Positions 1 to 61,771 of a stretch of 61,771 bases of DNA are shown in pieces. Both the position numbers and the translations under genes were made by a program. The notes beneath the pieces are model-generated. The model worked only from the letters and a program-made list of their open reading frames with translations, did not search any database and was not told the DNA's origin. Source of the DNA: an uncultured Oscillospiraceae bacterium (GTDB taxonomy: Bacteria > Bacillota > Clostridia > Oscillospirales > Oscillospiraceae); assembly GCA_947625815.1 (NCBI GenBank), contig CANQPU010000012.1:1-61771 (forward strand), written 5' to 3'. Each line of letters opens with the position of its first letter. Within the stretch, counting starts at the first letter, position 1.

Positions 1-1
1 G

Positions 2-628
2 GAGACGAGACTCCGCTACACCTGCCACAACAAGATACGCCACCCGCAGGACTGCGACGGTCAGACGGGCTATTCTCAGGAGAAGCTGGACGGCATCGTG
101 GAAACGCTGCTCCGGGCGCTGTTCAGCAACATAAAATCCGTGTCGGAAAAGGAGCTGGTATCCACCCAGCTTGAGCAGAAAACCGCGGAACAGCGCGGTG
201 TGCTGTCACATCTGAAAGCGCAAAAGGCCCAAAAGGAGAAGGAGCTGGACAGCTACAAAAGCGAGGTCTACAAAGCCATCCGCGGCGAGAGCACATGGGA
301 CAGCGGCCTTCTGAATGAGCTCATAGGCGACACAAGGACAAGGCTCACGGAGCTTGAAGCGGAGATCGCATCGGCGGAACAGGCCATTGCCGACACTGAC
401 CGCACCGCCGCAGAGCTGCGTGAACAGTATGACCGGGTCCTCACCTGGGCAGAGCTGTTCGACAACAGCACCACCGAGGGCAAGAAGATGATCGCCTACC
501 AGCTCATCCGCCAAGTCCGGGTGTACAGAAATTACCGAATCGAAATCGACCTGAAAGTGAGCTTCGAGCAATTCAAAGAACTGTGGCACCGGGACGGCAG
601 GAAAGTACTGGTAAGCGTTTCTGGGTAA
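2..628 (+). CDS. Serine recombinase, C-terminal part (5' truncated by window edge)
   Basis: The reading frame is open from base 2 and stops at 626-628. The visible part begins with a recombinase zinc-ribbon remnant (RYTCHN and a later DC pair around bases 14-60). About 60 residues of strongly charged coiled coil follow (AEQRGVLSHLKAQKAQKEKE and on to roughly base 430), then a short C-terminal tail. This is the normal end of a large serine recombinase of the transposon or prophage type. The catalytic N-terminal resolvase domain would lie left of the window. It ends 43 bp before a tRNA-Ala gene, which fits an integrase at the edge of an integrated element whose body lies to the left. The family call is fairly sure. 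Whether the gene is intact cannot be judged here. Confidence 0.8.
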   Translation, partial: ETRLRYTCHNKIRHPQDCDGQTGYSQEKLDGIVETLLRALFSNIKSVSEKELVSTQLEQKTAEQRGVLSHLKAQKAQKEKELDSYKSEVYKAIRGESTWDSGLLNELIGDTRTRLTELEAEIASAEQAIADTDRTAAELREQYDRVLTWAELFDNSTTEGKKMIAYQLIRQVRVYRNYRIEIDLKVSFEQFKELWHRDGRKVLVSVSG

Positions 629-631
629 AAA

Positions 632-664
632 GTTCGGGAAAACCTCAAAAAGGCTTTCCCGAAC
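632..664 (+). terminator. Hairpin after recombinase gene
   Basis: A perfect 10-bp inverted repeat (GTTCGGGAAA at 632-641, TTTCCCGAAC at 655-664) starts 3 bp after the recombinase stop. There is no T-run, so it may be a processing or att-related hairpin rather than an efficient terminator. Confidence 0.4.
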
Positions 665-670
665 GCAAAA

Positions 671-747
671 TGGTGGACCTGAAGGGACTCGAACCCTCGA
701 CCTCTCGGATGCGAACCGAACGCTCTCCCAGACTGAGCTACAGGCCC
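671..747 (-). tRNA. tRNA-Ala, anticodon CGC
   Basis: On the minus strand a full cloverleaf folds. The acceptor is GGGCCTG against CAGGTCC, including the G3:U70 wobble that is the alanine identity element. The D stem is GCTC/GAGC. The anticodon stem is TTCGG/CCGAG around the loop TTCGCAT, giving anticodon CGC (codon GCG). The T loop is TTCGAGT, and CCA is encoded at 671-673. The gene sits between a serine recombinase (3' side) and two truncated copies of its own 5' end (5' side), which suggests it is used as an integration site. Confidence 0.93.
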
Positions 748-942
748 ATCGGTGGTAAATATTTGATTTTATTGTTGGACTTTCGCGTCAGCGGGGGCGC
801 GCGCAAAACTTGCCATAATGCGCTCCCAGACTGAGCTACAGGCCCATTGTTGGTAAATATTTGATTTTATTATTGGACTTTCGCATCAGCGGGGGCGCAC
901 ACAAAACTTGCCATAATGCGCTCCCAGCTGAGCTACAGGCCC
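748..942 (-). repeat. Two tandem ~98-bp units each ending in a truncated tRNA-Ala 5' end
   Basis: Units at 748-845 and 846-942 share an AT-rich spacer and a GC-rich stretch. Each ends with the acceptor and D-arm sequence of the neighbouring tRNA (821-845 and 919-942). The homology to the tRNA breaks within the D-stem 3' strand, where the real tRNA has GAGCG and the copies have GCGC. The outer copy also lacks 2 bp in the D loop. Any transcript of the tRNA from the right would run through both units first. They look like duplication or integration scars. Confidence 0.75.
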
Positions 943-1060
943 ATTTGTTCCCCATGATTCACTTTTCGGCGGCACGAACCGGATACCGGCCAGGGAGCCG
1001 GGACCAAAAGCCCCGGGGGCTGTGCCCCCATCGCCCTTTGACCGGGCCGCGGGCCCGCCG

Positions 1061-1091
1061 GCTGCCCCTTTGGGGACAGCTTTTATATTTT
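1061..1091 (+). terminator. Possible rightward terminator; rest of 943-1117 shows no gene
   Basis: GCTGCCCC (1061-1068) pairs with GGGGACAGC (1072-1080, one bulge) and is followed by TTTTATATTTT. Between 943 and 1060 I see only GC-rich small palindromes and no coding sequence. Confidence 0.4.
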
Positions 1092-1117
1092 ATCACAAAT
1101 TTCTGATTTGTAAAGGT

Positions 1118-1660
1118 TTATTTTGCTTCCTGAAGGTAAAATTCCGCTTTGAGCACAGCGAGGACCGTTTTGGCGTCCGTAAGCTGGCCGGACATGACCA
1201 TCCTGTGGAGCTCCTGGAGGGGATAATACTCCACGTTCAGAAACTCCCCCTGGTCCAGATGCGCCCTGCCGGGGGTGACGTCCAGGGCCAGATAGATGTA
1301 GAGCGTCTCGGCGCAGTAGCCGGGGGAGGGGAGAAGGGTCCCCAGGGAGATCATGCGCCCGGCGGTATAGCCCGTCTCCTCGGAGAGCTCCCGGACAGCG
1401 CAGGTGAGAGGCTCCTCCCCCTTTTCCAGCTTGCCCGCGGGGATCTCCAGCGTCTCGGCCATAAAGGGGTAGCGGAACTGCCGGACCATGGGAACGCGCC
1501 CCTCGGGCGTGATGGCGATAACGCCCACGCCGCCGGTGTGATCCACCACCTCCCGGAAGGTCCGGTCGCCGTTCTGGAGCTCCACCGTGTCATACCGCAC
1601 CCGCAGGATGCGGCCGTCATATTTGATGTCGCTGGAGAGGGGCTTTTCGTAAAATGTCAT
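1118..1660 (-). CDS. NUDIX hydrolase, ADP-ribose pyrophosphatase-like
   Basis: A 180-residue protein with a complete NUDIX box (G-x5-E-x7-REL-x-EE-x-G) at about residues 75-97: GKLEKGEE then RELSEETGY. The N-terminal segment with 'GDRTFREVVDHTGGVGVIAI' and the region 'QFRYP' are typical of the ADP-sugar pyrophosphatase subgroup (NudF/YqkG-like), which hydrolyses ADP-ribose to AMP and ribose-5-phosphate in the cytoplasm. Length is normal for that subgroup. It is transcribed alone from a good minus-strand promoter at 1696-1724 and diverges from a 46-residue ORF. Substrate is inferred from subgroup features only. Confidence 0.88.
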   Translation of the reverse strand: MTFYEKPLSSDIKYDGRILRVRYDTVELQNGDRTFREVVDHTGGVGVIAITPEGRVPMVRQFRYPFMAETLEIPAGKLEKGEEPLTCAVRELSEETGYTAGRMISLGTLLPSPGYCAETLYIYLALDVTPGRAHLDQGEFLNVEYYPLQELHRMVMSGQLTDAKTVLAVLKAEFYLQEAK

Positions 1661-1695
1661 GATCCCGCCGCCTTTTCAAATAAGGTCTGTCTGTT

Positions 1696-1724
1696 ATTAT
1701 AGTACGATCCGGCCGCCGCGTCAA
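1696..1724 (-). promoter_or_regulatory. SigA-type promoter for the NUDIX gene
   Basis: On the minus strand, -35 TTGACG (1719-1724), 17-bp spacer, -10 TATAAT (1696-1701), placed 36 bp upstream of the start codon. Confidence 0.75.
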
Positions 1725-1894
1725 AGATGCGGGAGCATTTTGACGCATTGCACAAAAATGACCCATCATTTTTAGCGAATTTGTCAGGATGGGCCGTTTA
1801 TTTTTTGGCTTTCCCGGCGTATAATACGGCTGTAGGTCAGGGAAAAACCGTTCGACGGCCATATATCATTGGCCGGTAGAAGGAGGCACAGCAT

Positions 1895-2035
1895 ATGTTC
1901 AGAGGTTTAGCCAGAAGCCTGACCAGGCTTTTTTCGGACCGCGTGCTCACCGTCCTGCGCCGCGACGTCTCCTCCGGGGGATATGTGGAGGACAAGGAAT
2001 ACACGGCATACCTCAAGTCCAAGAAAAAGGGCTGA
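1895..2035 (+). CDS. Small basic protein, 46 residues, unknown function
   Basis: An ATG at 1895 follows a strong ribosome-binding site (AGAAGGAGG at 1878-1886). The predicted 46-residue peptide starts MFRGLARSLTRLF and ends in a lysine cluster (KSKKKG). A TATAAT at 1820-1825 supports a promoter, although its -35 is poor. There is no recognisable domain. The N-terminal 20 residues could form an amphipathic helix. The gene is followed by a structured RNA candidate and then a terminator, so it may be a one-gene transcript with a structured 3' UTR. It is real on the strength of its Shine-Dalgarno and placement; function unknown. Confidence 0.6.
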   Translation: MFRGLARSLTRLFSDRVLTVLRRDVSSGGYVEDKEYTAYLKSKKKG

Positions 2036-2073
2036 GGGTCACAAGGGGGGCAGGATCCCCCAAAGAAAGCGAG

Positions 2074-2147
2074 AATATCTCCCGGCGGCATCATGTAGGC
2101 GGCTGCGCGCTGCCGAAATCGTGCCCCGGCACCCGCCGGGAGATATT
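2074..2147 (+). ncRNA. Candidate three-way-junction RNA element
   Basis: A perfect 15-bp stem (AATATCTCCCGGCGG at 2074-2088 with its complement at 2133-2147) encloses two further hairpins: GGCGGC/GCTGCC (about 2097-2114, one G-U) and GTGC/GCAC (2121-2132). An intrinsic terminator follows 16 nt later. It lies 38 nt after the stop of the 46-residue ORF. No known riboswitch consensus was recognised. Confidence 0.45.
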
Positions 2148-2162
2148 TACGTTTTACCGAAA

Positions 2163-2190
2163 ACCGTCGGGCTGTCCCGGCGGTTTTTTT
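2163..2190 (+). terminator. Intrinsic terminator
   Basis: ACCGTCGGG (2163-2171), loop ctgt, CCCGGCGGT (2176-2184) with one G-U pair, then seven T residues. Confidence 0.85.
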
Positions 2191-2191
2191 A

Positions 2192-2220
2192 TGGACATCC
2201 GCCGGAAAAGGATTTATAAT
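2192..2220 (+). promoter_or_regulatory. SigA-type promoter for trmO
   Basis: -35 TGGACA (2192-2197), 17-bp spacer, -10 TATAAT (2215-2220), 30 bp before the trmO start. Confidence 0.7.
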
Positions 2221-2250
2221 GGGATCAGGAAACGCGCGGGAGGCGGGAAA

Positions 2251-2949
2251 ATGGCGGAGAGCGTGGAATTCAAAATAATCGCCCGGGTGCGAAACGATTT
2301 TGAGACCAAATTCGGCGTGCCCCGCCAGAGCGGTCTTGTCAAGGCCGTCCTCTCCCGGATCGTCTTTGAGCCGGAATATCGCTCCGCCGACGCCCTCCGG
2401 GGCATCGAGGGCTTCTCCCACCTCTGGCTCATCTGGGGTTTTGACCGGGTGAAGCAGGAGGGCTGGTCCCCCACCGTCCGGCCGCCGCGTCTGGGCGGGA
2501 ACGAGCGGATGGGGGTGTTCGCCACGCGCTCGCCCTTCCGGCCCAACCCGGTGGGGCTCTCCTCCGTAAGGCTCGAGCGGGTGGAAAAGGGCGCCTCGGG
2601 GCCGACGCTCGTCGTCTCCGGCGCCGACATGGCCGACGGGACGCCCGTGTACGACATAAAGCCCTACCTGTCCTATACCGACTCCCACCCCGACGCGGCG
2701 GGAGGGTATACGGGCGCCCTGCCCGACAAGATTCTCGCGGTGGAGCTCCCGCCGGAGCTGGCCGGGAAGATCCCGGCGGAGAAGCTGCCGGGCCTTCTGG
2801 AGGTGCTGTCCCATGACCCCCGGCCCTCCTATCAGAACGACCCATCCAGGTGCTACGGCCTGGCGTTCGCCGGGCTTGACGTGCGGTTCACGGTCTCGGA
2901 TTCGGCGGTACATGTCTTTGCGGTGGTAGAAGAGCAAACCGCAAAATGA
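2251..2949 (+). CDS. trmO: tRNA (N6-threonylcarbamoyladenosine-37-N6)-methyltransferase TrmO
   Basis: TrmO family (YaeB/VirR type). It uses S-adenosylmethionine to methylate t6A37 in tRNA-Thr in the cytoplasm. The 232-residue protein carries the family signature SPFRPNPVGLS in its first half. It also has GIEGFSHLWLIWGF upstream and YDIKPYLSY downstream, both characteristic of the beta-barrel TrmO fold. The start at 2251 was chosen because GGAGGCGGGAAA directly precedes it; an ATG at 2191 would overlap the promoter. It has its own promoter at 2192-2220 and is followed by prs with a separate -10. Confidence 0.88.
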   Translation: MAESVEFKIIARVRNDFETKFGVPRQSGLVKAVLSRIVFEPEYRSADALRGIEGFSHLWLIWGFDRVKQEGWSPTVRPPRLGGNERMGVFATRSPFRPNPVGLSSVRLERVEKGASGPTLVVSGADMADGTPVYDIKPYLSYTDSHPDAAGGYTGALPDKILAVELPPELAGKIPAEKLPGLLEVLSHDPRPSYQNDPSRCYGLAFAGLDVRFTVSDSAVHVFAVVEEQTAK

Positions 2950-3043
2950 CCGAAAAAATATTCCCGTTTCCCGTTTTTTTGTCACCACTTTCAGCGGGCT
3001 TTCTGTTATAATAAAATCAACAAAAAAATTGGAGGGAAAACCG

Positions 3044-4003
3044 ATGATTTCACACGGCAAGGATATCAAGATTTTCTCCGGCAATTCCAACAGGACTCTG
3101 GCAGAGGCCATCTGCCGCAACATGGGCACACGCCTTGGGGATATGACCGTATCGCACTTCTCCGACGGCGAGGTGTCCTTATCTCTTTATGAGACGGTCC
3201 GCGGATCGGACGTTTTCCTCGTCCAGTCCACCTGCGCCCCCGTCAACGACAACCTGATGGAGCTCCTTGTGATGATCGACGCCTGCCGCCGTGCCAGCGC
3301 CGGGCGCATCACCGCCGTGATGCCCTATTTCGGCTACGCCCGCCAGGACCGGAAGGCCAAGAGCCACGATCCCATTTCCGCCAAGCTGGTGGCCAACCTC
3401 ATCACCTCCGCCGGCGCCGACCGTGTCCTCACCATGGACCTCCACGCCCCCCAGATCCAGGGCTTCTTTGATATCCCCGTGGACAACCTGGCCGGCGCGC
3501 CCATCTTTGCCGACTACTACTCCCGCAAATTCGGCGAGAGCAACCCCGGCGTCATGGTCGTCTCTCCCGACGTGGGTTCCGTGGCCCGCGCCAGAAACTT
3601 CGCTCACCGCCTGGGCATGAGCCTGGCCATCGTGGACAAGCGCCGCGAGCGGGCCAACCAGTCCGAGGTCATGAACATCATCGGCTCCGTGAAGGACATG
3701 GACGTCATCCTCTTTGACGATATGGTGGACACCGCCGGATCCCTCTGCGGCGCGGCCAAGGCCCTGGTGGAGATCGGCGGGGCGAAGAACGTCTATGCCT
3801 GCGCCTCCCACGCCGTCCTGTCCGGCCCGGCCATCGAGCGCATCAACGCCAGCTATATCCGGGAGCTGGTGCTCTTAGACTCCATCCCGGAGATCGAGTC
3901 CAAGAAGTCCGACAAAATAAAGTTCCTCTCCATCGCCCCCATGTTCGCGGAGGCCATCGACCGGGTGTACGAGGAGGTCTCCATGTCCACCCTCTACAAA
4001 TAA
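3044..4003 (+). CDS. prs: Ribose-phosphate pyrophosphokinase
   Basis: Makes PRPP from ribose-5-phosphate and ATP, the precursor for purine, pyrimidine, NAD, histidine and tryptophan synthesis. The 319-residue protein has the expected landmarks: the N-terminal FSGNSN segment, GYARQDRK (ATP loop), the DLHAPQIQGFFDIPVDN region, VVSPDVGSVARA and the PRPP-binding loop LFDDMVDTAG. The start follows GGAGGGAAAACCG. A TATAAT lies at 3007-3012 without a convincing -35 at 17 bp. The pth gene begins 1 bp after the stop, so the two are probably one operon. PRPP supply connects it with the purine block at 36-48 kb. Confidence 0.95.
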   Translation: MISHGKDIKIFSGNSNRTLAEAICRNMGTRLGDMTVSHFSDGEVSLSLYETVRGSDVFLVQSTCAPVNDNLMELLVMIDACRRASAGRITAVMPYFGYARQDRKAKSHDPISAKLVANLITSAGADRVLTMDLHAPQIQGFFDIPVDNLAGAPIFADYYSRKFGESNPGVMVVSPDVGSVARARNFAHRLGMSLAIVDKRRERANQSEVMNIIGSVKDMDVILFDDMVDTAGSLCGAAKALVEIGGAKNVYACASHAVLSGPAIERINASYIRELVLLDSIPEIESKKSDKIKFLSIAPMFAEAIDRVYEEVSMSTLYK

Positions 4004-4004
4004 G

Positions 4005-4595
4005 ATGCTGTTCGCGGGGAAGCAATCGAACATCCAATGGATAGCCGCCTTTCTCGGCAATCCCGGGCAGAAATACCGGATGACCCGGCACAACGCGGGG
4101 TTCCTGGTTGCGGAGGCCTTTGAAAAGCTCCACGGCGTCCGGATCGACCGGTCGAAGCACCACGCGCTGACGTCGGTCTGCGACGTGAGCGGGCAAAGGG
4201 TCCTCCTGATGAAGCCCCAGACCTTCATGAACCTCTCCGGCGACGCGGTGAGCGACGCCATGAGGTTTTATAAGGTGCCCCTCGACCGCGTCCTGGTGAT
4301 CTCCGACGACATACACCTTGACCTGGGCAGGCTCCGCATCCGCCCCTCCGGCTCCGCCGGCGGGCACAACGGCCTCCGGGACATCATCGCCAAGTGCGGC
4401 GGGGAGGGCTTCCCCCGTCTGCGCGTGGGCGTGGGCGCCGTACCCCCGGACTGGGACCAGGTGGACTGGGTGCTGTCGGTTTTCCACGATCAGGACGCCG
4501 AGGACATGCTGAAGGCCGCCGAGAGAGCCGCCGAGGCGGTGGGATGCCTCATCGAAAAGGGCGTCCAGGAGGCCATGAACCGGTATAACGGATAG
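4005..4595 (+). CDS. pth: Peptidyl-tRNA hydrolase
   Basis: Cleaves peptidyl-tRNA released from stalled ribosomes. The family residues are present: FLGNPGQKY near the N-terminus, RHNAGF (catalytic His), KPQTFMNLSG, and SAGGHNGLRDI with the second conserved His. At 196 residues the length is normal, although about ten residues precede the usual beginning (most Pth start two or three residues before the LGNPG motif). The ATG at 4005 is 1 bp after the prs stop and has no obvious Shine-Dalgarno, which suggests translational coupling to prs. It is followed by a strong terminator. Confidence 0.93.
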   Translation: MLFAGKQSNIQWIAAFLGNPGQKYRMTRHNAGFLVAEAFEKLHGVRIDRSKHHALTSVCDVSGQRVLLMKPQTFMNLSGDAVSDAMRFYKVPLDRVLVISDDIHLDLGRLRIRPSGSAGGHNGLRDIIAKCGGEGFPRLRVGVGAVPPDWDQVDWVLSVFHDQDAEDMLKAAERAAEAVGCLIEKGVQEAMNRYNG

Positions 4596-4599
4596 AGAA

Positions 4600-4630
4600 T
4601 GTCCCGCCGCGTCTGCGGCGGGACATTTTT
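4600..4630 (+). terminator. Intrinsic terminator of prs-pth
   Basis: TGTCCCGCCGC/GCGGCGGGACA stem with a gtct loop (4600-4625), then TTTTT. Confidence 0.93.
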
Positions 4631-4643
4631 GCTGTGCTTTCCG

Positions 4644-4672
4644 TTGCAATCCGCCGGCTCCCGGGGTATAAT
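4644..4672 (+). promoter_or_regulatory. SigA-type promoter for the FAD oxidoreductase pair
   Basis: -35 TTGCAA (4644-4649), 17-bp spacer, -10 TATAAT (4667-4672). Confidence 0.6.
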
Positions 4673-4699
4673 TTCCTTACAATGAGAGGGGGGATTCTT

Positions 4700-5896
4700 G
4701 TGGATATACTCATCATCGGCGGCGGCGCGTCCGGTCTTGCCGCGGCGATCGAGGCCGCGAAGCGCGGGCGCGTGACCGTTCTGGAAAAGGCGCCCCGCGT
4801 CGGGCGGAAGCTGGCCGTCACCGGCAACGGGCGCTGCAACCTGACGAATCTTGACCTGTCCCCGGACCGTTACCACGGGGAGGAGCCGGACTTCGTCCGT
4901 CCGGCGCTGGAGAGATTCGGCGTGGAGGAGACGCTCCGCTTTTTCCGGGGCCTGGGACTCGTGACCGTGGCGGAGCCCTCGGGGCGGGTCTATCCCCACT
5001 CCGACCAGGCCGGGAGCGTGGTGGATGTCCTGCGCTTTGCCGCCGGGCGGGCTGCCGATCTGCGCTGTGAGTGCCCGGTCACCGCCGTGAGACGGGAGGC
5101 GGACGGCTTTAAGGCCGTCACCGCCCTGGGGGAACAGCGCTTTGACAGGCTCATCATCGCGGCCGGCGGCGCGGCGGGGACGAAAGCCGGCGGGAGCCTG
5201 GACGGATACAGGCTCCTGGGGTCCCTGGGCCACACCTGCACGCCCCTCACCCCCTCCCTCGTCCAGCTCCGGACCGACAACGCCTTCACCCGCCCGCTGA
5301 AGGGCGTCCGCGCCGACGCGGGGGTGGAGCTGTGCATGGGAGGACGCGTGGCCGCGCGAAGCGCCGGGGAGGTGCAGTTCACGGACTACGGCCTCTCCGG
5401 GCCGGCGATTTTTGAGGTGTCCCGTCAGGCCGCCCGGGAAAAGGGGGGCGTCGTCAGACTGGATCTCCTTCGCCGGGTCGGCCCGGAGGAGCTGGAGGAG
5501 ATGCTCCTGGCCCGCCGGGACTCCGGCCTCACCGCGGAAAATCTCCTCACCGGCATCCTCCACAACAGGCTGGGCCGGACGGTGCTCCTGTCCCTGGGCT
5601 TTGGCCTGAACGCCCCCGTCTCCGGCCTCTCCGGGGACGATGTGCGCAGGATCGTCCGCGCCGTGAAGGCCACGGAGATCCGCGTCACCGGCGATCTGGG
5701 TATGGAGGGCGCCCAGGTCACGGCGGGGGGCATCCGCACGGCGGAATTTGACCCGGAGACGATGGAAAGCCGCCTTGTGCCCGGGCTCTTCGCCTGCGGC
5801 GAGGTGCTGGACGTGGACGGCGACTGCGGGGGCTACAACCTGCAATGGGCCTTCAGCAGCGGCCGTCTGGCGGGATGTCTGGGGGAAAAGGGATGA
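4700..5896 (+). CDS. NAD(P)/FAD-dependent oxidoreductase, HI0933/BaiN-like family
   Basis: A flavoprotein of the HI0933 family (YhiN/BaiN-like). The N-terminus is a dinucleotide-binding fold, ILIIGGGASGLAAAIEAAKRG within residues 3-24, followed by APRVGRKLAVTGNGRCNLTN, the family signature. The C-terminus carries GLFACGEVLDVDGDCGGYNLQWA, typical of the second FAD contact. I chose the GTG at 4700 because AGAGGGGGG precedes it by a good distance; an ATG at 4682 has none. At 398 residues the length is normal. The 3' end overlaps the next start (ATGA, 5893-5896), so it is coupled to another flavoprotein. Substrate unknown; members have been linked to bile-acid or steroid reduction, but nothing here proves that. 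Confidence 0.85.
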   Translation: MDILIIGGGASGLAAAIEAAKRGRVTVLEKAPRVGRKLAVTGNGRCNLTNLDLSPDRYHGEEPDFVRPALERFGVEETLRFFRGLGLVTVAEPSGRVYPHSDQAGSVVDVLRFAAGRAADLRCECPVTAVRREADGFKAVTALGEQRFDRLIIAAGGAAGTKAGGSLDGYRLLGSLGHTCTPLTPSLVQLRTDNAFTRPLKGVRADAGVELCMGGRVAARSAGEVQFTDYGLSGPAIFEVSRQAAREKGGVVRLDLLRRVGPEELEEMLLARRDSGLTAENLLTGILHNRLGRTVLLSLGFGLNAPVSGLSGDDVRRIVRAVKATEIRVTGDLGMEGAQVTAGGIRTAEFDPETMESRLVPGLFACGEVLDVDGDCGGYNLQWAFSSGRLAGCLGEKG

Positions 5897-7482
5897 TCAG
5901 GATACAGGACCTCTCCCTCCCGGCGCGGGAGGATCGCCCCGCGGCGCTGAAGTCCGCCGCGGCGAAGGCGCTGGGGATCGGCGCCGGGGAGCTTACCGCC
6001 ATCAGGATCCGCCGCCGGTCCGTGGACGCCCGGAAAAAGGGGGATGTGCGGATCATCTACACCGTGGACGTGGGCGTGGAGGGGCGCGAGGAGGCGCTTT
6101 TGAAGCGCCGCGCCGGCGGCCGGATCGGCCCCGCGCCCGCGGAGCGCTATATACCGCCGAAGGCGGCAAGGCCCCCGGAAAGACGGCCGGTCATCGTGGG
6201 CTTCGGCCCCGCGGGCATGTTCGCGGGGCTCATTCTGGCCATGGCCGGCGTGCCGCCCCTGATCCTGGAGCGCGGACAGCCCGTGGAGGAGCGGGCCGCG
6301 GCGGTGGAGCGCTTCTGGGAGACGGGGGCGCTCGACCCCGGATCCAACGTCCAGTTCGGCGAGGGCGGCGCCGGGGCCTTCTCCGACGGCAAGCTCGGCA
6401 CCGGCATCCGGGACCCCCGCGTCCAGTGGGTGCTGGACCGGTTCGTGGAGTTCGGGGCCCGGGAGAATGTGGCCTATGACGCCCGTCCCCATGTGGGCAC
6501 GGACCGGCTCCGGGTGGTGGTGAAAAATCTCCGCGAGCGCGTGGCCGCCCTGGGCGGCGAGGTGCGGTTCGGCGCGCGGATGACGGATCTTGTCCTGAAA
6601 AACGGCCGGGTGGCGGCCGTCCGGGTGAACGACGCCGAGGAGATCGCCTGCGACACGCTGATCCTCGCCGTGGGGCACAGCGCCCGGGACACCTTTGAGC
6701 GCCTTCTTGAGCGGGGGATCCCCATGGAGCCCAAGCCCTTCGCCATGGGCGTGCGCATCGAGCACCCCCAGAGGGAGATCGACCGGGCGCAGTACGGCGC
6801 CTTCGCGGGCCTCAGGACCCTGGGCGCGGCAGACTACAAGCTGGCGGCCCACACCCCGGAGGGGGACGTCTACACCTTCTGCATGTGCCCCGGCGGCTAC
6901 GTGGTGGCCGCCGCGTCGGAGGAGGGCGGCGTCGTGACCAACGGCATGAGCTATTCGGGCCGGAGCGGGGAGAACGCCAACTCCGCCCTGCTGGCGGCTC
7001 TCTCCCCGGCGGATTTCCCCTATCCGGGGGCGCTGGGCGGTATGCGCTGGCAGAGGGAGCTGGAGCGCCGGGCCTACGAGGCCGCCGGAGGCGGGTATTT
7101 CGCCCCGGCCCAGACCGTGGGGGACTTCCTGGGCCGCCCCGCGGCCCCCGCCGTGAGTCCCACCTACCGCCCCGGCGTCAGGGCCCTGGACCTCCGTGAG
7201 GTCCTGCCCCGGCGGATCACCGGGCCCATCGAGCTGGCTCTGCCCGAGCTCGGCCGCCGCCTGGCCGGCTTTGACGCCCCCGGCGCGCTCCTGACCGCCC
7301 CGGAGACACGCAGCTCCTCCCCGGTGCGCATCCCCCGGGACGGGTCCCGCCAGGCCCCCGTCCCCGGCCTCTACCCCTGCGGGGAGGGCGCCGGCCACGC
7401 CGGAGGTATCAGCTCCGCCGCCGTGGACGGGATGGCCACCGCCGAGGCGGTCCTGGAGGCCCTGGGCGCGCGCCCGGAGTAG
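5893..7482 (+). CDS. FAD-dependent dehydrogenase, COG2509-like
   Basis: A 529-residue predicted flavoprotein. The first about 90 residues form a small alpha/beta domain, then VIVGFGPAGMFAGLILA gives the FAD-binding GxGxxG at about residue 100. Next comes SNVQFGEGGAGAFSDGKLGTG, a hallmark of this uncharacterised dehydrogenase family. The C-terminus, PCGEGAGHAGGISSAAVDG, supplies the second FAD contact. The ATG overlaps the stop of the upstream oxidoreductase, so both are made from one transcript. Reaction unknown. No membrane segment was noted, so it is probably cytoplasmic. Confidence 0.82.
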   Translation: MIRIQDLSLPAREDRPAALKSAAAKALGIGAGELTAIRIRRRSVDARKKGDVRIIYTVDVGVEGREEALLKRRAGGRIGPAPAERYIPPKAARPPERRPVIVGFGPAGMFAGLILAMAGVPPLILERGQPVEERAAAVERFWETGALDPGSNVQFGEGGAGAFSDGKLGTGIRDPRVQWVLDRFVEFGARENVAYDARPHVGTDRLRVVVKNLRERVAALGGEVRFGARMTDLVLKNGRVAAVRVNDAEEIACDTLILAVGHSARDTFERLLERGIPMEPKPFAMGVRIEHPQREIDRAQYGAFAGLRTLGAADYKLAAHTPEGDVYTFCMCPGGYVVAAASEEGGVVTNGMSYSGRSGENANSALLAALSPADFPYPGALGGMRWQRELERRAYEAAGGGYFAPAQTVGDFLGRPAAPAVSPTYRPGVRALDLREVLPRRITGPIELALPELGRRLAGFDAPGALLTAPETRSSSPVRIPRDGSRQAPVPGLYPCGEGAGHAGGISSAAVDGMATAEAVLEALGARPE

Positions 7483-7797
7483 CCCCCGCCGCTTTTTTAC
7501 AGAAAAAACCGGGATTTTCCGTTTTGATACAGGATCCTGTCCGTTTCGATTCCGCGCCGGATTACAGTTTTGCCCAAAGCCGGGCAAGACATTGCGGGGG
7601 AGAGGGAGCGGGATATGATCATAGCGGACTGCGAGCGGGATCGGATCCGCGCCGACGAGTATCTGGACGGACTGCGGGGCGCGCCCTTTGTGCAGTCGTC
7701 CCGGTGGGCGTCCGTAAAGATCGGGTGGAGGCGCGAGCTGGTCCTGGCCGAGGGGGCCGGCGGGCGCGTCACCGGGGTCATGAGCCTCCTGATCCGG

Positions 7798-7832
7798 CCT
7801 GTCCCGGTCTTCGGGAACGTGATCTACTGCCC
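7798..7832 (+). repeat. 35-bp direct repeat, left copy
   Basis: Starts CCTGTCCCGG and ends CTACTGCCC. It is identical over 35 bp to 8852-8886 and encodes PVPVFGNVIYCP of the FemAB-like protein. Confidence 0.97.
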
Positions 7833-8851
7833 CCGACAAGCCATTTGCTCGCTGTGCGATCCAGACCGGGACGGGAGCGGTGGAGATCTCCGTGCTTCCA
7901 ATCCTTCCAGGAGAGCCCTCCACGCCCTTCCTACCCCCCCTTCCACACCCTCTCTACACCCCCTTCATGGGGGTCTTCCTGCCGTCCCGCTCGCCTCTCC
8001 ATTGTACCCCGGGGGTCAAGGGTAAAGGGCCGTGGGCCCCGCTTCGCGCCCTTGACTCCCCGGGGGCCGGCCGTCTCGGCGTCGCAGAACGACGCCGGAA
8101 AGGAGTGGTCGAAATGGCCAGCGCGAACATCAGCCAGAAGACGAGATACGGGGTGTACAAGCGGGATGGGTTCCAGTGTGCCCTCTGCGGGTGCCACGAT
8201 GGGCTTCAGATCCATCACGCCATACCCCGCGGGAAAGGGGGTGGAAACACGGTGGAAAACCTGATCACGCTCTGCGACAAATGCCACGCCCAAGCCCATG
8301 GGATCGATTGCTACCCGGGCGTGGTAGATCAGCGGGACGTCCAGCACGCCTGTGTGGAGTACCTCGCCGATATGTACACGACGGTTGAGCGGGACGGGAC
8401 CACGAAGACGTGGGACCCGTACGCCTGATCCGCCGGGCCCCGCCGCCCCGGTCCCCGGGGCGGCTCCCCCCGGGCGTGTCGGCCCGTGGCTCTGTCGCGC
8501 CCCGTGCCGGCCCGCTCCGGGGGGCGGCCTTGCGGCCTTGCGGGGCCCGCCTTCGGGTTACTTCGATATCGCGACGCCGGTACTTTAGGATACGTTAATA
8601 GTCGTGGCCGGGTGGGGTCAACACTCACTGTTGATCCGTCAAGCGGTTGCGCGCGCCGGCTCCCCCCTCGGCTTCGCGCCCCCCCGGCGCGCGCGTCTCC
8701 GCGGCGTGCCCCGGCGTCGCCCCTGCCCTTCGGGCGCTGGCGCCGCTCGGGCCCCGTCGCTCAAATTGCCCTGCGGGGGAGTCGCGCCCGCCGCCCGTTA
8801 GATGGGGGGAAGGTTGGCGGCGGGCGCGGTATCGTTCGGTTGTCGCGTCTT
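7833..8851 (+). mobile_element. 1,019-bp HNH-endonuclease insertion, unclassified
   Basis: The sequence between the two 35-bp repeats has no place in the FemAB-like protein and differs from it in make-up: very GC-rich and full of hairpins. It carries one 104-codon HNH gene at 8114-8428. Structured flanks include GTCAAGGG/CCCTTGAC within 8006-8066, GGCGTCG/CGACGCC directly before the ORF ribosome-binding site, GCGCGCGCCGG/CCGGCGCGCGC around 8649-8700 and TCAACA/TGTTGA near 8620. The ends show only a weak inverted match (CGACAA at 7834-7839, TTGTCG at 8840-8845). No transposase, reverse transcriptase or intron core was recognised. It could be an intron-like or homing element, or a non-autonomous transposon with a long target duplication. 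Confidence 0.75.
8114..8428 (+). CDS. HNH endonuclease
   Basis: A 104-residue protein starting MASANISQKTRYGVYKRDG. It contains a zinc-knuckle HNH domain: CALCG at about residues 22-26, LQIHHAIPRGKGG with the catalytic His pair at about 34-35, NTVENLITLC and DKCHAQAHG at about 49-62. So C-x2-C, HH, N and C-x2-C-H are all present. The start was set by AAAGGAG at 8098-8104; the frame is open further upstream but lacks a better start. It lies alone in the insertion that splits the FemAB-like gene. HNH enzymes of this size occur in homing elements, phages and restriction systems; here a homing or mobility role is inferred from context. The C-terminal 40 residues are not recognised. Confidence 0.85.
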   Translation: MASANISQKTRYGVYKRDGFQCALCGCHDGLQIHHAIPRGKGGGNTVENLITLCDKCHAQAHGIDCYPGVVDQRDVQHACVEYLADMYTTVERDGTTKTWDPYA

Positions 8852-8886
8852 CCTGTCCCGGTCTTCGGGAACGTGATCTACTGCCC
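8852..8886 (+). repeat. 35-bp direct repeat, right copy
   Basis: Identical to 7798-7832. Recombination or splicing between equivalent positions removes 1,054 bp and restores the FemAB-like frame (tgc cca cgg ggg). Confidence 0.97.
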
Positions 8887-9710
8887 ACGGGGGCCGGTGT
8901 GCGGTCCCGGGGACGGGGACGCGCTGGCGCAGCTGACCGCCGGGGCGCGGGAGGTCATCAGAAGATACAGGGCCGCGGGGATCCTGGCCGAGCCGGACAT
9001 CCGGGAGACGGACACGGAGACCCTGCCGCTTCTGGAGGCCCTGGGCTGGCGCCGCCGGACGCCCCGGGACGTCTACGACACGGTCCAGCCCCGGTCCCTC
9101 TTCCGCCTGGATCTGCGGGGGAGGACGGAGGAACAGCTCCTTGAGGGCCTCCACAAAAAGCTCCGCTACAACATCCGCCTGGCCCAGAGGCGCGGGGTGG
9201 AGATCCGGGAGGGAGGACGGGAGGACCTGGGGGAGCTCTCCCGCCTCATGGCCGTCACCGCCCGGCGGGACGGGTTCCGTGCCCGGCCGGCGGAGTATTA
9301 CCTCCGGCTCTGGGATGCCCTGGGGGAGGAGCGGGTCACGCTGCTGCTGGCCCGGGCCGGCGGCGAGACCGCGGCCGCGGGGCTCTTCGTCCATTACGGC
9401 GGCCGGACCTGGTATCTCTACGGAGCCAGCGGCAACGCCCACCGGGAGGACATGCCCTGCCACCTCCTCCACTGGGAGGCCATCCGCCGCTGCGTGGCCC
9501 GCGGCGACGATGTCTACGATCTGCGGGGCTTTTTAGAGCGGGAGGACGACGGCAACGGCCTCTACCGCTTCAAGCGCCAGTTCGGCGGCGAGCTCGTCCG
9601 CCTCGTGGGGGAGCTGTATCTCACCGATACGCCCCTCCGCTACCGGCTCCTTCGGGCCGCGGAGCGCCTCTACCTGCAAACCGCGCCCCGGCTCTGCCGA
9701 CGATAAAAAA

Positions 9711-9750
9711 CAAGCGCCCCCGGACCGCGAAAGCGGTCCGGGGGCGCTTG
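9711..9750. terminator. Bidirectional intrinsic terminator
   Basis: An 18-bp perfect stem (CAAGCGCCCC... with a gaaa loop, 9711-9728/9733-9750), preceded by AAAAAA and followed by GCTTTT. It separates the convergent FemAB-like gene and metY. Confidence 0.93.
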
Positions 9751-9768
9751 GCTTTTACGGGAGGCCTC

Positions 9769-11046
9769 TCACACCTTCTCCAGGGCCTGGGCGATGTCGG
9801 CGACGAGGTCGGCGGCGTCCTCCAGACCGCAGGACATGCGCACCAGATCCGGGGTGATGCCGGCGGCCGCCAGCTCCGCGTCGTTCATCTGCCTGTGGGT
9901 GGCGGAGGCGGGGTGGAGGCAGCAGGTCCGGGCGTCGGCCACGTGAGTCTCGATGGCCCCCAGCTTCAGGTGCTTCATAAACTCCTCGGCGGCACTCCGC
10001 CCGCCCGTAAAGCCGAAGCTGACCACACCGCAGGTGCCGTTGGGCATGTACTTTTTGGCGGCGTCGTAATATTTGTCCCCCTCCAGCCCCGGGTAGATGA
10101 CGAACCGGATCTTCGGGTGGTTTTTCAGGAATTTGGCCACGGCCAGGCCGTTTTCGCAGTGGCGCGGCATCCGCACGTGGAGGCTCTCCAGGCCCAGATT
10201 CAGGAGGAAGGCGTTCTGGGGAGACTGGATGGAGCCGAAGTCCCGCATGAGCTGGGCGGTGCATTTGGTGATGAAGGCCCCGCCCTGGCCGAACTTCTCG
10301 GCGTAGGTGACGCCGTGGTAGCTGTCGTCCGGGGTGGTGAGGCCGGGGAATTTGTCGGCATGGGCGAACCAGTCGAATTTCCCGGAGTCCACGATGGCCC
10401 CGCCCACGCCGGCGCCGTGCCCGTCCATATATTTGGTGGTGGAGTGGGTGACGATATCGGCGCCCCACTCAAAGGGCCGGCAGCCCACGGGCGTGGCGAA
10501 GGTGTTGTCCACGATGAGGGGCACGCCGTGGGAGTGGGCCGCCCCGGCAAATTTCTCAATGTCCAGCACCGTCAGAGCGGGGTTAGCGATGGTCTCGCCG
10601 AACACGGCCTTGGTGTTGGGCCGGAAGGCGGCGTTCAGCTTCTCCTCGGAGCAGTCCGGGGGGACGAAGGTGAACTCCACCCCCATCCGCCGCATGGTGA
10701 CGTGGAAGAGATTGTAGGTGCCGCCGTAGATGGTGGAGCTGGCCACCACATGATCGCCGCAGCCGGCGATGTTGAACACCGCGTAGAAGTTGGCCGCCTG
10801 CCCGGAGGAGGTGAGCATGGCCGCCGTGCCGCCCTCCAGCGCCGCGATCTTGGCCGCCACCATGTCGTTGGTGGGGTTCTGGAGCCGGGTGTAGAAGTAG
10901 CCGCTCTCCTCCAAGTCGAAGAGCCTGCCCATCTGCTCGCTGGTGGAGTATTTGAAGGTGGTGGACTGGATGATGGGGATCTGCCTGGGCTGGCCGTTGC
11001 CCGGCGTGTAGCCGGCCTGGACGCATTTTGTACCGATTCCGCTCAT
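9769..11046 (-). CDS. metY: O-acetylhomoserine aminocarboxypropyltransferase/cysteine synthase family
   Basis: A 425-residue PLP enzyme of the Cys/Met-metabolism class. It would make homocysteine from O-acetylhomoserine and sulfide. It shows IIQSTTFKYST near the N-terminus, YTRLQNPTND, the PLP-phosphate region SSGQAANF, and the PLP lysine in THSTTKYMDGHG. The length matches MetY rather than the shorter MetB/MetC. The ATG at 11044-11046 has GAGGTG seven bases upstream; a longer frame reaching 11100 lacks one. It lies 47 bp after the GH4 gene on the same strand, so it may be read through from the araC-GH4 transcript, though the functions look unrelated. It ends at the shared bidirectional terminator. 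Confidence 0.9.
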   Translation of the reverse strand: MSGIGTKCVQAGYTPGNGQPRQIPIIQSTTFKYSTSEQMGRLFDLEESGYFYTRLQNPTNDMVAAKIAALEGGTAAMLTSSGQAANFYAVFNIAGCGDHVVASSTIYGGTYNLFHVTMRRMGVEFTFVPPDCSEEKLNAAFRPNTKAVFGETIANPALTVLDIEKFAGAAHSHGVPLIVDNTFATPVGCRPFEWGADIVTHSTTKYMDGHGAGVGGAIVDSGKFDWFAHADKFPGLTTPDDSYHGVTYAEKFGQGGAFITKCTAQLMRDFGSIQSPQNAFLLNLGLESLHVRMPRHCENGLAVAKFLKNHPKIRFVIYPGLEGDKYYDAAKKYMPNGTCGVVSFGFTGGRSAAEEFMKHLKLGAIETHVADARTCCLHPASATHRQMNDAELAAAGITPDLVRMSCGLEDAADLVADIAQALEKV

Positions 11047-11093
11047 TGGTGATGCACCTCGATTTGTTGGAAATGACCGTAACAGTATAAAGT

Positions 11094-12473
11094 TTACCAC
11101 AGTTTGAAGAAGGGGTCAAGATACTCCCGGGTGTTCCGGCACATGGCGGTGAAGAGCTCCTGGGCCTCGTCAACGGTCAGGCCGGAGCAGAGCGCCTGAT
11201 TGAGAAAGGCGGAGAAGATCATGTCCATGTCCCGCCGGAGGATGCCCTCGCAGGTCAGGTCGATGTTGTCCGAGCAGCGCCTGACCAGGGCCAGCGCGCC
11301 GGCGGGCAGGGGAGAGGCCACGACGGGGACCACCCGGTCGTGGGTGAAGACGCAGTTCGTCTCCACGATGGCCCCGGCGGGGATGCCGGGCATCTGGCCG
11401 CGGTTGGGCATGTTCACGTTGGAGACCACCGTCTCCAGCCCCAGGATGCCCCGCAGGAGCCGCACGAGCTCCTCGCCGGAGGGCTGGAGCGGGATCTCCC
11501 GGCGGCCCTCGGCCATCTCGACGCTCTCCGCGATCTGCCGGGCCTGATTGGCCTCCCGGAAGTCCACGGTGGTGAGGCCGAATTTCCACCGGGCCACCGT
11601 CTCCGGGTCCTTCAGATACCAGGCACCGTTCACGAATTCCGCCAGATGCCGGTCCCCGGCGGCCGCCAGGGCGCCGTAGCGGCGCCAGAGGTCCATCTTC
11701 ACCCGGTTGCCGCAGGCGAAGGTGTCCGTCCTCCAGGCCTCGTGGCGGCCGTACTCGTTGTAGCCGCGCTCATAGTACTTCTCCACGAAATCGGGGAGGA
11801 GGGCCATGATATCCACGTCCCGGAAATGGGCGTCGGTGATCCAGGTGAAGTGGTTGACACCGGAGGCGTCGGTGTAGATGTCCCGCCGGGAGGCCCGGAT
11901 GCCCGTGGCCTCCTTCAAAACACAGCAGAGGAACTCCTGAGCGTGAAAGACCTCGTGGCAGCAGCCAAAGGCCTTTATCTCCGGGAAGACCTGATAGAGC
12001 GCTTTCACACAGGCGCTCATGGGGTTGGTCAGGTTCAGGACCCACGCCCTGGGGCAGAAGTCCCGGATGGCCGCGGCGAAGCCCTCGTAAATGGGCAGGG
12101 TCCGCATGGCCCGCAGGACGCCCCCGGGGCCGGCGGTGTCGCCCACGGACTGCCAGATCCCGTACCTCTCCGGCTCGTGGACGTCTGAGCGCATCTCCCG
12201 GAAGGTGCCGGGGAGGATGGAGATGAGCACGAAGTCCGCCCCCGTGAGGGCGTCCCCGAGCTTCTCCGCCACGGTATAGGTGAACCGGGAAGTGACGCCG
12301 GGCTTTTCGTTGAGGCGGGCGGCGATCTTCTGGTTGCGGACGGCGGCGGGGACGTCGATGTCATAGAGGGCCACCTCCCCCGTGAGATCCGGGGCCAGAG
12401 CCAGATCCTGCATGAAGGACCGGGCCCAGAGCTTGGAGCCGCCGCCGATATAGGCGATCTTGATGGGACGCAT
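11094..12473 (-). CDS. GH4 glycoside hydrolase, probable alpha-galacturonidase
   Basis: A 459-residue family-4 glycosidase. This family uses NAD+ and a divalent metal in a redox-elimination mechanism. The N-terminal dinucleotide fold is KIAYIGGGSKLWARSF. The loop diagnostic of specificity reads GCCHEVFHAQ near residue 175. A CHEV motif has been described as characteristic of GH4 alpha-galacturonidases (LplD type). NLTNPMSACVKALY and GVNHFTWI are further family landmarks. The start has GGAGGAGACTCT in front. It lies 26 bp after the AraC regulator gene and opposite the uxaB-uxaA operon, so releasing free galacturonate from small pectin fragments is the best inference. No signal peptide, so it would act on imported oligosaccharides. 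Confidence 0.85.
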   Translation of the reverse strand: MRPIKIAYIGGGSKLWARSFMQDLALAPDLTGEVALYDIDVPAAVRNQKIAARLNEKPGVTSRFTYTVAEKLGDALTGADFVLISILPGTFREMRSDVHEPERYGIWQSVGDTAGPGGVLRAMRTLPIYEGFAAAIRDFCPRAWVLNLTNPMSACVKALYQVFPEIKAFGCCHEVFHAQEFLCCVLKEATGIRASRRDIYTDASGVNHFTWITDAHFRDVDIMALLPDFVEKYYERGYNEYGRHEAWRTDTFACGNRVKMDLWRRYGALAAAGDRHLAEFVNGAWYLKDPETVARWKFGLTTVDFREANQARQIAESVEMAEGRREIPLQPSGEELVRLLRGILGLETVVSNVNMPNRGQMPGIPAGAIVETNCVFTHDRVVPVVASPLPAGALALVRRCSDNIDLTCEGILRRDMDMIFSAFLNQALCSGLTVDEAQELFTAMCRNTREYLDPFFKLW

Positions 12474-12499
12474 AGAGTCTCCTCCTTCTTTTCAGATGC

Positions 12500-13363
12500 T
12501 CATTGGGTGACGGAGCGGCAGTATTCCCGGGGCGTCACGCCGTATTCGGCCTTGAAGGCGCGGTAAAAGCCGGTGTAATCCCCAAAGCCCGCGTCAGACC
12601 AGACGCGGCTGGGCTGGACGCCCTGGGCCATGAGCTGGCGGGCTATGAGCAGGCGCTTTTTCATGATGTACCGGTGGACGCTGGTGCCCACCACCCGGGC
12701 AAACTCGTGGCTCAGATGGTACTTGCTCACAAAGAACCGGTCGGCCAGGGCCTCCAGGGAGAGCTCCTCCCCGTAGTGGGCGCCGATGTAGTCTACCACC
12801 TGGCTCACGACCTGCCCGCCCCGGGCCTCGGCCTCCTCCGGCCCGCCGCGCTCGGCGATGCGGTTGATCTCCACCAGGAGCTGGGTGAGGAGGCACTCCG
12901 GCATCAGCTCGCCGCCGAAGCCCCCCTCCTGGAGCTCGGCGTAGAGACGGCCGATGAGGTCATAGATCCGCCGCTGGTCCTCCGGGGACATGCGCAGCTG
13001 GTTGCGGTATCGGGGAGAGGCGGGGTCGAGGCAGCTCATCAGGTCCGTGTGCCGGGTGGAGAGACGCTTTACCGCCCGGGGATCCACCCAGAGGACATAG
13101 CGCTCATAGACCTCCCGCTCGGTCTTGATGTGGAGCTGGTGGAGCTCCCGGGGGGAGATGAGCAGGATGTCGCCGGGGACGACCCGGTAAAGCTTGCTCT
13201 CGATGGTGTAGGTCACGTCCCCCGTGACGAGGAAGTAGATCTCATAAAAGTCGTGGTGGTGGAGCTCCACCTTTTTCAGGTAGGCGTCGCGCTTGTATTG
13301 CAGCTCAAAATCCGGCCTTTTCATCTTCTGGCTGGGGTCGAAGACGTTCGGCTCCAGGGGCAT
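12500..13363 (-). CDS. AraC-family transcriptional regulator with cupin sensor domain
   Basis: A 287-residue regulator. The N-terminal half is a cupin-like ligand domain: ELHHHDFYEIYFLV at about residues 30-45, then GDILLISPRELHQL. The C-terminal about 100 residues are the AraC double helix-turn-helix: VVDYIGAHYGEELSLEALAD, then FFVSKYHLSHEFARVVG, and the second HTH ending GFGDYTGFYRAFKAEYGVTPREY. ATG 13361-13363 was chosen since GGCGGTGAG precedes it; a GTG three codons upstream is possible. It is divergent from uxaB, with a promoter pair in the shared 250-bp region. It is therefore the likely hexuronate-responsive regulator of both directions; this role is inferred from position. Confidence 0.88.
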   Translation of the reverse strand: MPLEPNVFDPSQKMKRPDFELQYKRDAYLKKVELHHHDFYEIYFLVTGDVTYTIESKLYRVVPGDILLISPRELHQLHIKTEREVYERYVLWVDPRAVKRLSTRHTDLMSCLDPASPRYRNQLRMSPEDQRRIYDLIGRLYAELQEGGFGGELMPECLLTQLLVEINRIAERGGPEEAEARGGQVVSQVVDYIGAHYGEELSLEALADRFFVSKYHLSHEFARVVGTSVHRYIMKKRLLIARQLMAQGVQPSRVWSDAGFGDYTGFYRAFKAEYGVTPREYCRSVTQ

Positions 13364-13391
13364 GGATCTCACCGCCTTTCTCTTTTATACA

Positions 13392-13420
13392 ATCATAATT
13401 CCCGGGGCTCCAAATGTCAA
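13392..13420 (-). promoter_or_regulatory. SigA-type promoter for araC-GH4
   Basis: On the minus strand, -35 TTGACA (13415-13420), 17-bp spacer, -10 TATGAT (13392-13397), 29 bp before the start. Confidence 0.8.
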
Positions 13421-13520
13421 TGACAATCGACGCAAGTTTCACAAGGTACTTCCGCAAAATTTCATATTTTCCGGCGGGAACAAAAAAATATAATAATAAA
13501 CAGAAATTTTAAAATTTGTA

Positions 13521-13577
13521 TAGCAATATTTGTGCGCTTCTGCTATAATATACCGTAGCATACTGTCCCAACTTGGG
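13521..13577 (+). promoter_or_regulatory. Extended -10 promoter and operator candidates for uxaBA
   Basis: TGCTATAAT (13541-13549) is an extended -10 box; the -35 is weak. An inverted repeat TAGCA (13521-13525)/TGCTA (13541-13545) overlaps it. A palindrome CCCAAcTTGGG (13567-13577) lies just after the expected transcription start. Either could bind the divergently encoded AraC protein or another regulator. Confidence 0.55.
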
Positions 13578-13616
13578 CAAACAACATAAAACACTATTTT
13601 ACAGGAGGAGCGGCTT

Positions 13617-15113
13617 ATGGAAAGGTTAAATTACGAGGTCCTTGCGAAATCCGGTTATACAGGGTACATACTGAAGGACGCCCCCGAGAAGGTCATGCAG
13701 TTCGGCGAGGGAAACTTCCTCAGGGCTTTTGCCGACTACTGGTTTGACGTGGCCAATGAAAAAGCCGGCTTCAACGGCAAGTGCGTCCTGGTCCAGCCCA
13801 TAGCGGCCGGCCTCACCGGGCTCATGAACGAGCAGGAGGGACTGTATACCCTCTATCTGCGCGGCAACGAGGGCGGACAGAAGGTGGACCGCAAGCGGGT
13901 CATCTCCTCCGTGTCCCGGTGCCTCAACCCCTACGAGAAGGCGGGCTTTGACGCCCTGATGGAGCTGGCCGCCAGCCCCGACCTTGAGTATGTGGTCTCC
14001 AACACCACCGAGGCCGGCATCGTCTACGACCCGGCCTGTGAGCTTTCGGACGAGCCCTGCTCCTCCTTCCCCGGCAAGCTCACCCAGGTCCTCTATAAAC
14101 GCTTTAAGGCCCATCAGCCCGGCCTCATCATCCTCTCCTGCGAGCTCATCGACAATAACGGCAAGGAGCTTTTAAAGTGCGTCCATCAGTACATTGACCA
14201 GTGGGGTCTGGACGACGGCTTCAGGGCCTACGTGGACAAGGACTGCACCTTCTGCTCCACGCTGGTGGACCGGATCGTCCCGGGCCGCATCCGCGACACC
14301 GCCGAGGTGGCCCGGCTCGAGGAGGAGAATGGCTACCATGACGAGCTCATCGACGTGGGCGAGGTCTTCGGCGTGTGGAACATCGAGGGCCCCGCGTGGC
14401 TTGAGGAGAAGCTGCCCTTCAAAAAGGCCGGCCTCAACTGCCCCGTGGTGCCTGACGTGACGCCCTACAAGAAGCGGAAGGTCCGCATCCTCAACGGCGC
14501 CCACACCGGCTTTGTGCTGGGCGCGTATCTGGCGGGCTTCGACATCGTCCGGGAGTGCATGGAGAACGACACCGTCCGCGGCTTCATGAACAAGATGCTC
14601 TATGACGAGGTCATCCCCACCCTGCCGCTGGACAAGAAGGACCTGACGGACTTCGCCGCCGCGGTGCAGGACCGGTTCAACAACCCCTTCGTCAACCACG
14701 AGCTCATGAGCATCTCCCTCAACTCCACCTCCAAATGGCGGGCCCGCAACATGCCCAGCTTCCTGGAGTATGTGGAGCTGAAGCATCAGCTTCCCCCCTG
14801 CCTCACCGCCAGCTTCGCCGCCTACATCGCCTTCTACTCCACGGACATCCAGGAGCTCACCGACAAGGGCCTTGTGTGCAAGCGGGCGCGCGGCAACACC
14901 TACGTCTGCTCCGACGACCGCTGGGTCCTGGAATTCTACCGGGACCACAGGAACGACGATGACGCCGCCCTGGTCCATGCCGTCATGACCAACGAGCAGA
15001 TGTGGGGCCAGGATCTGACGAAGGTCCCCGGCTTTGAGAAGGCCGTTGTGGAGATCCTGGGCAGGATCAGGTCCGAGGGCGCCCTGGCCGTCTACGCCGA
15101 CGCCGTAAAGTGA
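13617..15113 (+). CDS. uxaB: Tagaturonate reductase (altronate oxidoreductase)
   Basis: A 498-residue member of the mannitol dehydrogenase-like family; reduces D-tagaturonate to D-altronate with NADH. It begins MERLNYEVLAKSGY and has the UxaB-type N-terminal motif VMQFGEGNFLRAFADYW (NAD-binding), VVSNTTEAGI, and the catalytic-region motif KRKVRILNGAHT near residue 290. That residue set is characteristic of tagaturonate rather than fructuronate reductases. The start follows AGGAGGAGCGGCTT. It is first in the operon; uxaA begins 10 bp after its stop. It is divergent from araC and the GH4 gene. Confidence 0.92.
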   Translation: MERLNYEVLAKSGYTGYILKDAPEKVMQFGEGNFLRAFADYWFDVANEKAGFNGKCVLVQPIAAGLTGLMNEQEGLYTLYLRGNEGGQKVDRKRVISSVSRCLNPYEKAGFDALMELAASPDLEYVVSNTTEAGIVYDPACELSDEPCSSFPGKLTQVLYKRFKAHQPGLIILSCELIDNNGKELLKCVHQYIDQWGLDDGFRAYVDKDCTFCSTLVDRIVPGRIRDTAEVARLEEENGYHDELIDVGEVFGVWNIEGPAWLEEKLPFKKAGLNCPVVPDVTPYKKRKVRILNGAHTGFVLGAYLAGFDIVRECMENDTVRGFMNKMLYDEVIPTLPLDKKDLTDFAAAVQDRFNNPFVNHELMSISLNSTSKWRARNMPSFLEYVELKHQLPPCLTASFAAYIAFYSTDIQELTDKGLVCKRARGNTYVCSDDRWVLEFYRDHRNDDDAALVHAVMTNEQMWGQDLTKVPGFEKAVVEILGRIRSEGALAVYADAVK

Positions 15114-15122
15114 GGGAACGCC

Positions 15123-16607
15123 ATGACCGATTTTATACATATCAACCCCAAAGACAACGTGGTGGTGGCCCTCCACCCCATCCAAAAGGGCACGGTCTTT
15201 GAGGGTGACGGGTACGCCGTCACCGCCGCCATGGACATCCCCCAGGGCCACAAGATGACCCTGAAAGCCTTGTCGGAGGGGGACCAGGTCATCAAATACG
15301 GCTTCTCTATCGGCCACGCCACGGAAGCGGTGGGCGCGGGGGAGTGGATCCACACCCACAACATGCGCACGAACCTGGAGGGGGAGCTGGAGTACACCTA
15401 CAACCCCAACGTCCGCTTCCCGGAGAAGCTCCCGGCCCCCACCTTCATGGGGTACAGGAGAAAAGACGGCCGGGCCGCCATCCGCAACGAGATCTGGATC
15501 ATCCCCACCGTGGGCTGCGTCAACGACGTGGCGAAGGCCCTGGTCCGGGAAAATCAGGACCTGGTCACCGGCACCATCGACGGCCTCTACACCTTCACCC
15601 ACCCCTTCGGCTGCTCTCAGACCGGCCATGACCACGCCCAGACCCGCAAGCTTCTGGCCGCCCTGACGCGCCACCCCAACGCCGGCGCGGTGCTGGTGCT
15701 GAGCTTGGGGTGCGAGAATCTGACCCACGAGCAGTTTTTGGCGGAGCTGGGCGACTACGATCCCCAGCGGGTGAGGTTCCTCACCTGCCAGGATGTGGAC
15801 GACGAGCTCACCGCCGCCCGGCCCATCTTAGAGGAGCTGGCCGCCTACGCCGGATCCTTTAAGCGCGAACCCATCCCCGCCAGCGAGCTGGTGGTGGGCA
15901 TGAAGTGCGGCGGCTCCGACGGCCTCTCCGGCATCACCGCCAACCCCGTGGTGGGGCGGTTCTCCGACATGCTGGGGGCCATGGGCGGCTCCACGGTGCT
16001 CACCGAGGTGCCCGAGATGTTCGGCGCGGAGGGATTTTTGCTGGACCGGTGCGTCAATGAGGAGATCTTCCACAAGGCCGTCAACATGATCAACGGCTTC
16101 AAGGACTACTTCATCCGCCACAACGAGGTGGTCTACGACAACCCCAGCCCCGGCAACAAGCAGGGCGGCATCACCACCCTGGAGGATAAGTCCTGCGGCT
16201 GCGTCCAGAAGGGCGGCTCCGCCCCCATCATGGACGTCATCGGCTACGGCGAGCCCGTGGTCACCCGCGGCCTCAACATGCTCTACGGCCCCGGCAACGA
16301 CCTGGTGTCCGCCACGGCCCTGACCGCCGCGGGAGCGCACCTCATCCTCTTCACCACCGGCCGCGGCACGCCCTTCGGCGCCCCGGCCCCCACGATGAAG
16401 CTGGCCACCAACACGCCGCTGGCCAGGAAGAAGTCCACCTGGATCGACTTCAACGCCGGCGTGGTCGCCGACGGCGAGCGCACCATCGATGAGGCCGCCC
16501 ACGACCTCATGGACCTGGTCCTGGAGGTCGCCTCCGGGAAGCAGACCTGGGCCGAGAAGAAGGGCTTCCGGGAGATCAGCATCTTCAAGGACGGCGTGGT
16601 GCTGTAA
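15123..16607 (+). CDS. uxaA: Altronate dehydratase
   Basis: A 494-residue single-chain UxaA. The first about 95 residues are the SAF domain (MTDFIHINPKDNVVVALHPI). The rest is the catalytic domain, with WIIPTVGCVNDVA, THPFGCSQTGHDHAQTRKLL, and SKCG-like GMKCGGSDGLSGITANP. It converts D-altronate to 2-keto-3-deoxygluconate using Fe2+ or Mn2+. GAGGGAACGCC precedes the start. It is co-transcribed with uxaB. The next gene has its own promoter 40 bp downstream, so the pathway is split into at least two transcription units. Confidence 0.92.
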   Translation: MTDFIHINPKDNVVVALHPIQKGTVFEGDGYAVTAAMDIPQGHKMTLKALSEGDQVIKYGFSIGHATEAVGAGEWIHTHNMRTNLEGELEYTYNPNVRFPEKLPAPTFMGYRRKDGRAAIRNEIWIIPTVGCVNDVAKALVRENQDLVTGTIDGLYTFTHPFGCSQTGHDHAQTRKLLAALTRHPNAGAVLVLSLGCENLTHEQFLAELGDYDPQRVRFLTCQDVDDELTAARPILEELAAYAGSFKREPIPASELVVGMKCGGSDGLSGITANPVVGRFSDMLGAMGGSTVLTEVPEMFGAEGFLLDRCVNEEIFHKAVNMINGFKDYFIRHNEVVYDNPSPGNKQGGITTLEDKSCGCVQKGGSAPIMDVIGYGEPVVTRGLNMLYGPGNDLVSATALTAAGAHLILFTTGRGTPFGAPAPTMKLATNTPLARKKSTWIDFNAGVVADGERTIDEAAHDLMDLVLEVASGKQTWAEKKGFREISIFKDGVVL

Positions 16608-16619
16608 GGCTTAGTTTTA

Positions 16620-16708
16620 TTGACGGATGATCCGCGGCTTTTGGCTTGACTTACCGTCAAAATGATCTATAATGTTAGGTAAGGTAAATTTCGGCTCCCC
16701 CGGAGCCG
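16620..16708 (+). promoter_or_regulatory. Promoter and leader for kdgA
   Basis: -35 TTGACT (16646-16651), 16-bp spacer, -10 TATAAT (16668-16673). TTGACGG (16620-16626) and CCGTCAA (16654-16660) form an inverted repeat, the second half inside the spacer, so it could be an operator. The leader carries a 7-bp hairpin CGGCTCC/GGAGCCG (16692-16708). Confidence 0.7.
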
Positions 16709-16747
16709 GCACAACAAAATGTCAATAAATTTAGGAGGGAACCAACC

Positions 16748-17710
16748 ATGAATGAGATCTTAAAGACCATTTCCAACATCGGTATCGTCCCCGTTGTCGC
16801 CATTGAGGACGCCTCCAAGGCCGTACCTCTGGCCAAGGCCCTGGTGGCCGGCGGACTTCCCACCGCCGAGGTCACCTTCCGCACCGCCGCGGCGGAGGAC
16901 GCCATGCGCGCCATCACCCGGGAGGTCCCCGAGATGCTGGTGGGCGCCGGCACCGTCCTCACCCCCGATCAGCTTGACCGCGCCCTGGACGCCGGCTCGA
17001 AGTTCATCGTCTCCCCCGGCTTCAACCCCGAGATGGTGAAGTACGGCCTTTCCAAGGGCGCCCTGATGCTCCCCGGCACCGCCACCGGCGGCGAGATGGA
17101 GCAGGCCATGGCCTTAGGGCTGGACGTGGTGAAGTTCTTCCCCGCCGAGCAGAACGGCGGCATCGCCAAGATCAAGGCGCTGGCCGGCCCCTATAAGAAG
17201 CTGAAGTGGATGCCCACCGGCGGCGTCAACACCAAGAACCTGATGGATTATCTCTCCTTCGACCAGATCGTGGCCTGCGGCGGCACCTGGATGGTGAAGG
17301 CCGACCTCATCGAGAACGAGAAGTGGGACGAGATCACCGCCATCTGCAAGGAGGCGGTCAAGACCATGCTGGGCCTCCAGCTCATGCACGTGGGCATCAA
17401 CTGCGCCGATCCCGACGAGGCCGCCGCCGTGGCCAAGAGATTCGAGACGCTCTTCGGCTTTGCCTACAAGGCGGGCAACAGCTCCGACTTCGCCGGCACC
17501 GTTGTGGAATGCATGAAGAAGCCCGGCCGCGGCAAAAACGGCCACATCGCCATCGGCGCCAACAGCGTGGACCGCGCCATATATCACCTGGGCCGCCAGG
17601 GCGTGGAGTTTGACGAGAGCTCCATCAAGGTCAACGCCAAGGGCCAGACCACCAATGTGTACCTCAAGGACGAGGTCGGCGGCTTCGCCATCCACGTCAT
17701 GAAGAAATGA
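16748..17710 (+). CDS. KDPG/KHG aldolase fused to a C-terminal VOC-like domain
   Basis: Residues 1-205 are a class I KDPG aldolase that splits 2-keto-3-deoxy-6-phosphogluconate into pyruvate and glyceraldehyde-3-phosphate. It has IVPVVAIED, AEVTFRT, GAGTVLT, the Schiff-base lysine K129 in VVKFFPAE, and WMPTGGVN. From about residue 211 a second domain begins (QLMHVGINCADPDEAAAVA) and runs to the end at 320. Its spacing of beta strands and final GGFAIHVMK resemble a vicinal-oxygen-chelate (glyoxalase-like) fold. Ordinary aldolases end near residue 210, so this is a fusion. GGAGGGAACCAACC precedes the start. The role of the extra domain is unknown; metal or sugar-acid sensing is conceivable. Confidence 0.88.
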   Translation: MNEILKTISNIGIVPVVAIEDASKAVPLAKALVAGGLPTAEVTFRTAAAEDAMRAITREVPEMLVGAGTVLTPDQLDRALDAGSKFIVSPGFNPEMVKYGLSKGALMLPGTATGGEMEQAMALGLDVVKFFPAEQNGGIAKIKALAGPYKKLKWMPTGGVNTKNLMDYLSFDQIVACGGTWMVKADLIENEKWDEITAICKEAVKTMLGLQLMHVGINCADPDEAAAVAKRFETLFGFAYKAGNSSDFAGTVVECMKKPGRGKNGHIAIGANSVDRAIYHLGRQGVEFDESSIKVNAKGQTTNVYLKDEVGGFAIHVMKK

Positions 17711-17716
17711 GCTGGC

Positions 17717-17771
17717 TTTAAAGCCCGTTCCGGGCTTTAAACTCCAATTTATTCGCGTCTGCGGACGCGAA
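17717..17771 (+). other. Two intercistronic hairpins
   Basis: TTTAAAGCCCG/CGGGCTTTAAA (17717-17741) and TTCGCGTC/GACGCGAA (17752-17771) between the aldolase and the first kinase, with no T-run. Likely mRNA processing or stability elements. Confidence 0.6.
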
Positions 17772-17826
17772 GTCTGTGACGCCCAAAAAATGGACGCCCA
17801 AATAATGTAAAGGAGATTTTGTTTTT

Positions 17827-18852
17827 ATGAAAGTCGTAACCTTCGGCGAGCTTATGATCCGCCTCCAGCCCTACAACTATGAGCGCTTTGTTCAGGCCGA
17901 CCACCTGGAGTTCACCTTCGGCGGCGGCGAGGCCAATGTGGCCGTGTCCCTTGCCAATTACGGCGCCGAGGCCGTGTTCGTCACCAAGCTTCCCGCCCAT
18001 GCCATCGGCCAGGCGGCCGTGAACAGCCTCCGCCGTTACGGCGTGGATACCAGCAAGATCGTCCGCGGCGGCGACCGCGTGGGCATCTACTTCAACGAGA
18101 AGGGCGCCTCCCAGCGGCCCAGCGTGTGCATCTACGACCGGGCCCACTCCGCCATTCAGGAGTCCGACCCCTCCGAGTTCAACTGGGAGGAGATCTTCGA
18201 GGGCGCCGACTGGTTCCACTTCACCGGCATCACCCCGGCCCTGGGCCCCAACATGGTGGCCGCCTGCCTGGCCGCCTGCAAGGTCGCCAAGGAGCGGGGC
18301 GTGAAGATCTCCTGCGATCTCAACTACCGCGGCAAGCTGTGGACCCGCGATCAGGCCCGCGCCGCCATGACCGAGCTTTGCAAGTATGTGGACGTGTGCA
18401 TCTCCAACGAGGAGGATGCCAAGGACGTGTTCGGGATCGAGGCCGAGGCCACCGATATCACCGCCGGCACCCTCAACAAGGAGGGCTACAAGTCCGTGGC
18501 CCGTCAGCTGGCCGACAAGTTCGGCTTTGAGAAGGTGGCCATCACCCTCCGGGAGTCCAAGTCCGCCTTCGACAACGACTGGAGCGCCATGCTCTATGAC
18601 GTGAAGAACGACGAGTACTGCTTCTCCAAGCTCTATCACCTCCACATCATCGACCGCATCGGCGGCGGCGACTCCTTCGGCGGCGGGCTGATCTACGCCC
18701 TCCTCACCGGTCACAACACCCAGAGCGCCGTTGAGTTTGCCGTGGCCGCCTCCGCGCTGAAGCACTCCATCGAGGGCGACTACAACTTCGCCACCGTCCC
18801 CGAGGTGGAGAAGCTGGCCGGCGGCGACGCCTCCGGACGCGTGCAGAGGTAA
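17827..18852 (+). CDS. kdgK: 2-keto-3-deoxygluconate kinase, PfkB family
   Basis: A 341-residue PfkB/ribokinase sugar kinase. The N-terminus is VTFGELMIRLQP, with EFTFGGGEANVAVSLANYG (PfkB signature 1 region), and the C-terminal signature is IIDRIGGGDSFGGGLIYALL with the catalytic Asp. The motif order and N-terminus match KDG kinases, and it sits between the KDPG aldolase and uxaC. AAAGGAGATTTTGTTTTT precedes the start. Its product, KDPG, is the substrate of the upstream aldolase. A second PfkB kinase follows, so one of the two may act on another acid such as 5-keto-4-deoxyuronate-derived KDG or a related sugar. Confidence 0.85.
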   Translation: MKVVTFGELMIRLQPYNYERFVQADHLEFTFGGGEANVAVSLANYGAEAVFVTKLPAHAIGQAAVNSLRRYGVDTSKIVRGGDRVGIYFNEKGASQRPSVCIYDRAHSAIQESDPSEFNWEEIFEGADWFHFTGITPALGPNMVAACLAACKVAKERGVKISCDLNYRGKLWTRDQARAAMTELCKYVDVCISNEEDAKDVFGIEAEATDITAGTLNKEGYKSVARQLADKFGFEKVAITLRESKSAFDNDWSAMLYDVKNDEYCFSKLYHLHIIDRIGGGDSFGGGLIYALLTGHNTQSAVEFAVAASALKHSIEGDYNFATVPEVEKLAGGDASGRVQR

Positions 18853-18951
18853 AAAGGGCAAGCCCCTTCCACCCTTGAGAGCAACGCGCGGGAAACATTT
18901 TAAATGAAAACCGATCTGCGGGCCTTGCCCGCGGCAGAATGGAGATAGAAT

Positions 18952-20040
18952 ATGGAGCATTCCAACCCCTTAACGAAGGGCAACAAGGGCGGACAGAAGT
19001 TCATCACCTTCGGCGAGATCATGCTCCGCCTCACTCCCCCCAACTATGAAAAGATCCGCGCCGCCAACGAGTTTGAGGCCAGCTACGGCGGGTCCGAGGC
19101 CAATATCGCCCTGGCCCTGGCCAACCTGGGCATTGACAGCACCTTCTTCTCCGTGGTGCCCAACAACTCCCTGGGGAAGAGCGCCGTCCGTATGCTCCGC
19201 TCCAACGACGTCCACTGCACCCCGGTGATCCTCTCCACTCCGGAGGAGACCCCCACCCACCGCCTGGGTACATACTACCTGGAGACGGGCTACGGGATCC
19301 GCCCCAGCAAGGTCACCTATGACCGGAAGCACTCCGCCATCTCCGAGTTCGATTTCAGCAAGGTCGATGTCAACTACCTGCTGGACGGCTTTGACTGGCT
19401 CCATCTCTCGGGCATCACCCCGGCCCTCTCCGCCTCCTGCGGCGACTTCATCCTGAAGCTCATGGAGGCCGCCAAGGCCAAGGACATGACCGTCAGCTTC
19501 GACGGCAACTTCCGCTCGCTCCTGTGGTCCTGGGAGGAGGCGCGGGACTACTGTACCAGGTGCCTGCCCTATGTGGACGTGCTCTTCGGCGTGGAGCCCT
19601 ACCACCTCTACAAGGATCCTGCCAACCCCAAGAAGGGCGACGTGAAGGACGGGATCTCCCGCCAGCCCAGCTGGGAGGAGCAGGACGAGATCAACCAGGC
19701 CTTTGTGGCGGCGTACCCCAACATCAAGTGCATCGCCCGCCACGTGCGTTACGCCCACTCGGGCTCCGAGAACAGCCTGATGGCCTACATGTGGTATCAG
19801 GGCCACACCTTCGAGTCCAAGCTCTTTACCTTCAACATCCTTGACCGCGTTGGCGGCGGAGACGCCTTCGCCAGCGGGCTTATCTATGCCATGATGAACA
19901 ACTATAAGCCCATGGACATGATCAACTTCGCCGTGGCCAGCTCCGTCATCAAGCACACCATCCACGGCGACGGCAACATCACCGACGACGTGGAGTCCAT
20001 CCGCAACCTGATGAACATGAACTACGACATCAAGAGATAA
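18952..20040 (+). CDS. Second PfkB-family sugar kinase (KDG kinase paralogue)
   Basis: A 362-residue PfkB kinase with FITFGEIMLRLTPP, EASYGGSEANIALALANLG and the C-terminal catalytic motif ILDRVGGGDAFASGLIYA. It differs from its neighbour by an about 30-residue insertion after the VEPYHLY segment (DPANPKKGDVKDGISRQPSW), so it is an older paralogue and not a recent duplicate. The start at 18952 follows ATGGAGATAGAAT. A 10-bp hairpin with a T-run follows its stop, before uxaC. Position implies a hexuronate-pathway kinase; exact substrate uncertain. Confidence 0.78.
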   Translation: MEHSNPLTKGNKGGQKFITFGEIMLRLTPPNYEKIRAANEFEASYGGSEANIALALANLGIDSTFFSVVPNNSLGKSAVRMLRSNDVHCTPVILSTPEETPTHRLGTYYLETGYGIRPSKVTYDRKHSAISEFDFSKVDVNYLLDGFDWLHLSGITPALSASCGDFILKLMEAAKAKDMTVSFDGNFRSLLWSWEEARDYCTRCLPYVDVLFGVEPYHLYKDPANPKKGDVKDGISRQPSWEEQDEINQAFVAAYPNIKCIARHVRYAHSGSENSLMAYMWYQGHTFESKLFTFNILDRVGGGDAFASGLIYAMMNNYKPMDMINFAVASSVIKHTIHGDGNITDDVESIRNLMNMNYDIKR

Positions 20041-20047
20041 CTGACGC

Positions 20048-20070
20048 AAAAGGCCGCTTTGCGGCCTTTT
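20048..20070 (+). terminator. Hairpin between kinase 2 and uxaC
   Basis: AAAAGGCCGC, loop ttt, GCGGCCTTTT. Because the T-run is inside the stem it may be a leaky terminator that lowers uxaC expression relative to upstream genes. Confidence 0.65.
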
Positions 20071-20099
20071 GCCGACCATAATGAATGGAGTTGATTATT

Positions 20100-21533
20100 A
20101 TGAAAGCATTTATGGATAAGGACTTCCTCCTGGAGACCGAGACCGCCAAGCACCTCTTCCACGACTACGCCGAGCATCAGCCTCTCGTGGACTACCACTG
20201 CCATATCTCCCCCAAGGAGATCTACGAGAATCGGCGCTTTAACGACATCGTGGAGGTGTGGCTGGGCGGCGAGAACCCGGACGGCACCTATTTCGGCGAC
20301 CACTACAAGTGGCGCGTCATGCGCTCCAACGGCGTGCCCGAGGAGTACGTCACCGGCCACAAGCCCGGCTATGAGCGCTTCCTCAAATTCGTGGAGTCCC
20401 TGGAAATGGCCATCGGCAACCCCATGTACCACTGGTGCAACTTAGAGCTCCGGCAGTTTTTCGGCTACGACAAGCCCCTGACGGTGGAAAATGCCAAGGA
20501 GTGCTGGGACTTCGTCAACGACAAGCTCCAGCATGACCCCTCCCTCACCGTCCGCGGCATCATCGAAAAGGCCAACGTGGCCTTCATCGGCACCACCGAC
20601 GACCCCATCGATTCCCTGGAGTGGCATCAGAAGATCGCCGCCGACCCCACCATCAAGGTGAAGGTGGCCCCCTCCTACCGCCCCGACAAGGCCATCAACA
20701 TCACAAAGCCCGGCTTTGCCGAGTATATCGGCAAGCTCGCCAAGTCCGTGGGCAAGGAGTCCCTGGACACCGTGGAGGACGTCTGCGCCGCCCTCACCGA
20801 GAGGCTTGAGTTCTTCGCCTCCCTGGGATGCCGCGCCAGCGACCACGGCCTTGACTACATCCCCTACCGCCCCGGCTGTCCCAAGTGCGTCAACGCCGCC
20901 TTTAAAAAGGTCATGGCCGGCGAGGAGATCAGCGAGGAGGAGGCCGAGAAGTACCAGACCGCCATCCTCATGCACTTAGGGCGCGAGTATCACCGCTTGG
21001 GCATCTGCATGCAGCTCCATTATAGCTGCAAGCGCAACGCCAACACCCGGCTCTATAAGAAGCTGGGCCCCGATACCGGCGTGGACATGATCGCCCAGAA
21101 CACCTGCGGCGGCGCCATCGCGGACCTGCTGGCGGCCCTGGACGAGACGAACGAGTGCCCCAAGACCATCCTATATAGCCTGAACCCCGCGGACAACGAG
21201 CAGATCGGCACCATCCTGGGCTGCTTCCAGTCCGACGAGGTCCCCGGCAAGATCCAGCACGGCTCCGCCTGGTGGTTCAACGACACCAAGTCCGGCATGG
21301 AGGACCAGATGCGCTCCCTGGCCAACCTGGGCCTCCTGGGCAACTTCGTGGGGATGCTGACGGACTCGCGCAGCTTCCTCTCCTACGCCCGTCACGACTA
21401 CTTCCGCCGCATCATGTGCAACCTCATCGGCCAGTGGGTGGAGAACGGCGAGTATCCCAACATCGACTCCTCCCTCAAGAAGATCGTGGAGGGTATCTGC
21501 TACAAAAACGCCGTCCGATATTTCGGCCTGTAA
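20100..21533 (+). CDS. uxaC: Glucuronate/galacturonate isomerase
   Basis: A 477-residue UxaC of the amidohydrolase-like fold. It interconverts D-galacturonate and D-tagaturonate (and D-glucuronate and D-fructuronate), the first step of the pathway encoded here. Landmarks are PLVDYHCHISPKEIYENRRF (metal-binding His pair), GTTDDPIDSLEWH, HYSCKRNANTRLY, and the final region SRSFLSYARHDYFRRIMCN. The ATG at 20100 has GGAG ten bases upstream. It is the last gene of the cluster and is followed by a strong terminator. With uxaB, uxaA, kdgK and the aldolase, all steps from galacturonate to pyruvate are present. Confidence 0.93.
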   Translation: MKAFMDKDFLLETETAKHLFHDYAEHQPLVDYHCHISPKEIYENRRFNDIVEVWLGGENPDGTYFGDHYKWRVMRSNGVPEEYVTGHKPGYERFLKFVESLEMAIGNPMYHWCNLELRQFFGYDKPLTVENAKECWDFVNDKLQHDPSLTVRGIIEKANVAFIGTTDDPIDSLEWHQKIAADPTIKVKVAPSYRPDKAINITKPGFAEYIGKLAKSVGKESLDTVEDVCAALTERLEFFASLGCRASDHGLDYIPYRPGCPKCVNAAFKKVMAGEEISEEEAEKYQTAILMHLGREYHRLGICMQLHYSCKRNANTRLYKKLGPDTGVDMIAQNTCGGAIADLLAALDETNECPKTILYSLNPADNEQIGTILGCFQSDEVPGKIQHGSAWWFNDTKSGMEDQMRSLANLGLLGNFVGMLTDSRSFLSYARHDYFRRIMCNLIGQWVENGEYPNIDSSLKKIVEGICYKNAVRYFGL

Positions 21534-21549
21534 GCCAGAAAACCAGTCA

Positions 21550-21578
21550 CCGCCCCGGCGAAGGCCGGGGCGGTTTTT
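21550..21578 (+). terminator. Intrinsic terminator of the hexuronate cluster
   Basis: CCGCCCCGGC, loop gaag, GCCGGGGCGG, then TTTTT. Confidence 0.93.
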
Positions 21579-21603
21579 CGCCCTTGCGCCGCCCGCCCGG
21601 CTG

Positions 21604-21612
21604 TGCTACAAT
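21604..21612 (+). promoter_or_regulatory. Extended -10 promoter
   Basis: TGCTACAAT (21604-21612), 20 bp before the start of the guanylate-kinase-like gene; the -35 (TTGCGC at 21584-21589) is weak. Confidence 0.5.
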
Positions 21613-21632
21613 AGAACCGGTGAGGTGATCGT

Positions 21633-22217
21633 ATGAGCAGGATCTTCTGCCTTGTGGGCAAGAGCGGATCCGGAAAGGATACGCTGTATAAGGCGATCCT
21701 GGAGCGCTGGGGCCGCCGGCTGACGCCCGTCATCCCCTGCACCACCCGGCCCATGCGGGCGGGGGAGCGCAACGGGGAGGACTACTTCTTCATGACGCAG
21801 GCCGAGCTTGCCGCTCTGGAGGAGCGGGGGCAGGTCATCGAAAAACGGGTCTATCAGACGGTCCAGGGGCCGTGGACGTACTTTACCCGGCGCTTTGCCC
21901 TGATGGAGGGGCGCGACTATATCGCCATCACCACCCTGGAGGGGGCCCGGTCTTTCATCGGCGCCTTCGGGGAGGACGCCGTGTGTACCGTGTATCTGAC
22001 GCTTCCGGACGGGGAGCGCCTGCGCCGGTGCCTCGCGCGGGAGGAGGCCCAGAAAAGCCCCGATTATGCCGAGCTGTGCCGGCGGTTCCTGGCTGACGAG
22101 AAGGATTTTGCCCCGGAGAAGCTGGCCTCCGTCCCGAACCTCCGGCAGATCTCCAACGCCGGCGCCCTGGAGGACGCCCTCAGGGCCTGGGACGCTATCT
22201 ACACCGAAACAAAATAA
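21633..22217 (+). CDS. Guanylate kinase-like nucleotide kinase
   Basis: A 194-residue P-loop protein. It has IFCLVGKSGSGKDTLY (Walker A), then PVIPCTTRPMRAGERNGEDYFFM, which is the GMP-binding segment of guanylate kinases (TTRxxRxGExxGxDYxF). Next come an alpha-helical lid and RFLADEKDFAP near the C-terminus. The P-loop differs from the usual SGPSGVGKGT and there is a KDT instead of KGT/S, so it is a divergent member. It may be the GMP kinase or a paralogue. It starts after GGTGAGGTGATCGT, stands alone, and is followed by hairpins. Confidence 0.72.
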   Translation: MSRIFCLVGKSGSGKDTLYKAILERWGRRLTPVIPCTTRPMRAGERNGEDYFFMTQAELAALEERGQVIEKRVYQTVQGPWTYFTRRFALMEGRDYIAITTLEGARSFIGAFGEDAVCTVYLTLPDGERLRRCLAREEAQKSPDYAELCRRFLADEKDFAPEKLASVPNLRQISNAGALEDALRAWDAIYTETK

Positions 22218-22248
22218 AAAAATCAGGGCCGCCGAAAAGGCGGCCCTG
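22217..22248 (-). terminator. Intrinsic terminator reading leftwards
   Basis: CAGGGCCGCC/GGCGGCCCTG (22224-22248). On the minus strand it is followed by ATTTTTTT. It probably ends any leftward transcript from the coat-protein side after the hairpin repeat at 22273-22445, and separates it from the convergent kinase gene. Confidence 0.65.
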
Positions 22249-22272
22249 CCAGCTTGTCAAAAAAAGATTTTA

Positions 22273-22445
22273 TATTTTTTGCAAGGACATGTGCCTTGCA
22301 AAAAATCCCTTTTGTTTTGCAAGTGTGCCCCTTTGGGGCGCGCGCGGCAAAACAGCAGGGGAAATGGGCCGAAATTACCAATTTTGACCCGTTTCCCCGC
22401 ACGTTCCCCTTTGTCGGAAAAAGGCCATTTGGCCTTTTTCGACAG
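22273..22445 (-). repeat. Four-hairpin dispersed element, copy A (minus orientation)
   Basis: Read on the minus strand: H0 GTCG..AAAAGGCC/GGCCTTTTT..CGAC (22413-22443); linker GGGGAACGTGCGG; H1 GGGGAAA..GGG/CCC..TTTCCCC (22358-22398); H2 TGTTTTGC/GCAAAACA (22313-22354) with inner GCCCC/GGGGC; linker AAAACAAAAGGGA; H3 TTTTTTGCAAGG/CCTTGCAAAAAA (22275-22305). It is homologous in layout and linkers to 38817-39020 and 42716-42889. It lies downstream of the CotF-like gene in the same orientation. Confidence 0.85.
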
Positions 22446-22449
22446 CCGC

Positions 22450-22488
22450 AAAAAATCAGGGCCGCCGAGAAGGCGGCCCTGATTTTTT
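22450..22488. terminator. Bidirectional intrinsic terminator
   Basis: A 17-bp stem: AAAAAATCAGGGCCGCC (22450-22466), loop gagaa, complement 22472-22488. It lies 9 bp after the CotF-like gene stop. Confidence 0.9.
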
Positions 22489-22497
22489 GCGCGCGGG

Positions 22498-22746
22498 TCA
22501 GTTGGCGCTGGTGTACTTCTGCTTGACCTGGTCGATCTTGCTCTGAGGCACGTTTTGGGTGGTGTACCAGCCCTTCTGGGTCATCTGCTGGTAGATGCTG
22601 TCCTGCATACAGAGGGCGTCGTTCAGGGAGTCCTTAAAGGCGCAGTTGACCTTGGGGGTGGAGGACTCGATGGCGCCGTGCATATAGAGGTCGCACACGC
22701 CCTTTGTGGTCAGGAGAATGTTCTCCATGATGGTTTTGTCGTCCAT
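22498..22746 (-). CDS. CotF-like spore coat protein
   Basis: An 82-residue helical protein beginning MDDKTIMENILLTTKGVCDLY, which matches the N-terminal ferritin-like helix of the CotF spore-coat family (DKxIxxxxLxxxKxxxxxY). Its second helix is DALCMQDSIYQQMTQKGWY, with the family's closing Gly-Trp-Tyr. It is a short version. AAGGAGGAGAAAAA precedes the start. The gene directly follows a 57-residue helical protein (12 bp apart), a pair I take as one sporulation operon. It would be deposited in the spore coat from the mother cell. No clear sporulation-sigma promoter could be assigned. Confidence 0.78.
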   Translation of the reverse strand: MDDKTIMENILLTTKGVCDLYMHGAIESSTPKVNCAFKDSLNDALCMQDSIYQQMTQKGWYTTQNVPQSKIDQVKQKYTSAN

Positions 22747-22758
22747 TTTTTCTCCTCC

Positions 22759-22932
22759 TTACACGAGCGCGTAGAACCGGCCGAAGATCTGGCGGTTCTT
22801 GTCCACCATCTGCTGGGCCTGGGCCTTGAGCTGCGGGTCCTGCAGGGTATTTACGGCGTCCTGGCACTGCTTGGAGAGAAATTCGGCATGTCCCAGGGCG
22901 TCCTCGATATAGAGCAATTCCTTGTCGCTCAT
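22759..22932 (-). CDS. Small helical protein in CotF operon, 57 residues
   Basis: The ATG at 22930-22932 follows GAGGTGATCAAG. The peptide MSDKELLYIEDALGHAEFLS... is predicted as two amphipathic helices (KQCQDAVNTL, QLKAQAQQMVDKNRQIF) and resembles the helical half of CotF-type proteins. It is probably a coat-associated partner of the next gene, which begins 12 bp after its stop. Short, but supported by ribosome-binding site and operon position. Confidence 0.7.
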   Translation of the reverse strand: MSDKELLYIEDALGHAEFLSKQCQDAVNTLQDPQLKAQAQQMVDKNRQIFGRFYALV

Positions 22933-23043
22933 CTTGATCACCTCACTGTCAGTATGACCGCCGGACTGCCTTTTTATGCGCGGACAAACGGGGCATATTG
23001 ACATTCTTACCGGAATATAATGGCGGTAAAGAGGTGACGGACA

Positions 23044-23517
23044 ATGAAGATCAAACCAAAAAAGCTGGCGGTCTGCCTGCTCATTCCCCTGGCGGTGGGC
23101 GGACTGGCGGCGGCGCTGACCATGTCGGGCATGAGGGACTTTGCCAGTCTCAACAAGCCCGCCCTGACCCCGCCCGCCTGGGTGTTCCCGGTGGTGTGGA
23201 CGGCGCTCTATCTCCTGATGGGACTGGCGTCCTATCTCGTCTCCGAGAGCCGCCGGCCCAGGGAGGACATGGCCGCGGCCCTGACGGTCTACGCCTGTCA
23301 GCTGGCCCTGAATTTTTTCTGGCCGATCCTGTTTTTCCACTTCAAGCTCTATTTATTCGCCTTCTTCTGGCTGGTCGCCCTGTGGCTGGCGGTCCTGGGC
23401 ACCTTCGCCATCTTCCGGAAAATAGACAAAAGAGCGGGGAACCTGATCCTCCCCTATCTGCTCTGGGTCACCTTCGCCGGGTATCTGAACCTGGGCGTCT
23501 ATCTTCTGAATAAATAG
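23044..23517 (+). CDS. tspO: TspO/MBR family membrane protein
   Basis: A 157-residue protein with five hydrophobic segments (about residues 8-28, 45-65, 75-100, 105-125, 132-155) and the TspO signature: KPALTPPAWVFPVVWTALY, SYLV, LNFFWPILFF, and the final LPYLLWVTFAGYLN. TspO proteins bind porphyrins and related ligands in the cytoplasmic membrane; the bacterial role is often stress or tetrapyrrole handling. AAAGAGGTGACGGACA precedes the start. A TATAAT at 23016-23021 lies upstream, but the TTGACA at 22998-23003 is only 12 bp away, so the promoter is unclear. Convergent with mutT. Confidence 0.92.
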   Translation: MKIKPKKLAVCLLIPLAVGGLAAALTMSGMRDFASLNKPALTPPAWVFPVVWTALYLLMGLASYLVSESRRPREDMAAALTVYACQLALNFFWPILFFHFKLYLFAFFWLVALWLAVLGTFAIFRKIDKRAGNLILPYLLWVTFAGYLNLGVYLLNK

Positions 23518-23607
23518 GCGCCCGCACCGCCGGCACACGCGCCGCCGCTCTATGCCCCGGCGCCGCCCCTGCCTTACAGGCCCGGGCTCCCCCCGGGCCC
23601 GCGCCTG

Positions 23608-23997
23608 TCACCGGGCCTCCTCCATCAGCTTTTTCAGGATCGCCCTGTCCGCCGGGGCAAATTCGTAGTCCGGGATCTGGGCGGGGGTGATCCAGCGCAT
23701 GTCGGTGTGTTCCAAAAGCCTCGGCTCGCCCTTGATGAGCGTGGCGTTGAAGAGCGTCAGGTCCACGGTCATGTCCGGGTACGAATGGGTCAGCTCCATA
23801 TAGACGGAATCGGCCCGCACCGTCACGTCCAGCTCCTCCCGGCACTCCCGGGCGAGGGCTTCCTCCTTCGTCTCCCCCGGCTCCACCTTGCCGCCCACGA
23901 ATTCGTAAAGCCCGCCTCTCATTTTGTGGGGCGGGCGGCGGCATATGAGGAACCTGCCGTCCCTCCAGATCAGCGCGGCGACAACAGACACGGCCAT
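23608..23997 (-). CDS. mutT: NUDIX hydrolase, MutT/8-oxo-dGTP diphosphatase-like
   Basis: A 129-residue protein starting MAVSVVAALIW. The NUDIX box is complete: GGKVEPGETKEEALARECREELDV at about residues 35-58. The short N-terminal strand (RFLICRRPPHKMRGGLYEF) and overall size match MutT-type sanitising pyrophosphatases, which remove 8-oxo-dGTP. The start follows GGAGGGATCGCT; a 12-residue longer frame has no ribosome-binding site. It has a nearly perfect promoter at 24024-24052. Confidence 0.88.
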   Translation of the reverse strand: MAVSVVAALIWRDGRFLICRRPPHKMRGGLYEFVGGKVEPGETKEEALARECREELDVTVRADSVYMELTHSYPDMTVDLTLFNATLIKGEPRLLEHTDMRWITPAQIPDYEFAPADRAILKKLMEEAR

Positions 23998-24023
23998 AGC
24001 GATCCCTCCAGGCTTTTTTCGCA

Positions 24024-24052
24024 AGTATAGCACGCCTTTCCCCGTTTGTCAA
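24024..24052 (-). promoter_or_regulatory. SigA-type promoter for mutT
   Basis: Minus strand: -35 TTGACA (24047-24052), 17-bp spacer, -10 TATACT (24024-24029). The -35 overlaps the T-run of the upstream terminator. Confidence 0.85.
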
Positions 24053-24084
24053 AAAGCATCCACCGGCTTTGCCGGTGGATGCTT
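24051..24084 (-). terminator. Intrinsic terminator of the feo operon
   Basis: A 14-bp stem AAGCATCCACCGGC/GCCGGTGGATGCTT (24054-24084) followed on the minus strand by TTTTTG. 24085-24203 holds no gene, only purine-rich sequence. Confidence 0.88.
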
Positions 24085-24203
24085 GAGACTGTCGAAAAGG
24101 CCAAAAAGGGCAAAAAAGGAGGGGAGTGGCGAGGGGGAGCGGCGGGGGAGCGGGGAGAGAGGAGAGGCAGGGGGAGGGGCGGAGGAGCGGCGCGGAGGGG
24201 GAC

Positions 24204-24395
24204 TCAGCGGTCCCCGGGGGAGGGGGGCTCCCGGCGGCATGTGCCCGCGTGGGGGCAGCCGCCGCAGCCGCAGGAGCAGCCGCCCCGGCCCCGCCTTTTG
24301 TCGCGGATCAGCTTCGCCACCGCCAGGGCCAGAACGGCGAAGACGATGAGGGCGACGAGTATCGTGGCGAGATTTTCGGAGAGCCATTGGATCAT
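24204..24395 (-). CDS. FeoB-associated Cys-rich membrane protein
   Basis: A 63-residue protein: one transmembrane helix (about residues 8-29, TILVALIVFAVLALAVAKLI), a basic stop-transfer stretch (RDKRRGRGG), then a Cys cluster CSCGCGGCPHAGTC. This is the layout of the small Cys-rich protein often found after feoB. The start codon overlaps the feoB stop (ATGA). It probably sits in the membrane beside FeoB and may handle iron at the cytoplasmic face. Confidence 0.85.
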   Translation of the reverse strand: MIQWLSENLATILVALIVFAVLALAVAKLIRDKRRGRGGCSCGCGGCPHAGTCRREPPSPGDR

Positions 24396-26611
24396 ACGTT
24401 GACACTGTCCTTTACATGAAGCTCAAGGTGATTTTCGCTGTACGGGTTTTTGCGGAACACCAGGTAGAGAAGGCCCAGGAGGAGCAGGGCGGCGGCGACG
24501 GTGAACACCCCGAAGGACGCCTCCCCGGTGAAGAGCCCGCCCAGCTGATAGACGATCATGGCGATGACATAGGCGAAGAGGCACATGTAGCCGATGGCGC
24601 CCAGGGTCCATTTCCAGTTGTTCATCTCCCGCTTGATGGCGCCCATGGCGGCAAAACAGGGGGCGCACAAAAGGTTGAAGATCATGAAGCTGTAAGCCGT
24701 GACGGCACCGAAGTCCGCCCCGACGGCCTGCCAGATGGGGGAGGAGTCCTCCAGAAGGTCTATCTCACCGGCGTACTGATAGAGGACGCCGAAGGTGTTG
24801 ATGACCTCCTCCTTGGCAATGAGGCCGGTGAAGGTGGCCACGGTGGCCTTCCAGGCCATATCGCCCATCCAGCCCAGGGGATAGAAGATCCAGGAGATGC
24901 CGCGGCCGATGGCGGCCAGCAGGGAGTTGTTGTTGTCCTCCACGGCGCCCCAGACGCCGTCCGTAAAGCCGTAGCCCTGGAGGAACCAGAGGACCACGGA
25001 GGAAATGAGCACCACGGTGCCGGCGCGCTTGATGAAGGACCAGCCCCGCTCCCAGGTGGCCCGCAGGACGTTGCCGGCGGAGGGGACGTGGTAGGGGGGA
25101 AGCTCCATGACGAAGGGGGCCGGGTCACCGGCAAAGACCTTGAATTTCTTGAGCATCACGCCGGAGACGACCACTGCGGCGATGCCGATGAAAAAGGCGG
25201 ATACCGACACCCAAACGGAGTTGCCGAAGACCGCGCCCGCCAGAAGGCCGATGATGGGCAGCTTGGCCCCGCAGGGGATGAAGCCGGTGGTCATGACCGT
25301 CATCTTCCGGTCCCGGTCCTGCTCGATGGTGCGGGAGGCCATGATGCCCGGAACGCCGCAGCCCGTGGCCACCAGGAGCGGGATGAAGGACTTGCCGGAG
25401 AGGCCGAAGCGGCGGAAAATGCGGTCCATGATAAAGGCGATACGGGCCATGTAGCCTATATCCTCTATTATACTCAAAAGGAGGCAAAGTACAAGTATCT
25501 GCGGCACGAAGCCCAGCACCGCGCCCACGCCGGCCACGATGCCGTCCTGGATGAGGCCGTAGAGCCAGCCGGCCACGCGGGGCTCGCCGGCGGCGTTCAG
25601 GAGGAGCTTATCGAAAAGATCCGGCACCCACTCGCCAAAGAGCACGTCGTTGGCCCAGTCGGTGCCCCAGGTGCCGATGCCGATGCCGCCGTCGGCGGGG
25701 GAGGGGCCCATGGCGATGGCGTAAATGACGAACATGACGAGGGCGAAGATGGGCAGGGCAAGGACGCGGTTGGTGACGATCCGGTCGATCCGGTCGGAGA
25801 CGCTCATCTTGGTGCCGGACTGCTTCTTTTTCACCGCCCTGCTCACCACGCCGGCTATGTAGGCGTAGCGCTGGTTGGTGATGATGCTCTCCGCGTCGTC
25901 GTCCAGCTCCCTCTCGCAGTCGGCGATGTGCGCCTCGATGTGCTTCAAAAGCTCCTCGGGCAGCTTCAGCTCCGCGCGGACCTTCTCGTCCCGCTCAAAG
26001 AGCTTGATGGCAAAGAAGCGCAAAAACCGGGGATCCACGAGGCTCTCGATGGACTCCTCGATGTGGGCGACGGCGTGCTCCACGCTCCCCTGGAAAACGG
26101 CGGGCAGCTCCACGGCCTTTTTCTCCTGCGCGGCCTTGACCGCCAGCTCGGCGGCCTCCATGGAGCCCTGGCCCTTCAGGGCGGAGGTCTCCACCACCTC
26201 ACAGCCCAAGGCGCGGCTGAGCTTGGCAAGGTCGATCTGGTCGCCGTTTTTCCGCACAAGGTCCGCCATATTGAGGGCCACCACCACGGGTATCCCCAGC
26301 TCGATGAGCTGTGTGGTGAGGTAGAGGTTGCGTTCGATGTTGGTGCCGTCCACGATGTTCAGGATGGCGTCGGGCTTTTCGTTGACCAGGTAATTCCGGC
26401 TGACCACCTCCTCCAGTGTGTAAGGGGACAGGGAATAGATGCCGGGCAGGTCCTGGATGACCACGTCCTTGTGGCCCCGGAGCCGGCCCTCCTTCTTCTC
26501 CACCGTGACGCCCGGCCAGTTGCCCACGTACTGATTGGAGCCGGTCAGGTCGTTGAACATGGTGGTCTTGCCGGAGTTGGGGTTGCCGGCAAGCGCGATC
26601 TTGATTTCCAT
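24392..26611 (-). CDS. feoB: Ferrous iron transport protein B
   Basis: A 739-residue FeoB that imports Fe2+ across the cytoplasmic membrane. The N-terminal G domain has G1 GNPNSGKT, the G2 threonine in NWPGVT, G3 DLPG, G4 NMAD and G5 SALKG. A helical GDI-like region spans about residues 170-270. From about residue 290 come the transmembrane Gate domains with the conserved CGVPGIMASRT and IPCGAKLPIIGLL segments. Length and order are normal. The minus-strand order is feoA, feoA, feoB, Cys-rich protein. A DtxR-type operator candidate (26648-26663) lies just before the start. Confidence 0.96.
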   Translation of the reverse strand: MEIKIALAGNPNSGKTTMFNDLTGSNQYVGNWPGVTVEKKEGRLRGHKDVVIQDLPGIYSLSPYTLEEVVSRNYLVNEKPDAILNIVDGTNIERNLYLTTQLIELGIPVVVALNMADLVRKNGDQIDLAKLSRALGCEVVETSALKGQGSMEAAELAVKAAQEKKAVELPAVFQGSVEHAVAHIEESIESLVDPRFLRFFAIKLFERDEKVRAELKLPEELLKHIEAHIADCERELDDDAESIITNQRYAYIAGVVSRAVKKKQSGTKMSVSDRIDRIVTNRVLALPIFALVMFVIYAIAMGPSPADGGIGIGTWGTDWANDVLFGEWVPDLFDKLLLNAAGEPRVAGWLYGLIQDGIVAGVGAVLGFVPQILVLCLLLSIIEDIGYMARIAFIMDRIFRRFGLSGKSFIPLLVATGCGVPGIMASRTIEQDRDRKMTVMTTGFIPCGAKLPIIGLLAGAVFGNSVWVSVSAFFIGIAAVVVSGVMLKKFKVFAGDPAPFVMELPPYHVPSAGNVLRATWERGWSFIKRAGTVVLISSVVLWFLQGYGFTDGVWGAVEDNNNSLLAAIGRGISWIFYPLGWMGDMAWKATVATFTGLIAKEEVINTFGVLYQYAGEIDLLEDSSPIWQAVGADFGAVTAYSFMIFNLLCAPCFAAMGAIKREMNNWKWTLGAIGYMCLFAYVIAMIVYQLGGLFTGEASFGVFTVAAALLLLGLLYLVFRKNPYSENHLELHVKDSVNV

Positions 26612-26647
26612 CGGTCTTTTCCTCCTGATTAGCGTAAGATAATAATT

Positions 26648-26663
26648 ATTAGCTAAGACTAAC
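26648..26663. promoter_or_regulatory. Operator candidate upstream of feoB (DtxR-like)
   Basis: ATTAG-N6-CTAAC at 26648-26663. It matches the GTTAG-N6-CTAAC pattern found twice upstream of the feoA genes, with one base different. Confidence 0.55.
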
Positions 26664-26679
26664 TTTTTGAGCGAAAAAA

Positions 26680-26901
26680 TCAGCAGATCTCGATGTTTTC
26701 CGCGTCGCCCTTGCGGATGGAGAGCTCATAGCCCCGCACGGTGACCTCGATGGGGTCGCCCAGGGGGGCCACCTTGCGGATGTAGACCTCCACGCCCTTT
26801 GTGACGCCCATGTCCATGATCCGCCGCTTGAGAGCGCCCTCGCCGTGGAGCCTCGCCACCGTGACGGTGGAGCCGACGGCGGCATCCCTCAGTGTTTTCA
26901 T
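26680..26901 (-). CDS. feoA: FeoA family protein (second)
   Basis: A 73-residue FeoA domain (SH3-like), MKTLRDAAVGSTVTVARLHG, with the typical RRIMDMGVTKGVEV turn and a final strand PIEVTVRGYELSIRK. FeoA proteins act with FeoB in ferrous iron uptake. It lies 18 bp after the first feoA, with GGAGGT upstream. The frame ends 78 bp before feoB, in a gap that holds an operator candidate, so feoB may also be started separately. Confidence 0.9.
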   Translation of the reverse strand: MKTLRDAAVGSTVTVARLHGEGALKRRIMDMGVTKGVEVYIRKVAPLGDPIEVTVRGYELSIRKGDAENIEIC

Positions 26902-26919
26902 ACGTTTACCTCCTTTACT

Positions 26920-27138
26920 TCAATGGATCTCCACCAGGATCCTGTCCGCCATGCCCTTGTCCAGGGCCACGCGGGAATCCCTCACGGAGAGGATCATGTT
27001 CCCCGCGATCCTGCTGAGAACAGTGACGGCCGTGCCCACCACAAAGCCCAGCTCGGCCAGATGCTGGCGCACTTCGTCGCGCCCGGTGATTTTTACGATC
27101 GTGCCGGTGTCCCCGTTCCCGGCCATGGTAAGCGGCAT
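26920..27138 (-). CDS. feoA: FeoA family protein (first)
   Basis: A 72-residue FeoA domain, starting MPLTMAGNGDTGTIVKITG and containing HLAELGFVVGTAVTVLS and NMILSVRDSRVALDKGMA. First gene of the feo operon; AAAGGAGC precedes the ATG. Two separate FeoA proteins before FeoB are common in Clostridia, but the two here differ widely in sequence and may have distinct roles. Confidence 0.9.
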   Translation of the reverse strand: MPLTMAGNGDTGTIVKITGRDEVRQHLAELGFVVGTAVTVLSRIAGNMILSVRDSRVALDKGMADRILVEIH

Positions 27139-27161
27139 ACAGCAAGCTCCTTTCGCCGGAA

Positions 27162-27211
27162 GTTAGAGAAGCCTAACCGCCGGCCTGTAAAATTAGTTAG
27201 CTTTCACTAAC
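27162..27211. promoter_or_regulatory. Two DtxR-type operator candidates for feo
   Basis: GTTAG-N6-CTAAC occurs twice: 27162-27177 (agaagc centre) and 27196-27211 (ctttca centre). The second covers the expected transcription start of the feo promoter. The half-sites match the DtxR/IdeR/MntR core (TTAG/CTAA), so iron-dependent repression is likely. Confidence 0.7.
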
Positions 27212-27219
27212 CGTCGATG

Positions 27220-27248
27220 AGTTTAGCACAGCCGGTCATATTTGTCAA
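27220..27248 (-). promoter_or_regulatory. Promoter of the feo operon
   Basis: Minus strand: -35 TTGACA (27243-27248), 17-bp spacer ending TGC, -10 TAAACT (27220-27225). Confidence 0.75.
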
Positions 27249-27320
27249 GGGGGGGAAGAGAAAAAAATCTCACCGGGCCGGTCCGGCCGGGAAAATCCGG
27301 GGAGCAAACGCAAAAAAGCC

Positions 27321-27349
27321 TTGCTAAAAACGGTCTTCTATGGTAAACT
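27321..27349 (+). promoter_or_regulatory. Promoter of the T-box transcript
   Basis: -35 TTGCTA (27321-27326), 17-bp spacer, -10 TAAACT (27344-27349). Transcription would start near 27356. Confidence 0.6.
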
Positions 27350-27356
27350 GATTTGG

Positions 27357-27575
27357 AAAAAGGCCTTGAAGAGGAAAATAGCGGCAAGCGTTCCGCCAGA
27401 GAGGGGAGGCCACGGCTGAGAGCCCCCCGGAAGAGCCCCGCCTGGTTCGCCTTGGAGCCCCGGCCAATCCCCGGCGTCGAGCCCGCGTTAAGGGCGTCGA
27501 GTGCGCGCGCAGGCGCGAATTTGGGTGGTACCGCGGAAGCTCCTTCCGTCCCATGGTGGGACGGGGGAGCTTTTT
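27357..27575 (+). ncRNA. T-box leader, probably tRNA-Phe specific
   Basis: The T-box core TGGGTGGTACCGCG is at 27522-27535. It is followed by a terminator stem (AAGCTCC...GGGAGCTT, 27537-27570) and TTTTT. Upstream, AGAGAG (around 27400) and CTGAGAGCC are typical of Stem I. A TTC triplet at 27446-27448 is a candidate specifier for tRNA-Phe; I could not prove the Stem I fold. Uncharged tRNA would favour the antiterminator and allow transcription of the kinase-unknown-pheS-pheT unit. Confidence 0.88.
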
Positions 27576-27598
27576 ATGACAGCTTTTTGGAGCGTGGG

Positions 27599-28117
27599 AT
27601 GGGGACGGGTATTCTTGTGTGCGGCCTGAACGGCGCGGGAAAAAGTACGCTGGGAGAGGCCCTGGCGCGGAGACTGGGGTATTATTTTGTTGACGTTGAG
27701 GACCTGTATTTTCCCAAGACGGACCCCGCCTGTCCGTATGCCGTCCAACGCACCCAGAAGGAGGTCGAAAAGCTCCTTCTTGAGGAGGTCCGCGCCCACG
27801 AAAGCTTTGTTTTTGCGGCCGTCAAGGGGGATTACGGAGAGGCGGTCTATCCTTATTTTCAGGCCGCCGTGTTGGTGGAGGTCCCCAGAGAGCTCCGATT
27901 GGAGCGGGTCAGAAACCGCTCTTTTCAGAGGTTCGGGAGCAGGATGCTGCCCGGCGGGGACCAATATGAGCGGGAGGAGCGCTTCTTTGCCCTCGTCCGC
28001 TCCAGGGAAGAGGATACGGTGGAAAAGTGGCTGCGCCATCTGTCCTGCCCTGTGATCCGGGTGGACGGGACGCGGCCCGTTGAGGAAAACGTGGACCTTA
28101 TTACATCCTTTTTATGA
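27599..28117 (+). CDS. P-loop NTPase, small-molecule kinase-like
   Basis: A 172-residue protein: ILVCGLNGAGKSTLGEALARRLG (Walker A, residues 4-26), then YFVDVEDLYFPKTDP, an acidic segment like the substrate-binding DxxD of shikimate or adenylate-type kinases. VPRELRLERVRNRSFQRFG is an arginine-rich lid. The start at 27599 has GGAG six bases upstream and lies 24 bp after the T-box terminator, so it is the first gene controlled by the T-box. Substrate unknown. Why it sits under a phenylalanyl-tRNA sensor is unclear; it may just be carried in the operon. Confidence 0.7.
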   Translation: MGTGILVCGLNGAGKSTLGEALARRLGYYFVDVEDLYFPKTDPACPYAVQRTQKEVEKLLLEEVRAHESFVFAAVKGDYGEAVYPYFQAAVLVEVPRELRLERVRNRSFQRFGSRMLPGGDQYEREERFFALVRSREEDTVEKWLRHLSCPVIRVDGTRPVEENVDLITSFL

Positions 28118-28143
28118 TAGGGCGAATGCCTGAGGAGGAAAAA

Positions 28144-28932
28144 ATGACCGGTGTTTACACATCTCAAAGCCTTGAGATCGCGGAATCCGCCAAGTGGGCT
28201 ATCGCCCTTTACCGGGGCGAGGGCGGCGATGTCCTCGGTGCGAAGCTCTACTTTGGAACGGGGAACGAAAAACGGCTCATCGGCATAGCCGAGCGGCGGA
28301 AAGTGGAGAAGCTGACCCTGTATGCCTTTGAGGGCCCCGCCGGCGCGGTCGTCACCAACGACCCGGAGGGTTTGAGACGGGCGATCGGGGAGCGGCTTGC
28401 GTCGCCGAGGGACGGTATGAGGCTCATTGACGAGATCCGCCCCTCCGGGCCATATACCCCGCCAACCGTCACGGAGGCGGGGATCGAAAGCTGCCTGCTC
28501 AGCTGGCGGCTGGGGGTGTCCTATGACATTGCGCCGGATCACATCGGCTTTTCCATGGTCACCGACAGGATCGAGTACGTTTTCTCCATCCGGCCGGAGA
28601 ACACCGACATCTACTGCGGCGCGTCGATCAACATCCCGCGTCCCGACGGCATGTTCGGACAGAATCAGTATTTCCGCCTGCGGAATCTTGGAGACAACTC
28701 AGCCCCCTTCTGCGCTTTTTTCGCCGACCTGGGCGGCAATGTGGATTGGAGGCCGGTCCCAAAGCTCGTCTGCGAGAACGGCGATTGCACGACCACCGAC
28801 GACGGTATCTACTGGCCTGTAAAACGGTTTACCGACGAGGAGATCGTCCTCGCCGGCTGTGGCGGCGACGAGTACGTCTACTACCGCCGGGACGGCGCGA
28901 AGCGCGAGTGGTTCGCGCCGCCCCTTAAATAA
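28144..28932 (+). CDS. Conserved-looking protein of unknown function, 262 residues
   Basis: No family recognised. The start (MTGVYTSQSLEIA) has TGAGGAGGAAAAA in front. The protein looks soluble and globular, rich in beta strands, without signal peptide or transmembrane helix. A central part has FSIRPENTDIYCGASINIPR and the end has ENGDCTTTDDGIYWPVKRF. It lies 26 bp after the kinase-like gene and 42 bp before pheS, so it is translated from the same T-box-controlled mRNA unless a hidden promoter exists near 28940. Base composition is slightly lower in GC than pheS/pheT. Confidence 0.6.
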   Translation: MTGVYTSQSLEIAESAKWAIALYRGEGGDVLGAKLYFGTGNEKRLIGIAERRKVEKLTLYAFEGPAGAVVTNDPEGLRRAIGERLASPRDGMRLIDEIRPSGPYTPPTVTEAGIESCLLSWRLGVSYDIAPDHIGFSMVTDRIEYVFSIRPENTDIYCGASINIPRPDGMFGQNQYFRLRNLGDNSAPFCAFFADLGGNVDWRPVPKLVCENGDCTTTDDGIYWPVKRFTDEEIVLAGCGGDEYVYYRRDGAKREWFAPPLK

Positions 28933-28974
28933 CAGGTTTGTCCAATCTTATACATTTATATATGGAGTGATACC

Positions 28975-30000
28975 ATGAGAGAACAGTTAGCAAAGATCCG
29001 TCAGGAGGCCCTGGCCCGGCTCTCCGCGGTGACGAGTCCCGCGGAGCTGGAGGAGCTGCGCGTGCGGTATCTGGGCAAGAAGGGCGAGATGACCGCCATT
29101 CTGAAGCAGATGGGCGGCCTCTCCGCCGAGGAGCGGCCCCAGATGGGCAAGCTGGCCAACGAGGTCCGCGCCGCCATTGAGGCCAAGCTGGCCGAGGCGA
29201 AGACGGAGCTGGAGGCGAAGGCGTTGGAGCTTAGGCTGAAGGCGGAGGCCGTGGATGTGACCGTCCCCGGCAGGGCCGTGGACGTGGGCCACCGCCACCC
29301 CATGTATATCGCCCTGGACGAGATGAAGGAGATCTTTATCGGCATGGGCTTCACGGTGGTGGACGGCCCGGAGATCGAGCTGGCGGAGCTGAACTTCGAC
29401 CGGCTGAACGCCGAGGAGGGCCACCCCAGCCGGGACTGGTCGGACACCTTCTACTTTGACGAGCAAAGCCGCGTCATGCTGCGCTCCCAGACCAGCCCCA
29501 TGCAGGTGCGGGCCATGGACACCCTGCCCCTGCCCATCCGCATGGTGGCGCCGGGGCGCGTCTACCGCAAGGACGAGGTGGACGCCACCCATTCGCCCAT
29601 GTTCCACCAGGTGGAGGGCATGGTCATCGACAAGGGCGTGACCATGGCCGACCTGAAGGGGACCCTGAACACCGTGGTGAAGAGCCTCTACGGCGAGGAC
29701 ACGAAGACCCGCTTCCGCCCCCACCACTTCCCCTTCACGGAGCCCAGCTGCGAGATGGACGTCCAGTGCCACAAGTGCGGCGGCGCGGGCTGTCCCACCT
29801 GCAAGGGCGAGGGCTGGATCGAGCTTCTGGGCGCGGGGATGATCCACCCCCACGTTTTGGAGATGGCCGGCATCGACCCGGACGTCTGGTCCGGCTGGGC
29901 CTTCGGCTTCGGCCTGGAGCGGCTGGCCATGCGCCGGTTCAGGATCGACGATCTGCGCCTCATCTTTGAAAATGACGTGCGCTTTTTGGAACAGTTTTAA
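28975..30000 (+). CDS. pheS: Phenylalanyl-tRNA synthetase alpha subunit
   Basis: A 341-residue catalytic subunit. It has an N-terminal coiled coil (residues 1-90, VRYLGKKGEMTAILKQM), then class II motif 1 (HPMYIALDEMKEIFIGMGF) and motif 2 (PIRMVAPGRVYRKDEVDATHSP). Next comes FPFTEPSCEMDVQC, with a Cys-rich knuckle CHKCGGAGCPTCKG, and finally motif 3 WAFGFGLERLAMRRF. It forms the alpha2-beta2 enzyme with PheT, encoded 12 bp downstream. ATGGAGTGATACC precedes the start. It is likely controlled by the T-box at 27357. Confidence 0.96.
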   Translation: MREQLAKIRQEALARLSAVTSPAELEELRVRYLGKKGEMTAILKQMGGLSAEERPQMGKLANEVRAAIEAKLAEAKTELEAKALELRLKAEAVDVTVPGRAVDVGHRHPMYIALDEMKEIFIGMGFTVVDGPEIELAELNFDRLNAEEGHPSRDWSDTFYFDEQSRVMLRSQTSPMQVRAMDTLPLPIRMVAPGRVYRKDEVDATHSPMFHQVEGMVIDKGVTMADLKGTLNTVVKSLYGEDTKTRFRPHHFPFTEPSCEMDVQCHKCGGAGCPTCKGEGWIELLGAGMIHPHVLEMAGIDPDVWSGWAFGFGLERLAMRRFRIDDLRLIFENDVRFLEQF

Positions 30001-30012
30001 GGAGGTGCTCCC

Positions 30013-32724
<2,712 letters not shown>

Positions 32725-32769
32725 TCGCTGAACCCGAAAATACATTATATATTAAAAGGAGTGTCTATC

Positions 32770-33060
32770 ATGAACAAAAAAACCACAGACATCGTCACCT
32801 ACATCACCTGGGTCGGCCTCATCGTCGCCATCATCCTCGGCGATATGAATGAGTCCAAGTTCCACATCAATCAGGCCATGGTCATATGGCTGGCGGGCCT
32901 GGTGTTCGCCCTCATCGGCCTCATCCCCGTGGTCGGAGGCGTCATCGCCGGCATCGGGGGCCTTGCCTGCCTCGTGCTCTCCGTCCTCGGCATCCTCTCC
33001 GCCGTCAAGGGCGAGGAGAAGCCCCTGCCCCTCATCGGCGGGATCAAGATCCTCAAATAA
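32770..33060 (+). CDS. Small membrane protein, 96 residues
   Basis: AAGGAG lies eight bases before the ATG at 32770; a GTG three codons upstream overlaps the spacer. The protein has three hydrophobic segments (about 9-25, 38-57, 59-79): TYITWVGLIVAIILGD, INQAMVIWLAGLVFALIGL and GVIAGIGGLACLVLSVLGIL. This resembles DUF4870-type small membrane proteins, but the match is not certain. It follows pheT by 45 bp. Function unknown. Confidence 0.72.
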   Translation: MNKKTTDIVTYITWVGLIVAIILGDMNESKFHINQAMVIWLAGLVFALIGLIPVVGGVIAGIGGLACLVLSVLGILSAVKGEEKPLPLIGGIKILK

Positions 33061-33339
33061 GCCGCCCTTTTTCGGCCCCATTTCCAGAAAATCAAAAAAA
33101 ATCCAAAAAAATTGAAAAAAGGACTTGCAAATTTACATAAAACGAGTAAAATGGCTTTATCACGGGTCGTCATATCCGGAAGAAATCGGAAAACGCAAAA
33201 ATTTTCTGATAATTTTTGTAACAGTTTTAGATTTTTTTACCGGCGCATTTTGGCGAAAAACCGCAAAACCCTTGCGGCCCTAACGATTTTGGACACGCAA
33301 GGCGCTGTAACAAAATTGTAACCAGTTTTCTCTAAAATG

Positions 33340-33368
33340 TTGACATTGGCGATTTCCTGTGATAGAAT
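33340..33368 (+). promoter_or_regulatory. Strong promoter of the S-layer-type gene
   Basis: -35 TTGACA (33340-33345), 17-bp spacer, -10 TAGAAT (33363-33368). It lies about 510 bp upstream of the start codon, leaving a leader of about 500 nt. 33061-33339 is AT-rich and shows no gene. Confidence 0.82.
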
Positions 33369-33442
33369 GTACCTAAAGTCCGGGGCCCCGGCTGAATTCT
33401 GTCCCATTTCGGGAGGGCGGGGGCATCGGGCCGGAAGGCTTT

Positions 33443-33573
33443 GTTACATACGACACGCAAAAGGGTCGGACAGATCCGCTTCGGATAAGCACACGGAGCG
33501 GTGAGAGTCTTCATTATGTAACTGTACGGCGGGAGGTTCTCGGAACCGCCCAACCGCGGGCCCCCCGCCGTAC
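33443..33573 (+). ncRNA. Structured domain in the S-layer gene leader
   Basis: GTTACATA (33443-33450) pairs with TATGTAAC (33515-33522) and encloses an ATCCG/CGGAT hairpin. Immediately after, GTACGGCGGG (33524-33533) pairs with CCCGCCGTAC (33564-33573), with an inner GGTTC/GAACC stem. The second stem is followed by TCCTCCTTTTC, so it might act as a conditional terminator. No known riboswitch recognised. Confidence 0.5.
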
Positions 33574-33675
33574 TCCTCCTTTTCGGAAAAATTTCTAAAA
33601 TTTTTCTTGTATAACGGGGGAACAAAGCCGGGACCCAGATCGTCAAAAGGGCGTAACGAGAAAAACTCAAGGGAC

Positions 33676-33768
33676 CCCCGCGAAATCGAAGATTTTGTGG
33701 GGAGAGGAGGAGCGAATCCGGCGCCTGAGCCCGACCGCAGGGAGGGCGAGGTTAAGCGGGTTCCGCGA
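33676..33768 (+). repeat. Structured repeat motif L, also present at the window's right end
   Basis: Hairpin CCCCGCGAAATC/GATTTTGTGGGG (33676-33702), then GGGGAGAGGAGGAGCGAA, then GCGCCTGAG-CCC-GACCGCAGGGA-GGG-CGAGG (33721-33751), GTTAAGCGG and a closing GGGTTC. The units at 61531-61771 (minus strand) have the same conserved loops but GGC/GCC in place of CCC/GGG and CGAGATC/GATCTCG in the first stem. Confidence 0.75.
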
Positions 33769-33879
33769 CGACGGTGTATATGCCGACCGGCTTCGGTCCG
33801 GCGTTTACATAAAAAGCAGTCCGGTTCATGTAACGGGCGAAAAAATTATCAATAATTTTTATTAAGGAGGAAACACTAC

Positions 33880-36507
33880 ATGAAGACTCTGAAGAAGACC
33901 CTGTGCTTGGTCTTGGCGGTAGTCATGGTAGTCGGAGTGCTGATCATTCCTGCGAATGCGGCCTACGACGACTTTACTGACGTCGAAACGGTCAAGCACC
34001 CTGCGGCCGCGAAGGTGCTCAATGCGCTGGGCATTTTCACCGGCTACAGCGACACCACCTTTGGCCCCGGCGAGACGCTGACCCGCGCTCAGGGCGCCAC
34101 CATCATTGCCAGGGCAATGCTCACCCCCACTGAGGCGGCCAAGCTGCCCGCGGTCAACAGCTTCAAGGACGTGACCGCCGCTTTCGGCTGGGCTGCCGGC
34201 CCCATCAACTTCTGCATGCAGCAGGGGATCGTCAGCGGCCACGGCAACGGCATCTTCGACCCCAATGGCGAGCTTACGGGCTATCAGCTGGCCAAGATGC
34301 TTCTCGTCATCATGGGCGTCGGCGAGGGCAGTGATTACACCGGCAACGGCTATGAGATGCAGGTCCATCTGGACGCCGTTAACTGCGGCCTGTTCAAGGA
34401 GATCACCGGTGTTGACTACAACAAGCCCATCGCCCGCGAGAACGCGGCTCAGATGCTGTTCAACGCCATCAAGTATAATCCCTCCGGCGTGGTCTCCACG
34501 ACCTATGTTGTCTGGGATGACGGCGTCGACGGCAATGGCCAGCAGGATGCGGGTGAGGAAGTGCTCTACAATGACGTTGACCAGTTCATGGCCCTTGGCT
34601 TCCTGATGAGCAAGGAAAATGCCCGTATGAGGAAGAACGATATCCCTGTCGGCTCCATCGGCGGCCGCGTCTTCGGACTTTCCGAAGGCACCACCAATGA
34701 TGAGTTCATGCGGGAAATCAAGACCTGGGTTGCCACCTACAACACCCCCAGCACCGCGGACGACGTCACGGTCAAGCTCGGCCTGCCCGACAGTAAGGTC
34801 TATACCAATAGGGTCACCATTGAGCAGATCGGCATCGACATGGGCATCACCGAAGTGGGCAAGAATTATACGCTCGAGGTCTGGGAGGATGGCGTGAAGG
34901 ATACGGATCATTCCGGCACCTATAAAAGACGGGAAGCCCATGGTGTTGCGGATGCTGTCCTTGGCGGAACCGGTACGCGTGTTGAGGTTGTCCCTGTCAC
35001 CGCTACTTCCTTCAAGGTCTACGTCATCAACACCTACGTCAAGAAGCTGGTGACCACCAGTCCCACCGGTGACATCATCCCCGCTGTCTCGGCTTCCCCT
35101 ACCAACAACGGGGCTCCCCGTAAAATCAAGCTTGATTCTCACGGCAGCACTGCTATTGAGTATACGACCAATGACTTCGCTGAGGGCGATGTGATTATCT
35201 ACAATGTGGGCACGAATCCGAACGACCGCACCAAAAAGGTTGGCGTGAATGTTATGAAGCCCACATACATCACCGGCAACATCAGCCGTCTGACCGCGAC
35301 CGGCGTGGCGACCATCGGCGCCACCACCTATGTGAAGGCCCAGCATTACGATTACAATAGGGCGTTGGATAACGACCCGTTCGCTACCGCCACCGCCTCC
35401 TATGTCTTCTATCTTGACAGCTACAACAATGTTATCTATGTTGACAACACGACCGGCCCGGCCGCTGTTGAGAATTACCTCTATGTGGTCGATTTCGCCG
35501 CCATTCCGGCTGAAAGCACCGGCGGAGACCATCTCTTTGTGCCCGGCACCACCACCGCCGCTGCGGCTCAGGCCAAGGTCATCGACCTGAAGACCGGCAA
35601 CCTGCTCCTGGTCAACGTGGCCGTCAGCTACAACAGCGTTGACAGGCAGTATCACTTCGTGAACGCCAATGGCACTCCGGGCGCTGCGATCACCGCGAGG
35701 ATTCCTGCGGGCAGCGGCGCGGTATTCGGCCTGAAGCCCTTCAAGGTCCTTGACGACGGCACCTACGCCATCAGCAAGGATGAGACTGTTGACAATGTTG
35801 ACACGCTCACTCTCGCCGGCGGCAATCCGACGCTTGCGACTCTCCCCAGCATCTATGCCACCTCCGCCACCAAGACCACCGTGGTCACCCTGAACAAGGA
35901 TGCCAACGGCGTGATCGTCAGCGGCACGGTGAACGAGTACACCGGTTACAATGACTTCCCGGTGGCCGGCATCAACACCGCCAACGCGGTCGCCAAGTAT
36001 GTTAAGAGAAATCGCGACGGCGTGGCCACCTCCGTCATTGTGGTGCTTGATCCCGCCAAGAAGGCCGAGAGCTACAAGTACGCCCTCTATGTCGGCGAAG
36101 CAGGCACCGCGCTAATCAACGGTAGGCCTACACCTCTCTATCAGTGGATCGTTGACGGCGAGACTGTCTACCTGACCCACGGCGCCAGCGTTGGTACGCT
36201 TTCTCGTAACAGAGTTTACACCATCGACGCTGTTGACGGGCATATCAGCGAGAATCCTGGTACTGCCACTGCGGTCATCAGCAGTGGGGAGAGTGTTACG
36301 AGCACTGACGCCGGCTACTTCATCACGGTGAGCGGCCTTTACAACATGGCTCCTGAGTGCGTTATCCTCAAGTATACCGCTGCCACTAACACTTACAGCG
36401 TCCTCACCGGCCTGACCAAGAATGATAGTGTCACCGCCTACGGTGTCACCACCACCAGTCCCTCCGGCACGACTCGTACCGTCTATCTGGTCATCGTAAC
36501 TGCCTGA
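33880..36507 (+). CDS. S-layer-homology domain surface protein
   Basis: An 875-residue secreted protein. The signal peptide is residues 1-27 (KKTLCLVLAVVMVVGVLIIP, cleavage after ANA). Three SLH domains follow at about 29-85 (FTDVETVKHPAAAKVL, GIFTGYSDTTFGPGETLTR), about 92-150 (FKDVTAAFGWAAGPINF, GIVSGHGNGIFDPNGELT) and about 160-200. The rest, rich in Thr, Val and Asn, is beta-strand-like with no enzyme motif. It would attach to secondary cell-wall polymer and form part of a surface layer. AAGGAGG lies just upstream. Codon use differs from neighbours (more GTT, GCT and GAC mixes), consistent with very high expression. A strong promoter, a 500-nt leader and a terminator make it a single-gene unit. 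Confidence 0.88.
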   Translation: MKTLKKTLCLVLAVVMVVGVLIIPANAAYDDFTDVETVKHPAAAKVLNALGIFTGYSDTTFGPGETLTRAQGATIIARAMLTPTEAAKLPAVNSFKDVTAAFGWAAGPINFCMQQGIVSGHGNGIFDPNGELTGYQLAKMLLVIMGVGEGSDYTGNGYEMQVHLDAVNCGLFKEITGVDYNKPIARENAAQMLFNAIKYNPSGVVSTTYVVWDDGVDGNGQQDAGEEVLYNDVDQFMALGFLMSKENARMRKNDIPVGSIGGRVFGLSEGTTNDEFMREIKTWVATYNTPSTADDVTVKLGLPDSKVYTNRVTIEQIGIDMGITEVGKNYTLEVWEDGVKDTDHSGTYKRREAHGVADAVLGGTGTRVEVVPVTATSFKVYVINTYVKKLVTTSPTGDIIPAVSASPTNNGAPRKIKLDSHGSTAIEYTTNDFAEGDVIIYNVGTNPNDRTKKVGVNVMKPTYITGNISRLTATGVATIGATTYVKAQHYDYNRALDNDPFATATASYVFYLDSYNNVIYVDNTTGPAAVENYLYVVDFAAIPAESTGGDHLFVPGTTTAAAAQAKVIDLKTGNLLLVNVAVSYNSVDRQYHFVNANGTPGAAITARIPAGSGAVFGLKPFKVLDDGTYAISKDETVDNVDTLTLAGGNPTLATLPSIYATSATKTTVVTLNKDANGVIVSGTVNEYTGYNDFPVAGINTANAVAKYVKRNRDGVATSVIVVLDPAKKAESYKYALYVGEAGTALINGRPTPLYQWIVDGETVYLTHGASVGTLSRNRVYTIDAVDGHISENPGTATAVISSGESVTSTDAGYFITVSGLYNMAPECVILKYTAATNTYSVLTGLTKNDSVTAYGVTTTSPSGTTRTVYLVIVTA

Positions 36508-36554
36508 ATCCCCGGATCCGCCGCAAGGCGATCCTGAAACCCGAAAAGAGTTTC

Positions 36555-36586
36555 CCCGCCCCGGGCATTGCCCGGGGCGGGCTTTT
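36555..36586 (+). terminator. Intrinsic terminator of the S-layer gene
   Basis: CCCGCCCCGGGC, loop att, GCCCGGGGCGGG, then CTTTT. Confidence 0.92.
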
Positions 36587-36711
36587 GCGTCCGGGGCCGC
36601 GGAAAAAAGAAAATCCTGTCTGGATACCTGCGAAAATGTCGAATCCGGGAGGGGAAAAACGGCGAAAGGTTATTCAATGATACAAGCTTTTGCGCGGGAC
36701 GAGTTTTGTCC

Positions 36712-36740
36712 TTGACTCTTGAAATCCGCTACCCTATAAT
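36712..36740 (+). promoter_or_regulatory. Promoter of the purine block
   Basis: -35 TTGACT (36712-36717), 17-bp spacer, -10 TATAAT (36735-36740). Confidence 0.85.
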
Positions 36741-36751
36741 ATTTAAAGAAG

Positions 36752-36810
36752 ATACCGTTGTCCGACCGCTTGCAGATATCATTTGTGTGGTCGGTATTTT
36801 TATTTTTGAA
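36752..36810 (+). terminator. Leader terminator/attenuator before purE
   Basis: CCGACC (36762-36767) pairs with GGTCGG (36789-36794), followed by TATTTTTATTTTT. ATACC just upstream (36752) can pair with GGTAT across a bulge, so two foldings share the same 3' strand. It lies between the promoter and purE, so transcription may be controlled by attenuation. The sequence does not fit the guanine/adenine riboswitch consensus. Confidence 0.6.
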
Positions 36811-36819
36811 GGTGGAGCC

Positions 36820-37314
36820 ATGAAAAAAGTGGGGATCCTGATGGGCAGCGCCAGCGACCTGCCCGTCGTCGAAAAGGCCTTTGACACTCTGCGGGAGTTT
36901 GGCGTGCCCTTTGAGGCCCACGTCTTCTCCGCGCACCGGACCCCGGAGGAGGCCCGGGATTTCGCCCTCCATGCCCGGGAAAACGGCTTCGGGGCGCTGA
37001 TCTGCGCCGCCGGGATGGCCGCGCACCTGGCGGGGGCCGCGGCGGCCAACACTACCCTGCCCGTCATCGGCATCCCCTGCAAATCAAGCGCGCTGGAGGG
37101 GATGGACGCCCTCTTGAGCACCGTTATGATGCCCCCCGGCATCCCCGTGGCCACCGTGGCCATCAACGGCGCGCGGAACGCGGCCCTGCTGGCCGTGCAG
37201 ATCCTGGCCGTCAGCGACGGGGAGCTGGCCGCGAAGCTGGACCTGGACCGGGCCGCCGGGGCGGAGAAGGTCCTGAAAAGCGACGGGGAGCTGAACGCGT
37301 CGCTGAAAGAGTAA
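36820..37314 (+). CDS. purE: N5-carboxyaminoimidazole ribonucleotide mutase
   Basis: A 164-residue PurE catalysing N5-CAIR to CAIR in purine synthesis. It has [18 protein letters not shown] at the N-terminus, with the substrate-binding GSxSD, then [10 protein letters not shown] and [24 protein letters not shown] and [12 protein letters not shown]. The start has GGTGGAGCC upstream. It is first in the block after an attenuator-like leader; purF lies 75 bp downstream. Confidence 0.95.
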
Positions 37315-37389
37315 GGCCGTTTCAAAACGAAAGGCCCCCGGGCGCGGTCCGGGGGAGCCGAACATTCAAATCATGCAAAGGAGATCCAT

Positions 37390-38814
37390 ATGGGCGGTTT
37401 TTTTGGCGTGACAAGCAGGCGTAACGCGGTGTGGGACGTCTTTTTCGGGACGGACTACCACTCCCACCTGGGCACCCGGCGGGGCGGCATGGCCGCGTGG
37501 AGTCCCGAGGCCGGTCTGCAAAGGGAGATCCACAACATCGAGAACACCCCCTTCCGGACCAAGTTTGAGGAGGACGCCAGTGAGCTTACGGGCCCCTCCT
37601 GCATCGGGTGCATCTCGGACACCGACCCCCAGCCTATCCTCATACGGTCCCACCTGGGCGTTTACGCCGTCAGTATGGTGGGCATCATCCGGAACATGGA
37701 CGAGCTGACGAACCGCTTTCTGGACGCCACCTACGGGCATTTTGAGGCCATGGGCGGCGGGAAGGTGAACCAGTGCGAGCTGGTGGCGGCCCTCATCAAC
37801 CAGCAGAGGACCTTTGAGGACGGCATACGCTTCGCTCAGGAGAAGATCGAGGGCACCGTGTCTCTGCTCATCCTGACCGACCGGGGCGAGATCATCGCCG
37901 CCCGGGACAGGATGGGGCGGCTTCCCATCATCATCGGCCGCAGCGACGAGGGGTACTGCGTGAGCTTTGAGTCCTTCGCCTTTGAAAAGCTGGGGTACAG
38001 CTATGTGCGGGACCTGGGGCCGGGGGAGATATGCCGCGTCACCGCGGACGGCTGGGAGACCACCGGCAAGGCGGGGGAGCGGATGAAGATCTGCACGTTC
38101 CTGTGGACCTACTACGGCTATCCCAACAGCCGGTACGAGGGGCGGAACGTGGAGGTGAGCCGGGGCGCCAACGGCCGGCTCATGGCCAAATATGACCGGG
38201 AGCACAACGGCATCCCGGACGTGGACTACGTCTGCGGCGTGCCGGACTCCGGCGTGGGCCACGCCATCGGCTACTCCAACGAGTCGGGCATCGACTACGC
38301 CCGGCCCTTCATCAAATACACCCCCACCTGGCCCCGGTCCTTCATGCCCACCCGGCAGGAGGTCCGCAATCAGGTGGCGAAAATGAAGCTGATCCCCGTC
38401 CACGAGCTGATCGAGGGGAAGAAGCTCCTCTTTGTGGACGACTCCATCGTCCGCGGCACGCAGCTGGCCGGGACGGTGGATTTCCTCCGGAACAACGGGG
38501 CCAAAGAGCTGCACATGCGCTCGGCCTGCCCGCCCATTATGTACGGCTGCAAGTACCTGAATTTCTCCCGCTCCACCAGTGAGATGGAGCTGATCGCCCG
38601 CCGGACCATCAAGACCCTGGAGGGGGAGGAGGGCTTCGGCCACGCCGACGAGTATGTGGACGGCACCACGGCGCGGGGCCGGGCCATGCGGGAGCACATC
38701 TGCAAGACGCTGAAATTCGACTCCCTGGAGTATCAGACGCTGGATGGGACATTAAGCGCCATCGGAATAGATAAGTGCAAATTGTGCACTTATTGCTGGA
38801 ATGGGGAGGAGTGA
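37390..38814 (+). CDS. purF: Amidophosphoribosyltransferase-like protein lacking the N-terminal Cys
   Basis: 474 residues. It matches glutamine PRPP amidotransferase: HSHLGTRRGGMA and IGCISDTDPQP in the glutaminase-like half, DRMGRLPIIIG, VCGVPDSGVGHAIGY, and the PRPP loop LLFVDDSIVRGT near 355. The usual catalytic Cys directly after the initiator Met is a Gly here (MGGFFGV). The classical N-terminal nucleophile is therefore absent. It may use free ammonia or another donor, or this may be a feature of a whole subfamily. The C-terminus has CKLCTYCWNG, possibly metal binding. It lies between purE and purM in the purine block; GGAG precedes the start. Confidence 0.85.
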   Translation: MGGFFGVTSRRNAVWDVFFGTDYHSHLGTRRGGMAAWSPEAGLQREIHNIENTPFRTKFEEDASELTGPSCIGCISDTDPQPILIRSHLGVYAVSMVGIIRNMDELTNRFLDATYGHFEAMGGGKVNQCELVAALINQQRTFEDGIRFAQEKIEGTVSLLILTDRGEIIAARDRMGRLPIIIGRSDEGYCVSFESFAFEKLGYSYVRDLGPGEICRVTADGWETTGKAGERMKICTFLWTYYGYPNSRYEGRNVEVSRGANGRLMAKYDREHNGIPDVDYVCGVPDSGVGHAIGYSNESGIDYARPFIKYTPTWPRSFMPTRQEVRNQVAKMKLIPVHELIEGKKLLFVDDSIVRGTQLAGTVDFLRNNGAKELHMRSACPPIMYGCKYLNFSRSTSEMELIARRTIKTLEGEEGFGHADEYVDGTTARGRAMREHICKTLKFDSLEYQTLDGTLSAIGIDKCKLCTYCWNGEE

Positions 38815-38816
38815 CT

Positions 38817-39020
38817 GGTTTTGAAGGCCTGACGGCCTTCAAAACCAAGGGGGAGACGTTACTGGCTTGAAAGGGCGATGCCCTTTCAATGCCAAGGGGG
38901 AGACGTGCGGAAAAATTCATTGAATTTTTCCGGCTGTTTTGCTCCGCGCACGGCCCGGAGGGCCGCACACTGCGCAAAACAAGAGGGATTTTTTCCGATG
39001 CACATGTCATCGGAAAAAAT
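38817..39020 (+). repeat. Four-hairpin dispersed element, copy B
   Basis: Starts 3 bp after the purF stop. An extra leading hairpin GGTTTTGAAGGCC/GGCCTTCAAAACC (38817-38846) and the linker AAGGGGGAGACGT come first. H0 AAAGGGC/GCCCTTT with GGC/GCC ends (38864-38893). H1 CGGAAAAATTCA/TGAATTTTTCCG (38908-38932). H2 TGTTTTGC/GCAAAACA (38935-38981) with inner CGGCCC/GGGCCG. Linker AAAACAAGAGGGATT. H3 ATTTTTTCCGATG/CATCGGAAAAAAT (38988-39020). Confidence 0.9.
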
Positions 39021-39062
39021 AATGAATCGTTTAGGGGAATACGGAAAGGAGCTAAACACCAG

Positions 39063-40103
39063 ATGAATGACTCCAAATCTGATTTTTACGCCTCGGCCGG
39101 GGTGGACATCACGGCGGGGTATAAGGCCGTGGAGCTGATGAAGAAGCACGTCCGGCGCACAGTGATCCCCGGGGCGGATGACGACATCGGCGGCTTCGGC
39201 GGCACGTTCGTCCCCGACCTCGCCGGGATGCGCGAACCGGTGCTGGTCTCCGGCACCGACGGCGTGGGCACCAAGATCAAGCTGGCCTTTGAGCTGGACC
39301 GCCACGACACCGTGGGCATCGACTGCGTGGCCATGTGCGTGAACGACATCATCTGCTGCGGCGCGAAGCCCCTCTTTTTCCTGGATTACATCGCCTGCGG
39401 CCGGAATTTCCCGGAGAAGATCGCCGCCATCGTGGGCGGCGTGGCCGAGGGGTGCGTCCGCGCCGGCTGTGCCCTCATCGGCGGGGAGACCGCCGAGCAC
39501 CCGGGACTCATGCCGGAGGAGGAGTACGATCTGGCCGGCTTCGCCGTGGGCATCGTGGACCGGGAGAAGGTCCTGAAGCCCGAATCCGTCCGGGAGGGGG
39601 ACGTCATCGTGGCGCTCCGGTCCTCCGGCGTCCACTCCAACGGCTTTTCGCTGGTGCGGAAGATCTTGGCCGACTCCGGCACCGCCCTGACGGAGACCTT
39701 TGACGAGCTGGGCGGGGGGAGCATCGGGGAGACGCTGTTGACCCCCACCAGGATCTATGTGAAGCCCGTGCTGGCCCTTTTGGACGAGGTGAAGGTCAAG
39801 TCCCTGGCCCACATCACCGGCGGCGGGTTCTATGAGAACATCCCCCGGGCCCTCCCGGAGGGACTGGGAGCGAAAATCGACAAGGAATCGCTGGACATCC
39901 TGCCCATCTTCGGGCTCCTCTCGCGCCTGGGGAACGTGCCGGAGCGGGAGATGTTCAACGTCTACAACATGGGCGTGGGCATGACGGTCATCGTCGCCCC
40001 GGAGGACGCGGACAAGACGCTGGAGATCCTGAAAAGGGCCGGCGAGGACGCCTACGTCTGCGGCGAGGTCGTCCGTTCGGAGGTGAGGATGCGGATATGC
40101 TGA
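39063..40103 (+). CDS. purM: Phosphoribosylformylglycinamidine cyclo-ligase (AIR synthetase)
   Basis: A 346-residue PurM. It has SAGVDITAGYKAVELMKKH at the start and LVSGTDGVGTKIKLAFE, the family motif. Further landmarks are DCVAMCVNDIICCGAKPLFFLDYIACG, GCALIGGETAEHPG, LRSSGVHSNGFSLVRKI and ITGGGFYENIPRALP. It converts FGAM to AIR with ATP. The start at 39063 uses AAAGGAG 11 bases upstream; a longer open frame upstream is only read-through of the hairpin repeat. The end overlaps purN by 7 bp. Confidence 0.96.
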   Translation: MNDSKSDFYASAGVDITAGYKAVELMKKHVRRTVIPGADDDIGGFGGTFVPDLAGMREPVLVSGTDGVGTKIKLAFELDRHDTVGIDCVAMCVNDIICCGAKPLFFLDYIACGRNFPEKIAAIVGGVAEGCVRAGCALIGGETAEHPGLMPEEEYDLAGFAVGIVDREKVLKPESVREGDVIVALRSSGVHSNGFSLVRKILADSGTALTETFDELGGGSIGETLLTPTRIYVKPVLALLDEVKVKSLAHITGGGFYENIPRALPEGLGAKIDKESLDILPIFGLLSRLGNVPEREMFNVYNMGVGMTVIVAPEDADKTLEILKRAGEDAYVCGEVVRSEVRMRIC

Positions 40104-40708
40104 AGGCGAGGATCGCGGTGCTGGTGTCCGGCGGGGGCACGAACCTGCAGGCGCTGATGGACGCGGAAACCAGCGGGAAGCTGGCCAGCGGCCAGATCGT
40201 GCTTGTGGTGTCCAACGTCCCCGGCGCTTACGCCCTGGAGCGGGCGAAAAGCCGGGGGATCGAGACGCTGACCCTCTCCCGGAAGGCCCTGGGCGGGCAG
40301 GAGGGCTTTGAAAGGGCGCTCCACGAGGCCCTGACGGAGCGGGGGATCGACCTCATCGTCCTGGCCGGGTTCCTCAGCATTCTCTCCGCCGGGTTCACCT
40401 CAAAATGGCCCGACCGCATCATCAACATCCACCCGGCGCTGATCCCCAGCTTCTGCGGCAAGGGGTTTTACGGCCTCCATGTCCATGAGGCCGCCCTCGC
40501 TTACGGGGTGAAGGTCACCGGGGCGACGGTGCATTTCGTCAACGAGGTGCCCGACGGCGGGCGGATCATCGCCCAAAAGGCCGTCTGTGTGCGGGACGGC
40601 GACACGCCGGAGATCCTGCAAAGGCGCGTCATGGAGGAGGCCGAGTGGGTGATCCTCCCCGAGGCCGCGGAGAAAGTCTCAAAAGAGATCATGGAGGGAA
40701 GAGCATGA
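40097..40708 (+). CDS. purN: Phosphoribosylglycinamide formyltransferase
   Basis: A 203-residue PurN using 10-formyltetrahydrofolate to formylate GAR. It has the N-terminal AVLVSGGGTNLQAL (phosphate loop), then VSNVPGAYALERA, VLAGFLSILSAGF, the catalytic NIHPALIPSF, and KVTGATVHFVNEVPDGGRII. Its start overlaps purM by 7 bp and its stop overlaps the next start (ATGA), so translation is coupled through the row. Confidence 0.95.
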   Translation: MLKARIAVLVSGGGTNLQALMDAETSGKLASGQIVLVVSNVPGAYALERAKSRGIETLTLSRKALGGQEGFERALHEALTERGIDLIVLAGFLSILSAGFTSKWPDRIINIHPALIPSFCGKGFYGLHVHEAALAYGVKVTGATVHFVNEVPDGGRIIAQKAVCVRDGDTPEILQRRVMEEAEWVILPEAAEKVSKEIMEGRA

Positions 40709-41409
40709 TTTACGACATCGGAAAGCTCCTGAGCGAGAACACCTACCCCGGCCGGGGCATCATCCTGGGCCGGTCCCGGGACGACAAAAAGGCCGTCGTC
40801 GCCTACTTCATCATGGGCCGGAGCCAGAACAGCCGCAACAGGATCTTTGAGGAGACGGCGGACGGCATCCGCACGCGGGCCTTCGACGAGAGCAGGATGT
40901 CCGACCCCAGCCTCATCATCTATCATCCGGTGCGCGTTTTGAGCGGCGTCACCATCGTCACCAACGGCGACCAGACGGACACCATCCGGGACGCTTTGAG
41001 GGAGGGGCACTGCTACCGCCACGCCCTTAAAAAGCGGACCTTCGAGCCAGACGGGCCCAACTGGACGCCCCGCATCTCCGGCGTGGTGGAGCCCGACGGG
41101 CAATACGCCCTGTCCATCCTGAAGTCCATGGACGGCGACCCCACGTGCTGCTGCCGGTACTTCTACGAATACGACCGGCCCATTGCCGGCGCCGGACACT
41201 TCATCCACACCTACCGGCGCGACGGGGACCCCATCCCCAGCTTTACGGGGGAGCCGGAGCGGATCGGCATCGAGGCGGAGAGCGCCGGGGAATTCGCGGA
41301 GCTTTTGTGGAAGAACCTGAACGAGGACAACAAGGTCTCGCTGTACGTCCGCTATATCGATATCGCGAGCGGCGAGGCCGACAGCGTCATCCTCAATAAG
41401 AACGTGTGA
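40705..41409 (+). CDS. purO: IMP cyclohydrolase, PurO family
   Basis: 234 residues, MIYDIGKLLSENTYPGRGI. It belongs to the stand-alone IMP cyclohydrolase family first known from archaea (PurO), which closes FAICAR to IMP, the last step of purine synthesis. The N-terminal YPGRGIILGRS, the MGRSQNSRNRIF segment and NGDQTDTI fit that family. It replaces the cyclohydrolase half of the usual bifunctional PurH. The start overlaps the purN stop; the AICAR transformylase follows 118 bp on. The assignment rests on motif memory and neighbours. Confidence 0.85.
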   Translation: MIYDIGKLLSENTYPGRGIILGRSRDDKKAVVAYFIMGRSQNSRNRIFEETADGIRTRAFDESRMSDPSLIIYHPVRVLSGVTIVTNGDQTDTIRDALREGHCYRHALKKRTFEPDGPNWTPRISGVVEPDGQYALSILKSMDGDPTCCCRYFYEYDRPIAGAGHFIHTYRRDGDPIPSFTGEPERIGIEAESAGEFAELLWKNLNEDNKVSLYVRYIDIASGEADSVILNKNV

Positions 41410-41414
41410 GGTGC

Positions 41415-41505
41415 CGGGCCCGCGGGCGGGTTTAGAACCCGCCCCTACAAGAACACGCCGCGTATCACCTCGTAGGGGAGGGTCCGTGACCCTCCCGCCG
41501 TACCG
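41415..41505. repeat. Pair of facing palindromes (REP-like)
   Basis: GGGCGGGT..ACCCGCCCCTAC (about 41424-41450) and GTAGGGGAGGGT..ACCCTCCC (about 41473-41500) face each other, sharing the CCCTAC/GTAGGG outer ends. They lie between purO and the transformylase gene, and resemble the REP-like intergenic palindromes seen in Firmicutes. Confidence 0.65.
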
Positions 41506-41527
41506 AATGACCGTAAAGGAGATCAAT

Positions 41528-42712
41528 ATGACTGAATTTGAACTGAAATATGGCTGCAATCCCAACCAGAAGCCGGCGAAGATCTTCATGCGCTCCGGGG
41601 CGGAGCTGCCCCTTGAGGTCCTGAACGGCCGGCCGGGGTATATCAACTTCCTGGACGCGCTGAACTCCTGGCAGCTGGTCCGGGAGCTCAAGGCGGAGAT
41701 CGGCCTTCCCGCCGCCGCCAGCTTCAAGCACGTCTCCCCCGCCGGCGCCGCCGTGGGGAACAGGCTCAGCGACGAGCTGAAGGCCGCGTGCTTCGTCCGG
41801 GACATCGAGGGGCTTGACGATTCCCCCCTGGCCTGCGCCTACGCCCGGGCCCGGGGCACCGACCGGATGAGCTCCTTTGGCGACTGGATCGCCCTCTCCG
41901 ACGTGTGCGACGTGACCACCGCTAAGATCATCAAGCGGGAGGTCAGCGACGGCGTCATCGCCCCGGGCTACACCCCCGAGGCGCTGGAGATCCTCTCCGC
42001 CAAGAAAAAGGGCGGCTACAACGTGGTGAGGATCGACGCCGGGTACGTCCCCGCCCATGAGGAGACCAAGGAGGTCTTCGGCGTCACCTTCTCCCAGGGG
42101 AGAAACGACTTCAAGATCGACCGCGAGCTTTTGAAAAACGTGGTGACGGCGAATCGGGAGATCCCGGAATTCGCGAAGAGGGACCTGATCATCAGCCTCA
42201 TCACCCTCAAATACACCCAGTCCAACTCCGTCTGCTTCGCCGCCGACGGCCAGGCCATAGGCGTGGGCGCGGGCCAGCAGAGCCGCATCCACTGCACCCG
42301 CCTTGCCGGCGGCAAGGCCGATACCTGGCACCTGAGACAGTCCCAGCGGGTCCTGGAGCTGCCCTTCCTGAAGGGCCTGGGCCGCGCCGACCGGGACAAC
42401 GTGATCGACGGCTACATCAACCACAACGAGGAGGACGTCACCGCCGACGGCGTGTGGCAGCGGTACTTCACCGAGCGGCCCCGGTACTTCTCCGCCGAGG
42501 AGCAGCGGGAGTATCTGGACAGGATCACCCACGTCTCCCTGGGCTCCGACGCCTTCTTCCCCTTCGGGGACAACATCGAGCGGGCCCATAAGAGCGGCGT
42601 CCGGTACGTGGCTGAGCCGGGCGGGTCCGTCCGGGACGACAACGTCATCGAGGTCGCGGACAAATACGGCATGGCCATGGCGTTCACAGGCATGAGGCTC
42701 TTTCATCACTGA
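41528..42712 (+). CDS. purH: AICAR transformylase, stand-alone (PurH transformylase domain)
   Basis: 394 residues. Only the formyltransferase half of PurH is present; the IMP-cyclohydrolase domain is missing and is supplied by the purO neighbour. It has LKYGCNPNQKPAKI (AICARFT start), AASFKHVSPAGAAVG, RDIEGLDDSPLACAYARARG, GVGAGQQSRIHCTRLA and LGSDAFFPFGDNIERAH. It formylates AICAR to FAICAR. The start at 41528 follows AAAGGAGATCAAT; the open frame upstream is palindrome read-through. Confidence 0.9.
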   Translation: MTEFELKYGCNPNQKPAKIFMRSGAELPLEVLNGRPGYINFLDALNSWQLVRELKAEIGLPAAASFKHVSPAGAAVGNRLSDELKAACFVRDIEGLDDSPLACAYARARGTDRMSSFGDWIALSDVCDVTTAKIIKREVSDGVIAPGYTPEALEILSAKKKGGYNVVRIDAGYVPAHEETKEVFGVTFSQGRNDFKIDRELLKNVVTANREIPEFAKRDLIISLITLKYTQSNSVCFAADGQAIGVGAGQQSRIHCTRLAGGKADTWHLRQSQRVLELPFLKGLGRADRDNVIDGYINHNEEDVTADGVWQRYFTERPRYFSAEEQREYLDRITHVSLGSDAFFPFGDNIERAHKSGVRYVAEPGGSVRDDNVIEVADKYGMAMAFTGMRLFHH

Positions 42713-42715
42713 TCT

Positions 42716-42889
42716 GGCTTGAAATGCCTTCGGCATTTCAATGCCAAGTGGAGCGTGCGAAACACATTTTTGAATTCTGCGGAATTCAAAAATGTGTTCC
42801 TGCTGTTTTGCTCCGCGCATGGCCCGGAGGGCCATACACTGCGCAAAACAAAAGGGATTTTTTCCGACGTACATGCCGCCGGAAAAAAT
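42716..42889 (+). repeat. Four-hairpin dispersed element, copy C
   Basis: Starts 4 bp after the transformylase stop. H0 GGCTTGAAATGCC/GGCATTTCAATGCC (42716-42745). Linker AAGTGGAGCGTGCGA. H1 AACACATTTTTGAATTC/GAATTCAAAAATGTGTT (42761-42798). H2 TGTTTTGC/GCAAAACA (42804-42850) with inner GGCCC/GGGCC. Linker AAAACAAAAGGGATT. H3 ATTTTTTCCG..CGG AAAAAAT (42857-42889), one mismatch. Confidence 0.9.
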
Positions 42890-42933
42890 ATTGAATTTGG
42901 AATTTTACGGAAGTATTTCGTTTGGAGGGGTTT

Positions 42934-44205
42934 ATGAAGATTCTTGTGGTCGGCGGCGGAGGCCGCGAGCACGCCATCATCAAGGCGATCAGGAAAAATC
43001 CGGCGGTGGACGTGATCTACGCCCTCCCCGGGAACGGAGGCATCGCCGCGGACGCGGTCTGCGTGCCTGTCAGCGCCACGGATATCGGGGGGATCGTGGC
43101 CTTTGCCGCGGAGAAAAAGGTGGACTACGCCATCGTGGCGCCGGACGACCCCCTGGCCCTCGGGTGCGTGGACGAGCTGGAAAAGGCGGGCATCCCCGCC
43201 TTCGGCCCCCATAAAAACGCCGCCGTTATTGAGTCGAGCAAGGCCTTCGCCAAGGCCCTCATGAAGAAATACCACATCCCCACGGCCCGTTACAGGACCT
43301 TTACAAGGATGGAGGAGGCCCTGGCCTACGTGGACCGGGAGGGCGCGCCCATTGTGGTCAAGGCCGACGGGCTTGCCCTGGGCAAGGGGGTCACTGTGGC
43401 GATGACGGTGGAGGAGGCGAAGACCGCCATCCGGGAGATGATGGAGGGCGGCCGCTTCGGCGCCTCCGGCTCCACCGTGGTCATTGAGGAATATCTGGAG
43501 GGCCCGGAGGTGTCTGTGCTCTCCTTCACCGACGGGAACACGGTGGTCCCCATGGTCTCCAGCATGGACCACAAGCGGGCGGGGGACAACGACACCGGCC
43601 CCAACACCGGCGGCATGGGCACCGTCGCCCCGAACCCCTTTTACACGCCTGAGATCGCCGAGCGGTGCATGAGGGAGATCTTCCTCCCCACCGTAAAGGC
43701 CATGAACGCCGAGGGGCGCCCCTTCAGAGGGTGCCTGTATTTCGGGCTGATGATCACAAAGGACGGCCCCAAGGTCATCGAGTACAACTGCCGCTTCGGG
43801 GACCCGGAGACCCAGGTGGTCCTGCCGCTTTTAGAGTCCGACCTTCTCACCGTCATGCGCGCCGTGACGGAGGGGAGACTGGCCGATACCGAGGTCAAAT
43901 TCTCCGACAAATCGGCCTGCTGCGTGGTGCTGGCCTCCAAAGGCTACCCCGTGCAGTACAAAAGCGGCTGCCCGATCACCCTTCCCAAGACCGGGGAGGG
44001 CCGGGAGATCTATGTGGCCGGCGCGGAGCGCAGGGACGGAAAGCTCCTGAGCCACGGCGGGCGCGTCCTGGGCTGCACAGCCGTGGGGGACACGCTGGAG
44101 GAGGCGGTGGCCGGGGCTTACGGCGTCGCGGACGCGGTCAGGTTTGAAAACGGCTTCTGCCGCCGGGATATCGGAAAACGGGCGCTGGACGCCTTGAAGA
44201 AGTAA
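42934..44205 (+). CDS. purD: Phosphoribosylamine-glycine ligase
   Basis: A 423-residue GAR synthetase with an ATP-grasp fold. It has KILVVGGGGREHAIIKAI, GIPAFGPHKNAAVIESSKAFAK, VVKADGLALGKGV, DHKRAGDNDTGPNTGGMGTVAPNPF and the metal-binding EYNCRFGDPETQ. GGAGGGGTTT precedes the start. It ends 9 bp before purL. It makes GAR from 5-phosphoribosylamine and glycine. Confidence 0.96.
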   Translation: MKILVVGGGGREHAIIKAIRKNPAVDVIYALPGNGGIAADAVCVPVSATDIGGIVAFAAEKKVDYAIVAPDDPLALGCVDELEKAGIPAFGPHKNAAVIESSKAFAKALMKKYHIPTARYRTFTRMEEALAYVDREGAPIVVKADGLALGKGVTVAMTVEEAKTAIREMMEGGRFGASGSTVVIEEYLEGPEVSVLSFTDGNTVVPMVSSMDHKRAGDNDTGPNTGGMGTVAPNPFYTPEIAERCMREIFLPTVKAMNAEGRPFRGCLYFGLMITKDGPKVIEYNCRFGDPETQVVLPLLESDLLTVMRAVTEGRLADTEVKFSDKSACCVVLASKGYPVQYKSGCPITLPKTGEGREIYVAGAERRDGKLLSHGGRVLGCTAVGDTLEEAVAGAYGVADAVRFENGFCRRDIGKRALDALKK

Positions 44206-44214
44206 GGGGTAGAC

Positions 44215-47200
44215 ATGGTATTCAGAATTTTTGTGGAGAAACGCAACGGACTTACGCTGGAGGCCGACGCCCTGGCCTCGGATCTCCGGGAGCTTCTGGG
44301 GATCCGGAGCCTCCGGGGCCTCCGGGTGCTCAACCGCTATGACGTGGAGGGCATCGACGAGGAGCTCTTTGAAAAATGCGTCCGGACGGTCTTTTCCGAG
44401 CCCCAGCTGGACGTGACCTACCCCGAGCTCACCGCCGACGGCACGGTCTTCGCCGTGGAGTACCTGCCCGGCCAGTTCGACCAGCGGGCCGACTCCGCCG
44501 CCCAGTGCATCCAGATCCTCTCTCAGGGCGAGCGCCCCACGGTCCGCACCGCCAAGGTATACGTCCTGCGGGGCAGACTGTCCAAAAGCGATGTGGAAAA
44601 GATCAAAAAGTACGTGATCAACCCGGTGGAGGCCCGGGAGGCCTCCCTGGAGAAGCCCGCGACGCTGAAGACCGACTACGCCATCCCCACCAGCGTGGAG
44701 ACGCTGGTGGGCTTCACCGCCCTGACACGCGACCAGATCCAAGATTTTGTCAGGAAGTACGGCCTGGCCATGGACGCGGACGACCTGATGTTCTGCCGGG
44801 ACTATTTCAGGTCCGAGGGCCGGGAGCCCACCATCACAGAGATCCGCATGATCGACACCTACTGGTCCGACCACTGCCGCCACACCACCTTCCTCACCCG
44901 GATCGACAGCGTGGAGTTTGAGGACCCCCTGTGCCAGGAGGAGTTTGAGGTGTACCTGGCCATGCGGGAATACTGCGGCGACACGAAGCCCATGTGCCTC
45001 ATGGACATCGCCACCATCGGAGCCAAATACCTGAAAAAACAGGGCCTGCTGCCCAAGCTGGACGAGTCCGAGGAGATCAACGCCTGCACCGTCAAGATCC
45101 GGATCAAGGTGGACGGGGAGGACCAGGACTGGCTGCTCCTCTTTAAGAATGAGACGCACAATCACCCCACGGAGATCGAGCCCTTCGGCGGCGCGGCCAC
45201 CTGCATCGGCGGGGCCATCCGCGACCCGCTCTCCGGCCGCAGCTATGTTTACGCCGCCATGCGCGTCACCGGCGCTGCGGACCCCACGGTCCCGGTCAGT
45301 GAGACCATGGCCGGCAAGCTGCCTCAGAGGCAGCTGGTCACCGGCGCCGCGGCGGGCTACAGCTCCTACGGCAACCAGATCGGCCTGGCCACCGGCATCG
45401 TAGACGAGCTCTATCACCCCGGCTACGCGGCCAAGCACATGGAGATCGGCGCCGTCCTGGGCGCGGCCCCGGCCGGCAACGTCCGGCGTGAGGTCCCCCG
45501 GCCCGGGGACATCGTCATCCTCCTGGGCGGCCGGACGGGCCGGGACGGCATCGGCGGCGCCACCGGCTCCTCCAAGGCCCACAACGCCCACTCCGTGGAG
45601 ACCTGCGGGGCCGAGGTCCAGAAGGGGAACGCCCCCGAGGAACGGAAGCTCCAGAGACTCTTCCGTAACCCCATGGCCACCCGGCTCATCAAGCGCTGCA
45701 ACGATTTCGGCGCCGGAGGCGTCAGCGTGGCCGTTGGGGAGCTGGCCGACGGCCTCCTCATCGACCTGAACGCCGTGCCCAGAAAGTACGAGGGCCTGGA
45801 CGGCACCGAGCTAGCCATCAGCGAATCCCAGGAGCGCATGGCCGTGGTGGTGGCCCCCGAGGACCGGGACGAGTTCATGGCCATCGCGGACTCCGAAAAT
45901 CTGGAATCCACCGTCATCGCCGTGGTCACCAGGGAACCCCGGCTCGTCATGACCTGGAACGGCAGCAGGATCGTGGATATCTCCCGCGACTTTTTGAACA
46001 CCAACGGCGCGGCCAAGCACACCGCCGTCAAGGTGGCCGCCCCGGGGGAGGAGAAGACCGGGCTGACCGGCTCCTTCGCCGGCGACATGCTCTCGCTGGC
46101 GGCGGACCTCAATATCTGCTCCAAGCGGGGCCTTTCCGAGCGCTTTGACTCCACCATCGGCGCGGCCACCCTGCTCATGCCCTTCGGCGGCAGGAACCAG
46201 CTGACGCCCATTCAGGCCATGGCCCACCGGCTCCCCCTTGACCGGGGCCGCACCGACGACTGCTCCTTCATGGCCTGGGGCTGCAACCCGGAGATCATGA
46301 GCGCCAGCCCCTTCCGGGGCGCCTATCTGGCCGTGGTGGAGTCTGTCTCCAAGCTCATTGCCGCCGGCGCCTCCTTTGAGGATACCTACCTCACCTTCCA
46401 GGAGTATTTTTGCCGCCCGGGCGAGAAGCCCGAGCGCTGGGGCCAGCCGCTGGCGGCCCTTCTCGGCGCGCTGAAGGCCCAGAGGGAGCTGGGCATCGGC
46501 GCCATCGGCGGCAAGGATTCCATGTCCGGCTCCTTTGAGGATCTGGACGTGCCGCCCACGCTGGTGAGCTTCGCCGTCACCATGGGCACCGGGAGCCAGG
46601 TCCGCTCCGGCGAATTCAAGGCCGCGGGCCACAAGGTGATCTGGCTCAAGCCCCAGGTCAAAGACGGCCTCCCCACCGCGGAGAGCCTCAAGGAGCTCTT
46701 TGAGAGGGTCCACGGACTCCTCATGAGCGGCCGGGCCGTCTCCGCCTGGACCCCCACCCGCGGCGGTGCGGCGGAGGGCATCTTCAAGATGTGCCTCGGG
46801 AACGGCATCGGCTTCAGCTTTGCCCCCGGCGTCAGGGCGGAGGACCTCTTCGCCCACGCTTACGGCTCCTTCCTCCTGGAAATGGCGTCAGACGCCGCGG
46901 AGGACGTGCTGGGTGAGACGGTGGAGACCCCCGCCATCTCCCTGGGCCGGGAGTCCGTGACCCTCGCGGCGCTTCAGGAGGCCTGGGAGGGCACTCTGGA
47001 GAGGGTCTATCCCACCCGAGCCGGGGACAGCGTCCCCGCCCCGGAATACAGCTTCACCGCCATCACCCGGGTGAGCCCGAAGGTGAGCTGCGCCAGGCCC
47101 CGGATCCTGATCCCCGTGTTCCCCGGCACCAACTGCGAATTCGATACCGCCCGGGCCTTTGAGGAGGCCGGGGGAGAGGCAAGGATTTTCGTCGTCCGCA

Positions 47201-47889
47201 ACCAGACCAGCTCCGCCATTGCCCGGAGCGCCCAGGAATTCGCCCGGCTGGTGGGGGAGTCCCAGATCGTCTTTATCCCCGGAGGCTTCTCCGGCGGCGA
47301 CGAGCCCGACGGATCCGGCAAATTCATCACGGCCTTCTTCCGCAACGCTGAGGTGAAGCAGGCGGTCACCGACCTCTTGGAGCGCCGCGACGGCCTGATG
47401 GGCGGGATCTGCAACGGCTTCCAGGCCCTTGTCAAGCTGGGGCTGGTGCCCTTCGGCCGGATCGTGGACACCGATCCCAGCTGCCCGACCCTGACCTTCA
47501 ACACCATCGGTCGTCACCAGTCCCGCCTGGTGCGCACCCGGGTGGCCTCCAATAAGTCCCCCTGGTTTGCGCTGACGGAGCCCGGGGAGGTCTATACCGT
47601 CCCCATCTCCCACGGCGAGGGCAAGTTCCTGGCCTCGGCCCAGACGGTGGCGCAGATGGCGGAGAGAGGCCAGATCGCCACCCAGTACGTGGACTTTGAC
47701 GGCCGCCCCACCATGGACATCGCCCACAACCCCAACGGCTCCGTGGCCGCCATCGAGGGCATCACCAGCCCGGATGGCCGGGTCTTCGGCAAGATGGGCC
47801 ACAGCGAGCGCGTCGGCGGGCTCTACCGGAACGTCCCCGGCCAATTTGACATGAGGCTCTTTGAGGCCGGCGTCAGCTATTTCAAATAA
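44215..47889 (+). CDS. purL: Phosphoribosylformylglycinamidine synthase, single-chain
   Basis: A 1224-residue large PurL. It has an N-terminal PurS-like part (residues 1-150), then TEIRMIDTYWSDHCRHTTF, KNETHNHPTEIEPFGGAATCIGGAIRDPLSG and a second AIR-synthase-like half (PIQAMAHRLPLDRGRTDDC). The C-terminal class I glutaminase has PVFPGTNCEFDTARA, IPGGFSGGDEPDGSG, GICNGFQALVKLG (nucleophile Cys) and ISHGEGKF. The single-chain form is of the E. coli type in domain content. It converts FGAR to FGAM with glutamine. It is the last gene of the block. Confidence 0.94.
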   Translation: MVFRIFVEKRNGLTLEADALASDLRELLGIRSLRGLRVLNRYDVEGIDEELFEKCVRTVFSEPQLDVTYPELTADGTVFAVEYLPGQFDQRADSAAQCIQILSQGERPTVRTAKVYVLRGRLSKSDVEKIKKYVINPVEAREASLEKPATLKTDYAIPTSVETLVGFTALTRDQIQDFVRKYGLAMDADDLMFCRDYFRSEGREPTITEIRMIDTYWSDHCRHTTFLTRIDSVEFEDPLCQEEFEVYLAMREYCGDTKPMCLMDIATIGAKYLKKQGLLPKLDESEEINACTVKIRIKVDGEDQDWLLLFKNETHNHPTEIEPFGGAATCIGGAIRDPLSGRSYVYAAMRVTGAADPTVPVSETMAGKLPQRQLVTGAAAGYSSYGNQIGLATGIVDELYHPGYAAKHMEIGAVLGAAPAGNVRREVPRPGDIVILLGGRTGRDGIGGATGSSKAHNAHSVETCGAEVQKGNAPEERKLQRLFRNPMATRLIKRCNDFGAGGVSVAVGELADGLLIDLNAVPRKYEGLDGTELAISESQERMAVVVAPEDRDEFMAIADSENLESTVIAVVTREPRLVMTWNGSRIVDISRDFLNTNGAAKHTAVKVAAPGEEKTGLTGSFAGDMLSLAADLNICSKRGLSERFDSTIGAATLLMPFGGRNQLTPIQAMAHRLPLDRGRTDDCSFMAWGCNPEIMSASPFRGAYLAVVESVSKLIAAGASFEDTYLTFQEYFCRPGEKPERWGQPLAALLGALKAQRELGIGAIGGKDSMSGSFEDLDVPPTLVSFAVTMGTGSQVRSGEFKAAGHKVIWLKPQVKDGLPTAESLKELFERVHGLLMSGRAVSAWTPTRGGAAEGIFKMCLGNGIGFSFAPGVRAEDLFAHAYGSFLLEMASDAAEDVLGETVETPAISLGRESVTLAALQEAWEGTLERVYPTRAGDSVPAPEYSFTAITRVSPKVSCARPRILIPVFPGTNCEFDTARAFEEAGGEARIFVVRNQTSSAIARSAQEFARLVGESQIVFIPGGFSGGDEPDGSGKFITAFFRNAEVKQAVTDLLERRDGLMGGICNGFQALVKLGLVPFGRIVDTDPSCPTLTFNTIGRHQSRLVRTRVASNKSPWFALTEPGEVYTVPISHGEGKFLASAQTVAQMAERGQIATQYVDFDGRPTMDIAHNPNGSVAAIEGITSPDGRVFGKMGHSERVGGLYRNVPGQFDMRLFEAGVSYFK

Positions 47890-47900
47890 ACCGCGCGGGC

Positions 47901-48179
47901 TAAGGTGACGGGAATCGAACCCGCATCGGTTTCTGACGGCGGATTTGCACCCGTGCGGCGTCAAAACCCTTGGCAATACGGAAGTATTCCCTGCGGGCTT
48001 TTCCTTGCCCGGACGGAAATCCGCTCGTCAGAAACTGCTTCGCACTCCACGGGTCGCCATTTTCGAGTGATTTTCCATGCGGAGGAGGAAGCCTTGCTGA
48101 CGCAAGGCGACGACGACAAACAGAAAAGCGCCGAAAAGGGCCCGCGTGGAGCGGTGCGGGTTCGATTCCCGTCACCTTA
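47901..48179. repeat. 279-bp inverted-repeat element with tRNA-like 25-bp arms
   Basis: Left arm 47901-47925 and right arm 48155-48179 are perfect complements; the right arm reads TGCGGGTTCGATTCCCGTCA..., a canonical T-arm plus acceptor 3' strand. Inside, 47930-47946 and 48017-48034 form a second inverted repeat (TTTCTGACG.../...CGTCAGAAA). CTCCACGGG (48044) pairs with CCCGCGTGGAG (48141), and GCCTTG/CAAGGC makes a hairpin near 48091-48108. It does not fold as a full tRNA and lacks CCA. Confidence 0.8.
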
Positions 48180-48192
48180 AATCATATGCGCA

Positions 48193-48221
48193 GCGGGCCG
48201 CCCACGGCGGCCCGCCCTTTT
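48193..48221 (+). terminator. Intrinsic terminator after the inverted repeat
   Basis: GCGGGCCGCC/GGCGGCCCGC (48193-48215), then CCTTTT. Confidence 0.7.
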
Positions 48222-48225
48222 CCAC

Positions 48226-48253
48226 TTGACAAAATCGGGAAATTGTTTATCAT
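48226..48253 (+). promoter_or_regulatory. Promoter of the MATE gene
   Basis: -35 TTGACA (48226-48231), 16-bp spacer, -10 TATCAT (48248-48253). Confidence 0.7.
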
Positions 48254-48278
48254 TATTTTATAACAGAGGATAGGTTCC

Positions 48279-49634
48279 ATGAAAGAAAATAAGATGGGCG
48301 TCATGCCGGTGGGGAAGCTCCTCGTCACCATGTCTCTGCCCATGATGGCGTCCATGCTTGTCCAGGCGCTCTACAACGTGGTGGACTCCGTATTCGTCAG
48401 CCGCGTCAGTGAGAACGCCTTTACCGCGGTCTCCCTGGCGTTTCCTGTCCAGACCCTTATCATCGCCTTTGCCAACGGGGTGGGCGTGGGCATGAACGCC
48501 CTCCTGTCCCGGGCCCTCGGCGAGAAGCGGCCCGACGAGGCCAACCGGACGGCGCGCCACGGCCTCATCCTCATGGCCGCGTCCTTTCTCATTTTTCTCA
48601 TCTTTGGCCTCTTCCTGACCCGGCCCTTTATGGAGACCCAGGTCACTGCGGACACCGATCCGCAGATCCTGGAATACGGCGTGCAGTACCTCTCCATCGT
48701 CTCCATATTTTCCTTTGGCATCTTCGGGCAGATCTATTGCGAGCGGCTTTTCCAGTCCACGGGCAAGACGGTCTGGTCCATGGTCACCCAGGGCGTCGGA
48801 GCGGTCATCAACATCATCCTGGACCCCATCATGATCTTCGGACTTCTGGGGTTCCCGCGGATGGAGGCGGCCGGCGCTGCCGTCGCCACAGTCGTCGGCC
48901 AGGTGACGGCCGCGGTCCTCGGCCTTGTCCTCAACCACTTCCGCAACCGGGAGATCAGGCTTGAGCCCCGCCGCCTTTTCCAATGTGAGAGGCGCATCTT
49001 CCGCCAGATCCTCCTCATCGGCATCCCCACCACCGTCATGCAGGCCATCGGCTCCCTCATGAGCTACGTGATGAACCGCATCCTTATGGCCTTCAGCTCC
49101 ACCGCCGCGGCAGTCTTCGGGGCCTACTTCAAGATCCAGTCCTTCGTCTGTATGCCCGTCTTCGGACTGAATGCGGGCATGGTCCCCATCATCGCCTACA
49201 ACTACGGGGCCAGGAGCCGGGAGCGCATCGTCCGGTGCGTGAAGTACAGCATCCTCTTTGCCGAGGCCATCACCGCCACCGGCTTTCTGGTCTTCCAGCT
49301 CTTCCCGGAGGCCCTTCTGGGCTTTTTTGACGCTTCTCCCTACATGCTGGAGCTGGGCGTGCCTGCGCTCCGGATCATCTCCATCCACTTCCTCCTCTGC
49401 GGGGCCTGCATCGTGATAGGAAGCGTCTTTCAGGCCCTGGGCAACGGCGTCTATTCCGCCATTGTTTCCTTCCTGCGCCAGGTGGTGGTGCTCCTGCCGG
49501 TGGCGTATGTCTTTTCCAAGGTTTTCGGTCTGGAGGCCGTCTGGTGGTGCTTCCCCATCGCCGAGGCGGTCAGCCTGGCCGTCTCCCTTCTCCTGCTTTC
49601 CCGCATCAACAAAAAGGTCGTATCCAAGCTTTGA
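48279..49634 (+). CDS. MATE family efflux transporter
   Basis: A 451-residue protein with about 12 transmembrane helices. It starts MPVGKLLVTMSLPMMASMLVQALYNVVDSVFV within the first 45 residues, the usual MATE N-terminus (SLPxxxxxLxxxLYNxVDxxFV). NGVGVGMNALLSRALGEKR and QAIGSLMSYVMNRIL are repeated half motifs. Exports organic cations or drugs in exchange for Na+ or H+; substrate unknown. The start has GAGGATAGGTTCC upstream. It is followed 31 bp later by a DUF975 gene on the same strand, probably one transcript. Confidence 0.93.
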   Translation: MKENKMGVMPVGKLLVTMSLPMMASMLVQALYNVVDSVFVSRVSENAFTAVSLAFPVQTLIIAFANGVGVGMNALLSRALGEKRPDEANRTARHGLILMAASFLIFLIFGLFLTRPFMETQVTADTDPQILEYGVQYLSIVSIFSFGIFGQIYCERLFQSTGKTVWSMVTQGVGAVINIILDPIMIFGLLGFPRMEAAGAAVATVVGQVTAAVLGLVLNHFRNREIRLEPRRLFQCERRIFRQILLIGIPTTVMQAIGSLMSYVMNRILMAFSSTAAAVFGAYFKIQSFVCMPVFGLNAGMVPIIAYNYGARSRERIVRCVKYSILFAEAITATGFLVFQLFPEALLGFFDASPYMLELGVPALRIISIHFLLCGACIVIGSVFQALGNGVYSAIVSFLRQVVVLLPVAYVFSKVFGLEAVWWCFPIAEAVSLAVSLLLLSRINKKVVSKL

Positions 49635-49665
49635 CGGACCATTTATCCGGAAAGGAGTCTTACCT

Positions 49666-50466
49666 ATGCGTTCCACCTCACGGGAGCTGAAGCTCCGGGC
49701 AAAAGCCACCCTGAAGCGCCGCCTTTTCAACCTCATCATGATCGCCGCCGTTTTCATAGTGGCCGATTACATGCTCTCCTACCTGGCCGGGGAGCTGAAC
49801 GGCGTCAACGCCTGGAACCGGGAGCTTACCCGCCGCCTGAACACGGTCACGGAGACGATCGCGGGCATGACGGACCTCGCTGCCATGGAGGAGGCCGTAT
49901 ACCGTGTGATCGACTCCATGCCCGCCCCGGACTTTTTTGTGAAGAGCCCCTTCGGGTTCGTCCTGTCCGTGCTGGTCTCCCTGATGAGCATCCCCCTGGG
50001 CGCGGGCTATATGAGCCATATCCTCCAGGAGAGCCGGGGCGTCCAGACCCACGTGGGCAGCCTCATCTCCGGCTTCCGGGTGATGGGCAAGGCCCTCGCC
50101 GTCAGCTTGATGACGTGGCTCCTGGTCCTTTTGGGATGTGTGTTTTTCATTATCCCCGGCATCGTCCTGGCCCTGCGCTACGGCCTGTCCATCCTGATCC
50201 TTGTGGACGACCCCTCAAAGGGCCCCATCGCCTGCATGAAGGAGTCCGGCCGGCTCATGCGCGGCAATAAGTGGCGCTATTTCAAGCTCGAGCTGTCCTT
50301 CTTCTTCTGGCTTCTGGCCGCCGGACTCGTCTCGTCCCTGATCGGCGTGCCGCTCCTCAACATCTACCTCACCCCCTATATGTCCCTGGCCCAGGCCGAG
50401 TTCTACAAGGAGCTGGCCGCCGGGACCCGGACCAGCGCCCCCAGCTGGGATCCGGAGAACCTTTGA
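49666..50466 (+). CDS. DUF975 family membrane protein
   Basis: 266 residues, with hydrophobic segments near 17-37, 95-120, 145-180, 205-230. Typical DUF975 features are an N-terminal RELKLRAKATLKR, SIPLGAGYMSHILQESRG, and a KGPIACMKESGRLMRGNKWRYFKLELSF segment. Family members are integral membrane proteins without known function. AAAGGAGTCTTACCT precedes the start. Ends before a bidirectional terminator. Confidence 0.8.
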   Translation: MRSTSRELKLRAKATLKRRLFNLIMIAAVFIVADYMLSYLAGELNGVNAWNRELTRRLNTVTETIAGMTDLAAMEEAVYRVIDSMPAPDFFVKSPFGFVLSVLVSLMSIPLGAGYMSHILQESRGVQTHVGSLISGFRVMGKALAVSLMTWLLVLLGCVFFIIPGIVLALRYGLSILILVDDPSKGPIACMKESGRLMRGNKWRYFKLELSFFFWLLAAGLVSSLIGVPLLNIYLTPYMSLAQAEFYKELAAGTRTSAPSWDPENL

Positions 50467-50509
50467 CCCCTTGCCGGGAAAAGGCCGCTTGCCCTTTTCC
50501 AACAGACTC

Positions 50510-50538
50510 AAAAAAGGACGCCTTACGGCGTCCTTTTT
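50510..50538. terminator. Bidirectional intrinsic terminator
   Basis: AAAAAAGGACGCC, loop ttac, GGCGTCCTTTTT. It separates the DUF975 gene and the convergent sporulation/division operon. Confidence 0.92.
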
Positions 50539-50557
50539 CAGCTCACGGTGCTGTCTG

Positions 50558-50980
50558 TTATCTTCTCCGTTTGGAGTTTCTTCTCTCCGTCTGCTTCATC
50601 ATGTCGGAGATGCGGCCCTCGGAATCCTTCATGAACCGCTTGAGCTTATCCTCAAAATCGGGATCCACCGGCGCCCCGTCGGTCTCCGCGGGAAGGGCGT
50701 CCTGCCTGGGGGAGCGGGGGGGACGCGCCGCGGGCTCGGCCTTGGGGGCCAGCGCCTGCTTGATGGACAGGTTGATCCTGCCCTGCTCGTCGATGCTGAT
50801 GACCTTCACCTGCACCTCCTGCCCCACGGTGAGGAAGTCCGCCACGTTGTTGACAAAGGTGTTGGCGATCTCCGAGATGTACACAAGCCCGGATCTCCCG
50901 GGAGCCAGCTGGACAAAAGCGCCGAATTTGGTGATCCCCGTGACCTTGCCGGTCAGTATCTGTCCCTTTTGAATGTCCAT
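50558..50980 (-). CDS. S1 RNA-binding domain protein
   Basis: A 140-residue protein. Residues 1-75 are an S1 OB-fold (GQILTGKVTGITKFGAFVQL, GLVYISEIANTFV, VGQEVQVKVISIDEQGRINLSIK). Then comes a Pro/Ala/Arg linker and a short basic tail (MMKQTERRNSKRRR). Resembles YabR-type S1 proteins, which in Firmicutes commonly follow divIC, as here. It probably binds RNA; exact role unknown. Last gene of the yabP-yabQ-divIC operon, before a terminator. Confidence 0.88.
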   Translation of the reverse strand: MDIQKGQILTGKVTGITKFGAFVQLAPGRSGLVYISEIANTFVNNVADFLTVGQEVQVKVISIDEQGRINLSIKQALAPKAEPAARPPRSPRQDALPAETDGAPVDPDFEDKLKRFMKDSEGRISDMMKQTERRNSKRRR

Positions 50981-51031
50981 ATCTTCTCTGTATTCCTTTC
51001 TGTCCCGTGACCGGGGACAGGAAATGATGAC

Positions 51032-51310
51032 TCAGCCGATCTGGCCGGCAACATAGATCTCCTCGCCGTCGTAAGTATAGCCGTGCTCTCTGGCGATATC
51101 CTCCAGGACCTCGGGATCGTCCCTGTGCTCAAGAGCGTACTGCATGTCGTCGTTGTCGGCGGCGATGCCGGCCTCCTGACGCTTCAGATCCGCCAGATCC
51201 TCCTGGGCCTGGGCCTTCCGGTCGTTGATCCGAATAAGAGATACCACCGCGTAGACCAGCAGCACCACGATCACAATCTTCGTAAGAATACTTGAACGCT
51301 TGACCCGCAT
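51032..51310 (-). CDS. divIC: Septum formation initiator, DivIC/FtsB family
   Basis: A 92-residue bitopic protein. It has a short basic N-terminus (MRVKRSS), a transmembrane helix (ILTKIVIVVLLVYAVVSLI), then a coiled coil (RKAQAQEDLADLKRQEAGIAADN) and a C-terminal DDPEVLEDIAREHGYTYDGEEIYV, the DivIC signature. Acts in the divisome with DivIB and FtsL. The start at 51310 follows GGAGGAACCCT; an earlier in-frame ATG (51325) sits within the yabQ overlap. Its 5' part overlaps yabQ by about 180 bp in another frame. Confidence 0.88.
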   Translation of the reverse strand: MRVKRSSILTKIVIVVLLVYAVVSLIRINDRKAQAQEDLADLKRQEAGIAADNDDMQYALEHRDDPEVLEDIAREHGYTYDGEEIYVAGQIG

Positions 51311-51785
51311 AGGGTTCCTCCGCATCCTCCGCCCTCTCCGGGGCGGATTTTTTCTTATCCACTATTTTATACCTTTTCTTCAAATAAGAAAAGGTTTTTT
51401 TTAAAAATCTTCCGATTTTTTTAAAAATTTTCCCCATCCACCGGGCCGGCAGGAGCAGGATCCCCAGGATCCCGCCGGCGATGGAGGCCAAAAAGCTCCA
51501 GAATTCCCGGACCCAGGGGCTGACCGTCAGGAAATACACGGCCGCGCCCAGAGCCGCCAGGAGCTGCATATAGATCCGCGGGCGCCCCTGTCCGGCGTCC
51601 AGCCCCAGCGCGAAAAGCCCCGCGGCCACGGCGACCCAGAAGAGCCCGTCCGCTAAAAAAGTCACGACCCGGCTTTTCAGCTCCCTCCGCAGGATCCGAA
51701 GAAAATCATAGAGCACCCCGGCCAGCACCCCGAAAAAAAGGGAGAGCCCCGCCTGCCAGACCTGACCGCTTACCGATATCCCCAT
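51129..51785 (-). CDS. yabQ: Sporulation protein YabQ
   Basis: Begins MGISVSGQVWQAGLSLFFGVLAGVLYDFLRILRR, a standard YabQ N-terminus, with transmembrane helices near 8-28, 43-60, 68-86 and 95-115, then a basic tail (KKIGRFLKKTFSYLKKRYK). YabQ is a mother-cell membrane protein needed for spore cortex formation. The frame stays open 218 codons to 51129, about 60 of them overlapping divIC; YabQ proteins usually end soon after the basic region, so the last part may be fortuitous or a frameshift. It lies 3 bp after yabP. Confidence 0.8.
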   Translation of the reverse strand: MGISVSGQVWQAGLSLFFGVLAGVLYDFLRILRRELKSRVVTFLADGLFWVAVAAGLFALGLDAGQGRPRIYMQLLAALGAAVYFLTVSPWVREFWSFLASIAGGILGILLLPARWMGKIFKKIGRFLKKTFSYLKKRYKIVDKKKSAPERAEDAEEPYAGQAFKYSYEDCDRGAAGLRGGISYSDQRPEGPGPGGSGGSEASGGRHRRRQRRHAVRS

Positions 51786-51788
51786 GCC

Positions 51789-52076
51789 TCACCTGAAAAG
51801 CCTGGCGAAGAAGCCCTCGCCCCGGGGCTCCGGGTCCTCATATTCCAGCGCGTCGATGCTCCCGGTGACCACCACGTCCCCGCTGTCCACGCTGAGCTTC
51901 TCCATGTGGAGCCCCTGGCCGTGTACAGCCAGCGTCCCCTTTGAGGTGCCCATGATCACCTCCTGCTCATTGAAGCTCTCCACCTCCGTCACTCCGGAGA
52001 CCAGCAGCCTCCCGCGCCCGTCCAGACTCAGACTGTGCGGAGCCTCCGGCAGCGGCCTTTTCTCGTCGATCGCCAT
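51789..52076 (-). CDS. yabP: Sporulation protein YabP
   Basis: A 95-residue YabP: HSLSLDGRGRLLVSGVTEVESFNEQEVIM and LHMEKLSVDSGDVVVTGSIDALEYE, with beta strands in a small fold. It is required for spore cortex or coat assembly in the mother cell. The start at 52076 follows AAAGGTGAGACAT; a GTG three codons earlier is possible. First of the operon yabP-yabQ-divIC-S1. No convincing sporulation-sigma promoter could be picked out upstream. Confidence 0.88.
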   Translation of the reverse strand: MAIDEKRPLPEAPHSLSLDGRGRLLVSGVTEVESFNEQEVIMGTSKGTLAVHGQGLHMEKLSVDSGDVVVTGSIDALEYEDPEPRGEGFFARLFR

Positions 52077-52197
52077 ATGTCTCACCTTTTTCCTTACAGT
52101 ATCGGCCCCGCTGCGCCGGGCCCACCCTATTTATATAGTGAAAAGGCCGCCGCTATGAGGATTTTTTGAAATAGAGGATCTTTCCGCCGCTTGGCGC

Positions 52198-52226
52198 TTG
52201 ACAATACAGGAAAAAGGGTGTATAGT
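52198..52226 (+). promoter_or_regulatory. Promoter of the M23 peptidase gene
   Basis: -35 TTGACA (52198-52203), 17-bp spacer, -10 TATAGT (52221-52226). Confidence 0.8.
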
Positions 52227-52259
52227 TACCAATGTTACCGTTTGTAACTTTCTTGTAAC
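52225..52259 (+). promoter_or_regulatory. GTTAC/GTAAC motif array after the promoter
   Basis: GTTAC at 52225-52229 and 52234-52238, then GTAAC at 52244-52248 and 52255-52259: two direct and two inverted copies around the transcription start. Operator or 5' hairpin candidate. Confidence 0.4.
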
Positions 52260-52283
52260 TGTTCGTTTCCAAGGAGGAATTGA

Positions 52284-53531
52284 ATGTTCAGACCAGAATC
52301 AGGCAGACCGGATGGAAAGACCGTGCGCCGCAGGGCGCTTTTGCTTTCGGTGATGGCGGGGCTGTGCGCTTCCTGCGTCATCGCGGCGGCCGTCTCCGGT
52401 TCGTTTGTCTGTTACGCCGTATCCTGCGACGGGGAGATCGTCGGCACCGTCTCCTCCCGCACGGAGCTGGATGCCGCCATTGAAGAGGCCGACGCCGTGG
52501 CCGCCGTGATCCTCGGCGAGGATCACCCGGTCATCGACACGGTCGCCGTCACGGCCACGCTCAGCTCCTCCTCCGGCAACGCCGACGAGCTCACCGGCGC
52601 GATCCTTGACAATCTGGAGGGCATCGTTCACGTCCCCGTCCTGACGGTGGACGGCGTGCCCGTGGCCGCCATGGACAGCGAGGAGAGCATCAACGCCGTG
52701 CTGGACGGCCTGCTTGCCCGTTTTACCCGGGAAAACACGATCTCGGCCCGGTTCATCCAGAAGATCGGCATAGAAACCACCTACGTGGGCCCGGATATGC
52801 TCCGCACAGGCGCGGAGCTGGCCGAAATGCTGGATCCGGAAAACCAGGACTCCCCCTGCCGCCTCACCGTCGTGACGGAGGAGACCGCCGAGTCCCTGGT
52901 GACGGTCCCCTACGACACCCAGATCATCTATGACGAGAACGCCTATTCCGATGAGCGGACCATCATCAGCGAGGGACAGAACGGCCGGCGGCTTGACGTG
53001 ACCGTCACCGTCTGTGAAAACGGCTTGGCGGTCACCAGCTGCCTGAGCCGGTCCGTCACCGTCAGAGCCCCGGTCGATGAGGTCGTGTCCGTCGGGGCCC
53101 TTCCCGGCTCCCGCACGGATTCCAAGGGCACCTATATCTGGCCCACCACCGGCAAGATCTCCTCGGGCTTCGGCTCCCGCGCCATCAAGGTCGGCTCCTC
53201 CAACCACAAGGGGATCGACATCGCAAACGATGTGGGCACCGACGTCTGGGCTGCGGACGGCGGGGTCGTCATCGCCGCGAAAACAGGCGACAACGGCGGC
53301 TACGGGAACATGATCAAGATCCGCCACGACAATGGCTGCGTCACGCTCTACGCGCATCTGAGCAGCATCCTGGTCTCCGAGGGCGACCGGGTCGCCCAGG
53401 GGGATCTCATCGCGGAGATGGGCCGGAGCGGCAATGTGACAGGTCCTCACCTGCACTTTGAGATCCGCCCCAACGGCTCCACCGCCGTGAACCCGACCAA
53501 ATACCTCTCGGGGAAGCCCGATCGCGAGTAA
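52284..53531 (+). CDS. M23 peptidase with G5-like domain
   Basis: A 415-residue membrane-anchored or secreted protein. The N-terminal hydrophobic segment is about residues 18-45 (LLLSVMAGLCASCVIAAAVSG). A long extracellular linker region follows, then a G5-like domain at about 215-285 (VPYDTQIIYDENAYSDER, SRSVTVRAPVDEVVSVG). The C-terminal M23 metallopeptidase has HKGIDIAND (Zn His/Asp), ADGGVVIAA, and GPHLHFEIRP (HxH). This is the layout of Firmicutes cell-wall endopeptidases. GGAGG lies upstream. It stands alone with promoter and terminator. Confidence 0.92.
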   Translation: MFRPESGRPDGKTVRRRALLLSVMAGLCASCVIAAAVSGSFVCYAVSCDGEIVGTVSSRTELDAAIEEADAVAAVILGEDHPVIDTVAVTATLSSSSGNADELTGAILDNLEGIVHVPVLTVDGVPVAAMDSEESINAVLDGLLARFTRENTISARFIQKIGIETTYVGPDMLRTGAELAEMLDPENQDSPCRLTVVTEETAESLVTVPYDTQIIYDENAYSDERTIISEGQNGRRLDVTVTVCENGLAVTSCLSRSVTVRAPVDEVVSVGALPGSRTDSKGTYIWPTTGKISSGFGSRAIKVGSSNHKGIDIANDVGTDVWAADGGVVIAAKTGDNGGYGNMIKIRHDNGCVTLYAHLSSILVSEGDRVAQGDLIAEMGRSGNVTGPHLHFEIRPNGSTAVNPTKYLSGKPDRE

Positions 53532-53555
53532 GGCCTTCCCGTCCCTATCATAGTC

Positions 53556-53597
53556 AAAACCCCCGCTCCGGGCCAGTGCCCGGGACGGGGGTTTTCG
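53556..53597. terminator. Bidirectional intrinsic terminator
   Basis: AAAACCCCCG..CCGGGC/GCCCGG..CGGGGGTTTT, between the convergent M23 and metG genes. Confidence 0.88.
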
Positions 53598-53633
53598 TAT
53601 ACACGAAGGGGGCGCCGGAGCGCCGTGGGATCC

Positions 53634-55574
53634 TCAGCAGAGCCGGCTCCCGGCCGGGACGGCGTCGTCCAGCTGGAGCAGATGGAGCTTTTCCTCGCCG
53701 TTTTCCTCCTTGACGGCGGAGATCAGCATCCCGCAGGACTCCAGGCCCATCATCTTCCGGGGCGGGAGGTTCAGAATGGCCACGACGGTCTTGCCCACCA
53801 GCTCCTCGGGCTTATAAAATTTGGCGATGCCGGAGAGGATCTGACGGGGCTTGCCGGAGCCGTCGTCCAGGGTGAAGCGCAAGAGCTTGTCGCTCTTTTT
53901 CACGTTCTCGCAGGCCAGCACCTTGCACACCCGCATGTCGCATTTGGCGAAATCGTCGATGGTCACGTCGGGCAGCACCGGGTCGGACTGGGGCGCGTTC
54001 TTGGCGGCGTAAAATTCCTCGATCTCCTTCGCCTTCTTGGCCGGGTCGATGCGGGCAAAGAGGATCTCCGCCTGCCCGATCTTGTGCCCCTGGGGGATGG
54101 CGCCGAAGCTTAAAAGGCTGTCCCAGTCGGACACGGGCAGGTCGAGCTGGGCGAAGATCCGCTCCGCCGTCTCCGGCAGGAAGGGCCGGAGGAGCGCGGC
54201 GGAGATGCGCACCGTCTCCAAAAGGTTATAAAGCACGGTGGCAAGGCGGGGCTTTGTCTCCTCACTCCGGCCCAGCACCCAGGGCTGGGTCTCGTCCACA
54301 TATTTGTTGGCGCGCCGCAGGAGCGTGAAGATCTCGTCGATGGCGTCCGCCACGTGCAGGGTGTCCATCTTCTCCCGGCATTTTCCCGGAGTGGCCAGGG
54401 CCAGCTCGATGAGCTCCGCGTCCACGGGCTCCAGGTTGGCGTTGGAGCCCACCACGCCGTCAAAATACTTGTTCTGCATGGAGACGGTGCGGTTCACCAG
54501 GTTGCCCAGAATGTTGGCAAGGTCGGAGTTGATCCGCTCGATGAGGAGGTCGTGGCTCATGGTGCCGTCGGAGGCGAAGGGCATCTCGTGGAGCACGTAG
54601 TAGCGCACCGCGTCCACGCCGTAGAGCTCCACCAGGTCGTCGGCATAGAGCACGTTGCCCTTGGATTTCGACATCTTCCCGTCGCTCATAAGGAGCCAGG
54701 GGTGGCCGAATACCTGCCTGGGGAGGGGCAGGCCCAGGGACATGAGGAACGCCGGCCAGTAGAGGGTGTGGAAGCGGAGGATGTCCTTGCCAATCAGGTG
54801 TACGTCCGCCGGCCAGAATTTTTTGTATATCTCCCCGTCCTCGCCGTTTGGCTCCAGCCCCGGGAAGGTGGCGTAGTTGAAGAGGGCGTCCAGCCACACG
54901 TACACCACATGCTTCGGGTCGGACTTCACCGGGATCCCCCAGCTGAAGCTGGTCCGGGAGACGCACAGGTCCTGAAGGCCGGGCTTTAAGAAGTTGTTGA
55001 TCATCTCGTTCTTCCGGGCCTCGGGCTGGATGAAATCCGGGTGCTCCTCGATGTATTTGCGCAGGGGTTCGGTGTACTTGCTGAGCCGGAAGAAGTATGC
55101 CTCCTCCTCGGCCCACTTCACCTCCCGGCCGCAGTCGGGGCACTTGTGGTCCACAAGCTGGCTCTCGGTCCAGAAGGACTCGCAGGGCGTGCAGTACCAG
55201 CCCTCGTACTTGGACTTGTAGATGTCGCCGTTCTGGACCATCCGCTCGAAGATCTCCTGGATCTTCCGCTCATGCTCGGGGTCCGTGGTGCGGACGAACC
55301 GGTCGTAGCTGGTGTTCATCAGGTCCCAGATGCGCCGGATCTCCCCGGCGGTGCCGTCCACGAACTGCTGCGGCGTCACCCCGGCGGCCTCGGCCTTCTC
55401 CTGGATCTTCTGGCCGTGCTCGTCGGTGCCGGTCTGGAAGTACACGTCGTACCCCTCCATTCGCTTGAAGCGGCAGATGGCGTCGGCCAGCACGATCTCA
55501 TAGGTGTTGCCGATGTGCGGCTTGCCCGACGCGTAGGCGATGGCGGTGGAAAGGTAGAATTTTCCTTTACTCAT
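53634..55574 (-). CDS. metG: Methionyl-tRNA synthetase
   Basis: A 646-residue class I synthetase. Its HIGH-type motif is in YASGKPHIGNTYE, the Zn knuckle has CTPC and CPDC, and the KMSKS motif is in DGKMSKSKGNVLY. The anticodon-binding helices follow, and a C-terminal EMAP/Trbp111 tRNA-binding domain from about residue 540 (FAKCDMRVCKVLACENV, LPPRKMMGLESCGM) serves as dimer module. AGGAGGTACACC precedes the start. It has its own promoter at 55607-55636. Confidence 0.96.
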   Translation of the reverse strand: MSKGKFYLSTAIAYASGKPHIGNTYEIVLADAICRFKRMEGYDVYFQTGTDEHGQKIQEKAEAAGVTPQQFVDGTAGEIRRIWDLMNTSYDRFVRTTDPEHERKIQEIFERMVQNGDIYKSKYEGWYCTPCESFWTESQLVDHKCPDCGREVKWAEEEAYFFRLSKYTEPLRKYIEEHPDFIQPEARKNEMINNFLKPGLQDLCVSRTSFSWGIPVKSDPKHVVYVWLDALFNYATFPGLEPNGEDGEIYKKFWPADVHLIGKDILRFHTLYWPAFLMSLGLPLPRQVFGHPWLLMSDGKMSKSKGNVLYADDLVELYGVDAVRYYVLHEMPFASDGTMSHDLLIERINSDLANILGNLVNRTVSMQNKYFDGVVGSNANLEPVDAELIELALATPGKCREKMDTLHVADAIDEIFTLLRRANKYVDETQPWVLGRSEETKPRLATVLYNLLETVRISAALLRPFLPETAERIFAQLDLPVSDWDSLLSFGAIPQGHKIGQAEILFARIDPAKKAKEIEEFYAAKNAPQSDPVLPDVTIDDFAKCDMRVCKVLACENVKKSDKLLRFTLDDGSGKPRQILSGIAKFYKPEELVGKTVVAILNLPPRKMMGLESCGMLISAVKEENGEEKLHLLQLDDAVPAGSRLC

Positions 55575-55606
55575 GGTGTACCTCCTGAAATGGTTAAGGT
55601 TTTAAT

Positions 55607-55636
55607 ATTGTAACAGCTTTTACACGGAAATTGCAA
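55607..55636 (-). promoter_or_regulatory. Promoter of metG
   Basis: Minus strand: -35 TTGCAA (55631-55636), 18-bp spacer, -10 TACAAT (55607-55612). Confidence 0.6.
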
Positions 55637-55648
55637 TCGCTTTAGAGT

Positions 55649-56200
55649 TTACAGCTTCAGGATCATCTTATACTCGTTGAGCAGCGTCCCGTCCGCCAGC
55701 CGGATGGCGTCGGGGAGCACGGCGCAGACGCGAAAGCCCATCTTCTCATAGAGTGCCCGGGCGCGCGCGTTGCCCTCGATGTAGTCCAGCTCCAGCTGCG
55801 TGATGCCGTCACGGGACCTGGCGATGCCGATCATGGTCCGGAACATGGCCGTACCGATGCCCAGATCCCAGAACTCCCGCCGAAGGGCGATGCCGGCGCC
55901 TCCCCGGTGGCGCGTCTTGAAGGCCGTCTGAAAGGTGATGTCACAGGTCCCGGCCAGACGCCCGCCCACAAAGCAGCCGATCAGGGCGGCGCTCTCGGAG
56001 GCGTTATACTCCTCCAGGAAGCGTCGCTCCCCTTCCACCGAGTATTTCTCCCGGTCCATGGGGTCCACGTACAAATAGTGCGTCTCACCGGCGCACTGCA
56101 TGAAGCATTCCAGCAGCGCCCCGGCCTCCCCGGAAGCGAGACAGCGCAAGACCGCCTCCCGCCCGTCCTTCAGGCGGAAGGAAACGGGTTCAATGACCAT
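55649..56200 (-). CDS. GNAT family N-acetyltransferase
   Basis: A 183-residue GNAT. It has FVGGRLAGTCDITF, then the acetyl-CoA-binding segment HRGGAGIALRREFWDLGIGTAMFRTMIGIA (Q/RxxGxG/A form) at about 100-130 and the closing ELDYIEGNARARALYEKMGFRV. Substrate unknown; similar proteins modify ribosomal proteins, small amines or antibiotics. It starts 3 bp after the HIT gene stop, so the two are co-transcribed. Confidence 0.88.
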   Translation of the reverse strand: MVIEPVSFRLKDGREAVLRCLASGEAGALLECFMQCAGETHYLYVDPMDREKYSVEGERRFLEEYNASESAALIGCFVGGRLAGTCDITFQTAFKTRHRGGAGIALRREFWDLGIGTAMFRTMIGIARSRDGITQLELDYIEGNARARALYEKMGFRVCAVLPDAIRLADGTLLNEYKMILKL

Positions 56201-56203
56201 AGT

Positions 56204-56569
56204 TTATACCATCCCCTCGCGCATCTTCTTGCCACCCAAAATGTGGAAGTGCAGATGGGGCACGGACTGACAGGCGTCGGGGCCGCAGTTGGAGATGACC
56301 CGGTAGCCGCCCTCATCCAGCCCCTCGTCGCGGGCAATCTTGGCGATGACAGTGAACATGTGGCCCACCAGGGCCTCGTTATGCCGATCGACCTCCGCCA
56401 CGGACGTGATGTGGACCTTGGGCACCACCAGAATGTGGGTGGGCGCCTGGGGGTTGATGTCCCGGAAGGCGTAGCACAGGTTGTCTTCATAGACCTTGGT
56501 GGAGGGGATGTCGCCCTTTATGATCTTGCAGAAAACGCAGTTATCGTCAAATCTGAGAACGTCGGACAT
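56204..56569 (-). CDS. HIT family protein (Hint-like nucleotide hydrolase)
   Basis: 121 residues. It has CVFCKIIKGDIPSTKVYEDN, the HIT-family N-terminus, NPQAPTHILVVPKVHITSV, and the histidine triad HLHFHILGG near the C-terminus. It hydrolyses nucleotide phosphoramidates such as aminoacyl-AMP. GGAGGCACACC precedes the start at 56569. The GNAT gene begins 3 bp later. Confidence 0.93.
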   Translation of the reverse strand: MSDVLRFDDNCVFCKIIKGDIPSTKVYEDNLCYAFRDINPQAPTHILVVPKVHITSVAEVDRHNEALVGHMFTVIAKIARDEGLDEGGYRVISNCGPDACQSVPHLHFHILGGKKMREGMV

Positions 56570-56640
56570 GGTGTGCCTCCTTTTTTGATACCGGCGCATG
56601 GCCGGGAAATCCGGGGTTCTCCGGAATTCCCCGGGGTTCT

Positions 56641-56825
56641 CCATATAGGGGCCCGCGGGCCCCTGTATGGTCGTTTTTAAAAGGGGGTTCCAAGGGGGGA
56701 AAATCGAAATCCCCCCTTGGTTTCTTTTCCTCTTTTGTTTCTTTTCTCTTTTTGGAAACCCAAAAGGAGAAAAGAAAGTCCCCCTCGGGCCGCCTTCAGG
56801 CGCCCCTTTCCCCCGGCGGGGGGAT
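56641..56825 (-). other. Intergenic hairpins after alaS
   Basis: Three stems: CCATATAGGGGCCC/GGGCCCCTGTATGG (56641-56670), CCAAGGGGGGA/TCCCCCCTTGG (56690-56720), and a 17-bp TTCTTTTCTC..TTTTGG pair (56739-56755/56760-56776). On the minus strand they follow the alaS stop, so they may act as terminators or belong to a repeat family. Confidence 0.6.
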
Positions 56826-59489
56826 TTACTTCAGCTTCTCCGCCACGAAATTATCCACGCTTGCCAGCGCGTCGTCCAGCATCAGCACGTCCTTTCCTCC
56901 GCCCATGGCGGAGTCCGGGCGGCCGCCGCCCTTGCCGCCGCAGATGGCGGTGACGGCGCGGATGATGTCCCCGGCCTTGACGCCGCGGGCCACGGCCTCC
57001 TTGCCGCAGACGGCCTGGAAGGTGAGCTTGTCCCCGTCCACGCTGGCGATGACGCCCACCACGGCGTCGTCCCGGTCGCGGAGCATATCGCCCAGCTTGC
57101 GCAGCTCGTCGGGACTCGCTCCGGGACGGCTGACAGTGACCACATGGAGGTCGCCCACCTTTTTGGCGGAGGTCAGGAAGTGGCCGATCTCGCCGGAGCG
57201 GAGCCTGTCCTGAAGGGCCTCCAGGTCACGGTGGAGCTTGCGGATCTCCTCCTGATTGGCGCGGAGCCTGTCCACCAGCTCGAAGGGGGAGGATTTGAGA
57301 ACGTTGGCCGCCTCCAAAAGGGTGCGGTTCATGCGCTCGTTTTCTTCGAAATACGCAAGGCCCGTGACGGCCTCGATGCGCCTCACGCCCGCGGCCACGG
57401 AGAACTCGGAGGTGATGCGGAAGGGGCCCACCTTGGCGGTGTTGTCCTGATGGGTGCCGCCGCAGAACTCCACGGAGAAGCCCCCGCCCATGCTGACCAC
57501 CCGGACCACGTCGCCGTACTTCTCCCCGAAGAGGGCGATGGCGCCGCGCTTGCGGGCCTCCTCGATGGGCAGCTCCTCGGTGACGATGGGGGAGCCCGCC
57601 AGGACCTGCCGGTTCACGATGTCCGCCACCCGCAAAAGCTCCTCGCCGGTGAGGGCGGCAAAGTGGGTGAAATCAAACCGCAGCCGGTCCGGCTCCACCA
57701 AAGAGCCGGCCTGGTGGACGTGGTCGCCCAGGACGCTGCGCAAAGCGGCGTCCAGAAGGTGCGTGGCGGAGTGGGCCCTCATAATGGCCTCCCGGCGCTC
57801 CGGGTCGATCTGGGCCCGGACGGTGTCGCCCAGCTTCAAAACGCCCTCGGTGAGCTTGCCGTAGTGCATGTACTTGCCGCCCTTGTTCTTCTGAACGTCG
57901 GTGACCTCAAAGCACATGCCGTCGGAGACGATGGTCCCGTGGTCGGCCACCTGGCCGCCCATCTCGGCGTAGAAGGGGGTCCTGTCCAGGACCACGATGC
58001 CCTCCACACCGGGCATCAGCTCCTCGGCCTGCTCGTTTTCCACCACCAGGGCCACGACCCTGGCGTCCGGGACGCACCGCTCCGTGTAGCCCGTAAATTT
58101 CGTCTCCGGCACGTTCTTGCCGAACTCCACGCCGGCCCAGCCCAGGTCGCCCAGGGCCTCCCGGGCCTTACGGGCCCGCTGGCGCTGGGCCTCCATCTGG
58201 GCCCTGAAGGCGTCCTCGTCCACGCTCATGCCCTGCTCCTCCACCATCTCCCGGGTCAGGTCGATGGGGAAGCCGTAGGTGTCGTAGAGCTTGAAGGCGT
58301 CCTCGCCGGAGAAGACCGTCTCGCCCTTTTCCTTGTGGGCGGAGAGCATGTCGTTGAAGATCCGCAGCCCGCCGTCGATGGTGCGGGCGAAGTTTTCCTC
58401 CTCAGTCCGGATGACCCGGGTGATGTAGTCCTGCCGCTCCCGCAGCTCGGGATAGTGGCCCTCGTTTTCATGGACCACCGTATCCACCACCTCATGGAGG
58501 AAGGGGTCCGTGACGCCGAGGAGACGCCCGTGGCGGGCGGCCCGGCGGAGGAGGCGGCGCAGTACATAGCCCCTGCCTTCGTTGGAGGGCAGGACGCCGT
58601 CGCAGATCATGAAAACGCTGGAGCGGATGTGGTCGGTGATGACCCGCAGGGACACGTCCTTGCCCTGGCTCTCGCCGTAATGGGCGCCGGTGAGCTGGGA
58701 GACCTTGTTCGTGATGTTCATCACCGTGTCCACGTCGAAGAGGCTGGCCACGTTCTGGCAGACGCAGGCCAGGCGCTCCAGGCCCATGCCGGTGTCGATG
58801 TTTTTCTGCTTAAGCTCGGTGTAGTGGCCCTCCCCGTCGTTATCGAACTGGGAGAACACCACGTTCCAGACCTCGATATACCGGTCGCAGTCACAGCCCA
58901 CGTGGCAGTCCGGCTTTCCGCAGCCCCACTCGGGCCCCCGGTCGTAGTAGATCTCGGAGCAGGGGCCGCAGGGGCCGGAGCCGTGCTCCCAGAAGTTGTC
59001 CTCCCGGCCGAACCGGACGATGTGGTCCTCGGGCACGCCCACCACGTCCCGCCAGATGGCGTAGGCCTCGTCGTCGGCGGGGGTCTGCTCGTCCCCGGCA
59101 AAGACGGAGGGGTAGAGGCGCTCCGGGTCCAGCCCCACCCACTCGGGGGAGGTGAGGAACTCCCAGGCCCAGGGGATGGCCTCCTTCTTGAAGTAGTCGC
59201 CGAAGGAAAAATTGCCCAGCATCTCAAAATAGGTGCCGTGGCGGGCCGTGTGGCCGATGTTCTCGATGTCCCCGGTGCGGATGCACTTCTGGCAGGTGGT
59301 GACCCGGTGCCGGGGCGGCTCCTGCTCGCCGGTGAAGAAGGGCTTCATGGGGGCCATGCCGGAGTTGATGAGCAGGAGGGAGGCGTCGTTCTGGGGGATG
59401 AGGGAGAAGGAGGGGAGGCGCAGATGCCCCTTTGTCTCAAAAAACCGGAGGAACATCTCCCGAAGCTCGTTTAAGCCGTAAGGTTTCAT
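56826..59489 (-). CDS. alaS: Alanyl-tRNA synthetase
   Basis: 887 residues. Class II catalytic domain with MKPYGLNELREMFLRFFETKGH, GMAPMKPFFTGEQEP and CIRTGDIENIGHTARH. Then come the HENEGHYPELRERQ region, the editing domain with the metal-binding EFCGGTHQDNTAKVG and RAHSATHLLDAALR, and the C-terminal dimerisation Ala-rich coiled part. It also edits mischarged Ser-tRNA. The ribosome-binding site GGAG is about 12 bases from the ATG. mltG is upstream on the same strand, 72 bp away. Confidence 0.96.
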   Translation of the reverse strand: MKPYGLNELREMFLRFFETKGHLRLPSFSLIPQNDASLLLINSGMAPMKPFFTGEQEPPRHRVTTCQKCIRTGDIENIGHTARHGTYFEMLGNFSFGDYFKKEAIPWAWEFLTSPEWVGLDPERLYPSVFAGDEQTPADDEAYAIWRDVVGVPEDHIVRFGREDNFWEHGSGPCGPCSEIYYDRGPEWGCGKPDCHVGCDCDRYIEVWNVVFSQFDNDGEGHYTELKQKNIDTGMGLERLACVCQNVASLFDVDTVMNITNKVSQLTGAHYGESQGKDVSLRVITDHIRSSVFMICDGVLPSNEGRGYVLRRLLRRAARHGRLLGVTDPFLHEVVDTVVHENEGHYPELRERQDYITRVIRTEEENFARTIDGGLRIFNDMLSAHKEKGETVFSGEDAFKLYDTYGFPIDLTREMVEEQGMSVDEDAFRAQMEAQRQRARKAREALGDLGWAGVEFGKNVPETKFTGYTERCVPDARVVALVVENEQAEELMPGVEGIVVLDRTPFYAEMGGQVADHGTIVSDGMCFEVTDVQKNKGGKYMHYGKLTEGVLKLGDTVRAQIDPERREAIMRAHSATHLLDAALRSVLGDHVHQAGSLVEPDRLRFDFTHFAALTGEELLRVADIVNRQVLAGSPIVTEELPIEEARKRGAIALFGEKYGDVVRVVSMGGGFSVEFCGGTHQDNTAKVGPFRITSEFSVAAGVRRIEAVTGLAYFEENERMNRTLLEAANVLKSSPFELVDRLRANQEEIRKLHRDLEALQDRLRSGEIGHFLTSAKKVGDLHVVTVSRPGASPDELRKLGDMLRDRDDAVVGVIASVDGDKLTFQAVCGKEAVARGVKAGDIIRAVTAICGGKGGGRPDSAMGGGKDVLMLDDALASVDNFVAEKLK

Positions 59490-59561
59490 GTGTGATCTTG
59501 TCTCCTTGAATCTTTAGTCGTGTCTGACCGGGCAGATCCGGGACCTGCCCGCCCCGCGGGG

Positions 59562-61253
59562 TCATCCCCCGTATTCGTCGGAATTGACGAATTTTGAGAA
59601 CGCCTCATACGTCTCAAAGAACCGGTGGACGCCGCCTTTGCCCAGGGCGTAGTAGTAATATTTCGTGCTGGCCGGGTCCAGGGCCGCCTTGATGGAGGCC
59701 AGGCCCGGATTGGCGATGGGGCCCTTGGGCAGGCCGGGGTATTTGTAGGTGTTGTAGGGGCTGTCTACCTCCGTGGAAAAGGCCTCGCCCGTGTCCGCGA
59801 TGGCATAGCGGATGGTGGCGTCGATCTGCAGGTAGGCGTTGGTGCCGTGCCTTCCGTCGGTGTCCTTCAGACGGTTGTAGATGACCGAGGCGATGGTGGC
59901 CCGCTCCGCGTCCGCGCCGGCCTCCTTCTCGATCATGGAGGCCACGGTCAGGATCTCCCGGGCGGTGAAGCCCAGCTCCTCGGCCTTCCCGTCGAATTCC
60001 TCCGTCCACTTGCGCCCGAAGTTGTTGAGGAAGCGCTTGATGACGCTGTCCGGATCGTCGTTTTCGTAAAATTCATAGGTGTCCGGGAAGAGATAGCCCT
60101 CCAGCCGCTTGGGATCGCCCAGCGTGGACTTGTCCAGAAAATCGTAGTCAAAGTCCGTGTTGGCCAGGGAATCCAGCAGGTCCTCCGGGGCGCAGACGTT
60201 GTTCTCCTCCATGAGGGAGACGATCTGGGAGATGGTGTAGCCCTCGGGGATGGTGAGCTTGACGATGGTGCGCTTGCCGGTGCGGGGGTTCATGCCGTTG
60301 ATGAGGGCGCGGTAGTCGTAATTCATATTGAGGTTGTAGGTCCCGGCGTGGACCTTTGTGTCGCCGTGGGCGAATTTGGAGAAGAGCTTGAAGAGCCACC
60401 TGTACCGGATGAGCCCCTTCTGATAGAGCTCCTCGGCCACGGCGTCCATATCGGCCGCGTCAACGGTGACCTCCACCTCCTCGCCGTCGTCGTTTTTCTC
60501 CGTCCGCGTCTCGGTGTGGAAGATGCTCTTGGGCAGTGTGACCTCCACAAGCTCGTCCCCGCCGTCAAAGCCCAGCACGTCCGTGGCCCACTCCCAGCCC
60601 ACAAAGGCCAGCACAAGGCTCACGCAGATGACGAAGAGAAAAAGAAGGATCCCCGACAGGCACCCGGTCCGCCGGGACCGGCCGCGCCTGACGGCCTTCT
60701 CGTTGACGTCGGGATACTCGGAGTCAAAGTCAAACTCCACCTCAAAGTCATCCCCGCGGCCCTTCTGACGCCGCCGGGGGGAGCCGCCGGAAGCGGACCC
60801 CGCCGCCCCGGACGCCTTTCCGGCATCCGGCCTGGGGCCGCGGGCCGGCGCGGCGTGCTTCCCGCCGGCTCCGGCCGCCGTCCGGCCGGGATCGGGCCGC
60901 GTACCCTCCGGCGCTTTGGAGGGCCCGGACGGTGTCTGAGGCGTACCGGAAGGCCCGGAGGGCGTTTGCGGTGTGCTGGAGGGCCCGGAGGGCATCTGAG
61001 GCGTTTTGGCCGGCTCTCCGGCGTCGGGTGCCTTGGGCGTCCCCTCCGGGGAGGGGGCGGCGCTGCCGTCCAGGCTCACATATTCGATGGTAAAGCCGCC
61101 GGCGGGCGGCGCCGGTTCGGCGGGCCGGGGCGCGGGGCCCGGGCTGTCCGGCCGCCCCTTTTCAGGCGGGGAAGGGGGATCGTCAAGGGGAATGTCCACC
61201 TTGAAATCCTCACCCATCAGCTCCTTCCAAAACTCCTGGTTTTTGTCGGACAT
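59562..61253 (-). CDS. mltG: Endolytic transglycosylase MltG
   Basis: 563 residues. A long low-complexity N-terminus (about 1-180) is rich in Pro, Ser and Gly, with tandem TPQTPSGPSG-like repeats. A transmembrane helix follows at about 220-243 (GILLFLFVICVSLVLAFVGW), then the periplasmic YceG/MltG domain. It has NMNYDYRALINGM, LTIPEGYTISQIVSLMEENN, FPDTYEFYEND and the catalytic region LTVASMIEKEAGADAERATIASVIYNRLK. It cleaves nascent glycan strands to set their length. GGAGGTTCTT precedes the start at 61253. The cytoplasmic tail is longer than usual. Confidence 0.9.
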   Translation of the reverse strand: MSDKNQEFWKELMGEDFKVDIPLDDPPSPPEKGRPDSPGPAPRPAEPAPPAGGFTIEYVSLDGSAAPSPEGTPKAPDAGEPAKTPQMPSGPSSTPQTPSGPSGTPQTPSGPSKAPEGTRPDPGRTAAGAGGKHAAPARGPRPDAGKASGAAGSASGGSPRRRQKGRGDDFEVEFDFDSEYPDVNEKAVRRGRSRRTGCLSGILLFLFVICVSLVLAFVGWEWATDVLGFDGGDELVEVTLPKSIFHTETRTEKNDDGEEVEVTVDAADMDAVAEELYQKGLIRYRWLFKLFSKFAHGDTKVHAGTYNLNMNYDYRALINGMNPRTGKRTIVKLTIPEGYTISQIVSLMEENNVCAPEDLLDSLANTDFDYDFLDKSTLGDPKRLEGYLFPDTYEFYENDDPDSVIKRFLNNFGRKWTEEFDGKAEELGFTAREILTVASMIEKEAGADAERATIASVIYNRLKDTDGRHGTNAYLQIDATIRYAIADTGEAFSTEVDSPYNTYKYPGLPKGPIANPGLASIKAALDPASTKYYYYALGKGGVHRFFETYEAFSKFVNSDEYGG

Positions 61254-61372
61254 AAGAACCTCCTTGGTCCTGAAGGCATAGTATGACGCAGATGACAACG
61301 TCATCGCCGGTCCGCCGTCGGCGGGCACGGAAAAAAGTCAGCCGAGCTCTCGGCGGAATGGAGTAAAAAACT

Positions 61373-61519
61373 ATGTGCTTTGGCGGTAACAATTCCTGTC
61401 TGTGGATCATCCTCATCATCATCGTCCTGTGCTGCTGCTGCGGCAACGGCAACGGCAATGGCTGCGGCAACGGCTGTGGCTGCGACAACGGCTGCGGGAA
61501 CAATAACTGCTGCTGCTGA
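61373..61519 (+). CDS. Cys/Gly/Asn-rich 48-residue microprotein with a hydrophobic helix
   Basis: ATG at 61373 with GGAG twelve bases upstream. It starts MCFGGNNSCLWIILIIIVLC, so it could have one short transmembrane segment. A 28-residue tail follows containing 11 Cys among Gly and Asn (CCCCGNGNGNGCGNGCGCDN region), and it ends NNNCCC. In total 13 of 48 residues are Cys. No known domain; it might bind metal or be a small coat or membrane-associated protein. It is divergent from mltG (120 bp apart). Confidence 0.6.
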   Translation: MCFGGNNSCLWIILIIIVLCCCCGNGNGNGCGNGCGCDNGCGNNNCCC

Positions 61520-61530
61520 CGTCGTCCTCG

Positions 61531-61771
61531 CACGAGCCGCTTGACCTCGGGCTCCCTTCGGTCGCCCTCAGGCGCAGGCTCGGCTCGTCCTCTCCCCACG
61601 AGATCTGCGATCTCGCGGGGCCCGGGGGGGGGTAAGGCGCTGACTTCGCTCCTCCTTTCCCCACGCGGTCGATGACCGCGCGGGGACCCCGGAAGAGCCG
61701 CTTGACCTCGGGCTCCCTTCGGTCGCCCTCAGGCGCAGGCTCGGCTCGTCCTCTCCCCACGAGATCTGCGA
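61531..61771 (-). repeat. Tandem array of structured repeat motif R
   Basis: Two identical 77-bp units (61534-61610 and 61695-61771, period 161 bp) and one shortened unit between them (about 61623-61686). Each carries the hairpin CCCC(G)CG..GG with a GAGATC or CGGTC stem, then GGGGAGAGGA.GAGC, GCGCCTGAG, GACCGAAGGGA and GAGGTCAAGCGG (minus-strand reading). They share conserved loops with motif L at 33676-33768. The array continues past the window. Confidence 0.82.

What the first reader, a model, noticed from the sequence alone, without database searches (positions are those of the whole stretch)
7798..8886. HNH-endonuclease element splitting a FemAB-like gene, with 35-bp direct repeats and seamless excision potential
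A 1,019-bp GC-rich, hairpin-filled segment holding a single 104-residue HNH gene sits inside a femAB-like gene. It is bounded by identical 35-bp copies of target sequence. Deleting one copy plus the insert (1,054 bp) joins the reading frame exactly. A 35-bp duplication is far longer than a normal transposase target duplication, and group I/II introns make none. No transposase, reverse transcriptase or recognisable ribozyme core is visible. It may be a non-autonomous homing element, an RNA-guided or structured-RNA HNH element, or an intron-like element that leaves by slippage at the repeat.
Basis: partly seen in the sequence, partly recalled or inferred. Interest (0 to 1): 0.88.

Follow-up and report, generated by a model that had tools for sequence, protein, structure and literature searches.

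The report
Jumping HNH element, long target duplications
A small bacterial mobile element whose only shared gene is a DNA-cutting HNH protein inserts with unusually long, variable copies of its target on either side, a pattern that fits no bacterial jumping-gene class tested here.

Summary
In detail: a 1,019-bp insert (7833-8851) with one HNH gene lies in a femAB-type gene between identical 35-bp repeats. Relatives show what it is. The HNH gene occurs in 24 unnamed related genomes; 18 of 24 have flanking direct repeats of 35-93 bp, different in nearly every element; in the other 6 a contig end lies 127-866 bp from the HNH gene or its stem. Two relatives have the uninterrupted femAB site with one copy. 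One element end is nearly precise (0-3 nt in 6 of 7 informative pairs) and meets a target base that is G in 13 of 17 sites; the other end differs by 9-220 nt (5 of 5 strong pairs). HNH is the only protein shared by all 17 compared elements; a paired stem precedes it in 15 of 17. No transposase gene is shared; only 9 of 22 host genomes have a detectable reverse transcriptase. So this is a family of mobile elements, neither an intron nor shown to be RNA-guided. Best mechanism (inferred): HNH makes a specific nick, the 3' end primes copying of the element, and a second, unspecific cut 35-93 bp away sets the duplication. The polymerase is unknown.

The parts
7615..7832 (+). 5' part of the interrupted femAB-type gene
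   Evidence: frame continues into 8887 ff. when flanks are joined; gapless alignment to G001 and G013
7798..7832 (+). left copy of the 35-bp target duplication
   Evidence: identical to 8852-8886; single copy in G001 and G013
7833..8851 (+). mobile element (1,019 bp)
7849..7859 (+). small hairpin (TCGC-TGT-GCGA) at the nearly precise left end
   Evidence: read by eye; G012, G006, G017 have TTGC/GCAA or TCGC/GCGA at the same place
8001..8069 (+). conserved base-paired stem (inner arms GTCAAGGG 8015-8022 / CCCTTGAC 8049-8056)
   Evidence: compensatory changes; model R1
8114..8428 (+). HNH endonuclease gene, 104 aa
   Evidence: PF01844; family alignment A2
8783..8828 (+). GC-rich hairpin near the right end
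   Evidence: inverted repeat I13
8829..8851 (+). variable right-end tail
   Evidence: right ends of related elements stop at different points
8852..8886 (+). right copy of the 35-bp target duplication
8887..9706 (+). 3' part of the interrupted femAB-type gene
   Evidence: PF02388

Best explanation
It is one copy of a family of short (1.0-2.2 kb) mobile elements whose one shared protein is a small HNH nuclease. Shown: insertion duplicates 35-93 bp of target; the left end is nearly precise, the right end variable; the duplicated base next to the left end is usually G; a paired stem precedes the HNH gene. Inferred: the HNH protein nicks the top strand after that G; the freed 3' end primes copying of the element from its left end; copying stops at varying points on the right; the other strand is cut, unspecifically, 35-93 bp upstream, and filling in both sides gives the long duplication. 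That is the geometry of LINE-type (target-primed) insertion. The template (RNA or single-stranded DNA) and the polymerase are not known; the element encodes none that I could recognise.
For: Direct repeats >=35 bp in 17 of the 22 genomes found by protein search and in 1 of 2 found by the stem model, 18 of 24 in all; in the other 6 a contig end lies 127-866 bp from the HNH gene or stem. Control: 3 of 80 generic viral HNH loci have a repeat >=20 bp, 1 of 80 >=30 bp. Empty site with one copy in 2 genomes. Left ends offset 0-3 nt in 6 of 7 informative pairs of the 9 compared; right ends differ by 9-220 nt in 5 of 5 pairs with alignment score >=80 (pairs overlap in members). Last duplicated base G in 13 of 17, p 5e-5, before allowing for the 37 target columns inspected; strongest column at the other edge 0.42 bits against 0.89. 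In G491 three further contigs join the same element start to the same target base in different loci. HNH is the only protein common to all 17. HNH is close to IscB and group II maturase HNH domains.
Against: No reverse transcriptase (RVT_1) found in 13 of 22 host genomes, including this one, so a host enzyme of another kind must do the copying or the copies are old; the genomes are incomplete. No transcript evidence; the leftward promoter downstream of HNH in 4 of 17 elements (weaker ones in G080, G484) would not make a full-length template. G542 has 51 extra bases at its left end, including a 24-bp copy of HNH coding sequence. The shared G could be an element base met by chance or preference in the target. 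The nick by HNH is not shown. Some targets (G491, G648, G011) are repetitive and G484 is bounded by tandem repeats, so these four are weaker evidence.
Confidence: 0.5

Rival explanations
1. DNA capture: HNH (possibly as a pair of nickases) makes two nicks 35-93 bp apart, an existing DNA copy of the element is joined into the gap, and the long overhangs are filled in. No target-primed copying.
For: Explains the long duplications with a nuclease only, and needs no reverse transcriptase, which was not found in 13 of 22 host genomes.
Against: Does not by itself explain why one element end is nearly precise and the other variable, nor how a DNA copy is made; no excision enzyme is shared by the elements.
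Confidence: 0.27
2. Site-specific or homologous recombination of a circular form with the chromosome, the repeats being attachment sites, with a recombinase supplied in trans.
For: In three targets the repeat reaches the end of a gene, as island attachment sites often do (G329 rplL, G481, G598); two copies between three identical repeats in G401; some targets are repeated sequences.
Against: Repeats differ in sequence from element to element except G017/G022, so no common attachment core is seen; no recombinase shared by the elements.
Confidence: 0.1
3. RNA-guided HNH element of the IscB/IshB/HEARO (OMEGA) kind.
For: IscB is the nearest NCBIfam profile for the HNH domain (E 4.9e-14, residues 7-62 only, 52 bits against a cut-off of 175) and the nearest PDB sequence. 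One inner stretch, 7863-7876, is 93% complementary over 14 nt to 8851-8864 at the start of the right repeat.
Against: No RuvC or PLMP-like part: 104 aa, HNH from residue 7 on; no Rfam match, HEARO included; own target not matched better than other targets in 12 of 13 elements; IS605-type insertion makes no target duplication (recalled).
Confidence: 0.06
4. Self-splicing group I or II intron, or a derived intron-like element.
For: Sits in a coding gene; leaving out insert plus one repeat gives a continuous frame.
Against: Long target duplications; no intron match; among 17 sites this is the only insertion inside a gene that I recognised, three lie at gene ends, two at gene starts, the rest were not assigned.
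Confidence: 0.02

Closest known systems
LINE / non-LTR retrotransposons (target-primed insertion)
   Same: Variable target duplications, one precise and one variable end, sequence-biased nick at the precise end (their features recalled, not looked up)
   Different: Bacterial, no reverse transcriptase recognised in the element, duplications longer than is typical (recalled)
IscB / IsrB / IshB (HEARO) elements
   Same: HNH domain close to that of IscB; a paired stem beside the gene
   Different: No RuvC, no PLMP-like part, no known omega RNA, long target duplication
Free-standing HNH homing endonuclease genes
   Same: Small selfish element whose one shared protein is an HNH nuclease
   Different: Inserts in unrelated sites with 35-93 bp duplications rather than by copying into a cognate allele
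Group II introns (HNH-bearing maturase)
   Same: HNH similar to the maturase endonuclease domain (6me0, E 4.4e-8)
   Different: No reverse transcriptase recognised, no intron match, target duplication present

Membership tests
Non-LTR (LINE-type) retrotransposon | target duplications of variable length | tested here: met
   35-93 bp in 17 elements
Non-LTR (LINE-type) retrotransposon | one precise end, other end variably truncated | tested here: met
   with G542 as exception
Non-LTR (LINE-type) retrotransposon | own reverse transcriptase | tested here: not met
   no frame other than HNH shared by all 17; RVT_1 in 9 of 22 genomes only, not in G000
IscB/IshB/HEARO (OMEGA) | HNH domain | tested here: met
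IscB/IshB/HEARO (OMEGA) | RuvC (IscB, IsrB) or N-terminal PLMP part (IshB) | tested here: not met
   104 aa, HNH from residue 7 on; domain definitions recalled
IscB/IshB/HEARO (OMEGA) | HEARO/omega RNA | tested here: not met
   no Rfam match; an undescribed RNA is not excluded
Group I / group II intron | ribozyme core | tested here: not met
   no Rfam match
Group I / group II intron | no target duplication | tested here: not met
Classical insertion sequence | transposase gene | tested here: not met
   HNH is the only protein common to 17 elements
Homing endonuclease gene | HNH nuclease that cuts the empty target | not testable with these tools
   needs biochemistry

The most novel reading that the evidence does not exclude
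A class of bacterial mobile DNA that inserts by LINE-like target-primed copying with an HNH nickase as its only dedicated protein, the polymerase being borrowed from the host.
Probability: 0.33. Interest if true: 0.92.

Novelty: categorically new. Interest (0 to 1): 0.82.

Why it matters
Bacterial transposable elements are sorted by their recombinase, and known ones duplicate a few to about 30 bp of target (recalled). This family shares no recombinase or polymerase, duplicates 35-93 bp, and has one nearly fixed and one variable end. If the mechanism holds, it is a minimal, HNH-only way of inserting kilobase DNA, and it asks which host polymerase does the copying. Eight searches of the paper library (listings and abstract starts only, no paper opened) showed no description of it; that library lacks most subscription journals and all preprints.

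Tried and rejected
Hairpin preference of targets: folding looked striking by eye, but 14 left-end-junction windows and 13 other-edge windows against random local windows gave no excess (KS p 0.70 and 0.56), so it was dropped. Polymorphism from contig ends: contigs of G491 and G648 stop exactly at repeat edges; this comes with repetitive targets, so it is no evidence of excision, and the repeat lengths 37 and 54 there are lower bounds. Guide-like matches to the own target: 12 of 13 elements show none better than for other targets; G000 does (13.5 against at most 11), but the stretch is GC-rich and lies in the flank outside the repeat; G401 was left out because its flank is a second copy, and G484, G648, G491 were not tested. 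A reverse transcriptase in trans: found in only 9 of 22. Accessory small proteins: similar in G491, G635, G484 and G401; of the three proteins I submitted (G401, G635, G598) none has a Pfam match above its cut-off, so a DNA-binding role is a guess. Defence-system models: the 22 HNH proteins match HNH parts of several PADLOC families (DpdF in 22 of 22, best 5.9e-12), read as shared HNH domain only. Other collections: one distant Nitrospirae hit in genome contigs, without a repeat but with only 285 bp on its left; none in viral contigs with the single protein; with the profile 372 viral relatives, of which the best 80 were kept and used as control; phage (87 records) and plasmid (60 records) hits all below 60% identity; four phylum-wide hits besides the window have open frames of 388-443 aa and are not this family.

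Full report
Observation. The two 35-bp copies, the 1,019-bp insert and the HNH gene are as described. Two same-genus genomes (G001, G013) hold the femAB-type gene without the insert and with a single copy of the target; the joined flanks align to them without a gap at the junction. The repeat is therefore a target duplication.

A family. The HNH protein matched 7 further genomes of the 34 in the genus at E <= 6e-36; nine weaker hits there (E 4e-13 to 5e-4) look like other HNH proteins and were followed only by a repeat check. A profile (A1) gave hits in 4 of 394 order genomes at E <= 1e-18 and 14 of 300 family genomes at E <= 1e-15; these sets overlap and together with the genus make 22 genomes. 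Members weaker than these limits are not counted. In 17 of 22 both ends are visible and long direct repeats flank the element: 35, 37, 40, 40, 41, 44, 45, 49, 52, 52, 54, 63, 65, 67, 71, 75 and 93 bp. Those of 41, 49, 71 and 75 bp contain one mismatch; 37 (G491) and 54 (G648) are lower bounds; 67 (G484) lies among tandem repeats and is uncertain. G017 and G022 share the target sequence; the others differ. In the other 5 (G002, G031, G596, G550, G669) a contig end lies 127-702 bp from the HNH gene. Controls: 3 of 80 generic viral HNH loci have >=20 bp and 1 of 80 >=30 bp; 0 of 447 random window positions >=20 bp; 14 of 14 other HNH loci have no more than 13 bp, within shorter flanks.

A structured stem. 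Upstream of the HNH gene lies GTCAAGGG...CCCTTGAC inside a longer stem, found by pattern in 15 of 17, in G401 with one changed base (not in G080, G532). On an alignment of 12 members with short loops, chosen from the 22 for that reason, 6 of 15 pairs change on both sides with pairing kept (10 of 500 shuffles do as well; sliding by one column also gives 6); the other measures are clearer: 19 cells with such changes and covariation score 0.265 (0 of 500 each), cells paired 91.6% against 81.1% in shuffles (0 of 500) and 29-48% when slid; further pair types 11 (38 of 500). The inner 8 pairs hardly vary and say nothing. A covariance model R1 found, in 34 genus genomes, 7 matches at E < 1e-15, all followed by an HNH gene or its start, two of them copies not used to build it; it missed the long-loop members G017, G022 and G011, and six matches at E 8e-4 to 8e-3, one of them the other strand of a known stem, were not followed up. 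In 400 family genomes it gave 14 places at E <= 1e-6, 12 known and 2 new; both new ones precede a diverged HNH gene, and one (G1130) is flanked by a 73-bp repeat, while the other (G1102) shows none, with only 866 bp of contig on its left. G1130's last repeated base is A, not G. Overall 18 of 24 genomes have the repeats.

Ends and targets. Of nine pairs of elements compared at the left end (pairs overlap in members), six start within 3 nt of each other (alignment scores 24-124), one (G481/G542) differs by 51 nt, and two were set aside as off register or weak (G012/G000, score 25; G329/G542, score 19). At the right end the five pairs with scores of 80 or more differ by 9, 27, 27, 35 and 220 nt; the four weaker ones by 17-262. 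The last duplicated base, next to the left end, is G in 13 of 17 sites, C in 3, T in 1 (binomial p 5e-5; 10 of 13 without G484, G648, G491, G011, p 4e-4; 37 target columns were inspected), while the other edge reaches at most 0.42 bits. In G491 three further contigs run from different left flanks through the same target bases into the first 62 bases of the same element, so insertion was repeated at one nucleotide of a repeated sequence; their right ends were not found in the assembly. G401 carries two element copies (4 differences in 1,540) between three identical 65-bp repeats, as expected if the target is regenerated, or by unequal recombination. In G329 (ribosomal protein L7/L12), G481 (FAD oxidoreductase) and G598 (no Pfam match) the duplication reaches the gene's end so that one gene copy stays whole (in G481 the stop codon straddles the edge and is re-formed, read by eye); in G542 it lies at the start of spoIIID and in G401 over the start of a deaminase gene. 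The window's femAB gene is interrupted near codon 73. The other targets were not assigned.

Proteins. HNH matches HNH in all 17; the next widest shared frame, a small protein, links four elements. The HNH domain is closest to IscB and, further on, to group II maturase HNH. H34, H35, N49, H58, C22, C25 and C54 are invariant in 22 sequences and C57 nearly so, so the nuclease looks intact; activity is inferred. No structure could be predicted.

Mechanism. Long, variable duplications need two strand cuts far apart, or a priming event followed by a later second cut. The association of a base-biased cut with the nearly precise element end, and of an unbiased edge with the variable end, is what target-primed insertion predicts and what simple capture of a finished DNA copy does not. 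Against it stands the lack of a polymerase. I therefore give target-primed copying 0.5, DNA capture 0.27 and the rest less.

Novelty. Eight library searches (only listings and abstract starts were seen) found no such element. Comparisons with LINEs, introns, IS elements and OMEGA systems rest on recalled definitions where no call is named.

Noticed in passing
window 98-747: A 176-aa ORF that by eye resembles the C-terminal part of a large serine recombinase lies beside a tRNA gene (674-747, minus strand): possibly the edge of an integrated element.
   Followed up: no
G648 (L067) and G491 (L189): Targets in these genomes are high-copy repeats: 31 places, the element's own included, are 100% identical over all 105 query bases in G648 (41 matches), and G491 gives 58 matches.
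   Followed up: partly
L019, L020, L021, L022, downstream of the HNH gene: A consensus leftward promoter (TTGACA-17-TATAAT-like), followed by hairpins seen by eye, in 4 of 17 elements; weaker ones in G080 and G484: perhaps a small RNA gene.
   Followed up: partly
L072 (G542): The left end holds 51 extra bases including a 24-bp copy of the HNH gene's 3' coding end, as if the copying had switched template.
   Followed up: no
L209 (G1130), before the left 73-bp repeat: The left flank resembles the element's own right end over about 120 bp with gaps, perhaps a remnant of an earlier insertion at the same site; no second HNH gene was found on that strand of the contig.
   Followed up: partly
L068, L071, L074, L065: Four elements share a second small protein of unknown family.
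   Followed up: partly
L029 and L024 (G031): Two diverged element copies, each cut by a contig end, share a 35-bp flank sequence that also resembles the G011 target, a REP-like sequence by eye.
   Followed up: partly
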